A DNA stretch of 64,000 nt from an uncultured bacterium. Its GTDB lineage: Bacteria; Calescibacteriota; Calescibacteriia; Calescibacteriales; Calescibacteriaceae. The position numbers and the translations under genes are program-made. This document shows, piece by piece, positions 1 to 64,000 of the stretch. The notes beneath the pieces are model-generated. The model was not told where the DNA came from. It searched no databases and saw only the letters and a list, made by a program, of their open reading frames with translations. Where the stretch lies: NCBI GenBank assembly GCA_938036315.1, contig CALHPK010000006.1, forward strand, positions 1-64,000, read 5' to 3'. Positions within the stretch are counted from its first letter, which is position 1, and every line of letters starts with the position of its first letter.

Positions 1-49
1 CATTTTTAATTTTTTCTGATTATTATATTATATGTGTAAAGTAAAACTT

Positions 50-68
50 TATACTTTATACAAGGAGG
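50..68 (+). promoter_or_regulatory. Candidate -10 box and Shine-Dalgarno of the flavoprotein operon
   Basis: A TATACT hexamer at 50-55 is followed by AGGAGG at 63-68, nine bases before the ATG at 78. Transcription would start around 62, leaving a very short leader. No good -35 box is seen. The strong Shine-Dalgarno contrasts with many other first genes in the window. Confidence 0.5.
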
Positions 69-77
69 ATAGGGAAT

Positions 78-1718
78 ATGCAAAAATATGATGCAATAGT
101 CGTTGGAGCGGGAATAAATGGGCTAGCTTGTGCTTGTTATCTCCAAAAATCGGGATTGAAAACATTAATTCTTGAAAAAAGAAACGAGTGTGCCCCGTTT
201 GCCCTTACAGAAGACATATTCGGAGCCGGAATTCCGGTAGATACTCACGCTGGAGTTTGTTTCCTACCAATGAGCCCAGTCTGGGGAGATCTCGAGCTTG
301 ATAAATTCGGATTCGATCTTATCGTAGCTGTCCCAGCTGCAGCAACTGTATGGGAAGATAAAAATATAATCTGGTATCTCAACCCAGAAAAAACATACGA
401 GTCCTTATCAAAGTTCTCAGAAAAAGATGCCAAAACATTTGTCGAGATAGCATCAAAAATTGCTCCAGATATCCCAGAAATTCTTGAAACCTGCGTTTTC
501 TCTCAGGCAGAAGATAGTAAGTTAGATTACTTTTGGAATCTATCAAAATACTTTGGATTTCCCCCGCGTGATTTCAAAAGTATGAACGCATTTGAGCTTC
601 TGGATCTTATTTATGAGAATGAATGGGTAAAAACAGCTGCGTTCGGAGCTATGGATATTGCTGTATTTGGGGATCCAGCTGAAAAAGGAGAAGGAGCCGT
701 GATGGCATCTCTTGCTTTCACAATAGCAATTGGAGTTCCTCGCGGAGGAATGCATACTTTGCCTCATTCTCTCATTCGTTGTTTCAAGTATCATGGGGGA
801 ACTTTATTTCTAAACGCCCCAGTTGCCAAAGTTGAAAATAAGGAAGGAGGTGGATTCAGAGTTGTGTTGGATGAATCCGCTCCATATCCCGAAAAAGAAT
901 TCATTTCAGATATTGTGGTTATGCATACAAGTCCGCCTGTTTCACTCCAAATAATTGATAACGATCTCCTGAAAAGAGAGGATGAGGAACTTTACAAAAA
1001 AATGGTAGAGTGGGATATGACAGGACACTGTGCCTTCACTTCGTACTTCCTTATGAGAGATATAAAATGGAGATCCGAAAATTGGAATCCAGATGTGCAG
1101 AAAGTTCCGTTTCCACTGAGAGCCTATAACTCCTGGGAGCATGCGAAAATATCAAAACAAAAGGTGAAAAATGAAGAAGTCTTAGATATTATAGGAGATA
1201 TCGCTGAAATGTATAATTTGTCAGCGGTTGACACTTCAAGGTCACGTGGGGGATACAAAGTACTTGTTTTTGAGATGGAATATCCTATAAATTTGAGAAG
1301 ATATGGTGGGATAAAAAGATGGGATGATAGAGAATTTGTCAATATAATACACAATGGGCATATAGAGCTCCTCTCTCGCCTTATCTTGAATTTCAAAGAA
1401 AATCTTGTGTCAAGTACATATTTTACACCAATAGATAATTGGAGAAGAAATCCTTCAGCAATATACGGGCATGAGCTCGGAGGCGATGTGTCTGGTCCTC
1501 AGTGGTATACAGGAAGAATCCCACCACGCTCAAAAATACATGGACTTTATTTTTCGCAAGGAATATGGCCTGCCTCTTTGACCCATCTTGGAAACGGATA
1601 TGTTTGTGCAAAGCAGATAGCAGAGGATCTTGGAATAAGAAAAAAGCAAGAATGGTGGAGGTGGAGACCTTACGAGTATTTTTTAAAAAAGTTGCCAGAA
1701 TTAGAAAAAATACAGTAA
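78..1718 (+). CDS. FAD-dependent oxidoreductase, COG1233 (phytoene-desaturase-like) family, first paralog
   Basis: This 546-residue protein is a predicted flavin amine-oxidase/phytoene-desaturase-type oxidoreductase. Residues 5-35 form a dinucleotide-binding beta-alpha-beta with GAGINGLA followed by an acidic strand end (ILEKR). The C-terminus, around 495-530, has the second FAD-contact segment typical of the family (GLYFSQGIWP...GNGYVCAKQIAEDLG). Length fits COG1233. AGGAGG nine bases upstream supports the ATG. It begins a four-gene run with a paralog at 1816 and two small proteins. The substrate cannot be read from sequence: carotenoid, sterol-like or other polyene chemistry is possible, but no phytoene synthase or isoprenoid gene is nearby. 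Family assignment is firm; function is inference. Confidence 0.88.
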   Translation: MQKYDAIVVGAGINGLACACYLQKSGLKTLILEKRNECAPFALTEDIFGAGIPVDTHAGVCFLPMSPVWGDLELDKFGFDLIVAVPAAATVWEDKNIIWYLNPEKTYESLSKFSEKDAKTFVEIASKIAPDIPEILETCVFSQAEDSKLDYFWNLSKYFGFPPRDFKSMNAFELLDLIYENEWVKTAAFGAMDIAVFGDPAEKGEGAVMASLAFTIAIGVPRGGMHTLPHSLIRCFKYHGGTLFLNAPVAKVENKEGGGFRVVLDESAPYPEKEFISDIVVMHTSPPVSLQIIDNDLLKREDEELYKKMVEWDMTGHCAFTSYFLMRDIKWRSENWNPDVQKVPFPLRAYNSWEHAKISKQKVKNEEVLDIIGDIAEMYNLSAVDTSRSRGGYKVLVFEMEYPINLRRYGGIKRWDDREFVNIIHNGHIELLSRLILNFKENLVSSTYFTPIDNWRRNPSAIYGHELGGDVSGPQWYTGRIPPRSKIHGLYFSQGIWPASLTHLGNGYVCAKQIAEDLGIRKKQEWWRWRPYEYFLKKLPELEKIQ

Positions 1719-1815
1719 AGATAATTAATATGTATAAGACTACCAAACGGAAGGTTGTTTATAAATTTTTATTAGAATAAATTAGTAAAAATTATATAAA
1801 AGAGGAGGTAAAGAT

Positions 1816-3411
1816 ATGGATTATGATGTGGTAGTAGTAGGAGCTGGTCCAAATGGTTTAACTGCTGCTGGATACCTTGCAAAACTCGGATTGAAAGTTG
1901 CTGTGCTCGAACAGTATGTTGAGACTGGAGGAGGACTTGTCACTCAGGAGATATGCGGGTTTAAGCTGAATCACCACGCAACCTATATGCTCTTGGGTGA
2001 GCTTATGCCCCCATTCAAAGAGCTTGAACTTGAAAGGTGGGGTGTAAAATTCATAAGACCAGAAAATCAGATCGCCTTCCTTTTCAAGGATAAAAAGTCT
2101 CTCGTTTTCTATACAGATATAGAAAAGACAAAGGAGCAAATTGCTAAATTCTCACACAGCGATTCCGAAAACTTCCTTAAAATGTTTAAGGAGTTTGAAC
2201 AGATGTTTTATGACTTCCTCCTCCCAGCAACATACTATCCACCAGTAGAAGTAATAACCCAAACTGAAAAACTTCAAAATTCAGATGAACTTGGGAAAAA
2301 AATTGCAGAAATATCAGAGATGACCCCTGTCGAAATACTCGATCACTACAATATAAAAGACAAAAGAATAAGGGGCGCTCTCCTTTACATAATCTCAATG
2401 TTTGGTCTTGAGCCAGATGAGTCTATTGGCTTCCTTGTCCCAATATATGTTGTGAGAGTTCTTAACTCGGCTATTGTCAAAGGAGGTTCTCATCACCTTG
2501 CATCATCTTTGCGCAGAGTAGTTGAGTCATCAGGAGGTCATGTTATTACTTCCTCAAAAGTGAAAAAATTCCTTATAAAAGATGAGAGTTGCTATGGAGT
2601 AGAGCTTGAGAATGGAACTCAGATCAAATCAAAAGTAGTAGTCAGTACATTGAACCCTGAGCAGAATTTTGCAGAACTTATGGAACAATACAATGGAGGA
2701 ATCTTTGATGATCTAAAAGATATTGCTCAAAGGTGGGAGTGGGAGAGATTTTCACTGTTCATTGCTCATAGGGGAATTAGTGGAAAGCCACCAGCATACT
2801 TTGATGATGAAGCATCAAAAAGCTTAAATGTAGTTATGGGTTATGAAAGTGATGACGATATAATGGAGCACATAAAGGCTTGCGAACAAGGGAAACTGGT
2901 AGTAAAGGGTCATGGTTCTTGCCTTTCTCTATTTGACCCTCTTGTTGTGCCAAATCATGTATCCTTTGCTGAGCATCATCTTCTCAGATGGGAATGTTGG
3001 GCTCCATACAAAGAGTGGACATTCCAGGAGAAGAAAGATTTTGCACAAAAATGCTTTGATTTCTGGTGTGAATACTCCCCCTCTCTTGCGGAGTCTAACG
3101 TGATAGTTGAAATTGCTTGGTCCCCAAAAGATATCCAAGATCAAACTCTTACAATGAAGAAAGGCTCAATAAAGCATGGGGCGTATACATCTTTGCAGAT
3201 GGGATACAATAGACCTTCTCCTGAGTGCTCATCAACAAGGACTCCTATCAAGAACCTTTACCTTGGTGGTGCATCAGTTCATCCAGGTGGAATGGTGATC
3301 TTGGGACCGGGGTATATCTCTGCTAAGACTATAGCTGAAGATCTGGGCGTTGAGTGGAAATTTGGAGAACTTGAGATGATAGAGAAAGCAAAGAAAAGGG
3401 GATATTTATAA
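1816..3411 (+). CDS. FAD-dependent oxidoreductase, COG1233 (phytoene-desaturase-like) family, second paralog
   Basis: A 531-residue paralog of the preceding gene. The N-terminal nucleotide-binding fold carries [13 protein letters not shown] (about residues 9-21) and ends in VLEQ; ETGGG near residue 36 is the usual second glycine-rich contact. The C-terminal FAD motif is around 490-520 ([15 protein letters not shown], then [13 protein letters not shown]). AGGAGG at 1803-1808 supports the ATG. The 97-base gap after the first paralog and the five-base run into the next Shine-Dalgarno suggest one operon. The two paralogs differ widely outside the FAD motifs, so they probably act on different substrates or as a heteromer, which is inference. 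Confidence 0.88.
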
Positions 3412-3425
3412 AGGAGGTGGAGAAA

Positions 3426-3938
3426 GTGAGACTTTGGTCGAAAGGACTTGGAAAACTTATTCTGCCTTTCGAGATAGATAAAGCTGAGAGTATTTCTGAG
3501 TACGATGACGGTGGCAGAAAAGTAATTCTTATTCAGGGCAGGATCATAGAAAAAAAAGTAAATTGGCCATACAAGATATACCTTGATATTGATGATATGG
3601 TAAGATTCACAGCATTTATGGCTAAAAACAATATCATACTTAGTTATATAAAGTCTTACTGTGGTTATAGATTCATTATATCTACACTGTCGCTGATGCT
3701 CAGAACCATTTTTTTGTATTTACCTGTAGTCATCTTCGAAAAAGTTGTGAGTTTTTTCAAGGGTATTTTCGCATTCAGAAAAGGAGTTAGCCAAGTAAAA
3801 CCTTCAGCACAGGATCAGAAAGTTATGAACTACAAAACTGAGAGTGTAGAAATAGGAAAAACAGAAAATGTTGAAGAAAAAGGAGAGTCAGATACTGTAG
3901 CAATTGAGCAAGTTCAAGCGGGGGGTAAAGCGCAATGA
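3426..3938 (+). CDS. Unknown protein with WSKGLG N-terminus, flavoprotein-associated (larger)
   Basis: I do not recognise a known family. I place the start at GTG 3426, because AGGAGG at 3412-3417 lies eight bases upstream; a GTG at 3417 would sit inside that site. The 170-residue product then begins MRLWSKGLG, matching MKFWSKGLG of the next gene. After about 85 soluble residues there is a hydrophobic segment (about 92-120), then a charged, low-complexity tail rich in Lys, Glu and Val. Alignment by eye with the next product also shows similar spacing of an acidic-Tyr motif, a Trp and an Asp (WPYKIY...DD versus WNYTMT...ND). It may anchor or assist the oxidoreductases at the membrane; this is inferred only from linkage. 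Confidence 0.72.
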   Translation: MRLWSKGLGKLILPFEIDKAESISEYDDGGRKVILIQGRIIEKKVNWPYKIYLDIDDMVRFTAFMAKNNIILSYIKSYCGYRFIISTLSLMLRTIFLYLPVVIFEKVVSFFKGIFAFRKGVSQVKPSAQDQKVMNYKTESVEIGKTENVEEKGESDTVAIEQVQAGGKAQ

Positions 3939-4267
3939 AGTTTTGGTCAAAGGGGCTCGGTTTGAGAAGTCATCTTAATATAGCAGTTGGAACAGAAATT
4001 CCAAAGTATGAAAATCAGTTCATTGTACTTTATGGAACAACCCTACCACCTGTTGTCTGGAACTATACAATGACTATGGGAGTCAACGATTTCCTATCTA
4101 TTTTAAAGGTCGGTTTTACTAAAACTTTCCTGAGCTTTCTCCTTTCTCCAAAAAGAGTGTTTAGTGCTTTGAAACTACTATTTTATATATTCTTGATACT
4201 TGTGAAGTTTCCATTTGTATCAAGGCTGATAATTGAACAAAAAACCGATACCGAAGCTGTTAATTAA
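3935..4267 (+). CDS. Unknown protein with WSKGLG N-terminus, flavoprotein-associated (smaller)
   Basis: A 110-residue protein of unrecognised family whose ATG overlaps the previous stop codon (ATGA), indicating translational coupling. It starts MKFWSKGLG, like its neighbour, so the two are probably ancient paralogs. The first 60 residues look like a small beta-rich domain; residues 65-100 are hydrophobic and basic (KLLFYIFLILVKFPF) and could form a membrane anchor. It closes the four-gene cluster with the two COG1233 oxidoreductases. Function is unknown; a shared role as membrane-docking partners is a guess from position and duplicated architecture. Confidence 0.72.
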   Translation: MKFWSKGLGLRSHLNIAVGTEIPKYENQFIVLYGTTLPPVVWNYTMTMGVNDFLSILKVGFTKTFLSFLLSPKRVFSALKLLFYIFLILVKFPFVSRLIIEQKTDTEAVN

Positions 4268-4416
4268 ACACAAATACAAAAATTATATAGGCTTGGTCAC
4301 AGTCTGTTAGAGAAAGCTGAGAAAATTAATTTTGCCCTTGTCAAGTAAATTAAGAGAAATCCCATAGTTTGCACAGGAATTTTTTCCATATATGGTCTTT
4401 AAATTCATGAGTTTAT

Positions 4417-4779
4417 CTATACTGAGAGTTTATCTATCATTTCTTTTATGAATTCGTACGGGGGGAGCGGTAGATATTTACCGTCTATAAAATACACTCG
4501 GCAGGTTAGTCCACCTGGATTTTGCCTGCTTCCTTCTTCGTCTATATCTTTGTCGTTAACTGTAATTGTTGGGGATCCAGGGAATCTTAATTTTTCCGCC
4601 TCAATATCGGTTTTCACTTCGATTACTTCAAGTTCAAATTTTTTACCTTTTTGACTCGAGATCTCATCTATAGCTTTTTTTACTCTTTCTAAAGCTAGAT
4701 TCCAGCTGGGACATCCTTCCCAGAAGAAAACTCGAACTTTATTAGTTTTATTATTATTATTATTTCTTTTTTCCCTCAT
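4417..4779 (-). CDS. Thioredoxin-fold small protein
   Basis: A 120-residue protein with a thioredoxin-like start (VRVFFWEGCPSW, Cys23), a cis-proline-type segment (FPGSPTITVN, 66-75) and a second cysteine at 93 in GGLTCRVY. The CxxC pair is not conserved: only one Cys lies in the active-site loop, as in some members of this group. The first 14 residues include five Asn codons in a row and are probably disordered. The ATG overlaps the stop of the deacetylase-like gene by one base (TAATG), so the two are translated together. Redox or metal-related function is a family-level inference. Confidence 0.7.
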   Translation of the reverse strand: MREKRNNNNNKTNKVRVFFWEGCPSWNLALERVKKAIDEISSQKGKKFELEVIEVKTDIEAEKLRFPGSPTITVNDKDIDEEGSRQNPGGLTCRVYFIDGKYLPLPPYEFIKEMIDKLSV

Positions 4780-5846
4780 TAATTAGAGAGCCACATACTA
4801 AAGTATTTTTGCGAATCAAGGAGTATTTTGTCTACTGTGTGTGTTGAGCTTGTGGTAACATCAGGATTTTTTATATCAGCCATAGTTAGGAGGACTTCCC
4901 TGACGGAGGAAGAGAGTCCATCAATGCTATATCCTCCCTCGAGGATGAAGACGAATCCTCGGGCTCTTGGAGCAGACCTTAATATGATATCGGTGATCAT
5001 TGCGAATCCCTCTTCAGTTAGATTCATATCTCCGAGTGGATCTTTATAATGGGCATCAAATCCTGCCGAAACTATAACTATGTGTGGATCAAATTTTCTT
5101 GATATTTCGGAGAAAATCTCTTCATAGATTTTTTTGTATTCGCCATCGGAAAGTCCAGAAGGTAAAGGAATGTTTATATTGAATCCCTTCCCTTTTCCCT
5201 CTCCGATCTCATCAAATTTCCCTGTCCCTGGGTAGAATGGATATCTATGAGTTGAAAAGTAAAGTACGTCATCTCTGCTATAGAATATTTCTTGGGTTCC
5301 ATTTCCGTGATGGATATCAAAGTCTACTATAAGTATCCTTTCAGCTCCCATTTCTTTAGCTTTTTCAGCTGCAACTGCTGCGTTGTTGTATATGCAGAAT
5401 CCCATAGCTTCTGAGATTGTTGCGTGGTGTCCTGGGGGTCTTGCTAGAACAAATATTTTTTTTAGTTTACCAGATATAACTGTCTCTACCGCTTTCCAAG
5501 ATGCATAAGCTGCTCGCAGTGCTACTGATGAGGTGTCAGGGGAATAGTAAGTATCTGAATCTATGTTCCCATAGTGTCCAGCAAGTCCCTCAACCATTTC
5601 AATATGCTCATGTGAATGAATTTTCCTGAGAAGCTCTTTAGTTTCGTGTATAGCTGGTTCGCCAAGTTCCAGGTGAGAAAATTTATCCCATAGTTTCCCA
5701 AATTTGAGCGTCTGTACTATGGCAGTTAGTCTAGATGGATTCTCGGGATGAGAGTAGAACGGCTTGTGCTCAAGGAATATTTCATCAAAAATGATTCCGA
5801 CTTCCTTCAATTTGTGGCTGGCTTCCAAAGTTTCAATTTGTGACAT
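4779..5846 (-). CDS. Histone deacetylase family amidohydrolase (AcuC/acetylpolyamine type)
   Basis: A 355-residue zinc deacetylase of the arginase/HDAC fold. The catalytic His pair is in RPPGHHA (His140-141). Zinc ligands are Asp177 and His179 in DFDIHHGNGTQ and Asp264 in SAGFDAH. The LEGGY motif with the transition-state Tyr306 is present. All key residues are intact, so it should be active on an acetylated substrate such as a polyamine, protein lysine or small molecule; bacterial members cannot be separated by motif alone. It lies first in a two-gene unit with the thioredoxin-fold gene, divergent from the iron-sulfur scaffold gene 112 bases away. Confidence 0.92.
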   Translation of the reverse strand: MSQIETLEASHKLKEVGIIFDEIFLEHKPFYSHPENPSRLTAIVQTLKFGKLWDKFSHLELGEPAIHETKELLRKIHSHEHIEMVEGLAGHYGNIDSDTYYSPDTSSVALRAAYASWKAVETVISGKLKKIFVLARPPGHHATISEAMGFCIYNNAAVAAEKAKEMGAERILIVDFDIHHGNGTQEIFYSRDDVLYFSTHRYPFYPGTGKFDEIGEGKGKGFNINIPLPSGLSDGEYKKIYEEIFSEISRKFDPHIVIVSAGFDAHYKDPLGDMNLTEEGFAMITDIILRSAPRARGFVFILEGGYSIDGLSSSVREVLLTMADIKNPDVTTSSTHTVDKILLDSQKYFSMWLSN

Positions 5847-5958
5847 TTTTATAATTTATCTTCTCTCACTTTTGTAGATTTAATTTCGCTATTTTTAATG
5901 GGTCTATAAAAATTGCGAATAAAGCTATTCTGTCTAAGTTTGATGTTAAACTTTTTTG

Positions 5959-6357
5959 ATGTTCGATGATCTATATTACGAATACCTTGCAACAAGATAT
6001 AAAAACCTGAAGAACAAAGGTGTAATAGAAAATGCCGATATTGTCTACGAAGATGGGAATCCAACTTGTGGAGATGTTATAAGGATATATGTTAAACTCT
6101 CTCCTGAGGGAATTATTGAGGATATGAAATTTGATGGTAAAGGATGTACAATATCACAAGTTTCAGCCGATATACTTGCGGATATTGTAAAGGGTAAGAG
6201 ATTAGAAGAAGCCCAAAAGCTTGAAAAAGGTGATTTTATAAACGAGCTGGGAATAGATCTTAGTCCAATAAGGATAAAGTGTGCTCTTTTGAGCTACAAA
6301 GTTTTCAAGATGGGAGCTTACGGGGTAAAGGTGGATGACGAAAGAGTAGATGATTGA
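5959..6357 (+). CDS. IscU/SufU/NifU-N-type iron-sulfur cluster scaffold
   Basis: A 132-residue scaffold protein. It has the three ligand cysteines Cys37 (NPTCGD, with Asp39), Cys63 (GKGCTIS) and Cys108 (RIKCALLSYK), the pattern of IscU/SufU proteins that assemble Fe-S clusters from cysteine-derived sulfur. I prefer ATG 5959 over the in-frame TTG just before it. No Shine-Dalgarno is present; TAAACT at 5947-5952 lies six bases before the ATG, so the mRNA may be leaderless. No cysteine desulfurase or SufBCD is adjacent. The SufU assignment over IscU is uncertain: the typical SufU insertion is not obvious. Confidence 0.88.
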   Translation: MFDDLYYEYLATRYKNLKNKGVIENADIVYEDGNPTCGDVIRIYVKLSPEGIIEDMKFDGKGCTISQVSADILADIVKGKRLEEAQKLEKGDFINELGIDLSPIRIKCALLSYKVFKMGAYGVKVDDERVDD

Positions 6358-6413
6358 AACTGAAGATACAAGGTTAAAGTAGCTTATGTAAAATTATAAG
6401 TCAAATTTTCGGT

Positions 6414-7415
6414 ATGGCGAGGCTATTTTATTTTACAAATCCATACGCAAAAGGAGAATTTTTGATAAAAAGGAAAGACTTTGTTCCAGCTTATATAAAG
6501 CTCAGGGAGGAAGGTTTGTGGAAAATTCGTGAGAAGGTCGATAGAGCATTGGAATCTTTGAAAAACTGTAGGGTTTGTCCAAGGAATTGCGGAGTTAATA
6601 GGTATGAAAAAATAGGTGTTTGTAGGGTGGGTAGGTATGCTGTGGTTTCAAGCGCCTTCCCACACTTTGGAGAGGAAGACTGCTTACGGGGAAGGAGAGG
6701 GTCAGGAACAATATTCTTTGCGTTCTGTAATCTCAGGTGTGTATTCTGCCAAAATTTTTCAATCTCTTGGAAAGGAGAGGATTCAGTCGTATCTGAACCA
6801 AAGGAAATTGCGAAGCTTATGATAATGCTTCAGGAAAGAGGATGTCATAACATAAATTTAGTTACGCCCGAGCATGTTGTACCTCAGGTTGTTGAGGCTA
6901 TACATTACGCTGTGGAGATGGGGTTGACAATTCCTATTGTGTATAATACGAGTGCTTATGATTCTGAGGAGTCGATTGAAATTTTGGATGGAATAGTAGA
7001 TATATATATGCCAGACTTCAAAATTTGGGATTCTGAAAAATCGTGGAAATACCTTGGGGTTAGGGATTATCCAGATGTAGCAAGAAGGATAATAAAGAAA
7101 ATGTATGATCAAGTTGGGGATCTCAAATTTGATGAGGATGGCATTGCTGTGAGAGGGTTACTAGTCAGACACCTTGTTATGCCATCGAATATTGCTGGAA
7201 CAGACAAAATAATGGAGTTTTTGGCGAAGGAAATATCGGTGCATACCTATGTTAATCTGATGGATCAGTATTATCCAGCTGGTTTGGTGTTGATGAAGCC
7301 TCGGAATTACCCTGAGATCTCAAGGAGAATTACAGATGATGAGTTTTATCAAGCTATCAGTTGGGCAAGGAAAGCAGGTCTTTACCGTCTTGATGTTAGG
7401 TGGTTGCCCTATTAA
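6414..7415 (+). CDS. PflX-type radical SAM protein (COG1313, pyruvate-formate-lyase-activase-like)
   Basis: A 333-residue radical SAM enzyme. The AdoMet [4Fe-4S] motif CNLRCVFCQN (CxxxCxxC) lies near residue 107. An N-terminal cysteine cluster (CRVCPRNCGVNR...GVCRVG, about 50-75) probably holds a second cluster, as is usual for COG1313. The remainder is a TIM-barrel-like segment ending YRLDVRWLPY. Members resemble glycyl-radical-enzyme activases, but their true role is not established and no glycyl radical enzyme is in the window. The upstream gene is the Fe-S scaffold, 56 bases away. Its 3' end overlaps the convergent cobJ gene by four bases. Confidence 0.88.
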   Translation: MARLFYFTNPYAKGEFLIKRKDFVPAYIKLREEGLWKIREKVDRALESLKNCRVCPRNCGVNRYEKIGVCRVGRYAVVSSAFPHFGEEDCLRGRRGSGTIFFAFCNLRCVFCQNFSISWKGEDSVVSEPKEIAKLMIMLQERGCHNINLVTPEHVVPQVVEAIHYAVEMGLTIPIVYNTSAYDSEESIEILDGIVDIYMPDFKIWDSEKSWKYLGVRDYPDVARRIIKKMYDQVGDLKFDEDGIAVRGLLVRHLVMPSNIAGTDKIMEFLAKEISVHTYVNLMDQYYPAGLVLMKPRNYPEISRRITDDEFYQAISWARKAGLYRLDVRWLPY

Positions 7416-8212
7416 GTTTTCAGGTTTATTTTTACAGAGTATTTGGATGAGTATCCGCGGGGTGTGAGCATTATTCCATTTTTCACGAATGTTGTTGAGT
7501 TTCCAACTATTATTGTTGTGAGCATTCCTAAAGCCTGAGAATCTGTGATGTTTTTGAGACTTGTTATTTCTACTTTCTGCCCATCACGATAAGCGCTTTT
7601 TACTATGGCAACAGGGGTATCTGGGGATCTGTATTCCATAATGATGTCTCTTGCTTTTTGGAGCTGCCATGTTCTCTTTTTGCTGAGGGGGTTATATATT
7701 ACTATGACGAAGTCACCGGATGCGGCGGCGCGAACTCTCTTTTCTATTATTTCCCAGGGAACCAGAAGATCGCTCATAGATATAACGGCAAAGTCCAGAG
7801 AAAGTGGAGCTCCAATAATAGATGCACAGGCTGTTGCTGCGGTAACCCCTGGGATTATCTGAACATCTGGAGCCTCTCCGGGTTTCCAGCCAGATTCCAA
7901 AAGTACTTCCAGAACAATAGGTGCCATACCATAAACCCCAGCATCACCAGAAGAGATTATCGAGACGATTTTCCCTTCACAAGCTTTTTCAATAGCAAGT
8001 TTTGCTCTATCTACCTCTTCTGTCATGCCAGTTTCAATTATTTCTTTACCATTAAGATATGGTCGAAGAAGTTCTACGTAAGTTTCATAGCCAACGATGA
8101 CCTCACTTTTTTCAATGCATTCACGTGCCCACAAGGTCATGTTCTTGATATCTCCGGGTCCGAACCCTACGATAAAGATTACTCCTTTACTATTTCCGCT
8201 GTTGTTCAGCAT
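7412..8212 (-). CDS. cobJ: Precorrin-3B C17-methyltransferase (CobJ/CbiH)
   Basis: A 266-residue SAM-dependent tetrapyrrole methylase. N-terminal IVGFGPGD, then the SSGDAGVYGMA loop and PGVTAATACAS segment, define the CobJ/CbiH subgroup that performs ring contraction and C17 methylation in corrin synthesis. The segment YNPLSKKRTWQLQKA is also typical of this enzyme. It stands alone, with no other cobalamin gene on either side, which is unusual because cob genes normally cluster. It could be part of a dispersed pathway or a remnant of one. The upstream 160 bases contain no cobalamin riboswitch that I can recognise. Confidence 0.9.
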   Translation of the reverse strand: MLNNSGNSKGVIFIVGFGPGDIKNMTLWARECIEKSEVIVGYETYVELLRPYLNGKEIIETGMTEEVDRAKLAIEKACEGKIVSIISSGDAGVYGMAPIVLEVLLESGWKPGEAPDVQIIPGVTAATACASIIGAPLSLDFAVISMSDLLVPWEIIEKRVRAAASGDFVIVIYNPLSKKRTWQLQKARDIIMEYRSPDTPVAIVKSAYRDGQKVEITSLKNITDSQALGMLTTIIVGNSTTFVKNGIMLTPRGYSSKYSVKINLKT

Positions 8213-8373
8213 TACTGTACTTTTTTAGATTAAAAATTTTTACTAAGTAAAAATTTTGTTCGGGATTTATTCCTTAGGATACTTACCTGAGGTTTACTCT
8301 AAGTTCCGCTATACAAGACAACGAAGGTGAAAAGTATTAATTATTTTTATTTAAAATATTTTTATGGATAATT

Positions 8374-9252
8374 ATGAGGAGATTGAAGATAACAGATAAG
8401 GATATAGAGAAGGCATTGGATAGGATTCCTCCTTTCCCAGGTGTTGTTGCGAGGGCACTGAAGTTTTTGCGAGATCCTGCCTCACTTGCCTCAAAAGTTG
8501 CGGAAGAAGTAGCTAAGGATCCGATACTATCATTTGAGATACTCAGGATATCTAATTCTCCCCTCTATGGTTTTTCAAGAAGGATATCATCTCTTGAGCA
8601 CGCCATAGCTTTGCTTGGAATAAAAACTACAGAGTCAGTTATAATGGCTGCGTATGCCAAAACTGTGTATGACAAAGAACTCAAGTTCTTTAAGCTCAAA
8701 AGGGGTGAAATAAGTATTCAATCATTTGTTGGGGGGTATGTAGCTAAGGAGGTGGCACATGATTACTTCCCGGATGTCGAAGGGGTAGCGTTTACATCTG
8801 CCATACTAAGGAATATAGGTAAGCTTGCTATGGAATATTTTCTTGAAAAGTATTATGATGAAGTTCAGGCAGAGCTAAGCAAAGGAAAGTCCTTTGACAA
8901 AATTGAAAAGGAACTTTTTGGCTTCTCATCTGCTGAGATCTCGAGCATGGTTATTAAGAACTGGCAAATCCCGGAGGAGATTGCAGAAGTGGTAAAAGTT
9001 TATAATGAACCTTCTGTACTGAAGGATAAGGCAAGTCCAATCTACAAAGCTGCCGTTGCCGTGCATATTGGTGATAGGATTGCAATGATGACAGGTCTTG
9101 GGGCAAGTATAGATTCGCTCAATTACTCCATTGATGAGACTATATTCAATAATACCAGAATATCAAAATCAGATTTTGAGCGGTACCTTGAGAAAACCAT
9201 TCAAGCTTATCCATCCTTTATAGAGGATATAAAGGACGTAATAGGTGTGTAA
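8374..9252 (+). CDS. HDOD domain protein
   Basis: A 292-residue protein made essentially of one HDOD domain. It starts with the diagnostic PPFPGVVARALKFLRDP, followed by DPILSFEILRISNSPLYG and the helix ISSLEHAIALLGIKTTESVIM. HDOD proteins resemble HD phosphohydrolases without the catalytic metal ligands and act in signalling, chemotaxis or DNA-damage responses. It lies 63 bases upstream of the chemoreceptor-like gene, which has its own promoter. TAAAAT at 8352-8357 is a possible -10, giving a leader of about ten bases. Partner and signal are unknown. Confidence 0.88.
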   Translation: MRRLKITDKDIEKALDRIPPFPGVVARALKFLRDPASLASKVAEEVAKDPILSFEILRISNSPLYGFSRRISSLEHAIALLGIKTTESVIMAAYAKTVYDKELKFFKLKRGEISIQSFVGGYVAKEVAHDYFPDVEGVAFTSAILRNIGKLAMEYFLEKYYDEVQAELSKGKSFDKIEKELFGFSSAEISSMVIKNWQIPEEIAEVVKVYNEPSVLKDKASPIYKAAVAVHIGDRIAMMTGLGASIDSLNYSIDETIFNNTRISKSDFERYLEKTIQAYPSFIEDIKDVIGV

Positions 9253-9280
9253 AGTTGTGTAGGTAATTTGTCCATCTTGC

Positions 9281-9309
9281 TTACAAAGTCCGGCAAAAAT
9301 GGTTATAAT
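9281..9309 (+). promoter_or_regulatory. Promoter of the chemoreceptor-like gene, leaderless arrangement
   Basis: TTACAA at 9281-9286 and a perfect TATAAT at 9304-9309 are separated by 17 bases. Only six bases follow before the ATG at 9316, so transcription should start at or next to the start codon. No Shine-Dalgarno is present. Confidence 0.65.
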
Positions 9310-9315
9310 TAGAGT

Positions 9316-11454
9316 ATGGGCAAAAGAATATTCCCTTTGTACCTGAAGTTGACTTTACTTTTTACGGGTATAATCATTGCGTCCGGAATTGTTTTTGTTC
9401 TTTTGACTTTTGTTAATTTTAGGGAGGTTTTCAAAAGCCAGCTTTTGCAGAAAGGTGCGCAACTTTCAGACTTCTTTAATAAACACTCATCAATAACTTA
9501 TGGTTTCCTACAAGAGGATAAGTTTTTAATTGCAGAAGTCATAAATCTTTTCATGAGAGATCAAGACGTGGTGTTTGCATCAGCAGTAAAACAGAATGGA
9601 GATGTCCTTAACTTCAAATCAAAAAATGAAAAAATCGTTGAAGATGTTCTCTATTTTGTTTCATCATTTATTAGAAAAGCAAGTGATTTATCTGCTTTTG
9701 AAAAGCCAATCGAGAAAAAAACCGTAGATGGAGGGGAGCTTATTATCTTCATATCGCCAGTTAAGATGGAAAAGCGAGAATTACCAATTATCGGAGGAGA
9801 TGGGTCAGCCGAAAAACTTGTCAGAGGATATACAGTTTTAGGCTTTTCTCTTGATAATTTTCTTAGGGAATCCTATTCAAGGTTGATGAAGGTTGTTCTT
9901 GCTACTTCTATTACTATGTTAATACTTCTGGGTGTAGGAGGAGCAGTGGTTTACAGCAATTTTACTCCGCTCAAAAAAATCAAAGAAATATCGGAGAAAA
10001 TAACCACTACAGGTGATTTAAGGGAAAAACCTACCGCCAGTACTTCAGATGAGGTTGGAGAGATAGCAATATCCTTTGCATTGATGATTGATACTCTAAG
10101 AGATGTTTTGGGAGCATCAAAAACTATATCTCGCAGATTATCCGAGACTTCAAAAGACATATTTAAAACTATGGAAATTATAAAGAATAACGCAGCAAAG
10201 CAGAGTGATGAGATAAGATCTATAGATAAAATATTCGATGAAGTCTATAAAAGAGAGTTTGAGATACTTTTTGAGCTCGGTGACATTTTGGAGAATGTGA
10301 AGAGTTTGGCCGGAGGAATCCAGAAAGTCCAATCTGACTCAAAAGATCTCAAAGATAGGTTAGATAGAATTGCTGGTAAGGTTGAATCATTGATATCAAA
10401 GTCTGCAGAATTGAAGCAAATTATTGAGTCAGTAAGATGGGAACTTAATATGAGGGAAGATGTAAGTTCTGCTCAAGATAAACTTCAGGGGGTGAAAAGT
10501 GGGGTTCAGACATTTTCGGAGAATTTGGAATCAGTAGATATATTACTTGGAGCGACGGAGGAGGGAGTCCAGAGTATCTCTTCTGAAACTGATCAGATTG
10601 TGAAGGAAGCTACGATGTGTAGAAAAAGCAGAGATGAGGTGCTTCAGAAAATATCCAGAATTAATGATGAGACGCGGAGCATATTTGAGATGATAATTGA
10701 TCTTTTAGATTCAGTCGATGATATTAATATGCTTGCTGTTAACGCAGCAATAATAGCGTCACGCGAGGCAGGAGAGGTAGGAAGGGAGTTCGGAATGATA
10801 GCTGAGCAGAGCAAGAAGTTATCTTCTGAAGCGGAAAACAAAATAAAAAATCTCAGAGAAAAGTTCAAGACAATCAAGGAAGATATTTTCTTCATCTCGA
10901 AGATTGTCGAAAAGGAAATGGGGGATTCCATTAATAATATTTTCAATTCGTCTGATAATATTATATCAAGGCTAAGTAAAATCAGGAGTAATGCTGAGGT
11001 TTCGAGGTCAAAGATTTCTTACCTTAAAGATACACTGAAGAGAATAGATTCTAATATTTCTGAGATTACAAATGATATTTACAAATTTGGGGAGAAGGCG
11101 CTAAGGTTTGATAATCTAATGAATTCTATTGTGGAACCAATCGTGTATATAAATTCAGATGGACAAGACATCAGGAATATCTTTTCCGACATAAATAATA
11201 AAACTTCCACTTATGTTCAAGATATATCATCTATGGGTAATATTTCTTCAAAGGTGGAAGAATCTCTATCAAAGCTCAGAGGCGAGGCTGCGGACCAATC
11301 TGAAAAGATAACTAATGTGATGGACCGCATCAAAGATCTGCACAAAATGATATATGAGATCACAAAAGTTGTTCTTATTTCGCAAGCTAAGGTTGAATCT
11401 ATGTCTCACCTTGGTGTAAAATTAGATGAGCTATTTGTGAAATTTAAGGTATAG
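9316..11454 (+). CDS. Divergent methyl-accepting-chemotaxis-like transmembrane protein
   Basis: A 712-residue membrane receptor. Transmembrane segments lie near residues 8-33 and 193-216 and flank a roughly 160-residue sensor region. A HAMP domain follows (FTPLKKIKEISEKI to DEVGEIAISFALMID). The rest is long coiled coil. The signalling hairpin is recognisable but altered: INMLAVNAAIIASREAGEVG replaces the usual NLLALNAAIEAARAGE, so coupling to CheA/CheW may differ. It has no downstream che genes, but a CheW-domain protein lies at 60504. Start ATG is fixed by the leaderless promoter just upstream. Confidence 0.85.
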   Translation: MGKRIFPLYLKLTLLFTGIIIASGIVFVLLTFVNFREVFKSQLLQKGAQLSDFFNKHSSITYGFLQEDKFLIAEVINLFMRDQDVVFASAVKQNGDVLNFKSKNEKIVEDVLYFVSSFIRKASDLSAFEKPIEKKTVDGGELIIFISPVKMEKRELPIIGGDGSAEKLVRGYTVLGFSLDNFLRESYSRLMKVVLATSITMLILLGVGGAVVYSNFTPLKKIKEISEKITTTGDLREKPTASTSDEVGEIAISFALMIDTLRDVLGASKTISRRLSETSKDIFKTMEIIKNNAAKQSDEIRSIDKIFDEVYKREFEILFELGDILENVKSLAGGIQKVQSDSKDLKDRLDRIAGKVESLISKSAELKQIIESVRWELNMREDVSSAQDKLQGVKSGVQTFSENLESVDILLGATEEGVQSISSETDQIVKEATMCRKSRDEVLQKISRINDETRSIFEMIIDLLDSVDDINMLAVNAAIIASREAGEVGREFGMIAEQSKKLSSEAENKIKNLREKFKTIKEDIFFISKIVEKEMGDSINNIFNSSDNIISRLSKIRSNAEVSRSKISYLKDTLKRIDSNISEITNDIYKFGEKALRFDNLMNSIVEPIVYINSDGQDIRNIFSDINNKTSTYVQDISSMGNISSKVEESLSKLRGEAADQSEKITNVMDRIKDLHKMIYEITKVVLISQAKVESMSHLGVKLDELFVKFKV

Positions 11455-11488
11455 TTAGTTCAGAAGATATAGATAGAAGAAAGAGTGA

Positions 11489-13369
11489 TCAGCTGACTAT
11501 AGATTTGATGACTTCTGATATGTAGTAGCTTATGCTCATAACTGTGACCTGTGGGGGAACTCCGCAGGATGCCGGGAAACTACTCGCATCAGCAATCCAT
11601 AAATTCTCAAAGCCCCTTATTCTACCCATCTCATCTAAATACTTACCCCAGCTTATTGTAGCCTGAGGATGAACCGAAAGAAACGGGATATCAGAAATAT
11701 CAATTTCTTTTAGATAATCATCAACATCTTTGGAACTTTTTGCTTTGACGACTTTGCGTATATGTGGCAGGATTATCTCTTTTGCTCCTGCAGAGAGAAG
11801 TATCTCAGAACCTATGCTTACCCCTTTTTTAAAGTCGTCTATTGTATCCTTTGTGAAGTCATATCTGAACGAAGTTAGCTTACCTTCTTTTACGTATCCG
11901 GAACTTCTGTCATGTATGAGGACTGATAGCATAGCTATATTTTTGTATTTTAGCATAATTTCTCTATGTTGAGAACCTATCCCTCCAGTTGCTACCGCAA
12001 ATGTTCCAGGATGTAAAAAATAGGGCATAAGGATAAATCCTTTGTGTGGTTCTAGAAATTCTTCAGAGATTAAAGAAATGGGAATTCCAAGCCAACCCGC
12101 AATGTCTCTATCGAAGATTCCCATAATGCATGTTGAAGGATGAAGGCATATGCCAGATGTTTTTATCCCGAAGGATTTTTTAAGTATAATGGGCGAATTT
12201 AACGCTCCGGCTGAAAGAACAAAAGCCTTTGCCTTTATCTTTATGGTTTTGCCGTTCTTACTGATTACAAGATAGTCTACTTTTTGACTATTTCTTGATT
12301 TTTCTGAATGAAGATAAAGAGCATTAGCTTCCGATATTATTTTACCCCCTCTCCTTTGAAATTCAGGGAAAAAATATAGCAGGGTTGAAAATTTTCTGTT
12401 CCAGTGGCATCCAAGTTCACAGAATCCAACTCCTAGACAGTCCTTCCTTGCATGATGTGGGATATAATAATTTATCCCTTTTCTTTCCATACCAATCTTT
12501 ACCAGTTCACCGTTGGTGTTTATTTGAGATTCTTGAATTTTTGAAGCAGAACACAGGTTGAATATTTTATCTTGAATTCTGTAAAAGTAATCTTTTTTTA
12601 TGGTGAACCCATTTTCTGTCCAGAAGTCGAATATTTTCTCTGGAAGTTTCGAGAACAAAGCTGTATTATGTAGTGTTGAACCACCTACGCATTTCCCATA
12701 AATTGCAAATATAGAAAAATTCTCTTCAAAGGCTATGTTGTATAATTTAGGTATCATTTCTTCCTCTCTTTCAGTAAACTCATAGGGCATAATGAGTTTC
12801 CCCTTTTCTACAACTCCGACATAGAATTTGGAAGAGAGTTCTAAGGCTGAAATTCCACCTCCAGCTCCTGAACCTATAACACATATATCGAACGAAATCT
12901 CATCTTCATTTGGTTCATATATAGAGATCTGAGGATCTTTATATCTTTCAAAATTTGCCCTACCAGCAAATGGACCTGTATACCCTATATCTCTCCAAGA
13001 TGAGGTGGTTGAGTAATATGGAAATAGTAAAAGTGTTTTTGAGGATATAAGAATTACTTTTCTGATTTTTTTTAGTGGTATCTCATATTTTGAGAGAATG
13101 GCAATATATCTTATAAGTTTTTCGATGGGAAATTTTGTGAAATTTTTTCTGATATCTTTTATAATCTCGAGAATTTCTTGTGCTTCGGCAGGATTTATTT
13201 CTTTACCTATTATTTCTGAAAATATAGCATTGTAGTTTGCTTTTTGTTTTGTGATATTTATTATTGGAAAAAGTAAGGCTGATAAAAATAACTTTCTTTT
13301 TCTTATGTCTGCATTTTGCTTGAGTTTTACGCTCTCTTGTGAATTATTGTTATACTCTTCCGAAGTCAT
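11489..13369 (-). CDS. GMC-family oxidoreductase (long-chain alcohol oxidase-like)
   Basis: A 626-residue FAD enzyme. The nucleotide-binding motif GSGAGGG is at residues 166-172, after a 150-residue N-terminal extension that resembles the gluconate-dehydrogenase-subunit/long-chain-alcohol-oxidase arrangement. GKCVGGSTLHN is the GMC signature 1 region. The C-terminal domain has HPQAT (His567), then GFENLWIADASSFPASCG and PPQVTVMSIS, the classical GMC end. The likely role is oxidation of an alcohol such as a sterol, fatty alcohol or sugar. It overlaps the upstream cupin gene by 20 bases and is probably co-transcribed with it. Substrate is unknown. Confidence 0.87.
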   Translation of the reverse strand: MTSEEYNNNSQESVKLKQNADIRKRKLFLSALLFPIINITKQKANYNAIFSEIIGKEINPAEAQEILEIIKDIRKNFTKFPIEKLIRYIAILSKYEIPLKKIRKVILISSKTLLLFPYYSTTSSWRDIGYTGPFAGRANFERYKDPQISIYEPNEDEISFDICVIGSGAGGGISALELSSKFYVGVVEKGKLIMPYEFTEREEEMIPKLYNIAFEENFSIFAIYGKCVGGSTLHNTALFSKLPEKIFDFWTENGFTIKKDYFYRIQDKIFNLCSASKIQESQINTNGELVKIGMERKGINYYIPHHARKDCLGVGFCELGCHWNRKFSTLLYFFPEFQRRGGKIISEANALYLHSEKSRNSQKVDYLVISKNGKTIKIKAKAFVLSAGALNSPIILKKSFGIKTSGICLHPSTCIMGIFDRDIAGWLGIPISLISEEFLEPHKGFILMPYFLHPGTFAVATGGIGSQHREIMLKYKNIAMLSVLIHDRSSGYVKEGKLTSFRYDFTKDTIDDFKKGVSIGSEILLSAGAKEIILPHIRKVVKAKSSKDVDDYLKEIDISDIPFLSVHPQATISWGKYLDEMGRIRGFENLWIADASSFPASCGVPPQVTVMSISYYISEVIKSIVS

Positions 13370-13742
13370 CTTCTATTCTTTCTATATCATCCTCAAGAAG
13401 TTTTTCCCCCATCCATATTTCAATTATTTTAAGTATTTTATTTGGTGAACGATTTTCAATTCTGTGAAGTTCCCCTTCTTCTATTATTATTGTATTCCCT
13501 TCACTCAAGATAAGATTTTTTTTCCCTTTTGTTATTAGAGCTTCCCCTTCGGCTATGAACCACTTTTCTTTTCTAAATTTGTGTCTCTGAAGGCTTAGTC
13601 TCTTTTTGGGAAGGATGAACAAGATTTTTACTTTGAATTTTTCATCTTCCCAAAGTGTTATGTATCCTCCCCATGGTCTTATGTCCTTGTCTAACTTTGA
13701 TTCAAAATTCTCGATTATGTCGGATAATTTTTTTTCATCCAT
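13350..13742 (-). CDS. Mannose-6-phosphate isomerase type II cupin
   Basis: A 130-residue stand-alone cupin matching the C-terminal domain of bifunctional mannose-1-phosphate guanylyltransferases. It has RPWGGY at 22-27, then SLQRHKFRKEKWFIAEGEA, EEGELHRIEN and the closing EDDIERIEDDFGR. The metal-binding His of QRH and the HR of ELHR are present. It may interconvert mannose 6-phosphate and fructose 6-phosphate, feeding GDP-mannose or other surface-sugar pathways; no guanylyltransferase domain is attached. A TATACT sits directly against the ATG, too close to serve this start. It overlaps the GMC gene by 20 bases. Confidence 0.85.
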   Translation of the reverse strand: MDEKKLSDIIENFESKLDKDIRPWGGYITLWEDEKFKVKILFILPKKRLSLQRHKFRKEKWFIAEGEALITKGKKNLILSEGNTIIIEEGELHRIENRSPNKILKIIEIWMGEKLLEDDIERIEDDFGRV

Positions 13743-13844
13743 AGTATAAAGCTTTAGAAATTCTTTGCCTTAAAGATTTTCCATAATTTACTTTTTATAA
13801 TTTTATGCTGTAATTTTGCAATTTATTTGGGAGGAGGTAGGTGC

Positions 13845-15086
13845 ATGAGATACGATTTTTCAAAATTTTTTAAAGAGACAATAAAGAATGAGGGAGGGAA
13901 GATAATTTTGTGTGTTCTTGATGGACTTGGGGGAATACCATCGGAAAAGTATGAGGGGAAGACCGAGCTTGAGTTTGCCAGAACCCCGAATCTTGATAAG
14001 CTCGCTAAGATTTCTTCGAAGGGTCTGCATATCCCCGTGGAGTACGGGGTGACTCCAGGATCAGGACCATCTCACCTTGCGCTTTTCGGTTATGATCCTA
14101 TTGAGAACGTGATAAAGCGAGGAGTGATGGAAGCTATGGGAATAGGAATTTTACCTGAAAGGGATGAGATTTTTGCAAGGGGAAATTTTGCAAAAGCTAT
14201 CTTATACGAAAACAGAATAAAAGTTGTTGACCGGAGGGCAGGCAGACTTTCAACAGAAAAGAATAAAGAACTTTGCGAGCTTATCAACAGAAATGTGAGC
14301 GAAATAGATGGAGTAAAAATAAAATTTTTTACGGTGAAAGAGCATAGAGTTTGTGTGTCTTTTCTTGGAGAAGGACTTTCCGATGAGATAGAGGATACAG
14401 ACCCACAGAAGGATAATGAATTCTTGAGGGAAAGCAAACCATACGGTGAACCTACCTTTGGAAAACAAAAATTGTCAAGAGTTGTTAATGAGCTTTCATC
14501 ATTAATATTTGATATTCTGAAGGGGGAGGAATCAGCTCAGTGTATATTGCTTCGTGGATTTTCCAAAGTTCCAAATATTCAAAGTTTTGAAGAAAAATGG
14601 AAAATGAAAGCACTGGCTATTGCAAGTTATCCGATGTACAGAGGGATAGCAAGAATATTGGGTATGGATATAGCAGAACTGAAAGATGGAACTCTGCAGG
14701 AGCAGATTACAGTTTTGAAATCAAACTTCAAAAAATATGACTTTTTTTATTTACACTTTAAAAAGACTGATTCTGCTGGAGAAGATGGAGATTTTCTTGC
14801 CAAGGTTAAGGCTATTGAAGAGTTTGACTCAGTGATAGACGATATTTTGGAGCTTAATCCAGAAGTTCTTGCGATAACTGGGGATCATTCTACACCATCG
14901 GAGTTAGCTTATCACTCTTTTCATCCAGTTCCCATTCTCATTCATTCCAGGAGTTCTTTCAAGGATTATGGAGGACGTTTTACTGAAAGAGATTGTGCTA
15001 ACGGTAGTTTGGGGATTATATACGCTACTGCAATTATGCCGATTCTTCTGGCAAATGCAGGAAGGCTTGAAAAATTTGGAGCGTAA
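13845..15086 (+). CDS. apgM: 2,3-bisphosphoglycerate-independent phosphoglycerate mutase, archaeal type
   Basis: A 413-residue alkaline-phosphatase-fold enzyme converting 3- and 2-phosphoglycerate in glycolysis. The metal-binding start VLDGLGG (Asp26), the segment RTPNLDKLA, and GVTPGSGPSHLALFGYDP identify the ApgM (COG3635) branch. The C-terminal metal motif ITGDHSTPSE and HSFHPVPILI are intact. I place the start at ATG 13845, nine bases after GGAGGAGG (13829-13836); an in-frame TTG at 13827 precedes that site and is rejected. Its end lies four bases from a convergent gene. Confidence 0.93.
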   Translation: MRYDFSKFFKETIKNEGGKIILCVLDGLGGIPSEKYEGKTELEFARTPNLDKLAKISSKGLHIPVEYGVTPGSGPSHLALFGYDPIENVIKRGVMEAMGIGILPERDEIFARGNFAKAILYENRIKVVDRRAGRLSTEKNKELCELINRNVSEIDGVKIKFFTVKEHRVCVSFLGEGLSDEIEDTDPQKDNEFLRESKPYGEPTFGKQKLSRVVNELSSLIFDILKGEESAQCILLRGFSKVPNIQSFEEKWKMKALAIASYPMYRGIARILGMDIAELKDGTLQEQITVLKSNFKKYDFFYLHFKKTDSAGEDGDFLAKVKAIEEFDSVIDDILELNPEVLAITGDHSTPSELAYHSFHPVPILIHSRSSFKDYGGRFTERDCANGSLGIIYATAIMPILLANAGRLEKFGA

Positions 15087-15090
15087 GTTT

Positions 15091-15486
15091 TTATTTTGTC
15101 CTCAGTTTCTCACCAATCTTTTTTATCCTTTCTATTTCCATATTTATTTCCAACTCGAGCTTTTTCATTGAATTTTCGATGACCTTCATGATGAGGGGGG
15201 GACATCCCGAAAACACTATCCTTGAAGGAGGAAGATTATCAATTTTTTTAAAAAAATTTACTATTTCTTCTTTTGTCCTTTCAATGTTTTTGAATAGTTC
15301 GCTTATTTTTAGTGGTAAAATACCAAGTACTTGGTCATTTTCGTCTTTTGCTATTAGTATTACATAGAGTCTACCCTTGAGCACTTCAAGAATCATCACT
15401 GAAATTTTTTCGGAAAATTTGCGTTTTTGTATACTGATATTTCTATTGGGATAGGGATGGGCTGACCTCTTCAAGAATGGGTCCAA
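15091..15486 (-). CDS. Hypothetical protein downstream of RNase PH
   Basis: A reading frame of up to 131 codons that begins within the last 44 bases of rph and continues in another frame. I do not recognise it. The first 30 residues are basic and proline-containing (KRSAHPYPNRNIS) and may not be translated: an in-frame ATG at 15396 (MILEVLKGRLYVILIAKDEN) begins a better-looking alpha/beta stretch. The C-terminal 60 residues form charged helices (LPPSRIVFSGCPPLIMKV then ELEINMEIERIKKIGEK). Position suggests co-transcription with rph. Coding status is likely, because the gap between apgM and rph would otherwise be empty, but start and function are uncertain. Confidence 0.5.
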   Translation of the reverse strand: MDPFLKRSAHPYPNRNISIQKRKFSEKISVMILEVLKGRLYVILIAKDENDQVLGILPLKISELFKNIERTKEEIVNFFKKIDNLPPSRIVFSGCPPLIMKVIENSMKKLELEINMEIERIKKIGEKLRTK

Positions 15487-16183
15487 GGATTCTTTTTTCC
15501 ACTTCTATTATTTTTCTATTAGCTTGTATTCCGAGATCTACAAGTTCTTGGAAATCTTTTTGTAGTAAGGGTACGCCATTTTCAACTCCTCCGTGAACCT
15601 CAATTATTTCATCTTTATCTGTTGAGATAACAGTTATGTCGCATGCTGCTTTTGAGTCTTCAGAATACGAAAGGTCGACCATTTTGGCACCATCAACTAT
15701 ACCACATGAGATTGCTGATACTAATCTTTTTACTGGGAATACTCTGATTTCTTTTGACTTCCACATTTTGTACAGAGCAAAACATAATGATACAAATCCA
15801 CCAATAATAGATGCACAGCGGGTTCCGCCGTCAGCTTGTATGACATCACAGTCTATAATTATCGTTTTTTCTCGTATCAAGGATAAGTCGCATATTGCTC
15901 GTAATGCTCTGCCTATTATTCTTTGAAGTTCTGCCGATCTTCCACTTTGGGTTCTTGATGTTCTTGTGTCAACAGAGCGGGGTAGCATAGAATATTCACT
16001 GAATAACCAACCAATTCCTTTTTCTTTTGCAAATGGTGGGACATTATTTAGAACTGAGGCTGTGCATATTACCTTTGTATCTCCAAGACATACCAAAGCA
16101 GAGCCTTCTGCCCACTTTATAAAGTTAGGCTCTATCGATATTTTCCTTATGTCTTCCAAACCCCTTCCATCCTGTCGAATCAT
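15443..16183 (-). CDS. rph: Ribonuclease PH
   Basis: A 246-residue phosphorolytic 3'-5' exoribonuclease that trims tRNA 3' ends. It opens with the family signature RQDGR, then EGSALVCLGDTKVICTASV, SRTQSGRSAELQRIIGRALRA, and IIIDCDVIQADGGTRCASI, with the catalytic and phosphate-binding arginines and aspartates in place. Length matches the family (about 240). No Shine-Dalgarno is evident; TAAAAT lies eleven bases before the ATG on the minus strand. The end overlaps the start region of a hypothetical gene. RNase PH is often next to rdgB or a metallophosphatase; here it is not. Confidence 0.95.
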   Translation of the reverse strand: MIRQDGRGLEDIRKISIEPNFIKWAEGSALVCLGDTKVICTASVLNNVPPFAKEKGIGWLFSEYSMLPRSVDTRTSRTQSGRSAELQRIIGRALRAICDLSLIREKTIIIDCDVIQADGGTRCASIIGGFVSLCFALYKMWKSKEIRVFPVKRLVSAISCGIVDGAKMVDLSYSEDSKAACDITVISTDKDEIIEVHGGVENGVPLLQKDFQELVDLGIQANRKIIEVEKRILGPILEEVSPSLSQ

Positions 16184-16582
16184 TTTAAACCTTTATTTTA
16201 AAAATTCTTATCTATCAAAAGAGAATATTTTCAAATTTTTGAGAATCTGGATTGATTTGTAGGAATTTTGCCTTGCCCTCCTTCAAAATTCTTCATTCTA
16301 ATTTAAATTTTGTTGCTCTGAGTGAAATTTGAAATAGATGATAGTTTTTGAGAGCTCTATAGTTGAGAGTCCTGAAAGATGGTGAGCAAGAGGGAGAAGA
16401 TCAGAGTAATGAGGATTGAGAGAAGTTATTGTGAAGAGTGTTAGAAGATTCAGTCAGAGTGTAGCTATGAGAAAAATTGAAATAGAAGCTATAAGGGCTA
16501 CAAGTTAATATTTTTTACTATATCGAGTAATTTTTTTGAAAATTTAAATAAAGATGAGTTTTTTCCCAAAAATATTTGTGTA
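16184..16582. other. 400-base intergenic stretch, possibly with a decayed gene
   Basis: The stretch lies between the divergent rph and Lrp genes. The plus strand is markedly purine-rich from about 16330 to 16500. On the minus strand near 16500-16455 a short frame reads LVALIASISIFLIATL and continues after a one-base shift as LTESSNTLHNNFSQSSLL, which looks like the hydrophobic start of a prepilin with frameshifts. No frame is open for more than about 40 codons. I see no convincing RNA gene. Confidence 0.3.
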
Positions 16583-17071
16583 ATGCCATTGGATGATATC
16601 GATATTAAAATCTTAGAAGCACTCCAGAAGAATGGGAGGATGAAAAAAAATGATCTTGCTCAGATGCTGGGTCTTTCTGTACCTTCTGTAGCTGAAAGGA
16701 TGAGAAGACTCGAAGAGGCAGGTATAGTAAAGGGTTATACTGTTCTTCTTGACTCAAAGAAGCTCGGTAAAGATATTACCGCTTTTGTTTTCGTCACTAT
16801 TGATTCATCAAAGCATTTTCCTTCGTTTATTGAGTGGGTGATGCAGGCTGATGAGGTTTTGGAATGTCACTCCATAACTGGTGAAGGTTCTCATCTTTTG
16901 AAGGTCAAAACTGAGAATACCTCAACCCTTGAAAAATTGCTCTCAAAGATACAGTCTTTGCCGGGGGTTAGGGGAACTAAAACTAGTATCGCTTTGTCAA
17001 CCGCTAAGGAGACAACAAGAATCAGGATTTTCAGGGAGGATGCCAAGAAAGCTGTCGCATCTGCTAAGTAA
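16583..17071 (+). CDS. Lrp/AsnC-family transcriptional regulator
   Basis: A 162-residue regulator. Residues 3-60 form the AsnC helix-turn-helix (DDIDIKILEALQKNGRM, then AQMLGLSVPSVAERMRRLEEAG). The rest is the RAM ligand-binding domain (DAFVFVTIDSS-type strand, then ECHSITGEGSHLLKVKTENT and LPGVRGTKTSIALST). Such proteins sense amino acids and bind DNA as octamers. The start has no Shine-Dalgarno. Its 3' end overlaps the convergent glycosyltransferase by eight bases. The target is unknown; the divergent rph is not an obvious candidate. Confidence 0.9.
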   Translation: MPLDDIDIKILEALQKNGRMKKNDLAQMLGLSVPSVAERMRRLEEAGIVKGYTVLLDSKKLGKDITAFVFVTIDSSKHFPSFIEWVMQADEVLECHSITGEGSHLLKVKTENTSTLEKLLSKIQSLPGVRGTKTSIALSTAKETTRIRIFREDAKKAVASAK

Positions 17072-18008
17072 TCCAATTGGTCCTTCTTATGTGCTCCCTC
17101 AGTTTTTTGTTAAATATCAACCTTAGTTCATACAGAAACCTTGCTTTGAATGTTTCTCCATCGAGTTCATACCTTATATTTATTGGATAGCTGTGTAATT
17201 TGTGTAATACCATATTGTGTAAAAAGAGCAGAAAGAAGCTAATTGACCTGACGGCTAGTAGAAATTTAGAGGGAGAGTTACCGAAGAACTTCGAATATGA
17301 CATCTGTATTCCATGTTTGAAAGCCTGTTTTTTTAAGTTGTTAATTTGGAGTCCTTCGGATGGGATCCTATGTTTAACCACTGCGTATGGTGTGTATATA
17401 ATTTTCCAGCCTGACTGTATTATTTTTCTACAAAATCCACTTTCTCCATCTCCCCTATACCAGATATTTTCTCTTTTTTGGAAAGCATCTGGATTTACAC
17501 CTCCAACCCTGATATATATATCTTTTAGGCAGGCCATATTACCTCCTGCAACAGTTGGGACTTCCATTATTTTTTCTCCGTAATCTAATCTTGATGTATA
17601 TGAGTATTTCAGATGGTTCATATAATCTGGGAGCTTGCCTTCATAGATTGGTATGACTTTCCCGCCAACTACAGCTACTTTATCGAATATGTAAAATGGT
17701 TTTATGAGTTCTTCTATAAGATTGTGGTCTGGGATTATATCATCATCTAAGAATATTATGATTCCTCCCTTTGATTCTAAAACTCCTCTGTTTCTGGCGT
17801 TGTGAAGCCCATCTTTTTCTTCTCTTACATATTTTATTTCAAAGCTATCTGAGATGGATTTAATTTTCTGAGATTCGGTTTCGTTAATTGAGTTATCAAC
17901 TACTATTACTTCAAAGTTTTTGTATGTCTGAGCTTTGAGTGATTCTAAGAGTTCTTTAAGATATATACTCCGAGTTGTAGGGATTACTACAGAAATATTG
18001 TAGGACAT
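17064..18008 (-). CDS. Family 2 glycosyltransferase
   Basis: A GT-A glycosyltransferase of about 314 residues. It opens YNISVVIPTTRS, then VIVVDNS, the nucleotide-sugar site GLHNARNRGV, and the DXD-like FLDDDIIPD. The segment GDGESGFCRKIIQSGWKIIY holds the acceptor-side ED-type motif. I prefer ATG 18008: an upstream ATG at 18056 would add a hydrophobic 16-residue leader encoded by a 17-bp tandem repeat, and because 17 is not a multiple of three the duplication would have broken any older frame. However, TATAAA seven bases before 18056 would suit that start, so the choice is open. Confidence 0.85.
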   Translation of the reverse strand: MSYNISVVIPTTRSIYLKELLESLKAQTYKNFEVIVVDNSINETESQKIKSISDSFEIKYVREEKDGLHNARNRGVLESKGGIIIFLDDDIIPDHNLIEELIKPFYIFDKVAVVGGKVIPIYEGKLPDYMNHLKYSYTSRLDYGEKIMEVPTVAGGNMACLKDIYIRVGGVNPDAFQKRENIWYRGDGESGFCRKIIQSGWKIIYTPYAVVKHRIPSEGLQINNLKKQAFKHGIQMSYSKFFGNSPSKFLLAVRSISFFLLFLHNMVLHKLHSYPINIRYELDGETFKARFLYELRLIFNKKLREHIRRTNWIT

Positions 18009-18009
18009 A

Positions 18010-18043
18010 AGTAATAAATAAGCTAAAGTAATAAATAAGCTAA
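18010..18043. repeat. Perfect 17-bp tandem repeat, two copies
   Basis: The unit AGTAATAAATAAGCTAA occurs at 18010-18026 and again at 18027-18043 without a mismatch. It lies immediately upstream of the preferred glycosyltransferase start. Confidence 0.9.
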
Positions 18044-18129
18044 AAATGTAAATCATGGTTTAGTTTATAATTTTTTGGTAATTTCTAATTTTTAAAGAAT
18101 ATCCAGATTTTCATATTATATTTTGAAGC

Positions 18130-18579
18130 ATGGTTAAAGAAGAGATTGCGAAGGGGCTTGAATATATATATCATGCTGGTGAAACTATTGCTATAATAAT
18201 GAGGAAATATTTTGAATCTGATAGGACAATTTTTTTTACTCCAAATTCATTTTCTCAGCAATTAGGTTATCTGTATCACAGAAGAGGTAGTGTAATAAAG
18301 GCTCATATTCACAGGCTTCATAGCAGAAACATAGTTCAGACTCAGGAATTTCTCCTTATCAAAAAAGGTAAGGTAAAAGTGAATTTGTACTCTCGTGACA
18401 AGAAACATATTGCTTCTGAGATTTTAGAGGCTGGTGATATTGTACTTCTTTGCGGTGGTGGACACGGGTTTGAAATAATTGAGGATACAGTTATGATTGA
18501 GGTGAAGCAGGGTCCATTTGTCCCAGAGGAAGACAAGGATAGATTTGAGGGGGTGGAGGAAGGAGTAAAATATGAATAA
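18130..18579 (+). CDS. Cupin-fold protein preceding DegT aminotransferase
   Basis: A 149-residue protein with a single predicted cupin barrel. It shows KAHIHRLHSR, EFLLIKKGKVKVNLYS, EILEAGDIVLLCGGGHGFE and ends EVKQGPFVPEEDKDRF. The His-x-His...Glu...Gly...His spacing fits a cupin metal site. Cupins of this size next to DegT aminotransferases often act as nucleotide-sugar epimerases or isomerases (WxcM/FdtA-like), which is a family-level inference. TATATT at 18117-18122 lies seven bases before the ATG and no Shine-Dalgarno is seen. It begins a co-directional run of four genes. Confidence 0.72.
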   Translation: MVKEEIAKGLEYIYHAGETIAIIMRKYFESDRTIFFTPNSFSQQLGYLYHRRGSVIKAHIHRLHSRNIVQTQEFLLIKKGKVKVNLYSRDKKHIASEILEAGDIVLLCGGGHGFEIIEDTVMIEVKQGPFVPEEDKDRFEGVEEGVKYE

Positions 18580-18650
18580 GAAGTAGAAAATATGAACAAA
18601 AAATGTTTTGAAAAGTACCTTGTGTACTAATTAATATATGATAGTGGGCT

Positions 18651-19766
18651 ATGCTTCCTGTTAGTGAACCGTACATAACTCAAAGAGAAGTAGATTATGT
18701 AGTTGAGGTTGTGAGATCTGGATGGATTTCATCGGAGGGGAAGTTTATTCGTGAGTTTGAAGAGAGATTTAGCGCATTCCATAACAGAAAATTTGGGGTA
18801 TTAGTAAACAGTGGTACTAGTGCTTTGATATTAGCTTTGCGTGCTTTAGATCTGCCAGCTGGTAGTGAAGTTATTCTCCCTTCTTTCACAATAATCTCGT
18901 GTGCTTTATCGTGTGTGTACAATGGTCTTGTTCCTGTCTTTGTAGATTCGGAAGAAGATACCTGGAATATGGACATTTCACAGGTAGAAAGACAAATAAC
19001 CGATAAAACAAAAGCCATCATCGTAGTACATACCTATGGGCATCCTGTCGATATGGATAAGATATATGAAATTGCTCAAAAATACAGTATTTATGTAATA
19101 GAGGATTTTGCTGAGGCGATAGGATCTGAGTACAAGGGTAGAAGGTGTGGAAGTTTTGGAATTATAAGTTGCTCCAGCTTTTATGCCAACAAAGTTATAA
19201 CAATGGGAGAAGGTGGAATATGCCTGACTGATGATAAGCGAATTGCGGAGAAGTTGATGTCATTACGTAATCTTGCTTTTGTTCCAGAAAAAAGATTTAT
19301 CCACTATGAATTGGGGTTCAATTTCAGAATAACTAATGTTCAAGCAGCTATAGGACTTGCTCAGTTTGAAAGAATAAGCGAGCATATAAATAAAAAGATT
19401 TGGATTGGGAAAACTTATACAAAGTTACTCAAACCCCTTGAGGATGCCGGATTGATTAAACTTCAGGCTGAGAAGGAGTGGGCGAAAAGTACGTTTTGGA
19501 TGTATGGTATTTTGCTTAACAGTGAATTGGGTTTAGATGCAGAGCAGGTTATGAAAGCCTTGAGTGAAAGAGGAATACAAACTCGACCTTTCTTTTACCC
19601 ATTGCATCTTCAGCCAGCTTTCCGCAAATTTTCCTGGTATAAAGTAGTGTCTTTACCAATTTCGGAAAAATTGTATAAATATGGTTTCTATTTACCATCG
19701 GGACTGACTCTGGATGAGGAAAAGATAAATTTTGTTGTTGAAAAGCTTAAGGAGGTTCTGAAATGA
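18651..19766 (+). CDS. DegT/DnrJ/EryC1/StrS-family PLP aminotransferase
   Basis: A 371-residue sugar aminotransferase, probably acting on a nucleotide keto-sugar (perosamine-synthetase-like). It has SGTSALILALRALDL (PLP phosphate site), VILPSFTIIS, HTYGHPVDM, EDFAEAIGSEYKG with the ring-stacking Asp, and the Schiff-base Lys181 in FYANKVITMGEGG. Length is typical. TATGAT lies eight bases before the ATG, consistent with a leaderless mRNA, although the cupin gene ends 71 bases earlier. The next gene overlaps by four bases (ATGA). The set indicates synthesis of an amino sugar for surface polysaccharide. Confidence 0.92.
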   Translation: MLPVSEPYITQREVDYVVEVVRSGWISSEGKFIREFEERFSAFHNRKFGVLVNSGTSALILALRALDLPAGSEVILPSFTIISCALSCVYNGLVPVFVDSEEDTWNMDISQVERQITDKTKAIIVVHTYGHPVDMDKIYEIAQKYSIYVIEDFAEAIGSEYKGRRCGSFGIISCSSFYANKVITMGEGGICLTDDKRIAEKLMSLRNLAFVPEKRFIHYELGFNFRITNVQAAIGLAQFERISEHINKKIWIGKTYTKLLKPLEDAGLIKLQAEKEWAKSTFWMYGILLNSELGLDAEQVMKALSERGIQTRPFFYPLHLQPAFRKFSWYKVVSLPISEKLYKYGFYLPSGLTLDEEKINFVVEKLKEVLK

Positions 19767-20518
19767 TATTTGGAGAAGATTATTCACGTATATATGATTT
19801 AATCTATAGTGATAAGGACTATAAGAAAGAATGTGATTTCATAGAGGAAATTTTTAGTAAGCACGGCGTGAAGCCTAAAAGTATACTTGATGTCGGCTGT
19901 GGCACAGGAAATCATGCTATTATCTTAGCTACAAGAGGTTATGAAGTTATCGGAGTGGATAGATCCGTTCATATGATTAATGTTGCAAAAGCTAAGGCTG
20001 ATAGACTTGGAGTTAAGGCAAAGTTTATTTGTGGTAATTTGCAGGATATAAAATTTGAAAAAAAATTTGACTCAGTTATTTCAATGTTTGCCGTTATGAG
20101 TTATCAGCTGACAAACCAAGATGTCTCTTCGTTCTGCAGATTTGTGAAGGAAAACCTGATTGAAAATGGAATATTTATCTCCGATTTTTGGTATGGCCCA
20201 GCTGTTCTTCTGGAAAAGCCACAAAATAGGATCAAAAGAATTTGTTATGATGCAGGAGAAATTATAAGAATTTCTGAATCTTCTCTTGATATAGAGAATC
20301 AGACAGTTGCTGTTAATATAACGATTTTGGAAATATCGCAGAATAGAATAGCTAATCTATTTTCCGAAAGGCACATTGTTAGATATTTTTTCCCGCAGGA
20401 GATAAGATATTTTTTGGAAACAGCCAGATTCAGCAGAATTTACCTTTATCCATTCTTAGATACTAATAGAAATATTTCAGAGAAAGATTGGAATGTTACT
20501 GTAGTGGCAATATCATGA
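19763..20518 (+). CDS. Class I SAM-dependent methyltransferase
   Basis: A 251-residue methyltransferase. Motif I is ILDVGCGTGNHAIILATRGY (about 40-59), motif II VIGVDRSVHMI, and then the acidic FDSVISMFAVMSYQ. This type methylates small molecules or sugars. It is coupled to the aminotransferase by an ATGA overlap and overlaps the next gene by four bases, so it probably modifies the same amino sugar or its nucleotide-linked form. The exact acceptor cannot be read from sequence. Confidence 0.87.
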   Translation: MIFGEDYSRIYDLIYSDKDYKKECDFIEEIFSKHGVKPKSILDVGCGTGNHAIILATRGYEVIGVDRSVHMINVAKAKADRLGVKAKFICGNLQDIKFEKKFDSVISMFAVMSYQLTNQDVSSFCRFVKENLIENGIFISDFWYGPAVLLEKPQNRIKRICYDAGEIIRISESSLDIENQTVAVNITILEISQNRIANLFSERHIVRYFFPQEIRYFLETARFSRIYLYPFLDTNRNISEKDWNVTVVAIS

Positions 20519-21621
20519 AATTTTTGCATGTACTATTGAGAAAATTTGGAACCTTTTCGGCAAGAACTCCTACATATTACGTTGTAAATTTTTTGCATAA
20601 TAGAGGACATCAAAATTTAATATTGAATCAAGATTACATGGTAGAAAGTGATAAGAAAATGTTCTCATATATAGGGAAAGTTGGAAGGAATATCTATGAA
20701 AACATTTTTGTCACTACCAAAGCTTTGGCATCTCTCGATTACGATGTGGTGATAATTTACGATACGTATGAAGCAGTGTGTTCATTACCATTTTCTTTGT
20801 TTAAGTTCCTAATCTCATCAATAAAGAAAAAGTCAAGGAAGATGAAGATTATGCTATATTACAATCTTGAATTATTTGTTCTTGATTATAAGTCATATTT
20901 AAAAAGTAGAATTGGATGGCTGCTGGAGCAGTTATTTATTCTTGGATGTGATGCCTTTGTATCTTTAAGCCCATTGAGGCTTTCTATTGCTCAGAAAATT
21001 TTTAATATCCCATGTCATAAATTTATTGTGCCTAACAGTCCAGACTTTGAAGGGGAAAATGTAAGGATGGTTCCGAATAAACCTTTGAAATTACTCTATA
21101 CAGGAGGAGTGGAGGAGTATGTATTCAGTGGGATTGAGAAGCTCCGGAAAAATCAAAAGTTTAAATTTATTATCCATGGAGCATCAAAGTATGGTATAGA
21201 TGCTTTTTTAATGAATAAATTAAAAGATAAAGATTATGTTGAGCTTCACACTGGGGTTATAGCTGAATATGAAAAATTCAAAAGATATGTGGCTGAGTAC
21301 GATGCAGGATTTATTTGGTATAATGCCGAGAGATTAAATGATAGGTTCGCAGGCTGGTCATCTGGTAAATATTTCAGATATCTTTCTATGGGTAAGCCGG
21401 TTATTGTGAGGAATCTACCTGAGCTTACTGAGACAACAATAAACAATGGATTTGGAGTTGTGATAGATGAATTTGAACAGATTCCAGAAGCGGTCGATAG
21501 GATAAACGATAATTATTCATTATTTGTCAGTAATATTTTAAAAAATTATCATAAATTTGCATTCTCACCAAATTTCAGCAAGGTTTATAACTTTGTTCTT
21601 TCTAAAATACAAAGTAGCTAA
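20515..21621 (+). CDS. Glycosyltransferase (GT4-like)
   Basis: A 368-residue protein with a GT-B layout. The C-terminal half has LLYTGGVEEY, KFIIHGAS, and the donor-site segment WSSGKYFRYLSMGKPVIV, similar to GT4 enzymes. The N-terminal half is more divergent. The ATG at 20515 overlaps the previous stop (ATGA); an upstream ATG at 20488 would overlap far more and is not needed. As last gene of the cupin-aminotransferase-methyltransferase run, it may transfer the modified sugar to a growing glycan. The family is assigned by pattern and its donor is unknown. Confidence 0.75.
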   Translation: MKFLHVLLRKFGTFSARTPTYYVVNFLHNRGHQNLILNQDYMVESDKKMFSYIGKVGRNIYENIFVTTKALASLDYDVVIIYDTYEAVCSLPFSLFKFLISSIKKKSRKMKIMLYYNLELFVLDYKSYLKSRIGWLLEQLFILGCDAFVSLSPLRLSIAQKIFNIPCHKFIVPNSPDFEGENVRMVPNKPLKLLYTGGVEEYVFSGIEKLRKNQKFKFIIHGASKYGIDAFLMNKLKDKDYVELHTGVIAEYEKFKRYVAEYDAGFIWYNAERLNDRFAGWSSGKYFRYLSMGKPVIVRNLPELTETTINNGFGVVIDEFEQIPEAVDRINDNYSLFVSNILKNYHKFAFSPNFSKVYNFVLSKIQSS

Positions 21622-21677
21622 AAAAGGTTGCCTAAATCAGTCTCGCATAAATTTATTTTTCATTCTATCTGTAAAGT

Positions 21678-22439
21678 TTATTTCTCATTTTGTAAGATAA
21701 ATATATTCAGAAGTGAGATGCTGTGGAGTTGAAAAAAATTTATCAGATTATGTATTACTTTCATTTTATCTGGGAATAATGTTATAAGTTGCCAGATTAT
21801 TGGGAAGGTTGGAGTGATAGATTTTATTTTTATTATCTTGAATTTATTTTTCACAAGTATATCTTTGATTTCCCCAAAGCTCCTTTCTCCAAGATGAAAG
21901 ATATCTTTATCAGTTCTTGAAAGTTTACCTAAAAGAAGGAATTTGATTCTCGATGATAAGTTGGCAATATTTGGAAAACTCATAATCAATATTCCATTAT
22001 TTTTTAATACTCTCTTTATCTCGCTTAGAGCTTTGTACTGCTGATCGTAGGGAAGGTGTTCCAATACGTCAAGAAGTAGAACAAGGTCAAACGAGTTGTC
22101 ATCGTAAGGAAGAGATATTATATTACCTCTTTTGACAAATTCACTTTCATAATTCAAATCTATACCTTCTATATTATAGCCTTTCATCTTTAGTTCTTCG
22201 ACGAGAACGCCTTCACCACAGCCAGCATCAAGTATTTTTGATGCACGAAAATTGGATAAAATGTCAAATATGAATTTTATTTTCTTCTCATATATCAAAA
22301 AGTACCAATCACGTCCGATCTTCTCTTTCTTGCTTGATCTGAGTTTTTCGAACCAGTATCTGTGAATTTGTTTATCTTTGTAGAGCCAGCCTCTATAATA
22401 TGTCTTATCTGTTTTTGCTTTTTCGTCCAAAGAGTTCAT
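21678..22439 (-). CDS. Class I SAM-dependent methyltransferase (UbiE/COQ5-like fold)
   Basis: A 253-residue methyltransferase with motif I ILDAGCGEGVLVEELKMKGY (about 65-84), IEGIDLN, and the post-motif LPYDDNSFDLVLLLDVLEHLP typical of the methyltransf_11 group. The N-terminal 60 residues are basic and aromatic (YYRGWLYKDKQIHRYWFEKL). It lies convergent to the glycosyltransferase and near the sugar genes, so glycan or lipid-carrier methylation is plausible but not shown. TATTAA five bases before the ATG is a weak -10 candidate. Confidence 0.85.
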   Translation of the reverse strand: MNSLDEKAKTDKTYYRGWLYKDKQIHRYWFEKLRSSKKEKIGRDWYFLIYEKKIKFIFDILSNFRASKILDAGCGEGVLVEELKMKGYNIEGIDLNYESEFVKRGNIISLPYDDNSFDLVLLLDVLEHLPYDQQYKALSEIKRVLKNNGILIMSFPNIANLSSRIKFLLLGKLSRTDKDIFHLGERSFGEIKDILVKNKFKIIKIKSITPTFPIIWQLITLFPDKMKVIHNLINFFQLHSISLLNIFILQNEK

Positions 22440-22514
22440 TATTTTTAATATTTAATATTTTAAGATTAACACCAATTTACAATGTAATTTGATAATAATA
22501 GAAAATATTGCAAA

Positions 22515-22970
22515 ATGAAGAAATTTGATATAGTTTCAAAGGAAATTAAAATAGGATTTATATGCACTGGAAACTCAGCTAGGAGTCAGATTGCAGAAGG
22601 TTATGCTAAGCATTTTGCAAGGTTTACGAACATAAAAGTAGAGGTATTCTCTGCGGGATCAAATCCTGCTGGGTATGTTCATCCCTTAGCGGTGAAAGTT
22701 ATGCAAGAGGATTTTATAGATATATCTAAGCAATGGTCAAAGTCGCTCGAGGATATCCCGTATAATGAATTAGACATTGTTATAACTTTGTGCGGAGATG
22801 CTGCTGAAAGTTGCCCGCATGTCCCCTCTGCATATACTGAACATTGGGATATTCCAGATCCAGCTAAAATTTCAGGTTCAGAGGATGAAAGAATAGCTTT
22901 CTTTAGAAAGGTAAGGGATGAGATAAAAAAGAAGGTGCAAGAGCTTTTTGCTAGTCTTTCGGGTTCTTAG
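22515..22970 (+). CDS. arsC: Arsenate reductase, thioredoxin-coupled ArsC (low-MW phosphatase fold)
   Basis: A 151-residue protein with the P-loop CTGNSARS (Cys17 to Arg23). The later cysteines Cys93 and Cys100 (LCGDAAESCP) are spaced like Cys82 and Cys89 of Staphylococcus ArsC, which relay the disulfide to thioredoxin. WDIPDP is the aspartate-containing general-acid loop. All catalytic residues are present. No arsR, arsB or acr3 gene is adjacent, so it may be constitutive or serve as a phosphatase. Its end overlaps the convergent HD gene by 20 bases. Confidence 0.93.
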   Translation: MKKFDIVSKEIKIGFICTGNSARSQIAEGYAKHFARFTNIKVEVFSAGSNPAGYVHPLAVKVMQEDFIDISKQWSKSLEDIPYNELDIVITLCGDAAESCPHVPSAYTEHWDIPDPAKISGSEDERIAFFRKVRDEIKKKVQELFASLSGS

Positions 22971-24309
22971 ACCTCAAGTGAATAGTTTCTGAATATTGTT
23001 TTATGCTCTCTGGACTGTATTCTATCCTTAAGTGGTAAAAATCAGTCAAAGCTTTCTTTACTGCATCTTTTATTTTCATCAACTGCTGTATAGTGCAGGG
23101 TGCGTTATTGAATTGTCCCTGTCCCAATCTTTTTTGAACCACTACATCTACTCTTTCGCTTATGTTTTCAACTGTGTATTCCTCTAAAGATCTTACCGCC
23201 GCTTCGCAAGAATCGCATATCATCATTATGACAGTTTCTATACTTCGGGGAGTAGGACCTGGATAGCTTGCATCAAATTTCATATCAAGTAGCTGAGCAG
23301 CCTTTACAAAATATTCAGGATATAGTGTCCCATGATGCTCAAGTATGAAATCGATGATTCTTCTTGGGAGGGAGTATGACTTTGCAAGTTTTACTCCATC
23401 TTCGACATGCTTTATTATAATTTTTGAACTCAAAGGTGGATTTATCTTCAGATGCTTGGCTATATTCCCTATATTTTCAAAAAAATACTCAGGGCGTAGC
23501 ATTTTACCTATATCGTGATATAGTGCTGCGCATCTTACAAGTTCTGCATTTGCCCCCACTTCTTTGGCAGCAACATAAGCTATATCAGCCACAACTAAGG
23601 AATGATGAAATGTTCCTGGAGCCTTTTTCCTAAGCTGAACTAAGAGAGGGTGCTCAAGATCTTGCAGATCAAAAAGATAAAACGGAGTTAGAACTCCTAA
23701 AAATCTCTCGTATAGGTAAATTATAGAAAGCGAAATCATAGGTGATAAAAGCGAAGATAAAACAAAGTAAAAAGATGGTGTGGGGTCCAGATTAATTACG
23801 AATAAGAATGTGGCCCCAGAAATTCCATATATTGCCCCAAGTTTAAACATCCCCATCCTTCTTCTCACATAGCTTAGACCCCATATAAGTAAAAGAGAAG
23901 AGAAAAACCACGCAAAGCTCAAACTCAGAAATTTCTTATCTACCTGAGGAAATAAAAATAATCCGAAGAAAACTCCTATAGCAGAAAAGTATACCGTGAA
24001 TTCTCTCCCAACAAGAAAAAAGAGAGTGGATGGGAACACGAAGAAAGGAAAGATAAAGGCTGATTTACTACCATCACTGAATGGTTCGATCTTCAAGAAA
24101 AGATATAAGCTACTGAACAAAATTGAAAGATATATGCATATTATTAATATCTTTTGAAATTCTTCTTTGTGAAAGAGTAAAATAAGAGACAAAAATAAAG
24201 CCAAGGCAGCAAAGATGAAGTCAAACTTGCTCAGTAGCCCAAAGATTACAGATACTACCAAAAAAGCTATGTATTTGAAAGTAACATCGGGTTTTTTCAT
24301 CAGTCCCAT
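22951..24309 (-). CDS. 7TM-HD (HDIG) phosphodiesterase, PgpH-like, short form
   Basis: A 452-residue membrane protein. Residues 10-195 contain about six to seven hydrophobic segments. A cytoplasmic HD domain follows: TFHHSLVVADIAYVAAKEVG (His235-236), LYHDIGKM (HDIG at 265-268), IKHVEDGVKLAKSY, and EHHGTLYPEYF. PgpH-type proteins hydrolyse cyclic di-AMP. This one lacks the large periplasmic 7TMR-HDED domain of PgpH, so it is a short variant. The substrate is inferred from family only. The gene may start at this ATG or three codons later (MKKPDV). Confidence 0.87.
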   Translation of the reverse strand: MGLMKKPDVTFKYIAFLVVSVIFGLLSKFDFIFAALALFLSLILLFHKEEFQKILIICIYLSILFSSLYLFLKIEPFSDGSKSAFIFPFFVFPSTLFFLVGREFTVYFSAIGVFFGLFLFPQVDKKFLSLSFAWFFSSLLLIWGLSYVRRRMGMFKLGAIYGISGATFLFVINLDPTPSFYFVLSSLLSPMISLSIIYLYERFLGVLTPFYLFDLQDLEHPLLVQLRKKAPGTFHHSLVVADIAYVAAKEVGANAELVRCAALYHDIGKMLRPEYFFENIGNIAKHLKINPPLSSKIIIKHVEDGVKLAKSYSLPRRIIDFILEHHGTLYPEYFVKAAQLLDMKFDASYPGPTPRSIETVIMMICDSCEAAVRSLEEYTVENISERVDVVVQKRLGQGQFNNAPCTIQQLMKIKDAVKKALTDFYHLRIEYSPESIKQYSETIHLRSKNPKD

Positions 24310-24530
24310 CAGCTTATGTAAAATTTATTTTTAATTCTTTCCGTTCTGAATTTCTGAAAAACAGATTTGGAATTTCGGCATAATGAATTCTCTATGCTAT
24401 AGATTATAACTTCTTTCACTTTTATAGATGATGTTTAAAACCAATAGATAACACCGCGGTTCTGATATAGAAATCAACATTAAAATTGCTTCTGTGATAG
24501 ATCTTTTATGCATGTAATATCTGAAATTTT

Positions 24531-25472
24531 TTATCTTATGTAATATCTGAGAGTTTTGTCTTGTCCCATTCTTTCTATTTTTATTTCAAAGTAAGTTTCA
24601 TTTTGTATATCTGACATAATTTTCATTAGTGATTGGGGATTTGAAAGCTGAATGCCGTTTATACTCTTTATAACATCGCCATCTTGAATGCCTATTACTC
24701 TATAGAAGCTTCCTGGGGATATGTTAACGAGTCTGAAGCCTTGTATCTGCCCGTCTTTTATGTACGGAATAGCCCTTGCAGAAACAAGTAAATTTGTCAT
24801 ATCTTGAAGATTTGCTTGAACATATTCCCTTCTAACTTCGTATGTATTTTCTCCAACTTGCTTGAGATCAGCTTCGGGGGATGTTCTCGGACCAAACTGT
24901 CCAAAGAAGGGTTCTGGTGACGGTTGAGGAGGGGGGGAAAATTGTGATACCTGCGGTGATACCCGTGCTTCTGAGAATCTCTTCTCATCTTCCTGAAATA
25001 GAAAGAGAATTTCTATAGTATTGCCTCGTAGAATTTCTATCCTGTCACTTTTTATGGCTGATATAATAGCTCCCGGCTCTATTTCCTCTTTAATCCTTTT
25101 TACTATAACTTTATTATCAGATTTTGAGGCGATGAGAGCATACCTTGAATTCTCTCCCACTATAGTTCCAACAAGTCTATATGTCGATGATAACGGAGAT
25201 AGTACCTCTTGTCTAATCTCCGGCTGTACCGCTACCTCCTGGGCTTTCTTCTCTGCTCCTAAGATTCCCCTTTCCCACAGGAATGAGAAATCATCAGTGT
25301 TAAACTGCCTTCTTTGCCACTCTGGTTTTTTAGGATTTACCTCTACATTTGCTGTGTCAAACCCTGATAGCTTTTCCGCAAATGATTGATTAATAATTTT
25401 CATAGCTGTGTGCGATACAGAAAGCCCAAATATAAATATTGAAAATAAGTTTAGAGCATTTTTTACCAGCAT
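24531..25472 (-). CDS. gspC: Type II secretion GspC-like PDZ protein
   Basis: A 313-residue inner-membrane protein. It has one N-terminal transmembrane helix (about 5-24, NLFSIFIFGLSVSHTAMKII) and a homology region around 93-155 (TYRLVGTIVGENSRYALI...KRIKEEIEPGAIISAIK). A proline-rich linker follows, then a C-terminal PDZ-like domain (GFRLVNISPGSFYRVIGIQDGDVIKSINGI). This is the GspC layout, which links the outer-membrane secretin GspD to the inner-membrane platform. No other gsp gene is adjacent in the window. The 220-base gap before the HD gene shows no feature I can identify. Confidence 0.82.
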   Translation of the reverse strand: MLVKNALNLFSIFIFGLSVSHTAMKIINQSFAEKLSGFDTANVEVNPKKPEWQRRQFNTDDFSFLWERGILGAEKKAQEVAVQPEIRQEVLSPLSSTYRLVGTIVGENSRYALIASKSDNKVIVKRIKEEIEPGAIISAIKSDRIEILRGNTIEILFLFQEDEKRFSEARVSPQVSQFSPPPQPSPEPFFGQFGPRTSPEADLKQVGENTYEVRREYVQANLQDMTNLLVSARAIPYIKDGQIQGFRLVNISPGSFYRVIGIQDGDVIKSINGIQLSNPQSLMKIMSDIQNETYFEIKIERMGQDKTLRYYIR

Positions 25473-25547
25473 ACTTATTGTTCTTTAAAGGCTATCCAAA
25501 TAAATTTTAATTATTATATATTTCGATTATTGGATATTTAGATTCAC

Positions 25548-25575
25548 TTGAAAGAGTTGAGTAAGTTTGTAAAAT
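25548..25575 (+). promoter_or_regulatory. Promoter of thrS-infC
   Basis: TTGAAA at 25548-25553 and TAAAAT at 25570-25575 are spaced by 16 bases. The transcript would start near 25582, leaving a leader of about six bases before ATG 25588. No T-box or other attenuator fits in that space. Confidence 0.55.
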
Positions 25576-25587
25576 TGATGGAACAGT

Positions 25588-25650
25588 ATGGGGGAGAGAG
25601 ATAGAATAATGGGAGAGAAAGACAGAGTAATGGGAGAGAAAGACAGAATA
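25588..25650 (+). repeat. Three tandem 21-bp repeats at the thrS start
   Basis: Units at 25588-25608, 25609-25629 and 25630-25650 each begin ATG-GG(A/G)-GAG and encode a MGExDRx heptad. Units two and three differ by a single base. Three in-frame start codons result. Confidence 0.9.
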
Positions 25651-27603
25651 GATGTGCTTGAGTTTTTAAAAAAGACTAATAACAAAGAAGTTCTGGAAGG
25701 AGTAGTTGGTATAAAGGTAAAAAGTAAGATTTTTGATTTACACACTCCGATTCCAATTGAATTTACAGAGAAAGTTGATCCGACCAGTTTTGAAATAATA
25801 TATATAAACTCCCCCGATGGGTTAGATATGATGCGTCATTCGTGTGCCCATGCTCTTGCTCAGGCGGTAAAAAGACTTTTCCCAGAAGTTAAGCTCTATG
25901 TTGGACCAACTACTGAAATTGGATTTTTTTATGATTTCTATAAACCCGGAGGTTTTACAGAAGAGGATTTGAGAAGAATCAAAGATGAAATGGTGAAGAT
26001 AAAAGCGGAGAGATTGAAAATAAGAAGGTTTGAGATGAACAAAGAAGATGCGATTAAGTATTATGCGGAAAGGGGGGAAGATCTGAAAGTCGAAATTCTG
26101 AAGGGAATAAGTGATGAAAGAGTGTCATTCTATGAACAAGGGGAGTTTGTTGATTTATGTAGAGGACCTCATGTTGCTGACACTGGTATGCTAGGAGCCT
26201 TTGAGCTTATAGGAACTTCGGCAGTTCACTTCAAAGATGAAAAATTTCCATCCTTGACCAGAATCTATGGCGTTGCTTTTCATAGCGATGAAGATCTGAG
26301 AAATTACTTCAGAGTTCAAGAGGAGCTCAAGAAAAGGGATCACAGAAAACTCGGAAGAGAACTTGAACTTTTCCTTATAGACGATGATAATATAGGGGCA
26401 GGACTTGTAATTTGGCTACCAAAAGGTGCAATAGTAAGAAGATTAATTGAGGATTTTTGGATTGAACTGCATCAGAAAAGAGGATATCAGCTTGTATACA
26501 CTCCTCATATTGCCAAGGTAAACCTTTGGGAAACTTCAGGGCATCTACAGCTTTACAGAAAGTTTATGTTCCCGTCTATGGAATGGAAGGATGAAGGGGA
26601 AGGTAAGAAAATCTTATCCGATGATTTTGAGAAAGAGATGGGGCACTATGAGAAGGTTCGTTACCAGCTAAAGCCTATGAATTGTCCGTTCCATATTGTT
26701 ATTTTCAAATCTAAGACGCGGTCATACAGAGAATTGCCACTGAGATTCTGTGAATTTGGAACTGTTTATAGATATGAGAAAGCAGGAGTTCTCCACGGGC
26801 TTCTGAGGGTTAGAGGTTTTACTCAAGATGATGCTCACATATTCTTGAGACCAGATCAGATTGAAGATGAAGTGTCTGATGTTCTCGATCTTGTAAAAAA
26901 GGTGATTTCTGTTTTTGGTTTTAGCGAATATTATGTTTATTTATCCACGCGTCCAGATGAGAAGGCGGGAACAGATGAAGAGTGGAACTATGCTGAAGAA
27001 TCCCTGAGAAAAGCTCTTGAAAGGAACAAGATAAAGTATGAGATTGATCCGGGGGAGGGGGTTTTTTATGGTCCCAAGATAGATATTAAAGTTAAGGACA
27101 TTTTGGGTAGGGTATGGCAGTGTTCTACGATTCAACTTGATTTCAACCTGCCACGTAAATTTTCTGCATTCTACATAGATAAAGATAATAGGCAGAAACA
27201 AGTTTACATAATTCACAGGGCAATATTTGGTTCAATTGAGAGATTTTTAGGTATTTTGATTGAGCATACAGGTGGAAACTTTCCTACTTGGCTTGCACCA
27301 GTTCAGGTTGCTGTTTTGAGTGTGCAGGACAAATCAAATGATTATGCGGAGTTTGTATATAGTGTTATGAAAGAGCTTGGTCTCAGAGTTGAGATTGATC
27401 TGAATACGGGTGAGAGGCTGTCAAAAAGAATAAGGGAATTTGAGGTTCAGAAAGTTCCTCTTATGGTTGTTCTTGGGGAGCGGGAGAAGGAGGAAAAAAC
27501 AGTAACTATTAGGGAAAAAATGAAGAAAGAGATCAAAACATTAAAAATAGAAGAAGGAATAAAATATATTTTGGATATATGCAAAAGAGATTCTGGAGAG
27601 TAG
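25588..27603 (+). CDS. thrS: Threonyl-tRNA synthetase
   Basis: A 671-residue class II synthetase that charges and proofreads tRNA-Thr. The editing-domain zinc-like motif HSCAH is at 84-88 and the DLCRGPHV segment follows. The catalytic core includes MNCPFHIVIFKS (zinc-binding Cys), the motif 2 region RYEKAGVLHGLLRVRGFTQDDAH, and motif 3 RAIFGSIERFLGILIEH. The anticodon domain ends VPLMVVLGEREKEEKTVTIR. The first 21 residues are three near-identical heptads, MGE(R/K)DR(I/V), each starting with Met; the true start could be any of the three. infC overlaps the end by 25 bases. Confidence 0.96.
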   Translation: MGERDRIMGEKDRVMGEKDRIDVLEFLKKTNNKEVLEGVVGIKVKSKIFDLHTPIPIEFTEKVDPTSFEIIYINSPDGLDMMRHSCAHALAQAVKRLFPEVKLYVGPTTEIGFFYDFYKPGGFTEEDLRRIKDEMVKIKAERLKIRRFEMNKEDAIKYYAERGEDLKVEILKGISDERVSFYEQGEFVDLCRGPHVADTGMLGAFELIGTSAVHFKDEKFPSLTRIYGVAFHSDEDLRNYFRVQEELKKRDHRKLGRELELFLIDDDNIGAGLVIWLPKGAIVRRLIEDFWIELHQKRGYQLVYTPHIAKVNLWETSGHLQLYRKFMFPSMEWKDEGEGKKILSDDFEKEMGHYEKVRYQLKPMNCPFHIVIFKSKTRSYRELPLRFCEFGTVYRYEKAGVLHGLLRVRGFTQDDAHIFLRPDQIEDEVSDVLDLVKKVISVFGFSEYYVYLSTRPDEKAGTDEEWNYAEESLRKALERNKIKYEIDPGEGVFYGPKIDIKVKDILGRVWQCSTIQLDFNLPRKFSAFYIDKDNRQKQVYIIHRAIFGSIERFLGILIEHTGGNFPTWLAPVQVAVLSVQDKSNDYAEFVYSVMKELGLRVEIDLNTGERLSKRIREFEVQKVPLMVVLGEREKEEKTVTIREKMKKEIKTLKIEEGIKYILDICKRDSGE

Positions 27604-28097
27604 GAAGGCATATAAAGGCGGAAGTAGTCAGGGTTATAGATGAGAACGGAAAACAACTTGGAATATTCCCGCTAAATCAAGCTCTACAGATAGCAGAAAG
27701 TAAAGGATTAGATCTTGTCGAAATTGTTCCAGATGCGGACCCTCCTGTTTGTAGAATAGTTGATTTCGGTAAATTCATGTATGAGCAGAAGAAGAAAGAA
27801 AAGGAGATGAGAAAAGCTCAAAAAGAGATAGAAGTGAAAGAGATGAGATTTTCTCCTACAATACAAGATCGTGATATCGATATAAAGGTAAGAAAAATAG
27901 AGGAATGGTTGACCGAGGATAGCTCTAAAGTAAAAGTTGTCGTTTTAGGTAAAGGCAGGGAGGCACTTCATGAAGAGGTATTGATGAAAACAATGGAAAA
28001 GGTAATTAGAAATTTGGAGGGTGTAGTTCAGATCGAAAAACCACCATATAAGGAGGGAAGAAATCTGGTTGCGGTAATTTCAAAAAAAAGGAAATAG
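27579..28097 (+). CDS. infC: Translation initiation factor IF-3
   Basis: A 172-residue initiation factor that binds the 30S subunit and checks start codons. It has VRVIDENGKQLGIFPLNQAL, GLDLVEIVPDADPPVCRIVDFGKF, the central helix YEQKKKEKEMRKAQKE, and EVKEMRFSPTIQDRDIDIKV. ATG 27579 lies inside thrS, while the conserved region starts only at about residue 11. A non-AUG start near 27613 (ATA, after GGAAGG) is possible, as infC often uses rare starts. The usual downstream partners rpmI and rplT are missing; mraY follows with its own promoter. Confidence 0.94.
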   Translation: MQKRFWRVGRHIKAEVVRVIDENGKQLGIFPLNQALQIAESKGLDLVEIVPDADPPVCRIVDFGKFMYEQKKKEKEMRKAQKEIEVKEMRFSPTIQDRDIDIKVRKIEEWLTEDSSKVKVVVLGKGREALHEEVLMKTMEKVIRNLEGVVQIEKPPYKEGRNLVAVISKKRK

Positions 28098-28132
28098 TCT
28101 GCAAAGGCGTATCTAAGACATCTCAGAATTTT

Positions 28133-28138
28133 TATAAT
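28133..28138 (+). promoter_or_regulatory. TATAAT -10 box of mraY, leaderless arrangement
   Basis: A perfect TATAAT ends six bases before the ATG at 28145. No Shine-Dalgarno and no clear -35 box are present. Confidence 0.55.
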
Positions 28139-28144
28139 TTTTTT

Positions 28145-29185
28145 ATGTTGGCATTTCTATTTGATCTGAAAATACTCGACAGAGCTATTGCAGGTGGAAT
28201 TTTATCATTTCTTTTGTATATTGCTTTTGGTAAGCAGATCATAAACTTTCTTCGTGAGGTAGGACTTGGACAGAAAGTATCCCATTGGGGACCAAAATCT
28301 CATTTCTCCAAGGAAGGGACTCCGACAGCTGGAGGACTGTTCATATGGCTTTTTTCTGTAATATCTATCATATTATTCGGGGATCTGAAGAATAAATACC
28401 TTTGGTTATCGGTTTTGACGTTTACACTATTTACAATTTTAGGGTTTGCCGACGATTTTCTCAAGAAAAAGACAAAAACAAGAGGTATGACAATTTCTCA
28501 GAAATTTTCGCTTCAGCTTATTCTGTCAGCTGTTATCATATTGCTTAGCTACGTAGTTGTTGGGATAAATCAATCGCTTAAAGTTCCATTCTCCGATTAT
28601 TTTATTGAAATTCCATTTCCTTTGTTTATTCTATTTTCTATTTTTGTTTTTGTTGGGAGTTCAAATGCTGTGAATCTTACTGATGGGTTAGATGGGCTGG
28701 CAGCAGGTCATCTTCTTGTAGCGTTCGCAGTCGCCACTGCTTTGGTTTACTTTGCTGGTCACTTTGTTTTTGCAGATTATCTTGATCTGTTCTTTGTGGC
28801 CGGAGTAGGAGAGGTAACTGTTCTTAATTTTGCCGTACTGGGAGCCCTACTCGGGTTCTTATGGTTTAATGGCTATCCTGCACAAATTTTTATGGGAGAT
28901 TCGGGTTCTCTATCTTTAGGGGCACTCCTTGGATATATAAGTATTATATCTAAAATAGAGCTTTTTCTTCCGATATTTGGGGCGATTTTTGTGGTAGAAG
29001 CTTTATCTGTAATCATTCAAGTTGCTTACTTCAAAATTACAAAAGGAAAAAGAATTTTCAAAATGTCTCCACTTCACCACCATTTTGAACTTTCTGGAAT
29101 CCCAGAGCCAAAAGTTGTTGTAAGGTTTATAATTTCAGCAATTATATTTGGGGGACTTGCATTGCTCGGACTAAAGATAAAGTAG
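28145..29185 (+). CDS. mraY: Phospho-N-acetylmuramoyl-pentapeptide-transferase
   Basis: A 346-residue polytopic membrane enzyme forming lipid I for peptidoglycan synthesis. It shows KEGTPTAGG, GFADDFLKKKTKTRGM with the Asp pair, SNAVNLTDGLDGLAAG, the catalytic Asp of FMGDSGSLSLGALLG, and the histidine motif MSPLHHHFELSG. About ten hydrophobic segments are visible. Length is near the family norm (about 360). It is separated from the mur/fts cluster where it is normally found, sitting between infC and nth. Confidence 0.96.
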   Translation: MLAFLFDLKILDRAIAGGILSFLLYIAFGKQIINFLREVGLGQKVSHWGPKSHFSKEGTPTAGGLFIWLFSVISIILFGDLKNKYLWLSVLTFTLFTILGFADDFLKKKTKTRGMTISQKFSLQLILSAVIILLSYVVVGINQSLKVPFSDYFIEIPFPLFILFSIFVFVGSSNAVNLTDGLDGLAAGHLLVAFAVATALVYFAGHFVFADYLDLFFVAGVGEVTVLNFAVLGALLGFLWFNGYPAQIFMGDSGSLSLGALLGYISIISKIELFLPIFGAIFVVEALSVIIQVAYFKITKGKRIFKMSPLHHHFELSGIPEPKVVVRFIISAIIFGGLALLGLKIK

Positions 29186-29296
29186 ATAAAAATTGGATGA
29201 GTAAACTTAGGACACCAGAGCTTATCAATTGAAAATTCGCGCAACAAAGCAGATATTTTTTGAATATTCTTAAACTTTGAAATTACACTTTAAATA

Positions 29297-29302
29297 TATA
29301 CT
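29297..29302 (+). promoter_or_regulatory. TATACT -10 box of nth, leaderless arrangement
   Basis: TATACT ends five bases before the GTG start at 29308. A TTGAAA at 29277-29282 is present but with a short 14-base spacing. No Shine-Dalgarno is seen. Confidence 0.5.
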
Positions 29303-29307
29303 GTGTT

Positions 29308-30009
29308 GTGCCAGAACCTTCAAAGAATAGAACTATAAAGAAAAATTATAGTATCAAAACTTCAGGAGAGTTATCATACGATAAAAAGATTGAGATAATC
29401 GAGAAAATATTGAAACTTTACCCTGATGAAAAGCTTGATCTGAAGTATAGCAATGAATTTGAGCTTCTCGTTGCTGCTGTCCTTGCAGCAAGATCAAAAG
29501 ATGAAATTGTGAATTCAGCTACAGAAAGGCTTTTTCAAGTTTATAACTCTCCTGATCAATTTGCAAAACTTAAACCAGAGGATCTTAAACCGTTTGTTTC
29601 AAAAATAAACTTTTGGTACAAAAAGTCAGAAGCAATTATACAGATAAGTAGAGAGCTCCTCGAAAAATACGGTGGAAAGGTACCACAGTCAAAAGAGGAA
29701 CTCGAAAAGATAAAGGGTATTGGAAGTAAAACCGCAAGCTTAGTTGTTGCTGCCGCATTTGGAAAGCCAGCTATAATAGTTGATACCCACTTCCAGACCG
29801 TAGCAAAAAGATTGGGACTTATTAGCGAGCAAGAAAGTGATAAACCTCAAAAGATAGAAGATAAGATGAAAAAGATAGTTCCAGAGAACAAACAGGCTAA
29901 ATTTTCTTTTGCATTGATAAGGCATGGGAAAAAATTCTGCTCAATCAGAAATCCAAAATGTTCTACATGTCCATTGCGGGAAGATTGCAGATTTTACTCT
30001 TTGAATTGA
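29308..30009 (+). CDS. nth: Endonuclease III (DNA glycosylase/AP lyase)
   Basis: A 233-residue base-excision repair enzyme. The helix-hairpin-helix IKGIGSKTASLVV carries the catalytic Lys141, and VDTHFQ carries Asp159. The C-terminal [4Fe-4S] cluster motif has Cys211, 218, 221 and 227 (C-x6-C-x2-C-x5-C). A 20-residue basic N-terminal extension precedes the domain. The start is GTG, supported by a -10 box five bases upstream. It overlaps the convergent rpoN gene by 16 bases. Confidence 0.94.
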   Translation: MPEPSKNRTIKKNYSIKTSGELSYDKKIEIIEKILKLYPDEKLDLKYSNEFELLVAAVLAARSKDEIVNSATERLFQVYNSPDQFAKLKPEDLKPFVSKINFWYKKSEAIIQISRELLEKYGGKVPQSKEELEKIKGIGSKTASLVVAAAFGKPAIIVDTHFQTVAKRLGLISEQESDKPQKIEDKMKKIVPENKQAKFSFALIRHGKKFCSIRNPKCSTCPLREDCRFYSLN

Positions 30010-31586
30010 TGTTGTTCGTAAAGCTTTTTTCTTTCTGCAATGTTTCCTATCCCCATCTTTTCTCTATATTTTACTACGGTTCTCCGCGCTATGTTTACTC
30101 CTGTTTTTTCTTTGATTATTTTTGCTATCTGGGAATCAGACAGGGGATTCTTTCTGTCTTCTTCTTTTATTATCTCCTCAAGTGTTTTGAGCAATTTTAA
30201 TTTTGATATTTTTTCTCCTGTTTTTGTCTCTACTGCTGATGACAAAAATTTTTTAAGTGGAAAGATACCATGCGGAGTGCGAACATACTTATTCTTTATA
30301 GCTCTGCTTATGTTCCCGATTGACAGACCGCATCTTTCTGCCAGATCTGCAAGTTTTAACGCATTTATGTCAGATTCTTTGCCAGACTTCAAGAATTTAT
30401 TCTGAACCGCAAAAATCTCTTTAGATACTCTCAGTAAAATTTCCTGCCTTTTCTTTACACCATCTGCTATAACTTTTGCCCTTCTTATGTATTCTTTAAC
30501 CTTTAGAATTTGAGATTTATCCTTATTATCGATCAATCTGAGCCAATCTTTTAGATTTCTCAAATTTTTATCATCATAGATCTTGGTTATCCTAATTCTG
30601 TAAGGCTTAGTGATTCTTATGTAAAGAGTCTCATCTGAATTTAGATCTACCTCAATATCAGGTTCTAAGGTTTCACCTGTTCTGACATAAGTATTTTCGA
30701 TAGATTTTTGAGCTATTAGCTCCTGAAGCGGATAGAGCGGAATGCAGTCTATTTTTTGTTTCAGATCTTTTAGTTCTTGTGGCATTTCATTTTCGATTGA
30801 CATGCTGATTTCTCTCAAATCCTCCTGCATCCAGAAATTCTTTTTAGAGAATGCAACCTCGAGGAGTTTATTATATTTTTCAGCTAGCTTTTCTATCTTT
30901 TCTATAAGCTCAGGCGTTGGAGAAACTCCAGTTTTTCTGAACACTATAAAAGTGAAAAATTCTTTCCAGTCTTTACTTGCAATTCCGGGTGGATCAAGTT
31001 TTGTCATCATCTCCTGTCTTACCATCTCAAATTTTTGGTAGTCAGCATCTATGCCGTATTTTTTGAGGCTATTTACTATCTCTTCTGGGGGAAGATTCAG
31101 ATATCCTCTATAATCAAGTGAATACAGAATAGCCCGAGCTATTTCAAGATCTTCTCCTTTGAAATGCGATTCAATCTGGTTTTCAATGCTGAAACTAACT
31201 TCAGAAGATGGGAGATTCTGCTCAAGATCTTGCCTATATTTAACAAAGTCAGGATTCTGCAGATGTGGATTAAACATCTCGTATTCCTGATAACTTTCAA
31301 ATTGATCATATCCAACTCCGACAAGGTTTTCATAATCTGATCTAAATTCTTCATAATCTGATCTAAATTCTTCATTATGCTCTTTATAGCTATTTTCTTG
31401 GACTTCTTCGGAACTACTATCTATTTCTAAGAATGGGTTTTCCTCTATCTCTTTGAGAATTTCTTTTTCAAGTTCCTGTACAGGACATTCGAGCAATCTG
31501 AGCTGTTCTTTAAGTTCTGGAGTTATTTTCAATTTAGGCTGGAGCTTGAGTTGTGGTAATATTACCAAATCTGTTTTAATTCTCAT
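29994..31586 (-). CDS. rpoN: RNA polymerase sigma-54 factor
   Basis: A 530-residue sigma factor. Region I is Gln/Leu-rich (LKLQPKLKITPELKEQLRLLECPVQELE). Acidic region II carries a duplicated heptad EEFRSDY from a 21-bp tandem repeat. The core-binding domain follows. The C-terminus has an HTH and the RpoN box ARRTVVKYRE (about 500-509), one substitution from the ARRTVAKYRE consensus. The presence of sigma-54 implies -24/-12 promoters and enhancer-binding activators elsewhere. TAAAAT is ten bases before the ATG, and a 20-bp direct repeat lies further upstream. Confidence 0.95.
   Translation of the reverse strand: MRIKTDLVILPQLKLQPKLKITPELKEQLRLLECPVQELEKEILKEIEENPFLEIDSSSEEVQENSYKEHNEEFRSDYEEFRSDYENLVGVGYDQFESYQEYEMFNPHLQNPDFVKYRQDLEQNLPSSEVSFSIENQIESHFKGEDLEIARAILYSLDYRGYLNLPPEEIVNSLKKYGIDADYQKFEMVRQEMMTKLDPPGIASKDWKEFFTFIVFRKTGVSPTPELIEKIEKLAEKYNKLLEVAFSKKNFWMQEDLREISMSIENEMPQELKDLKQKIDCIPLYPLQELIAQKSIENTYVRTGETLEPDIEVDLNSDETLYIRITKPYRIRITKIYDDKNLRNLKDWLRLIDNKDKSQILKVKEYIRRAKVIADGVKKRQEILLRVSKEIFAVQNKFLKSGKESDINALKLADLAERCGLSIGNISRAIKNKYVRTPHGIFPLKKFLSSAVETKTGEKISKLKLLKTLEEIIKEEDRKNPLSDSQIAKIIKEKTGVNIARRTVVKYREKMGIGNIAERKKLYEQHQFKE
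31331..31372. repeat. Perfect 21-bp tandem repeat inside rpoN
   Basis: Two identical 21-bp units (31331-31351 and 31352-31372) encode a repeated EEFRSDY heptad in the acidic region II of sigma-54, a segment tolerant of length change. Confidence 0.9.
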
Positions 31587-31635
31587 CTTTAAATAAATTT
31601 TAAATACTTCAATTTATTTACGAAGATTTGACAAT

Positions 31636-31675
31636 TTGGTTCGTTTGATTCTTTATTGGTTCGTTTGATTCTTTA
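31636..31675. repeat. Perfect 20-bp direct repeat upstream of rpoN
   Basis: The unit TTGGTTCGTTTGATTCTTTA occurs twice, at 31636-31655 and 31656-31675, between the sbcD stop and the rpoN start. A 20-bp period is about two helical turns, so paired protein binding is possible. It may equally be a chance duplication. Confidence 0.85.
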
Positions 31676-31681
31676 TATGTG

Positions 31682-32914
31682 CTACAAATTTCCTTCTGCT
31701 TTTTTTATTTCTTCGAGAATTTCTATAAGTTTGTTTTTTATTGTAGCAAACTCATCCTTTTTGCTTCTTTTATATTCAAGGCAATATTTTTCATATAGAG
31801 TTAATATATCTGAGTTTTGATTTATATCCTTCGGAGGAGCTACATTACTCACGATTGGTTTCTTCTGGATGCTCAGATGTACAACTCCTTCGATTTGATT
31901 TATCTTATCTATAAGCTCTGGTTTCGGAGCTTTATTCCCTTTTATCACGACTTTTTTAAGTGTATTTTTATGATTTTCAAGTTCCTGTAAGATTTGATTG
32001 ATTCGTAATTCATTTTTTTCATCTAAGTCGTATTCAAAGGTTTTGAGTTTTCTTTTAAGTGTTAGTTTGATTGGTGGTTTAACATCCGCCTTCATACTAT
32101 TTTCAGGAATCTCAACAAGAAGGCAGTATTTCTCTTCCTCGTTCTGTTCGCTGAAATCTATTTGAAATATGCTTCCAGAATAGTATATCTTCACATCTGG
32201 ATTTTTTACCTCCTGCATTTTGTGTATGTGGCCGAGTCCATAGTATACTACATTTTTGGGTAATTTTCCCCAGTCTACTGAAAATTGAGATAGTACGCTT
32301 ATTTCTCTTTCGCTTCCAGAAGGCTCTGCGTCTGTCACAGAAAGGTGAGATAATATTACTATTTTTGTATCTTTACCATACTTTTCCAGAATTTTATTTA
32401 CTCCTTCCTCAAGATAATTTGCCACTCCATCAGAATATCTTATTGCCCTTGTATAAATATCATGAGTTATTTTTGTTATATGACTTGGATGTGGATATGG
32501 AACTACGAAGAAGCAAATTTTTTGCTTTTCGTCGTGCAAAAGGATTGATTTTTGGAGAATTTCAGAAGACGGAACCATCCTGTCATATATGTAGGTTTTT
32601 GCAAGTCTCAGGAGTGGTTTGACACTTTTCAGAAAGTCTTGGGAATCGTGGTTACCACTGAGTAATATTGAGTGAACTTTTAGGGAGCTTATTTCAAGAA
32701 AGAAATTCCAGACAAGTTCAGCATCCTGATTCGCTACTTGCGGTTTATCAAATATATCTCCACACACAACCAAGTAATCTATTTTTTCAGATTTTACTGT
32801 TTTCTTTATTTCATTGAGAGCATATTCTACGTCTTCTCGTCTTGATATCTTCCCATTAGTCTTGCCTACGTGCCAATCTGATGTGTGTAAGATTCTTATT
32901 GAACGAAAATTCAT
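31682..32914 (-). CDS. sbcD: SbcD/Mre11-type DNA repair exonuclease
   Basis: A 410-residue metallophosphoesterase. Metal motifs are HTSDWHVG (Asp13, His15), VVCGDIFD (Asp53), LSGNHD (Asn88, His89), ILSHLSV and YYGLGHIH. Past residue 270 lies a capping region typical of SbcD/Mre11. These nucleases act with SbcC/Rad50 on double-strand ends and hairpins. The SbcC ATPase gene is not next to it here, which is unusual. rpoN follows downstream after a 95-base gap with a 20-bp repeat. Confidence 0.85.
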   Translation of the reverse strand: MNFRSIRILHTSDWHVGKTNGKISRREDVEYALNEIKKTVKSEKIDYLVVCGDIFDKPQVANQDAELVWNFFLEISSLKVHSILLSGNHDSQDFLKSVKPLLRLAKTYIYDRMVPSSEILQKSILLHDEKQKICFFVVPYPHPSHITKITHDIYTRAIRYSDGVANYLEEGVNKILEKYGKDTKIVILSHLSVTDAEPSGSEREISVLSQFSVDWGKLPKNVVYYGLGHIHKMQEVKNPDVKIYYSGSIFQIDFSEQNEEEKYCLLVEIPENSMKADVKPPIKLTLKRKLKTFEYDLDEKNELRINQILQELENHKNTLKKVVIKGNKAPKPELIDKINQIEGVVHLSIQKKPIVSNVAPPKDINQNSDILTLYEKYCLEYKRSKKDEFATIKNKLIEILEEIKKAEGNL

Positions 32915-33004
32915 TCTTTATATATTTTTATCTTTATTTTTTGACGGAGAATGAAGAATGTAAAATTTTAGAATCTTTAGATTAGGAAATAAAATTTATC
33001 TGAG

Positions 33005-34060
33005 GTGAAAAAGAGATATATAATTGTGAGTGATCTTCATCTCGGAAGAGGGAGGATATATCGAGGGGTTCAGAACTACAAAGAGGATTTTCTGTATGAC
33101 GAGGATTTTTATGATTTTCTTAGATACTGGGTTCAGGAATCCGAAGGATTCGAACTTAAGCTCGTGCTTAACGGAGATATAGTCGATATAGTTAAATCTG
33201 CTTACAAAGATAAAGAAGTATATAAAAAAGAAGTTTTTTCGTTTATAGATGATTGTGTAGAAGGACACAGAGTTTTTTTCAGTGCTCTGAAAGACTTTCA
33301 ATCTGAGGGTGGAAATATATTCTATGTTATTGGTAATCACGATCAGGCCGTAGCTTCCCCTGAGGTGCAGGCTTTTTTAGTTGAAAAGACCGGGCTCAAT
33401 ATAAAATTTGTAAAAAGGGAACTTATCGAAGATGGCATTTGGATAGAGCATGGTCACAAGTACGAGGTTATAAATAGAACAGATCTTGTTGATATCTGGA
33501 TCAGAGATGATAAGGGCGAGGAAAAGTTGAATATCCCGTGGGGATCAAGATTTGTTGTTGAAGTTGCTGGAAGTTTCTCTGTTGAGAGACCTTACGTTGA
33601 GAGATGGAGACCATTAAGGCAAGCTCTCAAGTGGGGACTTATATTTGAAACTAAGCTTACTTTGAAGTTTTTGATTAGGATAATCAAATTTGTTCTGAAA
33701 AACAGAAGAATATATGATCCAGCAAGTAGGAGATATTATAGGACTCCCTGGAGAGAGGTTATGGAAGCTATGGGACATAAGATAGTAGATAGATCCGCGA
33801 CCACTGTGCTGAAAAGACCGGATATCAATGTTGTTATTATGGGACACACTCACAGGGCGCTTCGTAAAGATCTTAATGGTAAGCTTTACATCAATACTGG
33901 AACCTGGATTCCTTTTGTTTCTTTCTATGCTCCTCACATTGGTCTTATCGAGAAGAAAACCTTTGTTCTGATTGAGAAATCACATAGCATTTTTGCTGGA
34001 GTTTTTGAGTGGAATGGTGTCAGAAAACTTTATAGTGAATTCCGCAGTGTTTTGGATTAG
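33005..34060 (+). CDS. Metallophosphoesterase (LpxH-like)
   Basis: A 351-residue calcineurin-like phosphoesterase. Motifs are IVSDLHLGRG (Asp10, His12), VLNGDIVDI (Asp58), VIGNHDQ, WIEHGHKYE, and VVIMGHTHRAL, all intact. The layout resembles UDP-2,3-diacylglucosamine hydrolase and larger relatives, so lipid or nucleotide substrates are possible; it is longer than LpxH (about 240). The start is GTG at 33005, with TAAAAT nine bases upstream. It is divergent from sbcD, separated by 90 bases. The 150 bases after it contain nothing I can identify. Confidence 0.82.
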   Translation: MKKRYIIVSDLHLGRGRIYRGVQNYKEDFLYDEDFYDFLRYWVQESEGFELKLVLNGDIVDIVKSAYKDKEVYKKEVFSFIDDCVEGHRVFFSALKDFQSEGGNIFYVIGNHDQAVASPEVQAFLVEKTGLNIKFVKRELIEDGIWIEHGHKYEVINRTDLVDIWIRDDKGEEKLNIPWGSRFVVEVAGSFSVERPYVERWRPLRQALKWGLIFETKLTLKFLIRIIKFVLKNRRIYDPASRRYYRTPWREVMEAMGHKIVDRSATTVLKRPDINVVIMGHTHRALRKDLNGKLYINTGTWIPFVSFYAPHIGLIEKKTFVLIEKSHSIFAGVFEWNGVRKLYSEFRSVLD

Positions 34061-34213
34061 AATATCATTGTCTAAGCTGTGCAGCATGTTTTAGCAAGTG
34101 AAAATATCAAGGGTTACCCATGCGGACTGAATTTCATCTACAAAAGTGTTTTACATTTGTAATTTTTTGAAAAGATCCATCCTAAAGTTGCTTTCTGAAT
34201 GTAATAGAGTTAT

Positions 34214-35461
34214 TTATTCTATATATGATGTCTGCATATAATCTTGGAGGACTTCTGGGATTTTGATTCTTCCATCTTTTTGTAAGTAGTTTTCAAGAAT
34301 TGCGGCAAGGCATCTACCTACTGCCACGCCCGACCCATTGAGGGTGTGTACATATTCAATTTTCCCCGACTTTCTCCGCATTCTTATCTTGCTCCTTCTA
34401 GATTGAAAATCTTCACAGTTTGAGCATGAAGATATTTCGAGATATTTTTCAAGGCCAGGCATCCAGACTTCTATGTCATATGTTTTAGATGCGGCAAACC
34501 CAAGATCGTCTGCTGGGAGCAGAACAACTCTATGAGGTATTTCGAGCAGATCAAGAATGTAGCAAGCATCTTCTACGAGTTTTTCAAGCTCTTGGTAAGA
34601 GTCTTCTGGTTTAGATATTTTCACAAGTTCAACTTTATTGAATTGATGCTGACGTATGATCCCACGTGTTTCCCTACCCCATGAGCCAGCTTCTCTTCTA
34701 AAGCACGCTGAGTATGTTACACAGTTTATCGTTAGCTCACTTTCTGGTATTATCGAATCTCTAAAGATATTAACTAGGGTAACTTCTGATGTTGGAATGA
34801 GCCAGAGATTGTCTTTTTCGACCTGATACATATCGTCTGCAAATTTTGGAAGCTGTCCTGTCCCAACCATTGTTTCGTATTTGATAAGGTAAGGAGCAAA
34901 AAATTCTTTATATCCTCTTTTCGTGTGGGTATCTATCATAAAGTTTATAAGTGCTCTTTCAAGTTTGGCTCCCATTCCTTTCAGTACTGTGAATCCTGAT
35001 CCAGAAAGTTTAGCCCCTGTTTTGAAATCAAGGATTCCGAGTTTCTCTCCAATTTCCCAGTGGGGTTTTCGGTGGGGTGGGAGGTGAGGTTCTCCCTTAA
35101 CCTTTACAACCTTGAGCCCATCTTCTGGTACAGAGCTGTGAACTATATTAGGGTAATTAAGTATTTTATCGAGCCAGTCTTGCTCGGTTTTTTCTGCTTC
35201 TTCTTCTTTTGATTTTATCTCTTCCCTTATCTGTCTTGCTTTTTCTTTAAGCTCACTTGTATTTTCTCCACTCCTTGAAAGTCTTTCTATTTCTTCTGTT
35301 ATCTTGTTAAGTTCTGCGCGTTTTGATTCAATTATAATTTTTAACTCCCTTCTTCTTTTATCTACATCTATAAGGCTACTTACATTAAGATTCATCTTCC
35401 TTTTCTTCACATTCTCAAAGAGAATTTCAGGGGACTTCTTTATCAATTCAGGATTTATCAT
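34214..35461 (-). CDS. serS: Seryl-tRNA synthetase
   Basis: A 415-residue class II synthetase. The N-terminal coiled-coil arm (about 30-105, rich in Glu/Lys/Arg) binds the tRNA-Ser long arm. The catalytic domain has SGSGFTVLKGMGAKLERALI, TSEVTL, motif 2 FRREAGSWGRETRGIIRQHQF, and motif 3 GVAVGRCLAAILENYL. Length is typical. No Shine-Dalgarno is visible upstream. It faces a 550-base gap on its 5' side. Confidence 0.96.
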   Translation of the reverse strand: MINPELIKKSPEILFENVKKRKMNLNVSSLIDVDKRRRELKIIIESKRAELNKITEEIERLSRSGENTSELKEKARQIREEIKSKEEEAEKTEQDWLDKILNYPNIVHSSVPEDGLKVVKVKGEPHLPPHRKPHWEIGEKLGILDFKTGAKLSGSGFTVLKGMGAKLERALINFMIDTHTKRGYKEFFAPYLIKYETMVGTGQLPKFADDMYQVEKDNLWLIPTSEVTLVNIFRDSIIPESELTINCVTYSACFRREAGSWGRETRGIIRQHQFNKVELVKISKPEDSYQELEKLVEDACYILDLLEIPHRVVLLPADDLGFAASKTYDIEVWMPGLEKYLEISSCSNCEDFQSRRSKIRMRRKSGKIEYVHTLNGSGVAVGRCLAAILENYLQKDGRIKIPEVLQDYMQTSYIE

Positions 35462-36011
35462 ATAAGGCAGATATGTGCTAACAAAAAAGTATTAAATCAA
35501 AAATTTATATTGATTGATTGTCAAAAAAATTAAAGATGATTTTTGTTTTTAGATTTCGATCTACCCATTCTTTTGCTCGGCGGTTGAAGTTATTTTGGGC
35601 ATCAAAGCTCAGTATGGTTTATTATTATTGTTGACAAGGTCGATTTTTTTAGAGAATTCATTTGTAAACCAAGATCTGGATAAGTGGTAAGCTTTGTTTT
35701 TGAAGATGTTCTTTCAGATATTTTCTGTGGAAAGAGATTGCGTAGTTGAGCATTCTTTGAGGCATAAAGTCATCATTTGAGCTTCGAAATTAGATGTTAA
35801 GCAGGAATTCCCCTGAGGGATTTCAATTCAACTGACGAAATCTGCAATGAGTTTTTCTTAGATTTTTGTAGATTTTTGTAGGTAGAATTTTGATTCCAAA
35901 GATTAGAAATTTTTACATTGTAATTAAGAACACATATGATTATAAAATTAAGAACACATATAATTATAAAATATTGAGAGATTATTTATTCTAAGGGGTG
36001 ACAGAGGCGGT
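35462..36011. other. 550-base gap with gene-like fragments and tandem repeats
   Basis: No intact gene is present. Minus-strand frames near 35760-35540 read LNYAISFHRKYLKEHL, AYHLSRSWFTNEFSKKID and FDAQNNFNRRAKEWVDRN in three different frames, which looks like a decayed gene of unknown family. A hairpin with an 8-bp stem (one mismatch) lies at about 35804-35823, without a T-run. Tandem repeats of 10 bp (35859-35878) and 24 bp (35922-35969) lie on the pyrB side. Confidence 0.4.
35922..35969. repeat. 24-bp tandem repeat upstream of pyrB
   Basis: Units at 35922-35945 and 35946-35969 differ at one base. Each contains a TATAA-like stretch, so the duplication may have doubled a promoter element of pyrB, whose start is 43 bases further on. 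Confidence 0.85.
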
Positions 36012-36956
36012 ATGGGTAGATTTTCAATTTTATCTATTGATGACCTATCTTGTGAAGATATCCAGAATATTATTGATATATCGTTCTCTATGGATGAGGT
36101 TCTTGGGAGAGATATTAAGAAGATTCCCACATTGCGCGGTAAGGTTGTTGCTCTTATGTTTTTTGAACCATCAACAAGAACTCGTATCTCATTTGAATTA
36201 GCTTCCAAGTTTGTTTCTGCTGATACAGTCAATTTCTCAACCGCTGGATCATCTATTGAGAAAGGAGAGTCCCTCATAGATACAATAAGGACTATATCAA
36301 GTCTGGGAGTTGACTTTTTGGTGATAAGACACAACAAGGAGGGAGTTCCACACATTGTCGCTGAACATTCAGATATTTCGGTAATAAACGCAGGAGATGG
36401 GAAGAATGAACACCCAACCCAGGCTCTACTTGATCTTTTCACAATGATGAAAAGGAAAAAATTAAAAAGCATTAGCGATATGAAAAATTTATCGGTTTCA
36501 ATAGTAGGAGATATTCTTCACTCCAGAGTTGCAAGGAGTAATATAAAGCTTCTAAGAAAGCTTGGGGTAAAGATAAACGTTGTTTCAGCGTACACTACAC
36601 TACCGCAAGGTATAGATAAAGTCTTTGACATAAAGGTGAAAAATTTTATAGATGAAGAGGTTCTTGAAAGTGACTTTATAATGGCACTAAGGCTTCAGAA
36701 AGAAAGACACGCTGCTGTTTTCTACCCATCTGATAGAGAATTCAATTTCTTCTGGGGACTGAAGGAAGAACAGATTTTGAAGCTTAAAGATAGAGTAATT
36801 ATGCATCCAGGTCCTATGAACCTCGGAGTTGAGATTATGCCAGCTGTTGCTTATTCAGAGCTATCAGCCATATCAGAGCAGGTCAGAAATGGGGTAGCAG
36901 TTAGGATGGCTATTTTGTTTTACATCTTCAGAGGCGGTAAGATAGGCATAGATTGA
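36012..36956 (+). CDS. pyrB: Aspartate carbamoyltransferase catalytic chain
   Basis: A 314-residue enzyme joining carbamoyl phosphate and aspartate in pyrimidine synthesis. The carbamoyl-phosphate loop FFEPSTRTRISFE (Ser54-Thr55-Arg56-Thr57), the SIEKGES loop (Lys84), the HPTQALLDL segment (134-142) and the C-terminal MHPGPMNLGVEI are all intact. Length fits the family. No pyrI, pyrC or pyrR gene is adjacent. Its end overlaps the convergent amidotransferase by 29 bases, the longest convergent overlap in the window. Confidence 0.96.
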   Translation: MGRFSILSIDDLSCEDIQNIIDISFSMDEVLGRDIKKIPTLRGKVVALMFFEPSTRTRISFELASKFVSADTVNFSTAGSSIEKGESLIDTIRTISSLGVDFLVIRHNKEGVPHIVAEHSDISVINAGDGKNEHPTQALLDLFTMMKRKKLKSISDMKNLSVSIVGDILHSRVARSNIKLLRKLGVKINVVSAYTTLPQGIDKVFDIKVKNFIDEEVLESDFIMALRLQKERHAAVFYPSDREFNFFWGLKEEQILKLKDRVIMHPGPMNLGVEIMPAVAYSELSAISEQVRNGVAVRMAILFYIFRGGKIGID

Positions 36957-37506
36957 TAAAGTTTTTCAGCATAGCTTCTCCATCTGATGTCATGCAAGAT
37001 TCTGGGTGAAACTGTACTCCCTCTATTGGTAATACTTTATGTCTTATCCCCATTATCTCTTCATCTTCGGACTTTGATGATAATACGAAGTCTTCGGGCA
37101 CTGAATCTATTGCTAGTGAGTGGTATCTGACTGCGAAAGTTGGGTTTGGAATTCCTCTGTAGATCCCCTCTTTATCGTGTAGGATTCTGGATACTTTACC
37201 ATGCATTATTCTTCTTGCATTTGTTATTTTTGCTCCAAATACGTGCCCTATTATCTGGTGTCCAAGACATACTCCAAGAATAGGGATTTTCCCTGCATAC
37301 TTTTCCACTATTAGTGGGCATCTCCCAGAATTTTCAGGCCGGCCGGGACCGGGAGATATTATTATCCCCTGATACCCTTCAAGATTCAGGGGTACATCAT
37401 CATTCCTGAAAACATCGGTTTCCGCTCCCAATTTGCACAAATATTGGTAAAGGTTATAAACGAATGAATCATAATTGTCTATTAAGATGATTTTTGCTGT
37501 GCCCAT
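36928..37506 (-). CDS. pabA: Anthranilate/aminodeoxychorismate synthase glutamine amidotransferase
   Basis: A 192-residue class I amidotransferase supplying ammonia to chorismate-using synthases. It has LIDNYDSFVYNLYQYL, the oxyanion loop SPGPGRPENSG, the nucleophile Cys80 in GVCLGHQ, and His167/Glu169 in QFHPES. PabA and TrpG cannot be separated on sequence alone, and no synthase subunit is adjacent. It follows rpsT with a 25-base overlap, an odd pairing. pabA is used for convenience; trpG is equally possible. Confidence 0.9.
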   Translation of the reverse strand: MGTAKIILIDNYDSFVYNLYQYLCKLGAETDVFRNDDVPLNLEGYQGIIISPGPGRPENSGRCPLIVEKYAGKIPILGVCLGHQIIGHVFGAKITNARRIMHGKVSRILHDKEGIYRGIPNPTFAVRYHSLAIDSVPEDFVLSSKSEDEEIMGIRHKVLPIEGVQFHPESCMTSDGEAMLKNFINLCLSYRL

Positions 37507-37805
37507 TTTTGGCTTACTTTATTGAAAAGTTTTGTGATTCTTGACTTCCTTCTGCTTGCTTCATTTTTTGTAATTACACCCTTTGCCGCTACATGATCTA
37601 TGACCGAGATGGTTTCCCTGAGCTCTTCTTGTAACTCGTTTTTTAAAGCTTCGGAATCTTGGCTATTTTTCGAAGAAAGTGCTTCTGAAAGTTTCTTCTT
37701 GAACAACCTTATTGTGTTTTTAAGCTTATTAAGGTGATATAAATTTCTTTCCCGCCTCTTTAACGATTTCTTAAGCTTTCTTTTAGCGCTCTTTGTAACA
37801 GGCAT
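37482..37805 (-). CDS. rpsT: Ribosomal protein S20
   Basis: A 107-residue 30S protein that binds 16S rRNA. It has the S20 pattern KSAKRKLKKSLKRRERN, a long Lys/Glu helix, and the C-terminal TISVIDHVAAKGVITKNEASRRKSRITKLFNK. It is about 20 residues longer than the common 87, mostly in the middle helix (SEALSSKNSQDSEALKNE). TATAAC lies eight bases before the ATG, suggesting little or no leader. It overlaps the amidotransferase gene by 25 bases. Confidence 0.93.
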   Translation of the reverse strand: MPVTKSAKRKLKKSLKRRERNLYHLNKLKNTIRLFKKKLSEALSSKNSQDSEALKNELQEELRETISVIDHVAAKGVITKNEASRRKSRITKLFNKVSQKWAQQKSS

Positions 37806-37976
37806 ATATCAAAGTTATAAATTCAGACCTTTGTATAACTGTTTTTCAATTTTTCTCTTTTAACAGAAGACTTTCTCACAAAGTAAATAAAATTGGAAAT
37901 AGATAATTAAACATTATGCAAATTTATATTTAAAATAAAATATAGGGGAAAAGGGAGAATATAGGAGGCATAACTT

Positions 37977-38282
37977 ATGCAGATGGTTAGTTTAGATACA
38001 AAGTTTAGAGCATTTATCTTTGATTGGAAACTGAGTTGGAAGTATTTCGAAAAATATCTGAAGCAGGTAGAAAAGGTAAGAGAAGAGAAAGGTATATCTT
38101 GCAAAAGAGAAGATATAATAGCCTTTGTGAGGTGGTCTCTTAATAATCATAAGCTCAGATTTATAACTAAATCAGCTATACCTCAGGTTCAGAAAATTTT
38201 GTACGATAGTGCAGGGAATAATCCCTTCTTTAGTAAGGCTGCAGATTATTTTGTAAGATTTTTAGAAAGATACTTGGAATAA
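37977..38282 (+). CDS. Small unknown protein upstream of nuoF
   Basis: A 101-residue protein that I do not recognise. It has no cysteines likely to bind a cluster beyond Cys42, so it is not NuoE. The composition is basic and aromatic (FDWKLSWKYFEKYLKQVEKV, then FVRWSLNNHKLRF), probably all-helical. AGGAGG at 37963-37968 gives a firm start. nuoF begins 62 bases downstream, so the two may be co-transcribed. Function is unknown. Confidence 0.68.
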   Translation: MQMVSLDTKFRAFIFDWKLSWKYFEKYLKQVEKVREEKGISCKREDIIAFVRWSLNNHKLRFITKSAIPQVQKILYDSAGNNPFFSKAADYFVRFLERYLE

Positions 38283-38343
38283 TCTTTTGCCTGCCTTCAT
38301 TTTATTTTTTTCTTCCTTTTCCCCTCAAATGGAGGTCGGAACA

Positions 38344-39621
38344 ATGGTTGAGATAAATAGTGAAACCGTAGCAGATAAAGTTTACGAATCGGGTTTTGAA
38401 GGAATATTTACTCCCCTTTTTCGTGTGAGAGACTCTTCTTTAGGAGCTTATCTTCAGGCTGGAGGGTATACCGCGATTGAGAGAGCTTTAGGTATGTCTC
38501 CAGAGGATGTAATTGAAGAGGTGAAAAAATCAGGGCTTCGTGGACGTGGAGGGGCTGGATTCCCAACTGGGGTAAAGTGGGGATTTATCCCAAAGGATGC
38601 GGAGAAAAAATATTTAGTATGCAATGCAGATGAGGGTGAACCCGGAACTTTCAAAGATAAATACATCATCTCCTTAGTACCTCATCTTCTCCTTGAAGGA
38701 ATGATGATAGGCGGTTATGCTATAGGATCCCGTGATCTTATCGTGTATATTCGGGGAGAGTATTGGCTAGAAGCTTCTGTTTTGAAAAGAGCTATCGATG
38801 AGGCGATACCGTATGTTAAGCAGAAATTTAACTTCGATGTCAACATAAGAGTTATGCAAGGGGCAGGATCTTACATAGTCGGTGAAGAAACAGGACTTCT
38901 TAATTCACTTGAAGGGAAAAGGGGGCATCCACGTCCTCGTCCACCTTATCCAGCTCAAAAGGGTTTTATGGAATTACCAACCTGTGTTAACAATGTTGAA
39001 ACTTTAGCTGCTGTCCCGTTTATTATAAAGCACGGTGCAGATGCGTTCAGGAAATTCGGAACAGAAAAAAGTACCGGAACGAAACTTGTAGGTATTTCGG
39101 GCAACGTAAAAAGGCCGGGGATTTATGAAGTTCCCATGGGTGTCCCTCTTAAAAAGATTATAGAGCTTGCAGGTGGAACTGATTGTGGAGGAAAAATAAA
39201 AGCGGTAATCCCAGGGGGGACATCTACACCCCCTTTGGTTGCTGACGAACTGGAGCAAGCTACTTTAGATTACGAATCCTTAGCTTCTTTCCGAACATTT
39301 CTGGGGACTGCTGCATGTATCGTGATTTGCGAGTGCAATGACATCTGGAAGGTTGCTGAGAATATAGCAAAGTTTTACGCTGAGGAGTCTTGCGGGCAGT
39401 GTACTACATGTAGAGAAGGAACTCGCTTTATAGAATACCTTTTCCATAAGATAGTTGAAGGCACATATTCTTGGAGTGATGTAGATTCTCTCGAGGAGAT
39501 CTCTACTTATATGCAGGGGTCTGCTATTTGTGCACATATTGATGCATGTGCTATGCCATCACAAAAGATAATTTCTACATTCAGACGAGAGCTAAAGGGG
39601 GGGAAAAGAAACCATGATTGA
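38344..39621 (+). CDS. nuoF: NADH-quinone oxidoreductase subunit F-like protein
   Basis: A 425-residue flavoprotein that takes electrons from NADH. The NADH/FMN sites are GLRGRGGAGFP (64-74) and NADEGEPGTFKD (94-105). The N3 [4Fe-4S] cluster is bound by Cys350, 353, 356 and 396 (ESCGQCTTCREGT and SAICAHID). I chose ATG 38344 because GGAGGT at 38331-38336 lies seven bases upstream; a longer frame from 38287 would cover the Shine-Dalgarno. No nuoE, nuoG or other complex I gene is nearby. It could serve a hydrogenase or another NADH-linked complex. Confidence 0.92.
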   Translation: MVEINSETVADKVYESGFEGIFTPLFRVRDSSLGAYLQAGGYTAIERALGMSPEDVIEEVKKSGLRGRGGAGFPTGVKWGFIPKDAEKKYLVCNADEGEPGTFKDKYIISLVPHLLLEGMMIGGYAIGSRDLIVYIRGEYWLEASVLKRAIDEAIPYVKQKFNFDVNIRVMQGAGSYIVGEETGLLNSLEGKRGHPRPRPPYPAQKGFMELPTCVNNVETLAAVPFIIKHGADAFRKFGTEKSTGTKLVGISGNVKRPGIYEVPMGVPLKKIIELAGGTDCGGKIKAVIPGGTSTPPLVADELEQATLDYESLASFRTFLGTAACIVICECNDIWKVAENIAKFYAEESCGQCTTCREGTRFIEYLFHKIVEGTYSWSDVDSLEEISTYMQGSAICAHIDACAMPSQKIISTFRRELKGGKRNHD

Positions 39622-41068
39622 GGAAGAAAAAGAATTACCAGCTGAAGTGAATGAGATGGTAAAAAGGGAACTTTCTGAACCTAAATCTTCAGATGGGGGA
39701 CAGGAAGTTTATGTTGAGGTTTTGCCATATTGGACAAGAATTGGAATTGTTGATGATAACAAGCTTACGGAACTCATTGTAGATATTCCCGGGGTACGGA
39801 GTGAATTCGTTACTGGAAATATCTACAAAGGTGTGATAAAGGATGTTATTCCATCTATGCAAGCTGTTTTCATAGATATAGGTATGGGCAAGAATGTATA
39901 CCTTTTTGTGCCATCTAAATCAAAGATTGAGGAGTACAAGACAAACCAAGAGATAATTGTCCAGATAAAGAAAGAAAGTATTGATAGCAAGGGAGCTAAG
40001 GTGTCCGACAATCCTACACTTCCTGGCAAGTATATTGTTCTTACTCTTGAGAAAAAGACAGGAGTATCAAAGAAGATAAAATCGAAGTTTGAGAGAGCAA
40101 GATTAAAGAGAATCGTGACCAAGTTAGCCGAGGAGATAAATTTTGAGTTTGGGGTTGTTGCAAGAACAGAAGCCGCTGGGGTGCCAGAAGAGCTTATACA
40201 TGACGATTTTCACAGGGTCGTTAAAGTTTTTCGTGAGATAAAAGAAAGAATGAAGTTACCTGCCCCGGTTATTCTGTGGTCAGATGACAATATACTACAA
40301 AGGGTGGTGAGAGATTTCATATCACAAAGAGTAAGAAAAATAGTTTCAAATTCTCCCGAGCATATTGATAACATAAAACGTTTTATTTCTGAGTTCTCTC
40401 CGTCTTTCCTTGAAACTACCCAAGTAATATACGATGACTATCACTTCATCTTTGATAAATATGGGCTTGAAAATGATTTCTTCCTTCTACTCCAGGATGA
40501 AATATCGGTTGAAGGCGGAATAAGGATTATATTCAACGAGACAGAAGCTTTCACCGCAATAGATGTGAACACAGCTTCTTTCACTGGAACTGAGAATCTT
40601 GATGTGACAGCTTATCAGGCAAATCTTATAGCTATAAAAGAAATTATGAGGCAGATAAAATTGAGAAGATTGGGAGGAATAATCATCATAGATTTGATAG
40701 ATATAAAAAGTAGCCAGCTTAAAAACAAGCTTATTAAAGAGGTTAAAAGACTTGCTGAAAAAGACAGAGAAAAAACTAGAATTTTCGGACTTACAAAACT
40801 CGGACTTTTAGAGATGTCCAGGAAAAAGTCAGGATATAGTCTGAAAAAGATTCTTACCGAAGTGTGTCCAACTTGTCGGGAGGGTTATGTTTACTCAAAT
40901 GTTCTCAAGACTCACATCCTACTTAGAGAGATAGCTAAGCATCAAGGAAAAACAGTTAAAGTTTCGGCAGAGAATTTCAAAATCATAGAAGATCTTGTAA
41001 AGAATATTAAAATCAATGTTAGAGTTCAGCCCAAATATGGACTTGGTAGGTGGGATATAGAGGTGTAA
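39614..41068 (+). CDS. rng: Ribonuclease G/E family endoribonuclease
   Basis: A 484-residue endoribonuclease. An S1-like domain near 55-145 (GNIYKGVIKDVIPSMQAVFIDIG) is followed by the RNase-H-like and DNase I-like regions. Catalytic Mg ligands are Asp317 (AIDVNTASFTG) and Asp360 (IIIIDLIDIKS). The zinc-link CPTC is at 418-421. Length and lack of a long C-terminal tail fit RNase G. It overlaps the nuoF end by eight bases, and the first 35 residues are an unusual acidic extension. It probably processes rRNA and decays mRNA. Confidence 0.93.
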   Translation: MIEEEKELPAEVNEMVKRELSEPKSSDGGQEVYVEVLPYWTRIGIVDDNKLTELIVDIPGVRSEFVTGNIYKGVIKDVIPSMQAVFIDIGMGKNVYLFVPSKSKIEEYKTNQEIIVQIKKESIDSKGAKVSDNPTLPGKYIVLTLEKKTGVSKKIKSKFERARLKRIVTKLAEEINFEFGVVARTEAAGVPEELIHDDFHRVVKVFREIKERMKLPAPVILWSDDNILQRVVRDFISQRVRKIVSNSPEHIDNIKRFISEFSPSFLETTQVIYDDYHFIFDKYGLENDFFLLLQDEISVEGGIRIIFNETEAFTAIDVNTASFTGTENLDVTAYQANLIAIKEIMRQIKLRRLGGIIIIDLIDIKSSQLKNKLIKEVKRLAEKDREKTRIFGLTKLGLLEMSRKKSGYSLKKILTEVCPTCREGYVYSNVLKTHILLREIAKHQGKTVKVSAENFKIIEDLVKNIKINVRVQPKYGLGRWDIEV

Positions 41069-41072
41069 CTAA

Positions 41073-42734
41073 ATGAGATTGCGGAAGGGAAAAAAGCTCT
41101 TTCTTGTTCTTGGTTTTCTCTTCCTTGTTTACTGTGGTGCAGGGCGCCGAGAGGGAACTGAAGTCAATTTCTCAGTTGCGATCTGTAATTCCCTTAGTGT
41201 AGTTCAGGTCAGCAAGATACCCTTGGCCGATGGAACTACAACTTATCTAATAAATTGCCAGAGTTTAAGTGCTCAATCTGGAAATATAGCATTGATATTT
41301 TATTCCGATGGAGAAGTATCACTGGTTCCAATAGATCAGCGGGGAATAGATCTTACAAAGAAAGTTAAACTTCTTTCAGCAAAAGCTTTTCTGCATAGCG
41401 GGGGACAAATTGATTCAACTTATGAATCGAGCGGAAAAGACCTTATAATCTTTAAAAAGAACGTCCAGGAAGCCGATGTGTCGCTTGCCTATTTTGTATC
41501 AAAGGATTCGGGTTTTCTCAAATTTATTCTAGATGGATTATCTTCTATTGCTACTTATTCGGAGCTGATTAACAAGAAAAGTTATGTTTTTATCTATACC
41601 CAGCTTTCTGCAAAGAATCTGTCAAGCATTGTCTCTCCGATATTTGATGATGTCTTTCAACTTGTGCTGGGAAATTTAAAAGTAGGAGATTTGATTCTAA
41701 ACTTTCCAGATGTAGTAACACAGGGAGATAAGATTTTAATCTCTATTCCAAATCAATCTGCAGATATTGCTAGCGAAGTCCCTCCTTTACCGATAGTACT
41801 TCCAGAGATAAATTTTTCAACTATTTCTGATATTTCTGCTTCTTTGCCATACTACGAATTAGATCTAACCGAAACTTCTGTGAAGATTCCATTAGTTATG
41901 GGTAATGTTTCTAACATTTTGAATATTTTGTCTTTTCAGGATGGGATAATTTATTATGGTCGCACTCCTATTTTGTTTGAGGGTCGCATTCCAAAGCAGA
42001 TATCGGTCGGTATGGAGGTGATTCCACCAACTACCGCAGATGTAAATTCATCTATACACATTGCATTTCCTGATGGAGAGACATCTCTGGCAGTAGAAAT
42101 TTATTCCTTTTATCAAGGGGCTCCACTTCTTGTTTCGAGATCCCAAGTCTTCAAAGAGCGCCCTACTTTCCCCATCAGGATACCTCAGTTCCTTACTTCT
42201 GGAGCGTATTATGTTGCTATTCGTAGCGAGAAATCTGAGAAGACTGGTGAATTCGTGGTCAAGGATACATTTGCAAGATATGAAATAAGTCAAGTACCAT
42301 ACATAAGCTATAATGCAGATGGATTAAAAAGTGAACAATTTATTTTTGATGTTGCTCTATCACAGGAAAGCTTGAAACTTTCCTGGAGAATTCCAAATGA
42401 ACTAGATATCCAATCTATTGATCCTAATCTCAAGGTACTAATTCCTGAGTGTGTATCACAAAAGAGTGATAGAGAGTTTCTTAATTCAAAATGTATAACT
42501 TCTTATATAGATATATTTGCGGAAGACTCAAAGGGTGAGGAAGTTATTGTGTGGAGAATATATGGGCTTTTCAAAAGTAGCAGTGTGGTTTTGCCGAATT
42601 TCCTTTCGCGCACATTACTTTTTGATATTTTGAAATACGCACCACAGGTGAAGCTGAAAAAAGTAAGGCTCAATTATAATGCTTACTTTGGAAGCTCACT
42701 CCTTACGTTCAAAAGATCGTTCATCTTTGATTAG
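41073..42734 (+). CDS. Hypothetical lipoprotein
   Basis: A 553-residue predicted lipoprotein of unrecognised family. The N-terminus is basic then hydrophobic (RKGKKLFLVLGFLFLVYCGAG), with a lipobox-like LVYC and Cys21 as lipidation site. The mature part is rich in beta-strand-like segments with Ser and Ile, and has no repeat or catalytic motif that I can name. The ATG is four bases after the rng stop, so it is in the same operon, although nothing suggests a shared function. It is probably an outer-membrane-anchored surface or periplasmic protein. Confidence 0.75.
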   Translation: MRLRKGKKLFLVLGFLFLVYCGAGRREGTEVNFSVAICNSLSVVQVSKIPLADGTTTYLINCQSLSAQSGNIALIFYSDGEVSLVPIDQRGIDLTKKVKLLSAKAFLHSGGQIDSTYESSGKDLIIFKKNVQEADVSLAYFVSKDSGFLKFILDGLSSIATYSELINKKSYVFIYTQLSAKNLSSIVSPIFDDVFQLVLGNLKVGDLILNFPDVVTQGDKILISIPNQSADIASEVPPLPIVLPEINFSTISDISASLPYYELDLTETSVKIPLVMGNVSNILNILSFQDGIIYYGRTPILFEGRIPKQISVGMEVIPPTTADVNSSIHIAFPDGETSLAVEIYSFYQGAPLLVSRSQVFKERPTFPIRIPQFLTSGAYYVAIRSEKSEKTGEFVVKDTFARYEISQVPYISYNADGLKSEQFIFDVALSQESLKLSWRIPNELDIQSIDPNLKVLIPECVSQKSDREFLNSKCITSYIDIFAEDSKGEEVIVWRIYGLFKSSSVVLPNFLSRTLLFDILKYAPQVKLKKVRLNYNAYFGSSLLTFKRSFIFD

Positions 42735-42840
42735 TTGTAATCTATATTTCTTTGTAATGCCTGATAGATTCAGAATAACTCAAGTTTTGTAAAAGTAGTC
42801 TAGCTAACACATAGCCGGTTTTATGCTTATTTCTCCTTTC

Positions 42841-43488
42841 TCAGCCAGAGGTGAGAGTGAATATTTTACCTTTTCTTAATCTTTCAGCTGAATTTACATC
42901 GTAGATTCCTGATAATTCCAATGAGACATATATATTGTCTGCCATTTCTTTTATTTTCTTTAATTTCCTGATCCCTGTCCTGTAGAGTTTACCTTCTAGC
43001 TCTATAAGTATTTCTTGATATTTTGTGAATTTTTGAATTTTTTCCTTTGGCACAACTGCAGCAACCGCTCCTTTGAGTCCGCGAGGTTTTGTTATCATAC
43101 CTATATATTCAAGTTGGGATGGCTCTATTTCACTGACTTCTTGTAAAAAATTGGGTAATATTCCTAATTCCATCTTGACCATCCGGGGAAGCTCTCTTTC
43201 TCTTATGTAGATATCGCAAGCTACTAAAGATTCTGCTTCTTCCCGTCTCCTGATCTTATCTAGAGAAAGTATTGCTGTGTTCCTTTTGTATATCTTTATT
43301 TTTCTGATCTTGAATTCTCTGAGTTCTTCTCTTCCTTCTTTTTCACCCGCCATCCTGATGAATAATCTTGAGGGGAATTTTTCGGCTGGAATATATCTTC
43401 TTATGAGAGCTATTACCTTACCTTTATCTCCATGTAGTTTTACAATGTATCCTATATAAAGATATTTTTCTCCGTTATATATCATCAC
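42841..43488 (-). CDS. RimM-like protein with duplicated N-terminal domain
   Basis: A 215-residue protein made of two RimM N-terminal-type barrels. The first (about 10-98) reads YIGYIVKLHGDKGKVIA, then LREFKIRKIKIYKRNTAILSL and EEAESLVACDIYI. The second (about 127-212) reads YIGMITKPRGLKGAVAA, then RTGIRKLKKIKEMADNIYVSL and NSAERLRKGKIFT. Both follow the RimM N-terminal layout: IGxIxxxxGxKG, a middle strand pair, and an AExL helix. The C-terminal PRC barrel of RimM, which contacts S19, is not visible. Neighbouring rpsP, trmD and rplS are absent. It may replace RimM or have a new role. Confidence 0.78.
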   Translation of the reverse strand: MMIYNGEKYLYIGYIVKLHGDKGKVIALIRRYIPAEKFPSRLFIRMAGEKEGREELREFKIRKIKIYKRNTAILSLDKIRRREEAESLVACDIYIRERELPRMVKMELGILPNFLQEVSEIEPSQLEYIGMITKPRGLKGAVAAVVPKEKIQKFTKYQEILIELEGKLYRTGIRKLKKIKEMADNIYVSLELSGIYDVNSAERLRKGKIFTLTSG

Positions 43489-43733
43489 TTAATTTTTAGT
43501 TAAGTGCAACGTAAAGGAGTTCTGATTTTTTCATTATACTTATACTTATATTTGCCAAAATCAAAAATTGCGCTAAAAGATCGATGGAATGGATATAAAG
43601 GTGTTTAAGTATAATGAAAAAGAAAAGGAATAATGGAGCAGAGACTGTAAGAATTGATACAGTTGAATATACTAAAGTAGAAATTTCTGAACTTATAATT
43701 GAAAGGTTTAGAAGTTTCTGCATTGCAATCAAA

Positions 43734-44789
43734 ATGATACATATGATTAGCAGGTTTATTAAAAATCGGTTTTTTATTATTGTTTTTTTGCTCTGTGCGG
43801 CGTGTACCGGAGCTGATACTGAGGTAGAGAGAAATTTTTCGCTTGCGGTGTGGGCAGAAAATCTCGACTATGAAGAATATGAAAAGATATATCCTGCGCT
43901 AAGTGAACTTGATGTTGAGCTTTACCTTGCAGTGAAAGAGGGAACCTTTCCTCATCCTTCCCTATCCAAAATGAAGTTTAGAGCGTGGCTTCTGCTAGAT
44001 AAAGAGAAGGGATATTGGCCTTCTGTGTGGAACGCAAAAGAATTTTTCAAGCTTGTAAAAAATTTTGTCTCATTATATAAAGATAAAATTAATTGGATTA
44101 TTTTCGATCTTGAACCTCCGTGGGAGATAGCCCTAAAGCTTTCTGACATCTTGGGAAACTTAGAATCAGTCACAGATGTGGCAAGATTTGCGTCTGAGCT
44201 TACGAGAATTTTCCCACCTCAGGAAATTTATGAAGAAGGTAAGTACTTGCTTAAGGAAATAGTTGAGTTCTTACACGAAAACGGACTGAAAGCCATGGTT
44301 GTTACTGTCCCCACAGTTATAGATGATTTTGAAGACGGCGATGATGATATACAGAAAAAACTCGGTTTACCAGTTGTAGGAATACCTTGGGATGAAGTTG
44401 CATTTATGCTTTACTCTACCGTGCCTAAAAAGATACTAAGAAAGTTGGTCAGAGCAGAGGTTGTTGAATCCGAATATTTTGTGTTTACATATGTAAAATC
44501 TGCACTCAACTTTTTCAGTAAAGAAAAGCTTAGTATCGGGATAGGACTTGTTGGGCAAGATCTTTTTGGAAATGAAGGATACCAATCCCCTGAAGAGATG
44601 AGAAAGGATATTGCAGCTGGGCTTGCAGCAGGGGTTAGTAAATTTCATATATGGACAGTTGATAATATGAAAAAAGATGGTAGACGGGATCTCACAACAT
44701 GGCTCGGTATCGGTTATGTTGAACCTTTAGCTCCTCAGCCAAATTCTGTAATCGATTCATTAAGATTGCTCTCAAAAATACTTGATTGA
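43734..44789 (+). CDS. Hypothetical lipoprotein, glycosyl-hydrolase-barrel-like
   Basis: A predicted lipoprotein of about 351 residues. From ATG 43734 or 43743 the signal is basic then hydrophobic (ISRFIKNRFFIIVFLLCAAC), with Cys24 as likely lipidation site. A longer frame from 43614 would add 40 soluble residues before the signal, which is unlikely; TATAAT at 43694-43699 could drive the shorter form. The mature protein has alternating strands and helices (LAVWAENLDYEEY, WIIFDLEPPWEIA, KAMVVTVPTV, KLSIGIGLVG, KFHIWTVDNM) resembling a TIM barrel. The family is unknown and catalytic acids cannot be assigned. Confidence 0.7.
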   Translation: MIHMISRFIKNRFFIIVFLLCAACTGADTEVERNFSLAVWAENLDYEEYEKIYPALSELDVELYLAVKEGTFPHPSLSKMKFRAWLLLDKEKGYWPSVWNAKEFFKLVKNFVSLYKDKINWIIFDLEPPWEIALKLSDILGNLESVTDVARFASELTRIFPPQEIYEEGKYLLKEIVEFLHENGLKAMVVTVPTVIDDFEDGDDDIQKKLGLPVVGIPWDEVAFMLYSTVPKKILRKLVRAEVVESEYFVFTYVKSALNFFSKEKLSIGIGLVGQDLFGNEGYQSPEEMRKDIAAGLAAGVSKFHIWTVDNMKKDGRRDLTTWLGIGYVEPLAPQPNSVIDSLRLLSKILD

Positions 44790-44839
44790 TCTATTGATTT
44801 TTAAATTTAGATAGGATTAGAAATTTTTTGTATCGCGCT

Positions 44840-44845
44840 TAAAAT
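44840..44845 (+). promoter_or_regulatory. TAAAAT -10 box of the acyl-CoA synthetase gene, leaderless arrangement
   Basis: TAAAAT ends six bases before the ATG at 44852. A poor -35 candidate (TTAGAA, 44817-44822) is spaced by 17 bases. No Shine-Dalgarno is present. Confidence 0.5.
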
Positions 44846-44851
44846 TGATTT

Positions 44852-46567
44852 ATGAAATATTCTGATTTTGTATACATTGTAGATTCTTTAGGGCATCTTT
44901 TCAACGAAATTGAGGTTTCAAAGTTCGAAGCATTTCGAGACGTTCTTCTGCTATCGAGAAATATTCAAATTGGAGGTATTGAAATATTGCGTAGGCGTGT
45001 TAAGAAATACGGAGCAAAAATTGCTGTGATCTCGGAGGAGAAACAGCTAACCTATAGAAAACTTTATGAAAGATCTTTGCTTTTAGCGAATGCTTTCTTG
45101 AATCTCGGAATCAGACCGGGAGATAAAGTCGGTATCATATTACCAAATATTCCAGAGATATTTGAGATCTCGAGTGCTTGTGTAATTGCTGGAACTCCTC
45201 TTATTCCTATAAATTCAAGATTGAAGGCAAAAGAGATTGAATATATACTTGAAAATTCTAATTGTAAAGCTCTTATACATCATAAAGATGCGAAGAGAGA
45301 AATTGAAAATGTAAGGTATCCAGTTAGTGTAAAACTTGAAATAGATGATCCGAAGCAGTCCTCATATGAGTCGGCCATAGAAGATGCCAGAAAGATGGTT
45401 TTTGCTGGCTCTGTTGCTGATGAGTTTCAAGAACTTACTAACTTTACAATAGAAAGACTAAAAAAAAGAATAAGAACTGTCAAGAAAGAAAAGGGCGATA
45501 AAGTAGGAAAAAGAGGTGAATTTGGAATAATAATCTATACTTCTGGAACAACAGGAAGACCCAAGGGAGCTGTAAGGGGGGCGGAACCGGTAGCAAGATT
45601 GCTTCAATTTGCCTCAGCTGTGAAGGAGTTTGGACTCCGAAGCTCGGATGTGCACCTTGTTGTTTGCCCTCTGTATCATAGTGCTCCGTTTTTCTTCGCT
45701 CAGCTTTATATAGCTCTTGGAGGAACCTTGGTAATACTTAGAAAGTTCAGAATCGAAAATTTTCTTGAAGCTATACACAAATATAAAGTAAATACCACGT
45801 TCATAGTTCCCTATATTTTAATTGAGATTTTGGAAAAATATCCTGAGTTCGCAGAAAAATTTTCAATCTCTAGCTTGACACATGTTATATGTGGCGCAGC
45901 TCCTCTCAGTCCTCATCTGAAAAGAGAGTTTGTGAATAGATTTGGGCCGATACTCTATGAATTTTACGGAGCAACTGAAACAGGAATAAATACTATCTTG
46001 GTGCCCTCTGATATACCATCGAAGGCAGAGAGTGTTGGGAGACCAGCTCCTTTGAACAGAATAAAAATTATAGATGATAACGGTAGAGAATGTCCAGTAG
46101 GTAAAGAAGGAGTTATATATGTCAGTTCTCCTTTTGTGATTAGAGGATATCATAAAGATGACAAAGCCACAGCGGAAAGTAAACTCGGTAATTTCTTCAC
46201 AGCAGGTGATATAGGAAAATTCGATGAAGATGGATATCTTTATGTGCTCGATCGCAAGAAGGATATGATAATAAGCGGGGGCGTGAATATATACCCAGCC
46301 GAGATAGAAAATGAGCTTTTAGAGCACCCATCAGTTAAGTACGTAGCAGTTGTCGGAATACCAGATGAAAAATGGGGAGAAAAAGTTAAAGCTTTTGTAG
46401 TACTCAAAGAAGAGTATAAGGGAAAAATTGATGAAGAGGAACTCGAGAATTTCCTAAGAGAGAGACTCGCCGGATACAAAATCCCGAAAGAGTGGGCTTT
46501 TGTAGGTGATCTCCCTATGACTCCTTCTGGGAAGATCTTAAAAAGGGAACTCAGAAATATCAGCTAA
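44852..46567 (+). CDS. Acyl-CoA synthetase (AMP-forming), long-chain type
   Basis: A 571-residue ANL-superfamily ligase that activates a carboxylate with ATP and CoA. The P-loop is YTSGTTGRPKG (229-239). Further motifs are YGATETGIN, FTAGDIGKFDEDGYLYVLDR (hinge Asp/Arg), GGVNIYPAEIE, and the catalytic Lys561 in TPSGKILKREL. The first 45 residues form an extension before the usual domain start. The neighbourhood has no beta-oxidation genes, so the acid substrate is unknown; long-chain fatty acid is the most likely. Its end overlaps convergent ileS by eight bases. Confidence 0.9.
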   Translation: MKYSDFVYIVDSLGHLFNEIEVSKFEAFRDVLLLSRNIQIGGIEILRRRVKKYGAKIAVISEEKQLTYRKLYERSLLLANAFLNLGIRPGDKVGIILPNIPEIFEISSACVIAGTPLIPINSRLKAKEIEYILENSNCKALIHHKDAKREIENVRYPVSVKLEIDDPKQSSYESAIEDARKMVFAGSVADEFQELTNFTIERLKKRIRTVKKEKGDKVGKRGEFGIIIYTSGTTGRPKGAVRGAEPVARLLQFASAVKEFGLRSSDVHLVVCPLYHSAPFFFAQLYIALGGTLVILRKFRIENFLEAIHKYKVNTTFIVPYILIEILEKYPEFAEKFSISSLTHVICGAAPLSPHLKREFVNRFGPILYEFYGATETGINTILVPSDIPSKAESVGRPAPLNRIKIIDDNGRECPVGKEGVIYVSSPFVIRGYHKDDKATAESKLGNFFTAGDIGKFDEDGYLYVLDRKKDMIISGGVNIYPAEIENELLEHPSVKYVAVVGIPDEKWGEKVKAFVVLKEEYKGKIDEEELENFLRERLAGYKIPKEWAFVGDLPMTPSGKILKRELRNIS

Positions 46568-49286
46568 TTTTGATCACCTCCGCACATCTTGGACATAAAT
46601 TTTCTGCAGCTTCTCCAACTTTTTCAGAATACTTCCAGCACCTCAGACACTTTTTTGCTTCATATTTATCTATTTCTAATAATTCGGTCTCTTCTCCTGA
46701 GATAGTTTCAACTTTTGATACAATAAAAAACTCTTCTAGTATGCTTTCTTGATCTTTTATGCTGACCGGGAGTTTCACCTTCACTTTCAATTCGAGAGAG
46801 CTACCTATTTTCTTTTCTTTCCTCATTCTATCTGCAATTTCATTTATCTTTCCTCTCAGGATCAATGCTTTTGAGAAAAAATCTATTATTTCTCCAGTGT
46901 CTCCAAAATCTATTCCAGAATTCGTCACTAGAGTGAATGAAAAATCTTCAAAGAAGATGCTTTTTTTTCTCCTGAATCCGAAGACCTCAGGAATATGAGA
47001 GTAAGCCTCTTCAGCAAGGAAAGACATAATAGGTGCTATCAATGTTAAAAGGGATCTCAGAATTAGGAATACTGTATATTGGGCACTTGACCTCCTTGGA
47101 GAATGTTTGCTATCGCAGTATATTGTGTCTTTGATTATATCAAGGTAGAGGCTCGATAAAGTCTTATCAGCGAACTGGTGAATTTTTCTTAAAGCTTTGT
47201 GAAATTCCATATCATCGTAGTGTTTTAAAATTTCTCTTTCGAAATTTGCAAGTTCACACAAAAAGAAGATATCTGTAGGATGGAGTAGAGTAGGGGGCGT
47301 TTCAGGGTTATCCCCCAAGATTCCCAGCATAAATCTTATTGTATTTCTGATCTTTCTGTAGACATCTTTTGCTTCGGAAATTATCTTTTCAGATACCTTC
47401 ACATCCTCCCGCGGATCTGAAAATACAGCCCAGATCCTGATTATTTCTGCTCCTTCTTCTTTGATTATGTCCTCTGGTGATATAACATTCCCTACTGATT
47501 TTGACATTTTTCTTCGGAATTCATCCAGAATGAATCCGTGAGTGAATACTGTCCTGTAGGGTGCTTTGCCTTTTAGTAAGACCGAAAGTATAAGAGAGCT
47601 TTGGAACCAACCGCGGTGCTGATCTGATCCTTCAATGTAGATATCCAGAGGGAATGGAATCTCTTTTTCTGTTATATATTGAAAGCTGAGTCCTGAATCT
47701 ATCCAAACATCAAGAATATCTCTCCCACCTGTAAATCTATTTCCTCCACATTTTGGACATTTCAGATCTGGTGGTATAAAGTGCGAAATATCTTTTTCCC
47801 ACCAAGAATCTGGCTCCCCTGCCAATATATCTTTTTTTATTTTTTCGGCTACATATTCGCTCCATATATATTCCCCGCAATCCATACATATGACATATGG
47901 AATTGGAACTCCCCATGCTCTTTGCCTTGATATGCACCAGTCTGGTCTTGCAAGAATTGTAGCAGTGATACGATTTTTTCCTTCAGGGGGAATCCACTTT
48001 ACTAGCTCAACTTCGTTGACTAAATTTGATTTTATATCGTCGACCTTTATAAACCACTGCCGAGTTGACCTGAAGACTATAGGGTTTTTACATCTCCAGC
48101 AATGTGGGTAAGAATGTTCATAATCATCTTTTTCGAGAAGATACCCAGCATTTTCGATGTCTTCTATAACCTTTTGGTTCATTTCGGTGTAAAATATTCC
48201 TTTGTATTTGACCGAATTGTTGTTCCCTCTTCCGAATTCATCAAGAACGCTCACAACTGGAAGCCCGTACTTTTTTCCCACTTCGAAATCTTCCTGTCCG
48301 TGTCCAGGTGCTATGTGTACTATTCCTGTTCCTTCTTCCTCGCTTACAAAGTCGGCTATAACTCCTATGGAATCTCTGCCGAATATGGGATGGTAGAAAA
48401 TTTTGTTTTCGAAAAAATCCCCCTGTACTACATCTACTATTTTGCAATTTCCTAATACATTCAGAAGCTTATCTGCAATTATGATATATTTTCTGCCGAG
48501 TTCTGCAATCACATAGTTTATATCTTTTTTAAAAGCAAGGGCAAAATTTCCTGGAATTGTCCAAGGAGTTGTTGTCCAAACTACTGCGTATAAGTTTTCA
48601 TATTTTTTGTTGTTGATTTCAGAAAATTTTGCAGGGAACAAGATATAGATAGATGGAGATTTTTTAGGCTTGTATTCCACTTCTGCTTCTGCAAGTGCGG
48701 TAATACAGTGTGGACACCAAAATACCGGCTTCTCAGCGCAATAGATTCTCCCCATTTTCCATATCTTATTTATTGAATCTATTATTATTGCTTCATAGTC
48801 TGGGGACATTGTAAAGTATGGGGAGTCCCACAGGGCAAAGATTCCAAGTCTTTTAAATTCCTCTCTTTGGATGTCTATAAATTTTTTAGCATATTCTCTT
48901 GAGTGTTTTCTTATTTCTGCTGGTGGGGTATCTTTCCCAATTTTTTTTTCGATTTCCTTTTCAATAGGTAAGCCGTGACAATCCCACCCAGGGATAAACA
49001 CATTTTTTTTATTTGATAGCAAGGATAGTTTTACAACTATATCCTTTATTACCTTATTGAGAGCATGGCCAAGATGTATATGTCCATTTGCATAAGGAGG
49101 ACCATCGTGCAGTGTATAGACTCCTCCTGTTTTTATCTTCAGAGCCTCCTCGTAAATTCTGTTTTTTATCCAGAACTCAATTATTCTGGGTTCTGTTTGA
49201 GACAGATTTGCTTTCATCTGAAACTGGGTGGTTGGCAAGAAAATCGTTGATTTGTAATCCTTTGCTTCACTTGTACTTTTACTCAT
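46560..49286 (-). CDS. ileS: Isoleucyl-tRNA synthetase
   Basis: A 908-residue class I synthetase. The ATP site HLGH (71-74, HIGH variant) and KMSKS (RRKMSKSVGN) are intact. The CP1 editing domain lies between them (TTPWTIPGN, GTGIVHIAPGHGQEDFEVG). The DWCISRQRAWGVPIP segment and a zinc site (CPKCGG) are present, and the C-terminus has a second zinc site (CLRCW...LCPRC), as in IleS of the bacterial type. Length is typical. No upstream T-box is seen, and neither lspA nor ribF is adjacent. Confidence 0.96.
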   Translation of the reverse strand: MSKSTSEAKDYKSTIFLPTTQFQMKANLSQTEPRIIEFWIKNRIYEEALKIKTGGVYTLHDGPPYANGHIHLGHALNKVIKDIVVKLSLLSNKKNVFIPGWDCHGLPIEKEIEKKIGKDTPPAEIRKHSREYAKKFIDIQREEFKRLGIFALWDSPYFTMSPDYEAIIIDSINKIWKMGRIYCAEKPVFWCPHCITALAEAEVEYKPKKSPSIYILFPAKFSEINNKKYENLYAVVWTTTPWTIPGNFALAFKKDINYVIAELGRKYIIIADKLLNVLGNCKIVDVVQGDFFENKIFYHPIFGRDSIGVIADFVSEEEGTGIVHIAPGHGQEDFEVGKKYGLPVVSVLDEFGRGNNNSVKYKGIFYTEMNQKVIEDIENAGYLLEKDDYEHSYPHCWRCKNPIVFRSTRQWFIKVDDIKSNLVNEVELVKWIPPEGKNRITATILARPDWCISRQRAWGVPIPYVICMDCGEYIWSEYVAEKIKKDILAGEPDSWWEKDISHFIPPDLKCPKCGGNRFTGGRDILDVWIDSGLSFQYITEKEIPFPLDIYIEGSDQHRGWFQSSLILSVLLKGKAPYRTVFTHGFILDEFRRKMSKSVGNVISPEDIIKEEGAEIIRIWAVFSDPREDVKVSEKIISEAKDVYRKIRNTIRFMLGILGDNPETPPTLLHPTDIFFLCELANFEREILKHYDDMEFHKALRKIHQFADKTLSSLYLDIIKDTIYCDSKHSPRRSSAQYTVFLILRSLLTLIAPIMSFLAEEAYSHIPEVFGFRRKKSIFFEDFSFTLVTNSGIDFGDTGEIIDFFSKALILRGKINEIADRMRKEKKIGSSLELKVKVKLPVSIKDQESILEEFFIVSKVETISGEETELLEIDKYEAKKCLRCWKYSEKVGEAAENLCPRCAEVIKIS

Positions 49287-49406
49287 TATTTCTCACTTTA
49301 ATATGGTATAAAGTAGGATTAAGAATTTTAGAATTTTTTGGCTTCTTCTGAACGCTTCTGCTGAATTAAAATACAATTCTGTACACTAACCGAAATACTA
49401 TTCTGA

Positions 49407-51155
49407 TTAAAACACTATTCTAAATACTTCTACTGGTTCGGGAATTCCCTTTATTCTTATGCTTCCGATTGGTGATAAGTTTATGTTCTTATTAGTAATT
49501 TTCTCTTTTGTTTTGCGGTCAATTAATATCTCTCCTGGAGAAGCCATCTCTTGCAATCTTGAAGCTAAGTTTACTGCCTCTCCGATTGCAGTGTAATCAG
49601 CCCGTACATCGGACCCTATTGGACCAACAAGGACTCGACCAGTTGCTATTCCAACCCTGATATCTATACCAATCCCAAATTCTCTCTCAAATTCAGCTTT
49701 CTTACTCCGCAGGGAGTTCATAATTTCAATCGCAGATAAAATAGACCTTTGGGAAAATTCCGGTTCATCAAATACTCCAAAAAGTGCCATAATACAATCT
49801 CCTATAAATTTATCTATAACTCCATCATATCTGAATATACATTGGGTTGCCAGAGAAAAAAATTTGTTGAGTAACAAAGCGATTTTTTCACTACCAAGCT
49901 TCTGGGTGGAGTAAGTAAAATCAACTATATCTGCAAAAAGTATTGAAAGTTCTCGGAATTCCGATCTTTCTAATATTCTCCTTACCTCGCCTTCTTCGGT
50001 GATCTTTATTACAAAATGTGTGGGGATGTATCTCTGAAGGTAAGCTCTCATTTCTGCTTCCTTCCTTATCTCTTCTCTGTATTCATTGATTTTTTCTATC
50101 ATGTAGTTGAACGATTTAGCAAGTTCTCCTATTTCATTTTTCGTGCTAATGTGTACCTTTATTCCAAAATCTTTTTCAGCAACTCTCTTTATACCTTCAT
50201 TGAGTTTCTCGATAGGCTTGACTAAATATTTTGAAGATAGAATAGCTAAAATCAATGCAAATACTATGAAGAAAAACCCTATGAGAATAGAAATCTTATA
50301 GAGCTTTCTTAGTTCGGAGTAAATTGAATCTGATAGTTGAGATACAACAATTGCCCAGTGAAATTTAGGAAAGGATATATAGGTCCTGAAAACCATTCTT
50401 TTTTCGTAATCCAATTGTTCAGCAGACAAAGATAAATCCTTTTTTGTAATTAGCTGAAAGTCTGTTTTATTTTCGACTTCGATGTCAGAAATTTTTCTAC
50501 CTATAAGATCTAACTTAGGATGAACCAAAATTCGCCCATTCTCATCTATAATGAAAATAAGATCAGGTACTCCAAATTTTCTAAATGATATATTTTGAAG
50601 GTTTTCAGATAACTGCTTCAATCCTAATCCAACAGCAATATATCCAATCATCCGATTGTTAAGAATTAATTTGCCAATACCGTAAAGGATTCCAAAATCT
50701 TCTTTATTTGGTAAATGTATATCAAAGTGAAGCTTATCATCTGCTTTTTGGTATTCATCTATCTTTTTAGATTCGATAATTATTTTTTCTGGAACTTGAA
50801 AATCTCTTCTTGATATAGCATCTGTTAATTCTCCGTTTTTGTCGTATATTGCTATGTAATCTATCTCTTGTGAGAATACAAGCATCCTTAGGTAGTCAAT
50901 TTTCTGGTCTGTTGAAAGATAAGGATCGTTTAAAAGATTGATAGCAGTATTATAGGATGTTTCAAGGTCTACTATTTTAGATGTAATATTTTCTTTTATT
51001 CCGTCAGCTACTGCTATTGCATATTCTCTTGCATAAAGTCTCAAGGAGTCCGTATTTATTTTGGAGATGGTAAAAGTCAAAGTTGATATAGATCCTATCA
51101 CTATGAATGAGAAGGCAACAGCGATCTCGTAAGCTATTTTTCTTCTACGAAACAT
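49407..51155 (-). CDS. Membrane class III adenylate cyclase with cache-like sensor and HAMP
   Basis: A 582-residue cyclase. Transmembrane helices lie at about 9-31 and 286-308 and enclose a roughly 250-residue extracytoplasmic cache-like sensor. HAMP spans 309-360. The catalytic domain has metal ligands Asp409 and Asp453 (LFADIVDFT, DKFIGD), substrate residues Lys449 and Thr522, and transition-state Asn529 and Arg533 (DYTAIGEAVNLASR). These suit cAMP production. It would couple an external ligand to cAMP; no cAMP receptor is in the window. GAGGG near the ATG may act as a Shine-Dalgarno. Confidence 0.9.
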   Translation of the reverse strand: MFRRRKIAYEIAVAFSFIVIGSISTLTFTISKINTDSLRLYAREYAIAVADGIKENITSKIVDLETSYNTAINLLNDPYLSTDQKIDYLRMLVFSQEIDYIAIYDKNGELTDAISRRDFQVPEKIIIESKKIDEYQKADDKLHFDIHLPNKEDFGILYGIGKLILNNRMIGYIAVGLGLKQLSENLQNISFRKFGVPDLIFIIDENGRILVHPKLDLIGRKISDIEVENKTDFQLITKKDLSLSAEQLDYEKRMVFRTYISFPKFHWAIVVSQLSDSIYSELRKLYKISILIGFFFIVFALILAILSSKYLVKPIEKLNEGIKRVAEKDFGIKVHISTKNEIGELAKSFNYMIEKINEYREEIRKEAEMRAYLQRYIPTHFVIKITEEGEVRRILERSEFRELSILFADIVDFTYSTQKLGSEKIALLLNKFFSLATQCIFRYDGVIDKFIGDCIMALFGVFDEPEFSQRSILSAIEIMNSLRSKKAEFEREFGIGIDIRVGIATGRVLVGPIGSDVRADYTAIGEAVNLASRLQEMASPGEILIDRKTKEKITNKNINLSPIGSIRIKGIPEPVEVFRIVF

Positions 51156-51199
51156 TACCCTCTTCCCTGCTATACTTCATTTTGATTGATTTGCTATTT

Positions 51200-51231
51200 C
51201 TTTGCATATGTTTTACTTTGCATATATTTTA
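51200..51231. repeat. 16-bp tandem repeat upstream of the cyclase gene
   Basis: Units at 51200-51215 and 51216-51231 (CTTTGCATATGTTTTA and a one-base variant) lie 45-76 bases 5' of the cyclase start, between it and the stop of the FecR gene. Confidence 0.8.
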
Positions 51232-51254
51232 TTTTTCTAATTTATTCTGTTACT

Positions 51255-53150
51255 TCAAGGGTATATTTCCATACCCACCCCAATTATTCCAAATAAATTT
51301 GATTTGCTTGTCCCGAATGCGAGTAGATCAGCTTTTTTGTGCAAGTATCCTGTCTTGAAAAATATTTTGGGATAGATGAATTTGCTTATGGTGTATCCAA
51401 AATCTCCGCTTATGTTAGCGACGAAATTTCCCAACCCATCTGATCTTGCAAAATATTCTCTATCTGATAAATTTCTCCACCATCCAATTCCACTGCTAAG
51501 ACTAATTCCATAGATAAGTTTCCCAAAATGAAAATGTTTGTTCAAGCCGATGGAAACAGAGATAAGAATACTTGAGTATTGTTCTTTATTGTATTCTGCA
51601 TTTGCGAAATTAGCTGAGAATTCCGCGTGAGCTCCCAGAATATCAAACACTTTGGGAAATTTAATCTTGAGTGCAGTATATGGAAATCCAAAAAGAGGGG
51701 AAATGATCGATCCTATATGCCACTCGACAGAGGTTTTAGGTTTTATCCCAGATGGTACAGGAAACTCCCAAGATTCTTCCGCTCCTGTTTTAGGATCTAT
51801 AGCCTTTACATAAATTGTATTAGTTTTATAAGTTACTGGGTATCTAAACTTGCCCATAGGTGGTATATCGATTTGTTTCCCATCTATAAAGACCTGAATG
51901 TCAGGAGGAGCTTCCCCTATTACGATAACTTCACCTTTTTCATAGTGTTCAAGGAAGATGTTGACCTGTTGTCTCATTGCTTTAGGTTCGATTTGCGAGA
52001 TTTCTCCAGATCCGACCGGTTCTGTAACTGCAGTAAAATTCAAAGGTGATGAGAAGCGACCTTCTAATCCGTCTTTATCAATAGAACTTATTCTGCAGTA
52101 GTGCAAGCCGGGTTCTAGTTCTGCGGATAATGTATCTGCTTCTTCTACGACTACATCAAAAGTAATGTCTTCGAAATTTGGTGATCTTGAACACTCAATA
52201 TGAGCTGCATAGGAAGTCGGCTTCCACCGGAAGGTAACTGAAGTTCCATAAACTATATATCCATCTTCTGGAAATATAAATCTTGGGGGAGGTGGTAGGG
52301 GACGCGGTGGTGAAGGAGGTTTGCCTTCCTCAACTATTGTCCCGTAATCTTCTTTCACTTTAACTTTTCTGCCCTGAGCAGATACTTCTGCTTTCCCTTC
52401 GTAAATAGATATGAGTCCTCGAAGTTTGAGATCCTTTGGAGATAAAGCTATCTTGTTGCTTTTTGATTTTAGGTTGACAACTGCAATAGGGGTTTTTACA
52501 TTAACTTCATCATCCTTGCTCATTCTGTCGAGCATAGCTCTTAAAGTCCCCCTTTTTAGTTCGATATCTCTTATTCTCTCTTTTTTCCCCTCAGCTTCGG
52601 TAGGTATTCCGTAAATTATGGTTATTGCATCTTCACCTATTCTTAGGGATCCTAGTTCTGGGAAGAGTATGATGGTATATGATTTCTTACCAGTGCTCAC
52701 CTTGTATAATCTATATAATCTGAAATTTTCTCTTGCTGGCACCCAATTTGGCATTATGAAGGTTGGCTGGATAAATACTTTGTTTTTGAATTTGTATACA
52801 ATAGCTTCTGGTGGTAGTGTGAATGCATCGACTGCTACTTTATCTTGAGTCTGTTTTAATTCTGCCCTCCCTGAGGTTATGATTCTTTCAGGTGGTATAT
52901 TATATTTTCCAATGATATAGTTTTTCAGAGCTTTGGCGTATTTTTGTGGATCGTCATTCTGTGTGAATTGATACCCGACAAGACCAACTACTACATCGAT
53001 TTCATTTAGCATCTTGTGTGCCAATCTTTCCACTTCTTTTTCATCAATCGGAGCTAAAGTATATGGGTTGAGATAGATACTTCCAAAGTACTGTGGTGAC
53101 GATGCTAAGGTCAAGTGTAGAATGTAAAGAATTGTTACCTGGCATAGCAT
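51255..53150 (-). CDS. FecR-domain protein with C-terminal beta-barrel
   Basis: A 631-residue envelope protein. Residues 1-20 are a signal-like hydrophobic stretch. An OmpA-like segment (about 30-75, DVVVGLVGYQFTQNDDPQKY and IPPERIITSGRAE) is followed by a FecR domain (about 140-265, IRDIELKRGTLRAML, VNVKTPIAVV, ISIYEGKAEV). A proline linker PPPRFIFPEDG and a fibronectin-like strand region come next. The last 150 residues alternate aromatic strands and could be a small outer-membrane barrel (ending GIIGVGMEIYP). It is 99 bases upstream of the cyclase, possibly as one operon. Function is unknown; a structural or sensing role is inferred. Confidence 0.75.
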   Translation of the reverse strand: MLCQVTILYILHLTLASSPQYFGSIYLNPYTLAPIDEKEVERLAHKMLNEIDVVVGLVGYQFTQNDDPQKYAKALKNYIIGKYNIPPERIITSGRAELKQTQDKVAVDAFTLPPEAIVYKFKNKVFIQPTFIMPNWVPARENFRLYRLYKVSTGKKSYTIILFPELGSLRIGEDAITIIYGIPTEAEGKKERIRDIELKRGTLRAMLDRMSKDDEVNVKTPIAVVNLKSKSNKIALSPKDLKLRGLISIYEGKAEVSAQGRKVKVKEDYGTIVEEGKPPSPPRPLPPPPRFIFPEDGYIVYGTSVTFRWKPTSYAAHIECSRSPNFEDITFDVVVEEADTLSAELEPGLHYCRISSIDKDGLEGRFSSPLNFTAVTEPVGSGEISQIEPKAMRQQVNIFLEHYEKGEVIVIGEAPPDIQVFIDGKQIDIPPMGKFRYPVTYKTNTIYVKAIDPKTGAEESWEFPVPSGIKPKTSVEWHIGSIISPLFGFPYTALKIKFPKVFDILGAHAEFSANFANAEYNKEQYSSILISVSIGLNKHFHFGKLIYGISLSSGIGWWRNLSDREYFARSDGLGNFVANISGDFGYTISKFIYPKIFFKTGYLHKKADLLAFGTSKSNLFGIIGVGMEIYP

Positions 53151-53690
53151 TTCATTGGCATTTTTAAATTAATTTTTTAATATCAATATATAAATTCATT
53201 ATGATAATATAAAGTGTATATGCTATTATTCATTTTTTTATTTATACACCATTTGGTATTTAGATTAATTATCTGATTAATTATCTAAGGTCGGCTACAT
53301 TTGTTAGTATATCCTATCATATTCCTCAATTTTTTACAATCTCTGGTTATTCTCTCTTTGCATTGTGGTTAGAAAATAGAGGAACACGGGCAAATTTTTA
53401 ATATGTATTAAAATATGTAAATTAAATATCCTATTTATTTTAAATAATTCGCAAGGTGTGGATATTGTATAGGTCGTGGAGGTGGAGGGAAGCTTAGAAA
53501 ATAATGGTAGAATGACCATTAACTCCTGACCGCATTGAAAGAACTCAGAGAATTCAGAACCAATTTTCAAATTCCTTTTGCATCTTGAGAATACAAAATG
53601 GAAAAATTTGAAATTGATATTATTATTCTTATTAATTGATGAGAGTAAGAATAGAATAGGGTATTAGTATTTTTCAAGGAAGGTGCTGAT
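53151..53690. other. 540-base AT-rich gap
   Basis: This is the promoter region of two divergent genes. A 12-bp tandem repeat (GATTAATTATCT at 53263-53274 and 53275-53286) is present. A minus-strand frame of 78 codons (53334-53570) has no family resemblance, no ribosome site and looks random. No RNA gene is recognised. Confidence 0.35.
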
Positions 53691-54623
53691 ATGAAAGAAA
53701 AAAGAAAACTTATAATAAATCCGAACTCAGCAGGGGGTAGAGGTAGAAGGATTGCAAATTATGTTGCAGAAAAGTACCAGCATCTATTCTCGGAGGTTGT
53801 TTTCACATCCGCTCCTGAGGAGGCCATTGAGCTTGCGAAAAATTCTGAGTTATTTGATACTGTGTGCTTTATAGGAGGTGATGGAACTTTGAACGAGGTT
53901 GTAAATGGAATAATGCAAATCCCAGACGGTAGAAGACCGAAAATAGGGATAATTCCTGTTGGCACCGGCAATGATTTTATCAAAACCTTGGGGATCCCAA
54001 AAAATGTTGACTCAGCTATTGATATTATTTGTAATGGAAGAATAAAGAGGGTTGACGTAGCAACTTGTACCTTTAGGAAATTTGGGGGAGAGAAGGTATC
54101 AAGATTCTATGTGAATATAACTGAGTTTGGCATGGGGGGAGAGGTAGCTAACCTTGTTAATAAATACGGTAAAGTATTCAGGGGGACTATTCCCTTTCTT
54201 ATATTTGCTATAGTCTGCAACTTCAAGTATAAGAATAAAAAAATAAAAATGGTGACAAATTCTGTAGATGATAGATTCAAGTTGATTGAGCCGGAAATTC
54301 GGGTAGTTGCTGTGGCAAATGGGAGGTTTTATGGCGGAGGAATGGAGATTGCCCCATTTGCTCAGCCAGACGACGGAATGCTTGATATTACAGTAGTGGA
54401 GCTTGGTCCTTTTGAAACTCTAAGTAAAATCCGCCTTCTCTATAAAGGAAAGAAGGGATTAGAGGAGGCGAAGAAAACAGGGAAGATCTCTTACTTTAAT
54501 GCCACAGAAGTGCAAGTGGAGGGAGCAGATGGACTTATGATAGAAATGGAGGGTGAAACTCCCGGTCATTCTCCAGAAAAATTTCAACTCATCCCAAAAC
54601 AGCTTGATTTTATAATCCCTTAA
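53691..54623 (+). CDS. Diacylglycerol kinase-family lipid kinase (DagK/YegS type)
   Basis: A 310-residue kinase. It has LIINPNSAGGRG, the ATP-site IGGDGTLNEVVNG (GGDGT at 62-66), IPVGTGNDFIKTL (91-95) and, near the end, VEGADGLMIEMEGE. These fit the bacterial soluble DagK/YegS fold that phosphorylates diacylglycerol or related lipids. The Shine-Dalgarno AAGGAAGGTG supports the ATG. It is coupled (TAATG) to a CPBP protease gene, so it may serve membrane-lipid turnover linked to that protein. Confidence 0.92.
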   Translation: MKEKRKLIINPNSAGGRGRRIANYVAEKYQHLFSEVVFTSAPEEAIELAKNSELFDTVCFIGGDGTLNEVVNGIMQIPDGRRPKIGIIPVGTGNDFIKTLGIPKNVDSAIDIICNGRIKRVDVATCTFRKFGGEKVSRFYVNITEFGMGGEVANLVNKYGKVFRGTIPFLIFAIVCNFKYKNKKIKMVTNSVDDRFKLIEPEIRVVAVANGRFYGGGMEIAPFAQPDDGMLDITVVELGPFETLSKIRLLYKGKKGLEEAKKTGKISYFNATEVQVEGADGLMIEMEGETPGHSPEKFQLIPKQLDFIIP

Positions 54624-55252
54624 TGAAAAACAATCTGATCATACCTATATTAACTTGGGCGATTTGCTTTTGTTTGCTTACCATTGTTAAGTTCTTCGGA
54701 AAGTGGCACTTATCTGGTTATGTAGCTTTGATTTTTTTCCTGATCCTTCCAGTTGTTATAGAAAGATCAGATGATTCTTTGGGTCTTGTATTTAGACTAA
54801 AGGATAATATCATTTTCTCTATCATATGCTTGTTGGTTTTCGGTAGTATATATTTTTTTGCACTAATTTTCGTAAAAGAATTTGAATTTTTTGAAGTGAA
54901 AATTTCGCCCAGACTTCCGACCGCTGAAGATTTAAAACTTTTCTTTGTTATGCTTGTTGGAGTTGCATTTCCAGAGGAGCTCTTTTTCAGGGGATTTATG
55001 CAAGGTAGATTCAATAGCTTTTTTGGTAAGAATTTCTCTCTGCTCGGGGTTAAGTTCGGGTATGGGTTAATTCTAAGTTCTATTTTCTTTATGTTAATTC
55101 ACATTCCTCAGTCAATCAGTGCCGTGAGATTTCTAACATTCTTCCCTGGTGTCCTTTTCGGTTTCATAAAGGAAAAATATGGAAGTATCTTCCCATCGGT
55201 GATTCTTCATACTGTAGCAAATATGTTTATGTTTTTAGTGAGTGGGACTTGA
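54623..55252 (+). CDS. CPBP-family intramembrane metalloprotease
   Basis: A 209-residue protein with about six hydrophobic segments. The CPBP/CAAX motifs are all present: PEELFFRG (Glu118, Glu119, Arg123), MLIHIPQS (His160), and ILHTVANM (His196, Asn200). Bacterial members include bacteriocin-maturation and immunity proteins as well as housekeeping proteases. No bacteriocin-like small peptide gene is seen nearby. The ATG overlaps the lipid-kinase stop by one base. Confidence 0.9.
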   Translation: MKNNLIIPILTWAICFCLLTIVKFFGKWHLSGYVALIFFLILPVVIERSDDSLGLVFRLKDNIIFSIICLLVFGSIYFFALIFVKEFEFFEVKISPRLPTAEDLKLFFVMLVGVAFPEELFFRGFMQGRFNSFFGKNFSLLGVKFGYGLILSSIFFMLIHIPQSISAVRFLTFFPGVLFGFIKEKYGSIFPSVILHTVANMFMFLVSGT

Positions 55253-55382
55253 GAATCTTAATAAAAAATTAAAAATTTCTATATAATTATTTGAGGAAAC
55301 TTATGCCTGCGTGGGAAAAAGTCTGCAGATGCTTGCTAGTTGAGATTAGCTATTTTCTTAGTACATCGGATAGGTTATAGGT

Positions 55383-55676
55383 ATGAGCAAAATTTCATCA
55401 TTCATTCTTGTTACAGCTTTTTTGTTTATGTCGATGACATCTGTTGTTATTCTCAGGCTATCGCTCATAAGACCAGAGTTCTCAGCAAAGAAAAGATTAG
55501 AAGATGATGTTTACATCCTTAAAAAAGCCGTGAATTTTTGCAGGGCTCAAAAATCCGAAAAGATAATAAATTTTTACGAAATCGAGGTAACATCGGTTCC
55601 TCCAGAAACAAAGACTTACATAAAGAGAAAATATATAATGGATGCAAATTGTATTCCCGTTATTCTTGTGTATTAG
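55383..55676 (+). CDS. Small membrane-anchored unknown protein
   Basis: A 97-residue protein with one N-terminal transmembrane helix (about 6-27, FILVTAFLFMSMTSVVILRL) and a soluble C-terminal half with two cysteines (FCRAQKS, DANCIP). It resembles no family I know. The helix lacks the prepilin Gly-Phe motif, so a pilin role is not supported. It lies 130 bases after the protease gene and 54 before a glycosyltransferase. Coding status is likely because nothing else fills the space and composition is protein-like. Confidence 0.55.
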   Translation: MSKISSFILVTAFLFMSMTSVVILRLSLIRPEFSAKKRLEDDVYILKKAVNFCRAQKSEKIINFYEIEVTSVPPETKTYIKRKYIMDANCIPVILVY

Positions 55677-55730
55677 CTATTTCCCTTATATTATTATAAA
55701 ATAATAACATTTAGTTTTGTTTGAGTTGCT

Positions 55731-56792
55731 ATGTTGCTTTCAGTCGTAATACCTGCTTACAATGAAGCAAACACGATAGAAGATGTTTTTGAAAAGGTCG
55801 TAAAAGCTCCTTACAAAAAGGAGATAATAATTGTAGATAATGGTTCTGAAGACGCCACCTATGAGATAATCAAGAGATTCAGCTCTGATCAGATGAATAA
55901 AGTCAAAGTTTATTTGTATGATAAGGTGAGAGGAAAGGGAGCTGCTCTGAGGGAGGGATTCAAATATGTTGAGGGTGATTTTGTTATAATTCAGGATGCA
56001 GATCTTGAGTATGACCCTCGAGATTATCCAACTTTGCTTGAGCCTCTTATCTCAGGGGTTGCTGATGTTGTATATGGGTCTCGATTTATAGGGGAGACTC
56101 GAAGAATGTTCCTGTTTTCCCATTACATCGCTAATAAAGTTTTATCATTTATAGCAAATGTGCTATTTGATACCATTATCTCTGATATAGCCGTTGGATA
56201 CAAAGCATTTACAAGGGAAGTTCTCAGCGAGGTTTTACCTTATCTTAGATCAAGAAGTTTTGAATTTGAAGTAGAATTTACCGCAAGGGTTCTCCAACTT
56301 GGATTCAGACTCTACGAAGTTCCCATATCGTATTACGGACGAAGTTATGATGAGGGGAAAAAGATTCAGTGGTATGATGCGATGAAATTTATATGGTGGA
56401 TGATATACTGTAAGTTCAACAGTATAAATACGTACAGACCAAAAATAAACCTTTCAAAATCAAAATATATATATGAGAAAATTAAGAGTTCCCTGGGTGA
56501 GAGAGTTTGTTACATAGGAGCGGTCAGATCCCATCTTGGGAGATTTCTTCTTGGGAAAAAGCTTGTTATCCTTTGTGGTGTTAATGATAAGGATGTGAGG
56601 TATCTAAGACGCAAGTTCAGAGAGACATCACGCCTTAAAATCATAAATTTAAAAGAACTCGATAAATATAAAAACGAAGTAGATACGTTAATCATTCACA
56701 ACGAAGATGTATCATTGCTGAACAACCTGCAGATTAGTGTCGCTAAAAAGATTATAATCTCTGATAAAAACTATAAAGTACTGTATTGCTGA
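55731..56792 (+). CDS. Family 2 glycosyltransferase with unusual C-terminal extension
   Basis: A 353-residue protein. Residues 1-230 form a dolichyl-phosphate-mannose-synthase-like GT2: LLSVVIPAYNEANTIEDVFE, IVDNGSEDAT, GKGAALREGF, the DXD-type QDADLEYDP, VYGSRF, and DIAVGYKAFTREVL. Residues 240-353 are extra: ERVCYIGAVRSHLG, LVILCGVNDKDVRYLRRKF, VDTLIIHNEDVSLL. This part looks like an incomplete Rossmann fold, similar to the motif order of class I methyltransferases but lacking a clear SAM loop. The tmk gene follows after a one-base gap. Confidence 0.83.
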   Translation: MLLSVVIPAYNEANTIEDVFEKVVKAPYKKEIIIVDNGSEDATYEIIKRFSSDQMNKVKVYLYDKVRGKGAALREGFKYVEGDFVIIQDADLEYDPRDYPTLLEPLISGVADVVYGSRFIGETRRMFLFSHYIANKVLSFIANVLFDTIISDIAVGYKAFTREVLSEVLPYLRSRSFEFEVEFTARVLQLGFRLYEVPISYYGRSYDEGKKIQWYDAMKFIWWMIYCKFNSINTYRPKINLSKSKYIYEKIKSSLGERVCYIGAVRSHLGRFLLGKKLVILCGVNDKDVRYLRRKFRETSRLKIINLKELDKYKNEVDTLIIHNEDVSLLNNLQISVAKKIIISDKNYKVLYC

Positions 56793-56793
56793 T

Positions 56794-57510
56794 ATGAGTA
56801 ATTTGCGTAGCTATTTTGGGGAAGACTTTGAGGAGATTGCAAAAAAAATAAAACTCTTGAAAGATATCCCAAGATTTATAGCATTTGAAGGAATTGATGG
56901 TTCTGGAAAAACAACCCATGCTAAGCTCCTTAGAAAATTTCTAAGGACTCTTGGATTTAGTGTTGTGTTAGTGAAAGATCCTGGAACAACGCAGTTGGGC
57001 GAGAAAATAAGAAGGATTCTAAAATCAAACTTGAAAATAAGTTCAACATCTGAGCTTTTTTTATTTCTCGCCGCAAGAAGACAGTTAGTTGAGGATGTAA
57101 TAAGACCAGCTCTAAGGCAGGGAAAGATAGTAATCTCAGATAGATTTACTCATTCTACACTTGCATATCAGGGGAGAGGTAAGATGCTGTTGCCGGAAAC
57201 TCTACCTATGCTGTGCTTTATTGCATCTGGAGGTACTGAACCCGAACTTAATATAGTTATTGATGTCGCCCCTGAGGTAGGATTAAAAAGAGTAAAAGAC
57301 AGATACTCATCAGACGGGGGCAACAAAGATAGATTTGAACTTGAAAATCTTGATTTTCACAGAAGATTAAGGGATTATTACATTGAAATTTCCAGAAGAG
57401 AACCAAATGTTATTCTTGTTGATGCAAGCAAAGATGTGCTTGAAACTTTCAAAGATGTTGTTATTAAGATCTGCGAATTTTCCTCAGATATGCAATTTGG
57501 AAATAGATAG
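56794..57510 (+). CDS. tmk: Thymidylate kinase
   Basis: A 238-residue kinase converting dTMP to dTDP. The P-loop FEGIDGSGKTT (GIDGSGKT 33-40), the DPGTTQLGEKIR segment (dTMP-binding, DPGT rather than the usual EPGG), SDRFTHSTLAYQG, and the lid region KDRYSSDGGNKDRFE are visible. A 25-residue N-terminal extension precedes the usual start, and an in-frame Met further in is absent, so the extension seems real. It is coupled to the glycosyltransferase by a one-base gap. Confidence 0.94.
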   Translation: MSNLRSYFGEDFEEIAKKIKLLKDIPRFIAFEGIDGSGKTTHAKLLRKFLRTLGFSVVLVKDPGTTQLGEKIRRILKSNLKISSTSELFLFLAARRQLVEDVIRPALRQGKIVISDRFTHSTLAYQGRGKMLLPETLPMLCFIASGGTEPELNIVIDVAPEVGLKRVKDRYSSDGGNKDRFELENLDFHRRLRDYYIEISRREPNVILVDASKDVLETFKDVVIKICEFSSDMQFGNR

Positions 57511-57529
57511 ATTTTTTGATTTATAAAGA

Positions 57530-58963
57530 CTAATAGGTATGTCTTTTTATTTCGAATTTGATTGGACTTCCCTCAAAACCATATAACTCTCGGATTATTT
57601 TCCCGACATGCATAATTTGGTTTTTTCTAAGAATTAAAGGGTTCTTTACATTTATTGTGAATGTTGGTGGGCAGGTTCTTACTTGGAATATTTTGGGGTT
57701 TTGTCCTATCATAAAATCAAGTTGCATAAGTTTTTGCCTTATTTTAAGTAATTGGGATGGCTTTAACCTTTTCTTCCAAGAATCGTATGCTCTTACTACA
57801 GCCTGCAGAAGTTCTGGGATACCGTCCCTTTCTACTGCTGAGACAGGGATAAATTCACACCAGTGTAAAAACGGAGCTGTAAGTTTCATAGCTGATATGA
57901 ATTTTTTTATCCCCCCTGCTGGATTCAGCTTCTTTATTAGATCTATTTTATTGATCGCAACAACAAGTCCGTATCCTTTGTTTTGGACAATTTCTGCAAT
58001 TGTTTTATCTTGATGTGTTATACCTTCTGTTGCATCTATAACTAAGACACATACGTTTGATGCCGAAATAGCTGAAAGGCTTCTTTTGACTGATTTTTCT
58101 TCGAGCGTCATCTTCACTATTCTTGATTTCCTTCTGATTCCAGGGGTGTCTACAAGGATAAAGTAGTTCCCGTCGAACCAAAATGGAATTCTTATTGTAT
58201 CTCGAGTTGTACCTGGTTCTTCATAAACTATGCAGCGAGGATATCCCAAAACTGCGTTTACTAATGATGATTTCCCAACGTTGGGTCTTCCTATAAAGCT
58301 TACTCTTATTCTGCGTTTGAGCTCTTCTTTATTTTTTACATCAGCTTTAACATCTTGATAAATATCTTCTTTTGTATCTTTTTGTATTTTATCATATTGT
58401 ATTTTATTATATTGTATTTTATCATACGCTCTATCAAGAACTTCATTGCTATTTTCTTTGTTTTTTTTGATGTTATTTGCTATTTCATCTAATTTCTCGA
58501 GGAGTTTATCTATCCCCTTTTTGTGGAGTGCCGAGATAGTAATAAATTCAGCTCCCAGTTTAGAGAACTCTTCAGACACCAGATATCTGTCCTTTTCGTT
58601 ATCTACTTTGTTCACAACAAATATAAAAGGCTTTTTACCTTTTATAAATCTATCCCTGAGCGATTTATCTATGTTGGTATAACCTGATTTTGCATCAAAA
58701 ACCACAATTACTATGTCGGATTTTTGTATCGCTTCTTCGGTCTTTTCCTCCATTATTTTTCTGAGAGGATAATCACCTTCAGGGTAATATCCTGCTGTAT
58801 CTGATACTATGTAATCTGTATTTTTTGAGTGGGCAATTGCTTCAACTGTATCACGGGTTGTTGCGGGTTCCTTCCAGGTTATTGAGATGTCAGATCCAAC
58901 CAGGGCATTAAAAAGAGTAGATTTGCCAGAGTTTACCTTTCCAACAATAGCAACACGAATCAT
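57530..58963 (-). CDS. der: GTPase Der (EngA)
   Basis: A 477-residue ribosome-assembly GTPase with two G domains. The first has GKVNSGKST (8-16), TTRDT and VNKVD. The second has GRPNVGKSS (225-233), TTRDTIR, VDTPGI and INKIDL. A C-terminal KH-like domain follows (QVRTCPPTFTINVKNP). The linker has a 15-bp triplet repeat giving YDKIQYNKIQYDKIQ (180-194). TATACT (58971-58976) lies seven bases before the ATG, a leaderless layout. Confidence 0.96.
   Translation of the reverse strand: MIRVAIVGKVNSGKSTLFNALVGSDISITWKEPATTRDTVEAIAHSKNTDYIVSDTAGYYPEGDYPLRKIMEEKTEEAIQKSDIVIVVFDAKSGYTNIDKSLRDRFIKGKKPFIFVVNKVDNEKDRYLVSEEFSKLGAEFITISALHKKGIDKLLEKLDEIANNIKKNKENSNEVLDRAYDKIQYNKIQYDKIQKDTKEDIYQDVKADVKNKEELKRRIRVSFIGRPNVGKSSLVNAVLGYPRCIVYEEPGTTRDTIRIPFWFDGNYFILVDTPGIRRKSRIVKMTLEEKSVKRSLSAISASNVCVLVIDATEGITHQDKTIAEIVQNKGYGLVVAINKIDLIKKLNPAGGIKKFISAMKLTAPFLHWCEFIPVSAVERDGIPELLQAVVRAYDSWKKRLKPSQLLKIRQKLMQLDFMIGQNPKIFQVRTCPPTFTINVKNPLILRKNQIMHVGKIIRELYGFEGSPIKFEIKRHTY
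58383..58427. repeat. Three tandem 15-bp repeats inside der
   Basis: Units at 58383-58397, 58398-58412 and 58413-58427 are near-identical (TGTATTTTATCATAT type). They encode YDKIQ/YNKIQ repeats in the linker between the two GTPase domains. Confidence 0.9.
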
Positions 58964-58970
58964 ATGAGAG

Positions 58971-58976
58971 AGTATA
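58971..58976 (-). promoter_or_regulatory. TATACT -10 box of der, leaderless arrangement
   Basis: On the minus strand TATACT ends seven bases before the der ATG (58963). No Shine-Dalgarno is visible between them. Confidence 0.5.
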
Positions 58977-59014
58977 AAGCGAAATAAAATAAGATAAGTT
59001 GATGGGCAAAAAGT

Positions 59015-60445
59015 TTAGAACTCGTATGCTACATACCCGATCAATCCGAAAACATTTGCTTTTTTGGTAAATTTTTCTCCAAATCTTTCCAGTTCTATTA
59101 ATCTATCTCCTACGATAAGGTATCCAACTTTAGCGGACAAAAACAGACTATGTTCTTGATTATTCTCTCTTTCCTTTAGTAAGTAATTTCTAACTTCGAT
59201 ATTTGGTTCAAGTCCTAAAAATTTTGATTTTTCACTATCCCACGCAGAGATCACTGAAGGTATTATTACTATCAATTCTGTCTTTATTTGCGAAGATAAC
59301 TTCAGATAGAAGCTGTTCCACACTCTTCTTGATTCCAAAACATTTGAAAATCCTTTTTGATTTAATCCTGAAAATTTCTTACCACCAACAAATTGGAAAA
59401 GTAGAAGAGACGGTCTGTAATTTGGATGGAAAGCATATGAATTTACTTTAGTCCCTAATCTGTTTATTTCTGGATCGAATTCATCATCCGATTGCGGAGA
59501 TGTGTAACCAAACTCAAAAATTGGAAATATGTTATCAGATTCATATCCTACTCGAATTACTGCTCCTAGTGAACTTATGTCTATTTTGTGACCTTTAAAT
59601 GGAGAAAATTGCCCGAACATACCTGCCACCTCACCTCCAAAATAAAATCTGGATTTGTACTCAGAGTAAATGGAGGGTGCAAATGCTTGGGAGCCTGTTG
59701 TGCTTTGTATGCGCGTGAGAAGGTATGTTCCACCTTTGAATGTTGTGCCTGAGTACAGAATAACTGCTCCAAAGTCATCTGCATCGGCATCGAGGAGATC
59801 TGATGAGCCCTCGCGTAAAACTGCTCCTTCTACTACTTTATCATAAAACACAGCCGTGATCAAGTCCGATTCTTTTCCTAAAGGCTTTGTAGCAAACAAA
59901 ACTCTTGCGTATGTATCTCCAAAGTCATCATAGATATTATCTCCAGAATTAACTGCCATACCCAGTCCCCACTGTGAAGGCATAATACCGATCATAAAGA
60001 GTCCAACGGGGGTCATACTTTCGAGCCAGAGTCTTCTAATTTTCACAGGCTGAACTTCTTTACCGATGACATCATGAAATGATACAAATTGTGCTAGCGG
60101 AGCATCAGCAGCTCCCCTGGTATTATATCCCCACACAGTATTATCAATCAGATCTATCCTTGTTTTAAGCTTTAAGTTTTCATTCCCTACTGTAGCGTTA
60201 AGTAATCCTCGGGAGTCAAAGTAGGTGATAAGCGGGGTTAAGCCTTGAATCTGAGTAGCCGTGATATTGTTAAGAAGCTTGAAGCGAGTTCTAAGGTACC
60301 CGTTAAGTTCAAGCTGTATTCCCAAAGCAAATGCAGATATACTTGCAATAATCATAGTGATAGTATTAATTTTAAAAATTGTTCTTGAAAAATTGTTCTT
60401 GGTAGAGAAATTTATGATGATGCAATTTGGTAAAGGTAAATCCAA
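59015..60445 (-). CDS. Porin-like outer-membrane protein
   Basis: A 476-residue protein predicted to form a beta-barrel. A hydrophobic signal (about 25-45, FKINTITMIIASISAFALG) is followed by alternating aromatic and polar strands (QLELNGYLRTRFKLL, KLKTRIDLIDNTVWGYNTRG, KGGTYLLTRIQS, RFYFGGEVAGMFGQF), and the chain ends in FGLIGYVAYEF, a C-terminal Phe typical of barrel proteins. It resembles uncharacterised large porins, without a named family. The only start before the signal is TTG at 60445, near a GATAATAC element; a start at an internal ATG would remove the signal. Confidence 0.75.
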   Translation of the reverse strand: MDLPLPNCIIINFSTKNNFSRTIFKINTITMIIASISAFALGIQLELNGYLRTRFKLLNNITATQIQGLTPLITYFDSRGLLNATVGNENLKLKTRIDLIDNTVWGYNTRGAADAPLAQFVSFHDVIGKEVQPVKIRRLWLESMTPVGLFMIGIMPSQWGLGMAVNSGDNIYDDFGDTYARVLFATKPLGKESDLITAVFYDKVVEGAVLREGSSDLLDADADDFGAVILYSGTTFKGGTYLLTRIQSTTGSQAFAPSIYSEYKSRFYFGGEVAGMFGQFSPFKGHKIDISSLGAVIRVGYESDNIFPIFEFGYTSPQSDDEFDPEINRLGTKVNSYAFHPNYRPSLLLFQFVGGKKFSGLNQKGFSNVLESRRVWNSFYLKLSSQIKTELIVIIPSVISAWDSEKSKFLGLEPNIEVRNYLLKERENNQEHSLFLSAKVGYLIVGDRLIELERFGEKFTKKANVFGLIGYVAYEF

Positions 60446-60503
60446 GTATTATCCACTTGCATCTTAAATCTCATCTACAAGAGCGTTAAAAATTCTTTTC
60501 TCC

Positions 60504-61265
60504 TCAGGAGGGTAGAGCTGTAAAGCTTTCAGAAATAATTTCCTTTATATCTATTACAACTATGGGGATATCATCTTTTCTTAAGACTCCTTTAGCGTAT
60601 TTTGTGCCTGAAAATTTCACAGTAGTGATAGGTTCTATCTCATCTGGATAATAAGGAAATACCTCATTCACATCGTCAACTAGTGTTCCTATTTGATTTA
60701 GTTCATCTATGTCAAGTACCAGAATCTTACTGCTTCTTGTCATCTGAATATCTTCCATACCGAGGAATCTTCGGAGAGATAGAACAGGAATAATTCTTCC
60801 TCTCAAATTCATTATTCCGAGAATGTGATAATGTGCATTTGGTACTGGGGTAATTTTACCAGCCCTTACTACTTCCCTTATATTCTCAACATCAACTCCG
60901 TAGACCTCATTGCTTAAGCGAAAATTAAGAAGATAAGACACTTTTCTTGTGTCTTCTTTCTTGCCTACTCTTCTTTCTTCCCTTTTTCTCTCTTCTTCTT
61001 TTTTTATCTGCTGCTGTGGGACTTGTAGTTGTGGTTGTGACTGAGGTTGGATTTGCGGCTGTATCCCAGGTTGTATATACTGAGGAATTATAGGAGGAGG
61101 ATATGGGATTTGCTGAATAACTTGTGGTGTTACTACGGGCACAGGTTGTTGCTGAGTGTATTCAGGTATTTTTGGGGATTCTCCTTCTTTGGGCAAACTC
61201 CATATACTCTCAGAAAGAGCTGTATCTTCAATGTTCTCAAAGGGGTCTTTCCCAAATATCTCCAT
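60504..61265 (-). CDS. CheW-domain protein with proline/glutamine-rich N-terminus
   Basis: A 253-residue protein. Residues 30-95 are a low-complexity Pro/Gln tract (IPQYIQPGIQPQIQPQSQPQ). After a basic helix, residues 107-250 form a CheW domain (NFRLSNEVYGVDVENIREVV, GIMNLRGRIIPVLSLRRFLG, ILVLDIDELNQIGTLVDDVNEV, KDDIPIVVIDIKEII). CheW links receptors to CheA; the long disordered tail is uncommon. It may pair with the receptor-like gene at 9316. TAAAAT lies seven bases before the ATG. Confidence 0.9.
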   Translation of the reverse strand: MEIFGKDPFENIEDTALSESIWSLPKEGESPKIPEYTQQQPVPVVTPQVIQQIPYPPPIIPQYIQPGIQPQIQPQSQPQLQVPQQQIKKEEERKREERRVGKKEDTRKVSYLLNFRLSNEVYGVDVENIREVVRAGKITPVPNAHYHILGIMNLRGRIIPVLSLRRFLGMEDIQMTRSSKILVLDIDELNQIGTLVDDVNEVFPYYPDEIEPITTVKFSGTKYAKGVLRKDDIPIVVIDIKEIISESFTALPS

Positions 61266-61269
61266 ATAT

Positions 61270-61303
61270 AAAATTTTAATAATAAGCCAAAAATTTTAAT
61301 AAT
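61270..61303 (-). promoter_or_regulatory. -10 box and 14-bp direct repeats upstream of the CheW gene
   Basis: On the minus strand TAAAAT (61273-61278) ends seven bases before the ATG. The 14-mer AAAATTTTAATAAT occurs at 61270-61283 and 61290-61303, exactly 20 bp apart, so the promoter element itself is duplicated. Confidence 0.45.
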
Positions 61304-61424
61304 TATTTGTTAAGTAAATATTATACTCGGAAAAATTTATTTTTTCCGTTTGTGTATTGTTTTTCCTGAAAAATTTTGAATTCCTAAGGGGGGTTGTTAA
61401 AAATTAAACAGGAGGAAATTAGCC

Positions 61425-62603
61425 ATGGGAGATGACTCATACAAAACAGAAACTAAGAAAGTAGAATATTCACGGGGGCTTGAAGGGGTTATAATAGGCG
61501 AGTCTACGAAATGTTTCATAGATGGAGAAAAAGGTTATCTTGCCTACTCCGGTATTTCAATAGAGGAGTTGGCTGAGAAATCATCATATGAAGAAGTGTG
61601 CTATCTTCTTCTTCACGATAGACTCCCAAGCCGTGCTGAGTTGAAGGAGTTTTCCGAGGAGCTTAAGGCCTACAGAGAAATTCCGGATGATGTCTATCGT
61701 GAGATAAGGGGATCAGTAAGGTACGGTGTTCATCCTATGGCAGTGCTTAGATTGGCAGTTGATAGGCTATCTATTTTTGATGAGGAAGCAGAAATTTTTA
61801 ATCCCTCGGCAAATTATAGAAAGGCATTGAAGCTGATATCAAAGTTAAATACGATAACCGCGGTAATAGGGAGAGCTATAAAGGGGCTTGAACCGGTCAG
61901 ACCAAGGCAGGACCTAAATATGGCTGCAAATTGGCTCTGGATGTTCAAAGGGGAACTTCCCTCAAAAGAGATGGAGAAAATATTTGATATAATTTTAATT
62001 TTACACGCAGAGCACGAAATAAATGCGTCAACATTCTCTGCCAGAGTTGTGATATCTTCTCTGACTGATATCTACTCTGCGGTAGTTGCGGCAATAGGGA
62101 GTTTAAAAGGTCCCTTGCATGGGGGGGCAAATGAGGATGTTATTAGGCTACTTGAGGAAATAGAAAGTGGAGTTGGAAACGGAGTATCTGTTGAGGACAT
62201 TATCATCTCAAAGATTAATAAGAAGGAAAAGATACCAGGGTTTGGTCACAGGGTATATAAAAACTACGACCCACGCGCTGCAATATTGAAGAAGATAGCA
62301 GAAAAAATAGCAGAGAAAGATGAGAATATCAAAAGGCGACTCGAGATAGGAAAAAGAATAGAAAAAGTAATGATAGAGAAACTCGCACAAAAAAGAATTT
62401 ATCCCAATGTTGATTTTTATTCCGGAATTGTTATGTCCTATTTAGGAATAGAGCCGAGAATGTTTACTGTAATTTTCGCCACGGGAAGAATTGTAGGATG
62501 GTGTGCTCATATTCTTGAACAACTTAAAGATAACAGAATATTCAGACCAAGAATAATTTATACAGGGGGCGAAAAAACTTATATCTCCATCGATAATAGA
62601 TAG
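61425..62603 (+). CDS. Citrate synthase (or 2-methylcitrate synthase)
   Basis: A 392-residue enzyme condensing acetyl-CoA with oxaloacetate. The catalytic residues His232 (GPLHGGANEDV), His275 (PGFGHRVYKNYDPRA) and Asp330 (VDFYSGIV) are intact, and LHAEHEINAS (His194/His197) is present. The short length (about 390 instead of 430) is the type I dimeric, Gram-positive/archaeal-like form. AGGAGG seven bases upstream is a strong ribosome site. No other citric-acid-cycle gene is near. Methylcitrate activity cannot be excluded. Confidence 0.93.
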   Translation: MGDDSYKTETKKVEYSRGLEGVIIGESTKCFIDGEKGYLAYSGISIEELAEKSSYEEVCYLLLHDRLPSRAELKEFSEELKAYREIPDDVYREIRGSVRYGVHPMAVLRLAVDRLSIFDEEAEIFNPSANYRKALKLISKLNTITAVIGRAIKGLEPVRPRQDLNMAANWLWMFKGELPSKEMEKIFDIILILHAEHEINASTFSARVVISSLTDIYSAVVAAIGSLKGPLHGGANEDVIRLLEEIESGVGNGVSVEDIIISKINKKEKIPGFGHRVYKNYDPRAAILKKIAEKIAEKDENIKRRLEIGKRIEKVMIEKLAQKRIYPNVDFYSGIVMSYLGIEPRMFTVIFATGRIVGWCAHILEQLKDNRIFRPRIIYTGGEKTYISIDNR

Positions 62604-62692
62604 ATAAAATAAGATTAATACTATTTTTAGCAATCGTAATAGAAACCATCACATTTTTGAATTCTTCTCAATTGATATTCTTACAAATAGGA

Positions 62693-63328
62693 TTAGTTAT
62701 GTGAGATATAATCTGGACAATTTATCATTAGGTCTTGTGGTCTCAATTTTTTTCTGAGAAAAAGACAGTATAGGGAATTTTGTTCATATCTGAAAAATTT
62801 GCAAGTTGAGCACATCCTTTGGTAGCTTATGACTTTTTCTGCCAGACTGTGCTCAATAAATTTATATATGAATTTATATACAGATACTTTTTCTTGGTAG
62901 CTTAGATTGTAGGTGACATTCTTTACAACTTTTGATATTTTGTCAATTATTGACTTTTTAGCTTTTCCTCCCTCTTTTGTGAGGTAGATCATTTTTGATT
63001 TCTCTTTCTTTTCAATTGATATTAATCTTTTTTGCTTTAAGTTTTTGATGGATTTACTGAGAGTTGAGATGTCTAAGGCGAGTTTTTCTTTTAAGCTTTT
63101 CTGACTGATTCCGTTTTCATCGATACTGAGTATTATATGAGCTTGAGTATGGGATATTTTGAAGTTATCAGCTACATCTATGAGTATAGCCTTTATTATT
63201 TCTGATATTCGCTCTGTGCCATCTGCTATTTTGTCATCTATGGTGTACGATTTGTGTATTTTGTGTAGTTCTCCAATTTTTGAATTTCTCACTATACATA
63301 ATTTACTTTCTCCATTCTGAAAATACAT
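62693..63328 (-). CDS. MarR-family regulator with C-terminal four-cysteine motif
   Basis: A 211-residue winged-helix protein. The HTH lies around 60-110 (HTQAHIILSIDENGISQKSLKEKL, then DISTLSKSIKNLKQKRLI), and the wing ends IYLTKEGGKAKK. The C-terminal tail has Cys173, Cys176, Cys188 and Cys204 (CSTCKFF...YCLF...NCPDY), a set seen in some MarR-type proteins that could hold a metal or Fe-S cluster and sense redox or NO. It overlaps the cytochrome gene by 26 bases, so both are one operon. The dyads upstream of the cytochrome are its likely operator. GTG 63292 is an alternative start. Confidence 0.82.
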   Translation of the reverse strand: MYFQNGESKLCIVRNSKIGELHKIHKSYTIDDKIADGTERISEIIKAILIDVADNFKISHTQAHIILSIDENGISQKSLKEKLALDISTLSKSIKNLKQKRLISIEKKEKSKMIYLTKEGGKAKKSIIDKISKVVKNVTYNLSYQEKVSVYKFIYKFIEHSLAEKVISYQRMCSTCKFFRYEQNSLYCLFLRKKLRPQDLMINCPDYISHN

Positions 63329-63809
63329 AATCTTTGTCTTTTACTTGTTCTGCGTGGCAGGAGAAACATTCAGCAATAGGATCTTTGACAATCTGGTTCT
63401 TTCTATCGCCTTTTGCGAATGCCTTGAATTCCCATCCTCCTGTTTTTTCTAGTGCTTTGTTTTTAGAGTCTTTTCTCATATAAGCTAAGACTTTTCTATC
63501 CCCTTCTGATACGGTGTTATTTTCTTTGACAACTTCAAGTAGATCGAAGATTATAACTGTTCCATCCGGGAACTTCCTTCCGCTACTTTGCTTTATTGCT
63601 TCAAGTCCCTTGTCATTTACATATACATGATGAATCCCGCCAAATGCTGAAAAGAGCGGATGTCCCTCTTCTAGTATCATAGTTTTGACATGATTCCACT
63701 TGCGATAATCCGTTGGAAAGTATTCATCTTTTGCGTTAAGAGCTACATAGCCAACTACCGATGTTATGAAAACTAATATAGCTGATTTTACAATTTTTGA
63801 TTTGTCCAT
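63303..63809 (-). CDS. Cytochrome P460-family protein
   Basis: A 168-residue periplasmic cytochrome. Residues 1-25 are a signal or anchor helix. The P460 domain includes FPTDYRKWNHVKTMIL, FGGIHHVYVNDKGLEAIK, FPDGTVIIFDLLE and GGWEFKAF. The heme-attachment motif CFSCH is at 148-152. P460 proteins contain a cross-linked heme c in some members and act on hydroxylamine or NO. AGGAGGT before the ATG is clear. Linked to a cysteine-tailed MarR gene, it may be part of nitrosative-stress defence; this is inference. Confidence 0.9.
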   Translation of the reverse strand: MDKSKIVKSAILVFITSVVGYVALNAKDEYFPTDYRKWNHVKTMILEEGHPLFSAFGGIHHVYVNDKGLEAIKQSSGRKFPDGTVIIFDLLEVVKENNTVSEGDRKVLAYMRKDSKNKALEKTGGWEFKAFAKGDRKNQIVKDPIAECFSCHAEQVKDKDYVFSEWRK

Positions 63810-63833
63810 AGTTTTACCTCCTTTTTATTTATT

Positions 63834-63866
63834 TTGGCAATACCAAATATAAATTGGCAGTACCAA
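63834..63866. promoter_or_regulatory. Paired TTGG-N5-CCAA dyads, likely operator of the P460/MarR operon
   Basis: TTGGCAATACCAA (63834-63846) and TTGGCAGTACCAA (63854-63866) are near-identical palindromes 20 bp apart, 25 to 57 bases upstream of the cytochrome start. A TATATT candidate -10 on the minus strand lies between them. The MarR-like protein of the operon is the obvious binding candidate. Confidence 0.65.
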
Positions 63867-63965
63867 ATAGAAAGATAGAAATTTGCAAAAATTTTTTATT
63901 CCCAGATTTATTCCCAGATCTAGAAGTCTGTTTTATGAAGAAATATAAAATGTAGTAAAGCAAAT

Positions 63966-63971
63966 TATACT
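63966..63971 (+). promoter_or_regulatory. TATACT -10 box of the gene at the right edge
   Basis: TATACT ends seven bases before ATG 63979, matching the leaderless pattern of other first genes in the window. A -35 box is not obvious. Confidence 0.4.
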
Positions 63972-63978
63972 ATCAGAA

Positions 63979-64000
63979 ATGGAGGAGCTACGAGAAAAAA
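63979..64000 (+). CDS. Partial gene, 5' end only
   Basis: The frame from ATG 63979 is open to the window end and reads MEELREK. It is preceded by TATACT seven bases upstream and is divergent from the cytochrome operon. Only seven codons are visible, so no product can be named. Support comes solely from the recurring -10/ATG spacing. Confidence 0.4.

Follow-up and report, generated by a model that had tools for sequence, protein, structure and literature searches.

A conserved gene set of two paired COG1233 flavoenzymes and two small WSKGLG-family proteins in a Calescibacterota genome

Four open reading frames are located on the plus strand between positions 78 and 4267 of the window, the whole 64,000-nucleotide stretch of DNA that was analysed. 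Subunit A (78..1718, 546 aa) and subunit B (1816..3411, 531 aa) are COG1233/CrtI-like FAD oxidoreductases, separated by an intergenic gap of 97 bp. They are followed by two small proteins of the WSKGLG family. The first, s1 (3426..3938, 170 aa), is of the KVNW type and has a hydrophobic middle-to-C-terminal stretch and a charged tail; its better start is the GTG at 3426, with an RBS-like aaaggaggtg upstream. The second, s2 (3935..4267, 110 aa), is of the PPVVW type, and its ATG overlaps the stop codon of s1. The open reading frames, the alignments and the family profile all agree with the first-pass annotation, which had described two diverged COG1233 flavoenzymes and two small WSKGLG proteins here. 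The genome, a MAG (G000) of Calescibacterota (EM19), is 85% complete. The source bacterium is a hot-spring organism.

Because the window begins at base 1 of contig C6, the genes upstream of A are not visible here; the upstream side of A was visible in three relatives. The genes downstream of the set are unrelated and lie on the opposite strand. By eye, they include a thioredoxin-like and a histone-deacetylase-type gene, and in HR19 a gene near the set that is similar to the latter matches Hist_deacetyl. Neither in the window nor in the examined Calescibacterota relatives is the set flanked by catabolic genes, and promoter and terminator scans gave nothing above shuffles. Elsewhere in its own genome there are 11 acyl-CoA dehydrogenases, one of which adjoins a second COG1233 cluster.

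A and B could be aligned over their full length with 24% identity. The published flavin-His motif was found in both: the candidate covalent-flavin His of B is in GFKLNHHA, a close fit to the consensus, and that of A is in GIPVDTHA, which retains the T-H-A end. The fold of the AlphaFold model of B matches CrtD and CrtI (PDB 4rep, 4dgk). A and B resemble the alpha-beta covalent-flavin oxidoreductases CtmAB and delta-24 sterol desaturase, a kind of enzyme that acts without oxygen on lipophilic compounds such as limonene and plant sterols. By analogy with these two enzymes, a heteromer of A and B is likely (PMC4109377, PMC11061730).

The small proteins s1 and s2 both start with MxxWSKGLG and are paralogs. 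They are 27% identical in a region of 59 aa (E=3e-4 for this one pairwise comparison), and the family profile detects both at about 1e-30. Among 61 family sequences, S5, G7, G33 and W41 are invariant in the core alignment columns, and M/V1, W4, K6, L8, G9 and D51 are near-invariant. Judged by these residues, the likeness of s1 and s2 is not due to chance, and the WSKGLG proteins form a real family. The family is spread over Calescibacterota, Nitrospirota, Desulfobacterota, Myxococcota, Binatota, Actinomycetota and Chloroflexota, and also occurs in one archaeon. The s1-type and s2-type proteins form separate clades across phyla and are fused in frame in two relatives. They are ancient paralogs which have been retained together. 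A known unrelated family was looked for, and neither protein had a match in Pfam 2025, NCBIfam 2026 or PDB sequences, nor did the s2 model have a Foldseek PDB match or a fold match to any carrier. By eye, the 67-85 aa proteins encoded after solitary COG1233 genes on plasmids of proteobacteria (P0005-P0009) have a similar outline, but the profile comparison gave a 14-column match with a probability of 3%, and kinship is not claimed.

The s2 model has a small three-strand sheet and hydrophobic helices, and its N-terminal WSKGLG segment is of low confidence in isolation. When B and s1 were given as a joint single-chain input, the alignment scattered small proteins over B. The C-terminal halves of both small proteins are hydrophobic; the first-pass annotation had pointed out a hydrophobic stretch in each. 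It had further proposed a heteromeric, membrane-associated redox system. The heteromer has gained the analogy given above, whereas the membrane part stays a suggestion from the hydrophobic or amphipathic C-terminal stretch, which reaches classical transmembrane hydropathy in only 20/61 family members.

WSKGLG genes adjoin paired COG1233 genes (gap <200 bp, same strand) in 29/33 scanned loci. The set occurs in the layouts A-B-s1-s2, s-A-B-s' and s-A-B, and the start of s' frequently overlaps the stop of B. Among 386 sampled genomes, WSKGLG proteins were present in 8/8 with a matching B subfamily and in 0/31 with other B-like enzymes. The co-occurrence that the first-pass annotation had proposed to look for is seen in other genomes. 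A wide presence of the small proteins without the oxidoreductases was also looked for and was not seen; one Dehalococcoidales contig has two WSKGLG genes and no COG1233 gene in 7.5 kb. Both small paralogs are retained as direct neighbours of A and B, and the duplicated oxidoreductase with its duplicated small partner is a real conserved unit. Its neighbours elsewhere are TetR, acyl-CoA dehydrogenases, CoA-transferase III, AMP-ligase, SDR, OYE and methylmalonyl-CoA mutase. Other COG1233 pairs have SCP2 or CoxG-like partners instead (L091, L093-L095, L097, L102).

Somewhat more probable than all other readings together, in our view, is a single enzyme made from all four genes, similar in type to CtmAB and delta-24 sterol desaturase, in which s1 and s2 serve as dedicated accessory subunits that dock it at the membrane. 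A and B would form an alpha-beta flavoenzyme with one flavin each, probably bound covalently to the His of the N-x-H-A or D-T-H-A motif. Electrons would be drawn from a C-H bond adjacent to a double bond of a water-insoluble substrate, probably isoprenoid or hydrocarbon-like, in a desaturation or a water-dependent hydroxylation, and this oxidation would open the substrate to CoA-thioester and beta-oxidation-type breakdown. Both s1 and s2 would attach to the A/B core, probably by way of the conserved WSKGLG N terminus, which may be unstructured by itself, and their hydrophobic C-terminal helices would hold the complex at the membrane, the site of substrate and quinone. In favour of this reading we counted the conserved linkage, the co-occurrence (8/8 against 0/31), the paralogs kept together, the flavin-His motif, the ctmABCD gene order, the CoA-type neighbours elsewhere, the acyl-CoA dehydrogenases in the own genome, the lack of a phytoene/squalene synthase, and the SCP2 or CoxG-like partners beside other COG1233 pairs. 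Against it we counted the lack of flanking catabolic genes and of ctmEF-like genes, the description of delta-24 sterol desaturase as soluble with alpha and beta only, the transmembrane hydropathy in only 20/61, and the Dehalococcoidales contig without COG1233.

The small proteins might instead be assembly or flavinylation factors with an SdhE-like role, each maturing one flavoprotein subunit and standing outside the working enzyme. Many loci have one small paralog per oxidoreductase subunit, the conserved N-terminal motif is exposed, and in Desulfobacterota with a single small protein the flavin His of the A subunit is changed to glutamine, all of which would suit such factors. However, some His-bearing COG1233 pairs, among them the second cluster of the own genome, lack WSKGLG proteins, and a role in flavinylation is therefore weakened. 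Nitrospirae L025 has one small protein, yet the His is retained in A and B, and the A subunits of layout II have Cys in place of His but still keep two small proteins. We regard these factors as unlikely. It is equally improbable, in our view, that s1 and s2 are lipophilic carriers or electron shuttles which take substrate or quinone from the membrane to the active site. The one or two SCP2 or CoxG-like partners that replace WSKGLG proteins beside other COG1233 pairs appear to play such a role, and the hydrophobic C-terminal helices would be in keeping with it, but no carrier fold was matched, cofactor-binding residues are absent, and the core that precedes the helices, with ~50 residues, seems rather short to form a lipid pocket. 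A carotenoid desaturase or ketolase function for A and B, with the small genes incidental, is hardly credible and already contradicted, because the best NCBIfam matches of the two enzymes, although to CrtO/CrtI-type models, are far under the cut-offs (best 156.5 bits against 1000 for CrtO; 80.4 against 238.1 for the CrtI family), CrtI and CrtD, whose fold they share, have D-x-G-P at the position of the flavin-His motif, the linkage of the small genes is conserved across phyla, and no phytoene/squalene synthase (PF00494) was matched in the own genome or seven other set-bearing genomes, as the earlier remark on missing carotenoid genes had suggested.

According to PMC11061730, only two alpha-beta flavoenzymes of the kind we favour for A and B, limonene dehydrogenase and delta-24 sterol desaturase, have been characterised for oxygen-independent allylic C-H attack, and the latter's natural electron acceptor is not known. 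An uncatalogued small family linked to relatives of both enzymes in about eight phyla is a candidate for the component that is missing at the membrane or at the exit of electrons; its members look like enzyme parts that databases leave unnamed. WSKGLG is also a signature by which enzymes of this kind could be located in microbes that have not been cultured, and it sets a large set of proteins annotated as 'phytoene dehydrogenase' apart from carotenoid synthesis. A bolder proposal, which we hold tentatively and would sooner doubt than accept, is that WSKGLG proteins make up a new class of accessory subunits that are obligatory, for membrane docking or electron exit, of widespread alpha-beta covalent-flavin C-H oxidising enzymes, with CtmC and CtmD as unrecognised members. 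In that case, work on the known enzymes would have missed their native partners, and the presence of WSKGLG would point to enzymes that attack hydrocarbons or isoprenoids in bacteria and archaea.

The first-pass annotation recognised no described system with this layout. This does not hold, since ctmABCDEFG of Castellaniella defragrans has the order ctmA-ctmB-ctmC-ctmD with C and D hypothetical (PMC4109377). Like the set, this limonene dehydrogenase operon has two adjacent diverged COG1233 genes and then two small hypothetical genes; CtmA and CtmB share 27% identity, A and B here 24%, and the covalent-flavin His motif is reported for both CtmAB subunits in PMC11061730. The operon differs in having a ferredoxin, ctmE, and a reductase, ctmF, and ctmEF-like 2Fe-2S ferredoxin/reductase genes were not found next to the set. 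CtmC and CtmD take the places of s1 and s2 in the gene order and may be their counterparts; organism and substrate differ. For delta-24 sterol desaturase of Sterolibacterium denitrificans, the same text gives adjacent alpha and beta genes with 26% mutual identity, covalent FMN on the His of G-F-L/R-X-N/S-T/L-H-A, and relatives in Acidimicrobiales and Deltaproteobacteria, which also host the WSKGLG set. There the purified enzyme is soluble and described as alpha and beta only and, unlike in the set, no small partner is mentioned. CrtI and CrtD have the fold and the overall COG1233 sequence family in common with A and B, but they are non-paired enzymes lacking the flavin-His motif, and a carotenoid context is absent around A and B. 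The COG1233 pairs with SCP2 or CoxG/SRPBCC are like the set in having one or two small partner genes, although the partner families differ; in Sulfolobus, CoxG serves as the membrane anchor of a flavoenzyme (PMC11962113).

The window starts with the first base of its contig, within a genome of 1.87 Mb (85% complete), and opens with four genes on the plus strand. A (78-1718) and B (1816-3411) encode COG1233 flavoenzymes that are homologous over their full length, with 24% identity. They are followed by s1 (3426-3938, GTG start) and s2 (3935-4267), which overlap by ATGA and encode small proteins sharing MxxWSKGLG and a further match across 59 residues. The genes after s2 lie on the opposite strand, outside the set, and no promoter or terminator signal rose above shuffled sequence. 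The downstream pair (4417-5846, minus strand) encodes a small protein resembling thioredoxin and a protein of the histone-deacetylase type; Bacterium HR19, too, has an HDAC-domain gene close to its set (L053:2722-3756). Close relatives of the set were found in Ca. Calescibacterium nevadense, Bacterium HR19 and one further MAG (loci L038, L053 and L057), which places the organism in the Calescibacterota (EM19).

The first-pass annotation had grouped these genes as one set. This was correct, and the case is stronger than the sequence alone could show. A search for Mx[LF]WSKGLG across a collection of 84,980 genomes yielded 33 loci, an undercount because the strict motif was required; the variants MKLASKGLG, MKLKSKGLG and WSTGTG also occur. 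The loci were from Nitrospirae, Desulfobacterota and other deltaproteobacteria, Myxococcota, Binatota, Actinobacteria, Acidimicrobiia, Chloroflexi, Dehalococcoidales and an Archaeoglobaceae archaeon. A COG1233 gene lay less than 200 bp away on the same strand in 29/33. The archaeal locus had its COG1233 pair 3.7 kb off on the other strand, and two loci were uninformative, one ending at the contig end and one at a run of N. The one real exception was a Dehalococcoidales locus (L030/L148), a 7.5 kb contig without COG1233, whose genome has ten B-like genes. The order A-B-s1-s2 was found in Calescibacterota, Binatota, Nitrospirota and others, s-A-B-s' in Myxococcota, Acidimicrobiia and many deltaproteobacteria (where the start of s' frequently falls on the B stop codon), and s-A-B in Desulfobacterota.

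Among 386 sampled genomes, a profile built from nine members detected the family in eight, the same eight that carried the closest B subfamily (E <1e-220); it was present in none of the 31 genomes with only weaker B-like matches (8/8 versus 0/31, Fisher p 1.6e-8). Since the B profile was drawn from set-bearing loci, this shows a link specific to the B subfamily, not to COG1233 at large. The co-occurrence that the annotation had proposed to check was borne out by loci and genomes alike.

The WSKGLG family is uncatalogued. No member matched Pfam or NCBIfam significantly, and its profile matched no PDB sequence. S, G, G and W are invariant in the core and D nearly so, followed by hydrophobic helices. 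In a tree of 66 columns, the s1 and s2 proteins of different phyla fell into two separate clades (support 0.92 and 0.93), so they are old paralogs maintained side by side. The two are fused in one reading frame in Bacterium HR19 (281 aa, L053:7539-8384) and Ca. C. nevadense (299 aa, L038:7467-8366). The AlphaFold model of s2 (mean pLDDT 81) has three strands and then helices, and Foldseek against PDB gave nothing below E 0.6. Residues 1-10, containing the most conserved motif, averaged only 59; conservation without order in isolation suggests a partner-binding site. The best 19-residue hydropathy window exceeded 1.2 in 48/61 members and 1.6 in 20/61, making many of them amphipathic rather than clearly transmembrane.

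Such hydropathy is compatible with a part in handling lipids or docking at the membrane. Where a COG1233 pair lacks WSKGLG proteins, one or two SCP2 proteins or one CoxG-like protein are encoded between or after both genes, and a Sulfolobus CoxG homolog is the membrane anchor of a soluble flavoenzyme (PMC11962113). Docking or lipid handling is therefore the most economical role by analogy; s1 and s2 would dock the enzyme, and the substrate would be lipophilic. The COG1233 pairs at L093, L094, L095, L097, L102 and L103 are accompanied by SCP2-like proteins, singly or in twos and in one type with a hydrophobic segment at the C terminus, or by a CoxG-like protein between the two genes. On plasmids of Diaphorobacter, Burkholderia, Novosphingobium and Rhizobium, an uncatalogued 67-85 aa protein with the motif GKIFGAMPM is encoded directly after a lone COG1233 gene (L058:637-849, L058:9608-9811, L059:7563-7784, L110:5578-5811 and L111:5589-5846). 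It may be a further dedicated small partner; one of these proteins is wrongly annotated as PEP carboxykinase.

Set-bearing loci elsewhere adjoin genes for TetR, acyl-CoA dehydrogenases, CoA-transferase III, AMP-ligase, SDR, FAS1-dehydratase-like and OYE-type enzymes and methylmalonyl-CoA mutase, which points to degradation via CoA thioesters. No such catabolic neighbours were found at the Calescibacterota set loci; cytochrome oxidase genes flank the set in one relative. Published work on this group describes beta-oxidation and respiration with oxygen (PMC4791363). The genome itself has 11 acyl-CoA dehydrogenases, one adjoining a second COG1233 cluster (L090:4437-9511, contig C16), in which three such genes follow one another and WSKGLG proteins are absent. 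In the HR19 counterpart (L091), two of the COG1233 genes are separated by one for an SCP2 protein.

A carotenoid-enzyme reading of A and B was rejected: their scores against carotenoid-enzyme models were far below the cut-offs, CrtI and CrtD have D-x-G-P at the flavin-histidine position, and carotenoid synthesis is absent, with no phytoene/squalene synthase in eight set-bearing genomes including this one, which extends the earlier remark that no carotenoid genes are nearby. The predicted fold of B is nearest to CrtD and CrtI. Delta-24 sterol desaturase is an alpha4-beta4 enzyme with subunits 26% identical, each carrying FMN on the His of G-F-L/R-X-N/S-T/L-H-A, a motif also present in both CtmAB subunits of limonene dehydrogenase (Zhan et al. 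2024, PMC11061730). The corresponding sequences are GFKLNHHA in B and GIPVDTHA in A; by this likeness, A and B would form a heteromer and bear covalent flavin. The position in A is Cys in layout II (L031-L056) and Gln in Desulfobacterota (L026, L027 and L029), and the B subunits of those loci keep His, so the putative flavin site varies in A and is constant in B.

No paper in the collection of open-licence literature searched contained the WSKGLG motif, and the cross-phylum link of this family to such enzymes appears unreported there. The annotation had recognised no described system with this layout, which held only for the small-protein family. The limonene operon of Castellaniella runs ctmA-ctmB-ctmC-ctmD-ctmE-ctmF-ctmG (Petasch et al. 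2014, PMC4109377), and its first half, ctmABCD, has the identical order, so the layout is not wholly new. CtmC and CtmD were hypothetical proteins without relatives in 2014 (PMC4109377), and their possible membership of the s1/s2 family is a lead from this analogy.

Follow-up and report, generated by a model that had tools for sequence, protein, structure and literature searches.

The gene at positions 42841 to 43488 on the minus strand of the window (the whole 64,000-nucleotide stretch of DNA analyzed here) encodes a 215-amino-acid protein made of two RimM N-terminal barrels without a PRC barrel. This protein is probably the RimM of the Calescibacteriota, remodeled in the stem of the lineage by a swap of the PRC barrel for a second N barrel, such that two basic barrels would grip the rRNA. 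The two-N-domain RimM adds a new domain layout to a known factor, and a literature search thin on subscription papers, and so weak as evidence of novelty, returned no published account of one. Canonical RimM contacts uS19 through its PRC barrel and not through its N-domain (PMC8073977). The PRC barrel is regarded as the main ribosome-docking part of RimM and binds S19 even on its own (PMC8073977, PMC9032327, PMC13246957). Canonical RimM has a YY motif, and YY-to-AA changes in the PRC weaken 30S binding; RNA binding is tentatively ascribed to the N-domain, which has KH-like GxxG motifs (PMC9032327, PMC13246957). Loss of the S19-binding half together with doubling of the other half suggests a different grip on the growing ribosome. 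A lineage without a PRC, with an ordinary uS19 and a doubled N-domain, is a natural experiment on the little-studied N-domain of RimM.

The reading frame comprises 215 codons plus a stop and begins with the GTG at 43488 or, likelier by an alignment of relatives, with the ATG at 43485, the second codon. The first RimM N-terminal barrel (43195 to 43455, minus strand) spans residues ~12 to 98 and shows strands and a helix in the predicted model. It is followed by a linker (43132 to 43194, minus strand; residues ~99 to 119), LPRMVKMELGILPNFLQEVS, in which E-G-P-F-E is kept in all five genomes that carry the protein and the canonical YY-type PRC entry motif is missing. The second RimM N-terminal barrel (42856 to 43104, minus strand; residues ~129 to 211), IGMITKPRGLKG, occupies the usual position of the PRC barrel. 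The GxxG motif is kept in both barrels, as HGxKGK in the first (HGDKGK in the window's protein) and as RGLQG or RGLKG in the second. The gene is solitary, with one convergent and one divergent neighbor, and lies outside any ribosomal operon, so that gene context lends no support to a role as RimM. A scan for promoters and terminators gave sites no more numerous than in shuffles. The flanking open reading frames, at 41073 to 42734 (553 amino acids) and 43614 to 44789 (391 amino acids), have no Pfam match; by eye, both have a hydrophobic segment ending in a cysteine that resembles a lipoprotein signal.

Pfam matched the RimM N-domain (PF01782, E = 2.9e-19) in two stretches of the protein and found no PRC domain (PF05239 or PF24986) in it. 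When the halves were scored separately over the genome, both exceeded the 23.5-bit cut-off of PF01782, with 37.9 bits for the first and 36.1 bits for the second. The NCBIfam equivalog for 16S RimM, TIGR02273, also matched both halves, at 58.0 bits against a cut-off of 66.2, a shortfall to be expected since the C-terminal domain is absent. That this model narrowly misses the two-N-domain RimM is a caution for annotation pipelines. For a comparison independent of the curated models, we built canonical N and PRC profiles from 28 canonical RimMs (survey loci L038 to L067, two wrong frames dropped), split at the domain border. The canonical N-domain HMM scored 34.2 bits on the first barrel and 35.0 bits on the second, and the second had no PRC match. 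HHalign placed both halves with the canonical N-domains (E = 3.9e-13 and 4.5e-14) and with each other (E = 3.8e-6), and its probabilities for the canonical PRC were 1.3% and 0.3%, respectively. Across the homologues from all five genomes, the canonical N profile matched both halves at 18 to 39 bits per half. The canonical PRC HMM gave at most 4.1 bits on these proteins, versus 53 to 56 bits on two spirochaete RimMs outside the training set.

AlphaFold2, run on the full protein with a five-sequence alignment, predicted two similarly ordered barrels with a pLDDT of 87.5 and a pTM of 0.55, the latter meaning that the relative orientation of the barrels is uncertain. The best PDB matches to the full-protein model were RimMs. 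Modeled alone, the second half reached a pLDDT of 92 and a pTM of 0.83, and it resembled the N-domain of Thermus thermophilus RimM (2dog) with a TM score of 0.76 by target length, an rmsd of 2.2, and 21% identity. A PRC barrel hidden in the second half is thus ruled out by Pfam, by our own PRC HMM, by HHalign, and by fold, and the original prediction, which had seen the RimM N-terminal pattern in both halves and no PRC barrel, is confirmed on both points. Like canonical RimM (PF01782 plus PF24986; TIGR02273), the protein consists of two beta-barrels with a short linker, is present in a single copy per genome, and is of similar length (215 amino acids, compared to roughly 160 to 200), with the sequence, GxxG motif, and fold of the RimM N-domain here found in both halves. 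Unlike canonical RimM, it has a second N-domain in place of the PRC and its YY entry motif, its C-terminal half is basic and not acidic, and its gene is not beside rpsP or trmD. The same difference in layout separates it from the T. thermophilus RimM (full length, 2dyi; S19 complex, 3a1p), in which a single N-domain is followed by the S19-binding PRC.

Calescibacteriota is a hot-spring bacterial phylum, and the assembly that contains the window comprises 1.87 Mb in 32 contigs and is 85% complete. Each of the four other genomes of the family examined encodes a homologue, at about full length and with 44 to 50% identity (E = 1e-48 to 1e-54). An alignment-based scan of the genome collection recovered the four relatives; single-sequence patterns were too specific and gave none. 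The relatives include Candidatus Calescibacterium nevadense, Calescibacterium sp. SKYB43, and bacterium HR19 (Candidatus Calescibacteriota). Each has two N matches in one frame, both above the PF01782 cut-off as in the window's genome, and the protein is the sole RimM in all five genomes, which represent three genera. The same two-domain layout in four more genomes indicates that it is neither an assembly artifact nor a product of chance. In our survey of 290 genomes from ~220 families, the RimM N-domain was present in 201, and only these five had two full N domains, so RimM is not duplicated elsewhere in this sample. Two spirochaete loci that the collection scan returned as double-N candidates are both canonical RimMs with a PRC. 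An unrelated lineage (G226:C102:496-882; L068/L069) has a RimM N-domain that a long insertion interrupts between profile positions 40 and 47; its two matches come from the two pieces of this single domain, and it was rejected as a second double-N lineage.

A tree of 38 N-domains grouped each half into a clade of its own (support of 100/100 and 100/99), with a long stem of 1.8 to 2.0 changes per site, which makes the two-domain form older than the split of the five genomes. The tandem duplication of the original prediction is plausible as the origin of this form. The halves were not recovered as sister clades, but forced sisterhood was not rejected (p-AU = 0.31), so that both a tandem duplication and a fusion with a foreign N-domain are possible. 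Between the two closest genomes (G001 and G003), dN/dS was ~0.12 overall, 0.15 in the first half, and 0.09 in the second, which for this one genome pair shows both halves to be maintained by purifying selection.

In the five genomes, the net charge ranges from +7 to +14 in the first half and from +4 to +8 in the second; canonical N-domains have a mean of +1 and canonical PRC domains a mean of -7, with a range of -13 to -1. uS19 was found in all five genomes with strong family scores, and its sequence appears ordinary in the four genomes that were read. The GxxG motif in both barrels, a basic second half compared to an acidic PRC, and the ordinary uS19 are most simply read as an rRNA contact made by two barrels. 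Against this reading, proteins of thermophiles are often basic. We propose that the PRC barrel was lost in the lineage stem and that a second RimM N-terminal barrel came to stand in its place. Two basic barrels would then hold rRNA, instead of an acidic PRC barrel docking onto uS19, with rRNA contacts substituting for the uS19 contact, and the protein would still be active in 30S maturation. The main contact with the 30S head would most likely run via rRNA and not uS19, and it is a reasonable inference, made already in the original prediction, that this architecture alters ribosome binding in 30S maturation.

Other maturation factors were also sought. RimP was found in all five Calescibacteriota genomes. 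RbfA (PF02033) had no match in any of the five (G000 to G004) by a search that matched all 10 bacterial controls, and none was seen beside rimP at the loci read, where the operons are scattered; its absence could be real or due to divergence. RbfA is a genetic partner of RimM, and in Escherichia coli raised RbfA gene dosage offsets the loss of RimM (PMC9032327). With RbfA not detected, the 30S maturation pathway may be reorganized, which weighs against our main reading. We raise tentatively, as a possibility, that the whole phylum builds the 30S head without a PRC-uS19 contact or a recognizable RbfA, by means of a two-N-domain rRNA clamp.

An alternative that we consider unlikely is that the lineage gave up RimM and co-opted the two-N protein to bind RNA in some other role. 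The long stems of both halves, a gene that stands alone with no ribosomal neighbors, and the lack of an RbfA match would fit it, as would the 89 of 290 sampled genomes without a RimM match, by which the absence of a recognizable RimM is not rare. It accords poorly with the GxxG motifs in both barrels, with the occurrence of the protein in all five genomes, and with the partial match that the RimM equivalog model still gives. We judge it quite improbable that the protein is a functional RimM whose second N barrel took over uS19 binding, leaving unchanged the mechanism of protein docking by the C barrel and rRNA contact by the N barrel. The second half does lie in the PRC position and is slightly more conserved than the first (mean pairwise identity of 57% versus 51%), and uS19 itself is unchanged. 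However, S19 is not a partner of canonical N-domains (PMC8073977), and a second half that is basic where the PRC is acidic is a poor fit to uS19, a basic ribosomal protein.

The original prediction had also raised the question of a normal rimM elsewhere in the genome. No full-length rimM was found elsewhere in the window's genome or in the four relatives, no RimM-type PRC domain (PF24986) scored above cut-off in any of the five, and no general PRC domain (PF05239) did so in the window's genome. There, trmD lies between rpe and gmk (named from translations) with no rimM beside it, and at the rpsP loci read, two genomes have khpA, encoding a KH protein, after rpsP and the rest have unrelated genes there, again without an adjacent rimM. 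A canonical RimM in the unassembled part of the genome, with the two-N protein as its paralogue, is very improbable: the five assemblies are 82 to 86% complete (85, 86, 86, 82, and 85%), which would allow for it, but it needs an independent absence in all five, for which our own arithmetic, assuming independence, gives a chance of ~8e-5, and both the PRC search and the rpsP and trmD loci speak against it. The translation operons rimP-nusA-infB-rbfA and rpsP-khpA-rimM-trmD are usually conserved; both are scattered in Calescibacteriota (L080 to L083, L020, and L075 to L079).

The G-HG-G segment of the first half also gave a weak match to the ribosomal protein eL33/L35Ae (PF01247, E = 1.2e-4), at 22.6 bits against a cut-off of 27, so that the two-N protein is not a member of that family. 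We take eL33/L35Ae and the RimM N-domain to belong to the same translation-protein barrel superfamily (SCOP); eL33 and RimM carry the two half-barrels in opposite orders. Among the papers searched, none named both eL33 and RimM. We compared the eL33 profile with the protein encoded at 42841 to 43488 and with six canonical RimMs (L041, L047, L056, L063, L066, and L067), in natural order and circularly permuted. With permuted N-domains, the profile was colinear over most of its length in six of seven cases, with E-values of 2.8e-4 to 7e-3. In natural order the E-values were poorer, at 7e-3 to 6e-2, or there was no match, and all of these scores are below the Pfam cut-off. This better colinear fit suggests that eL33 is a circular permutant of the RimM barrel.
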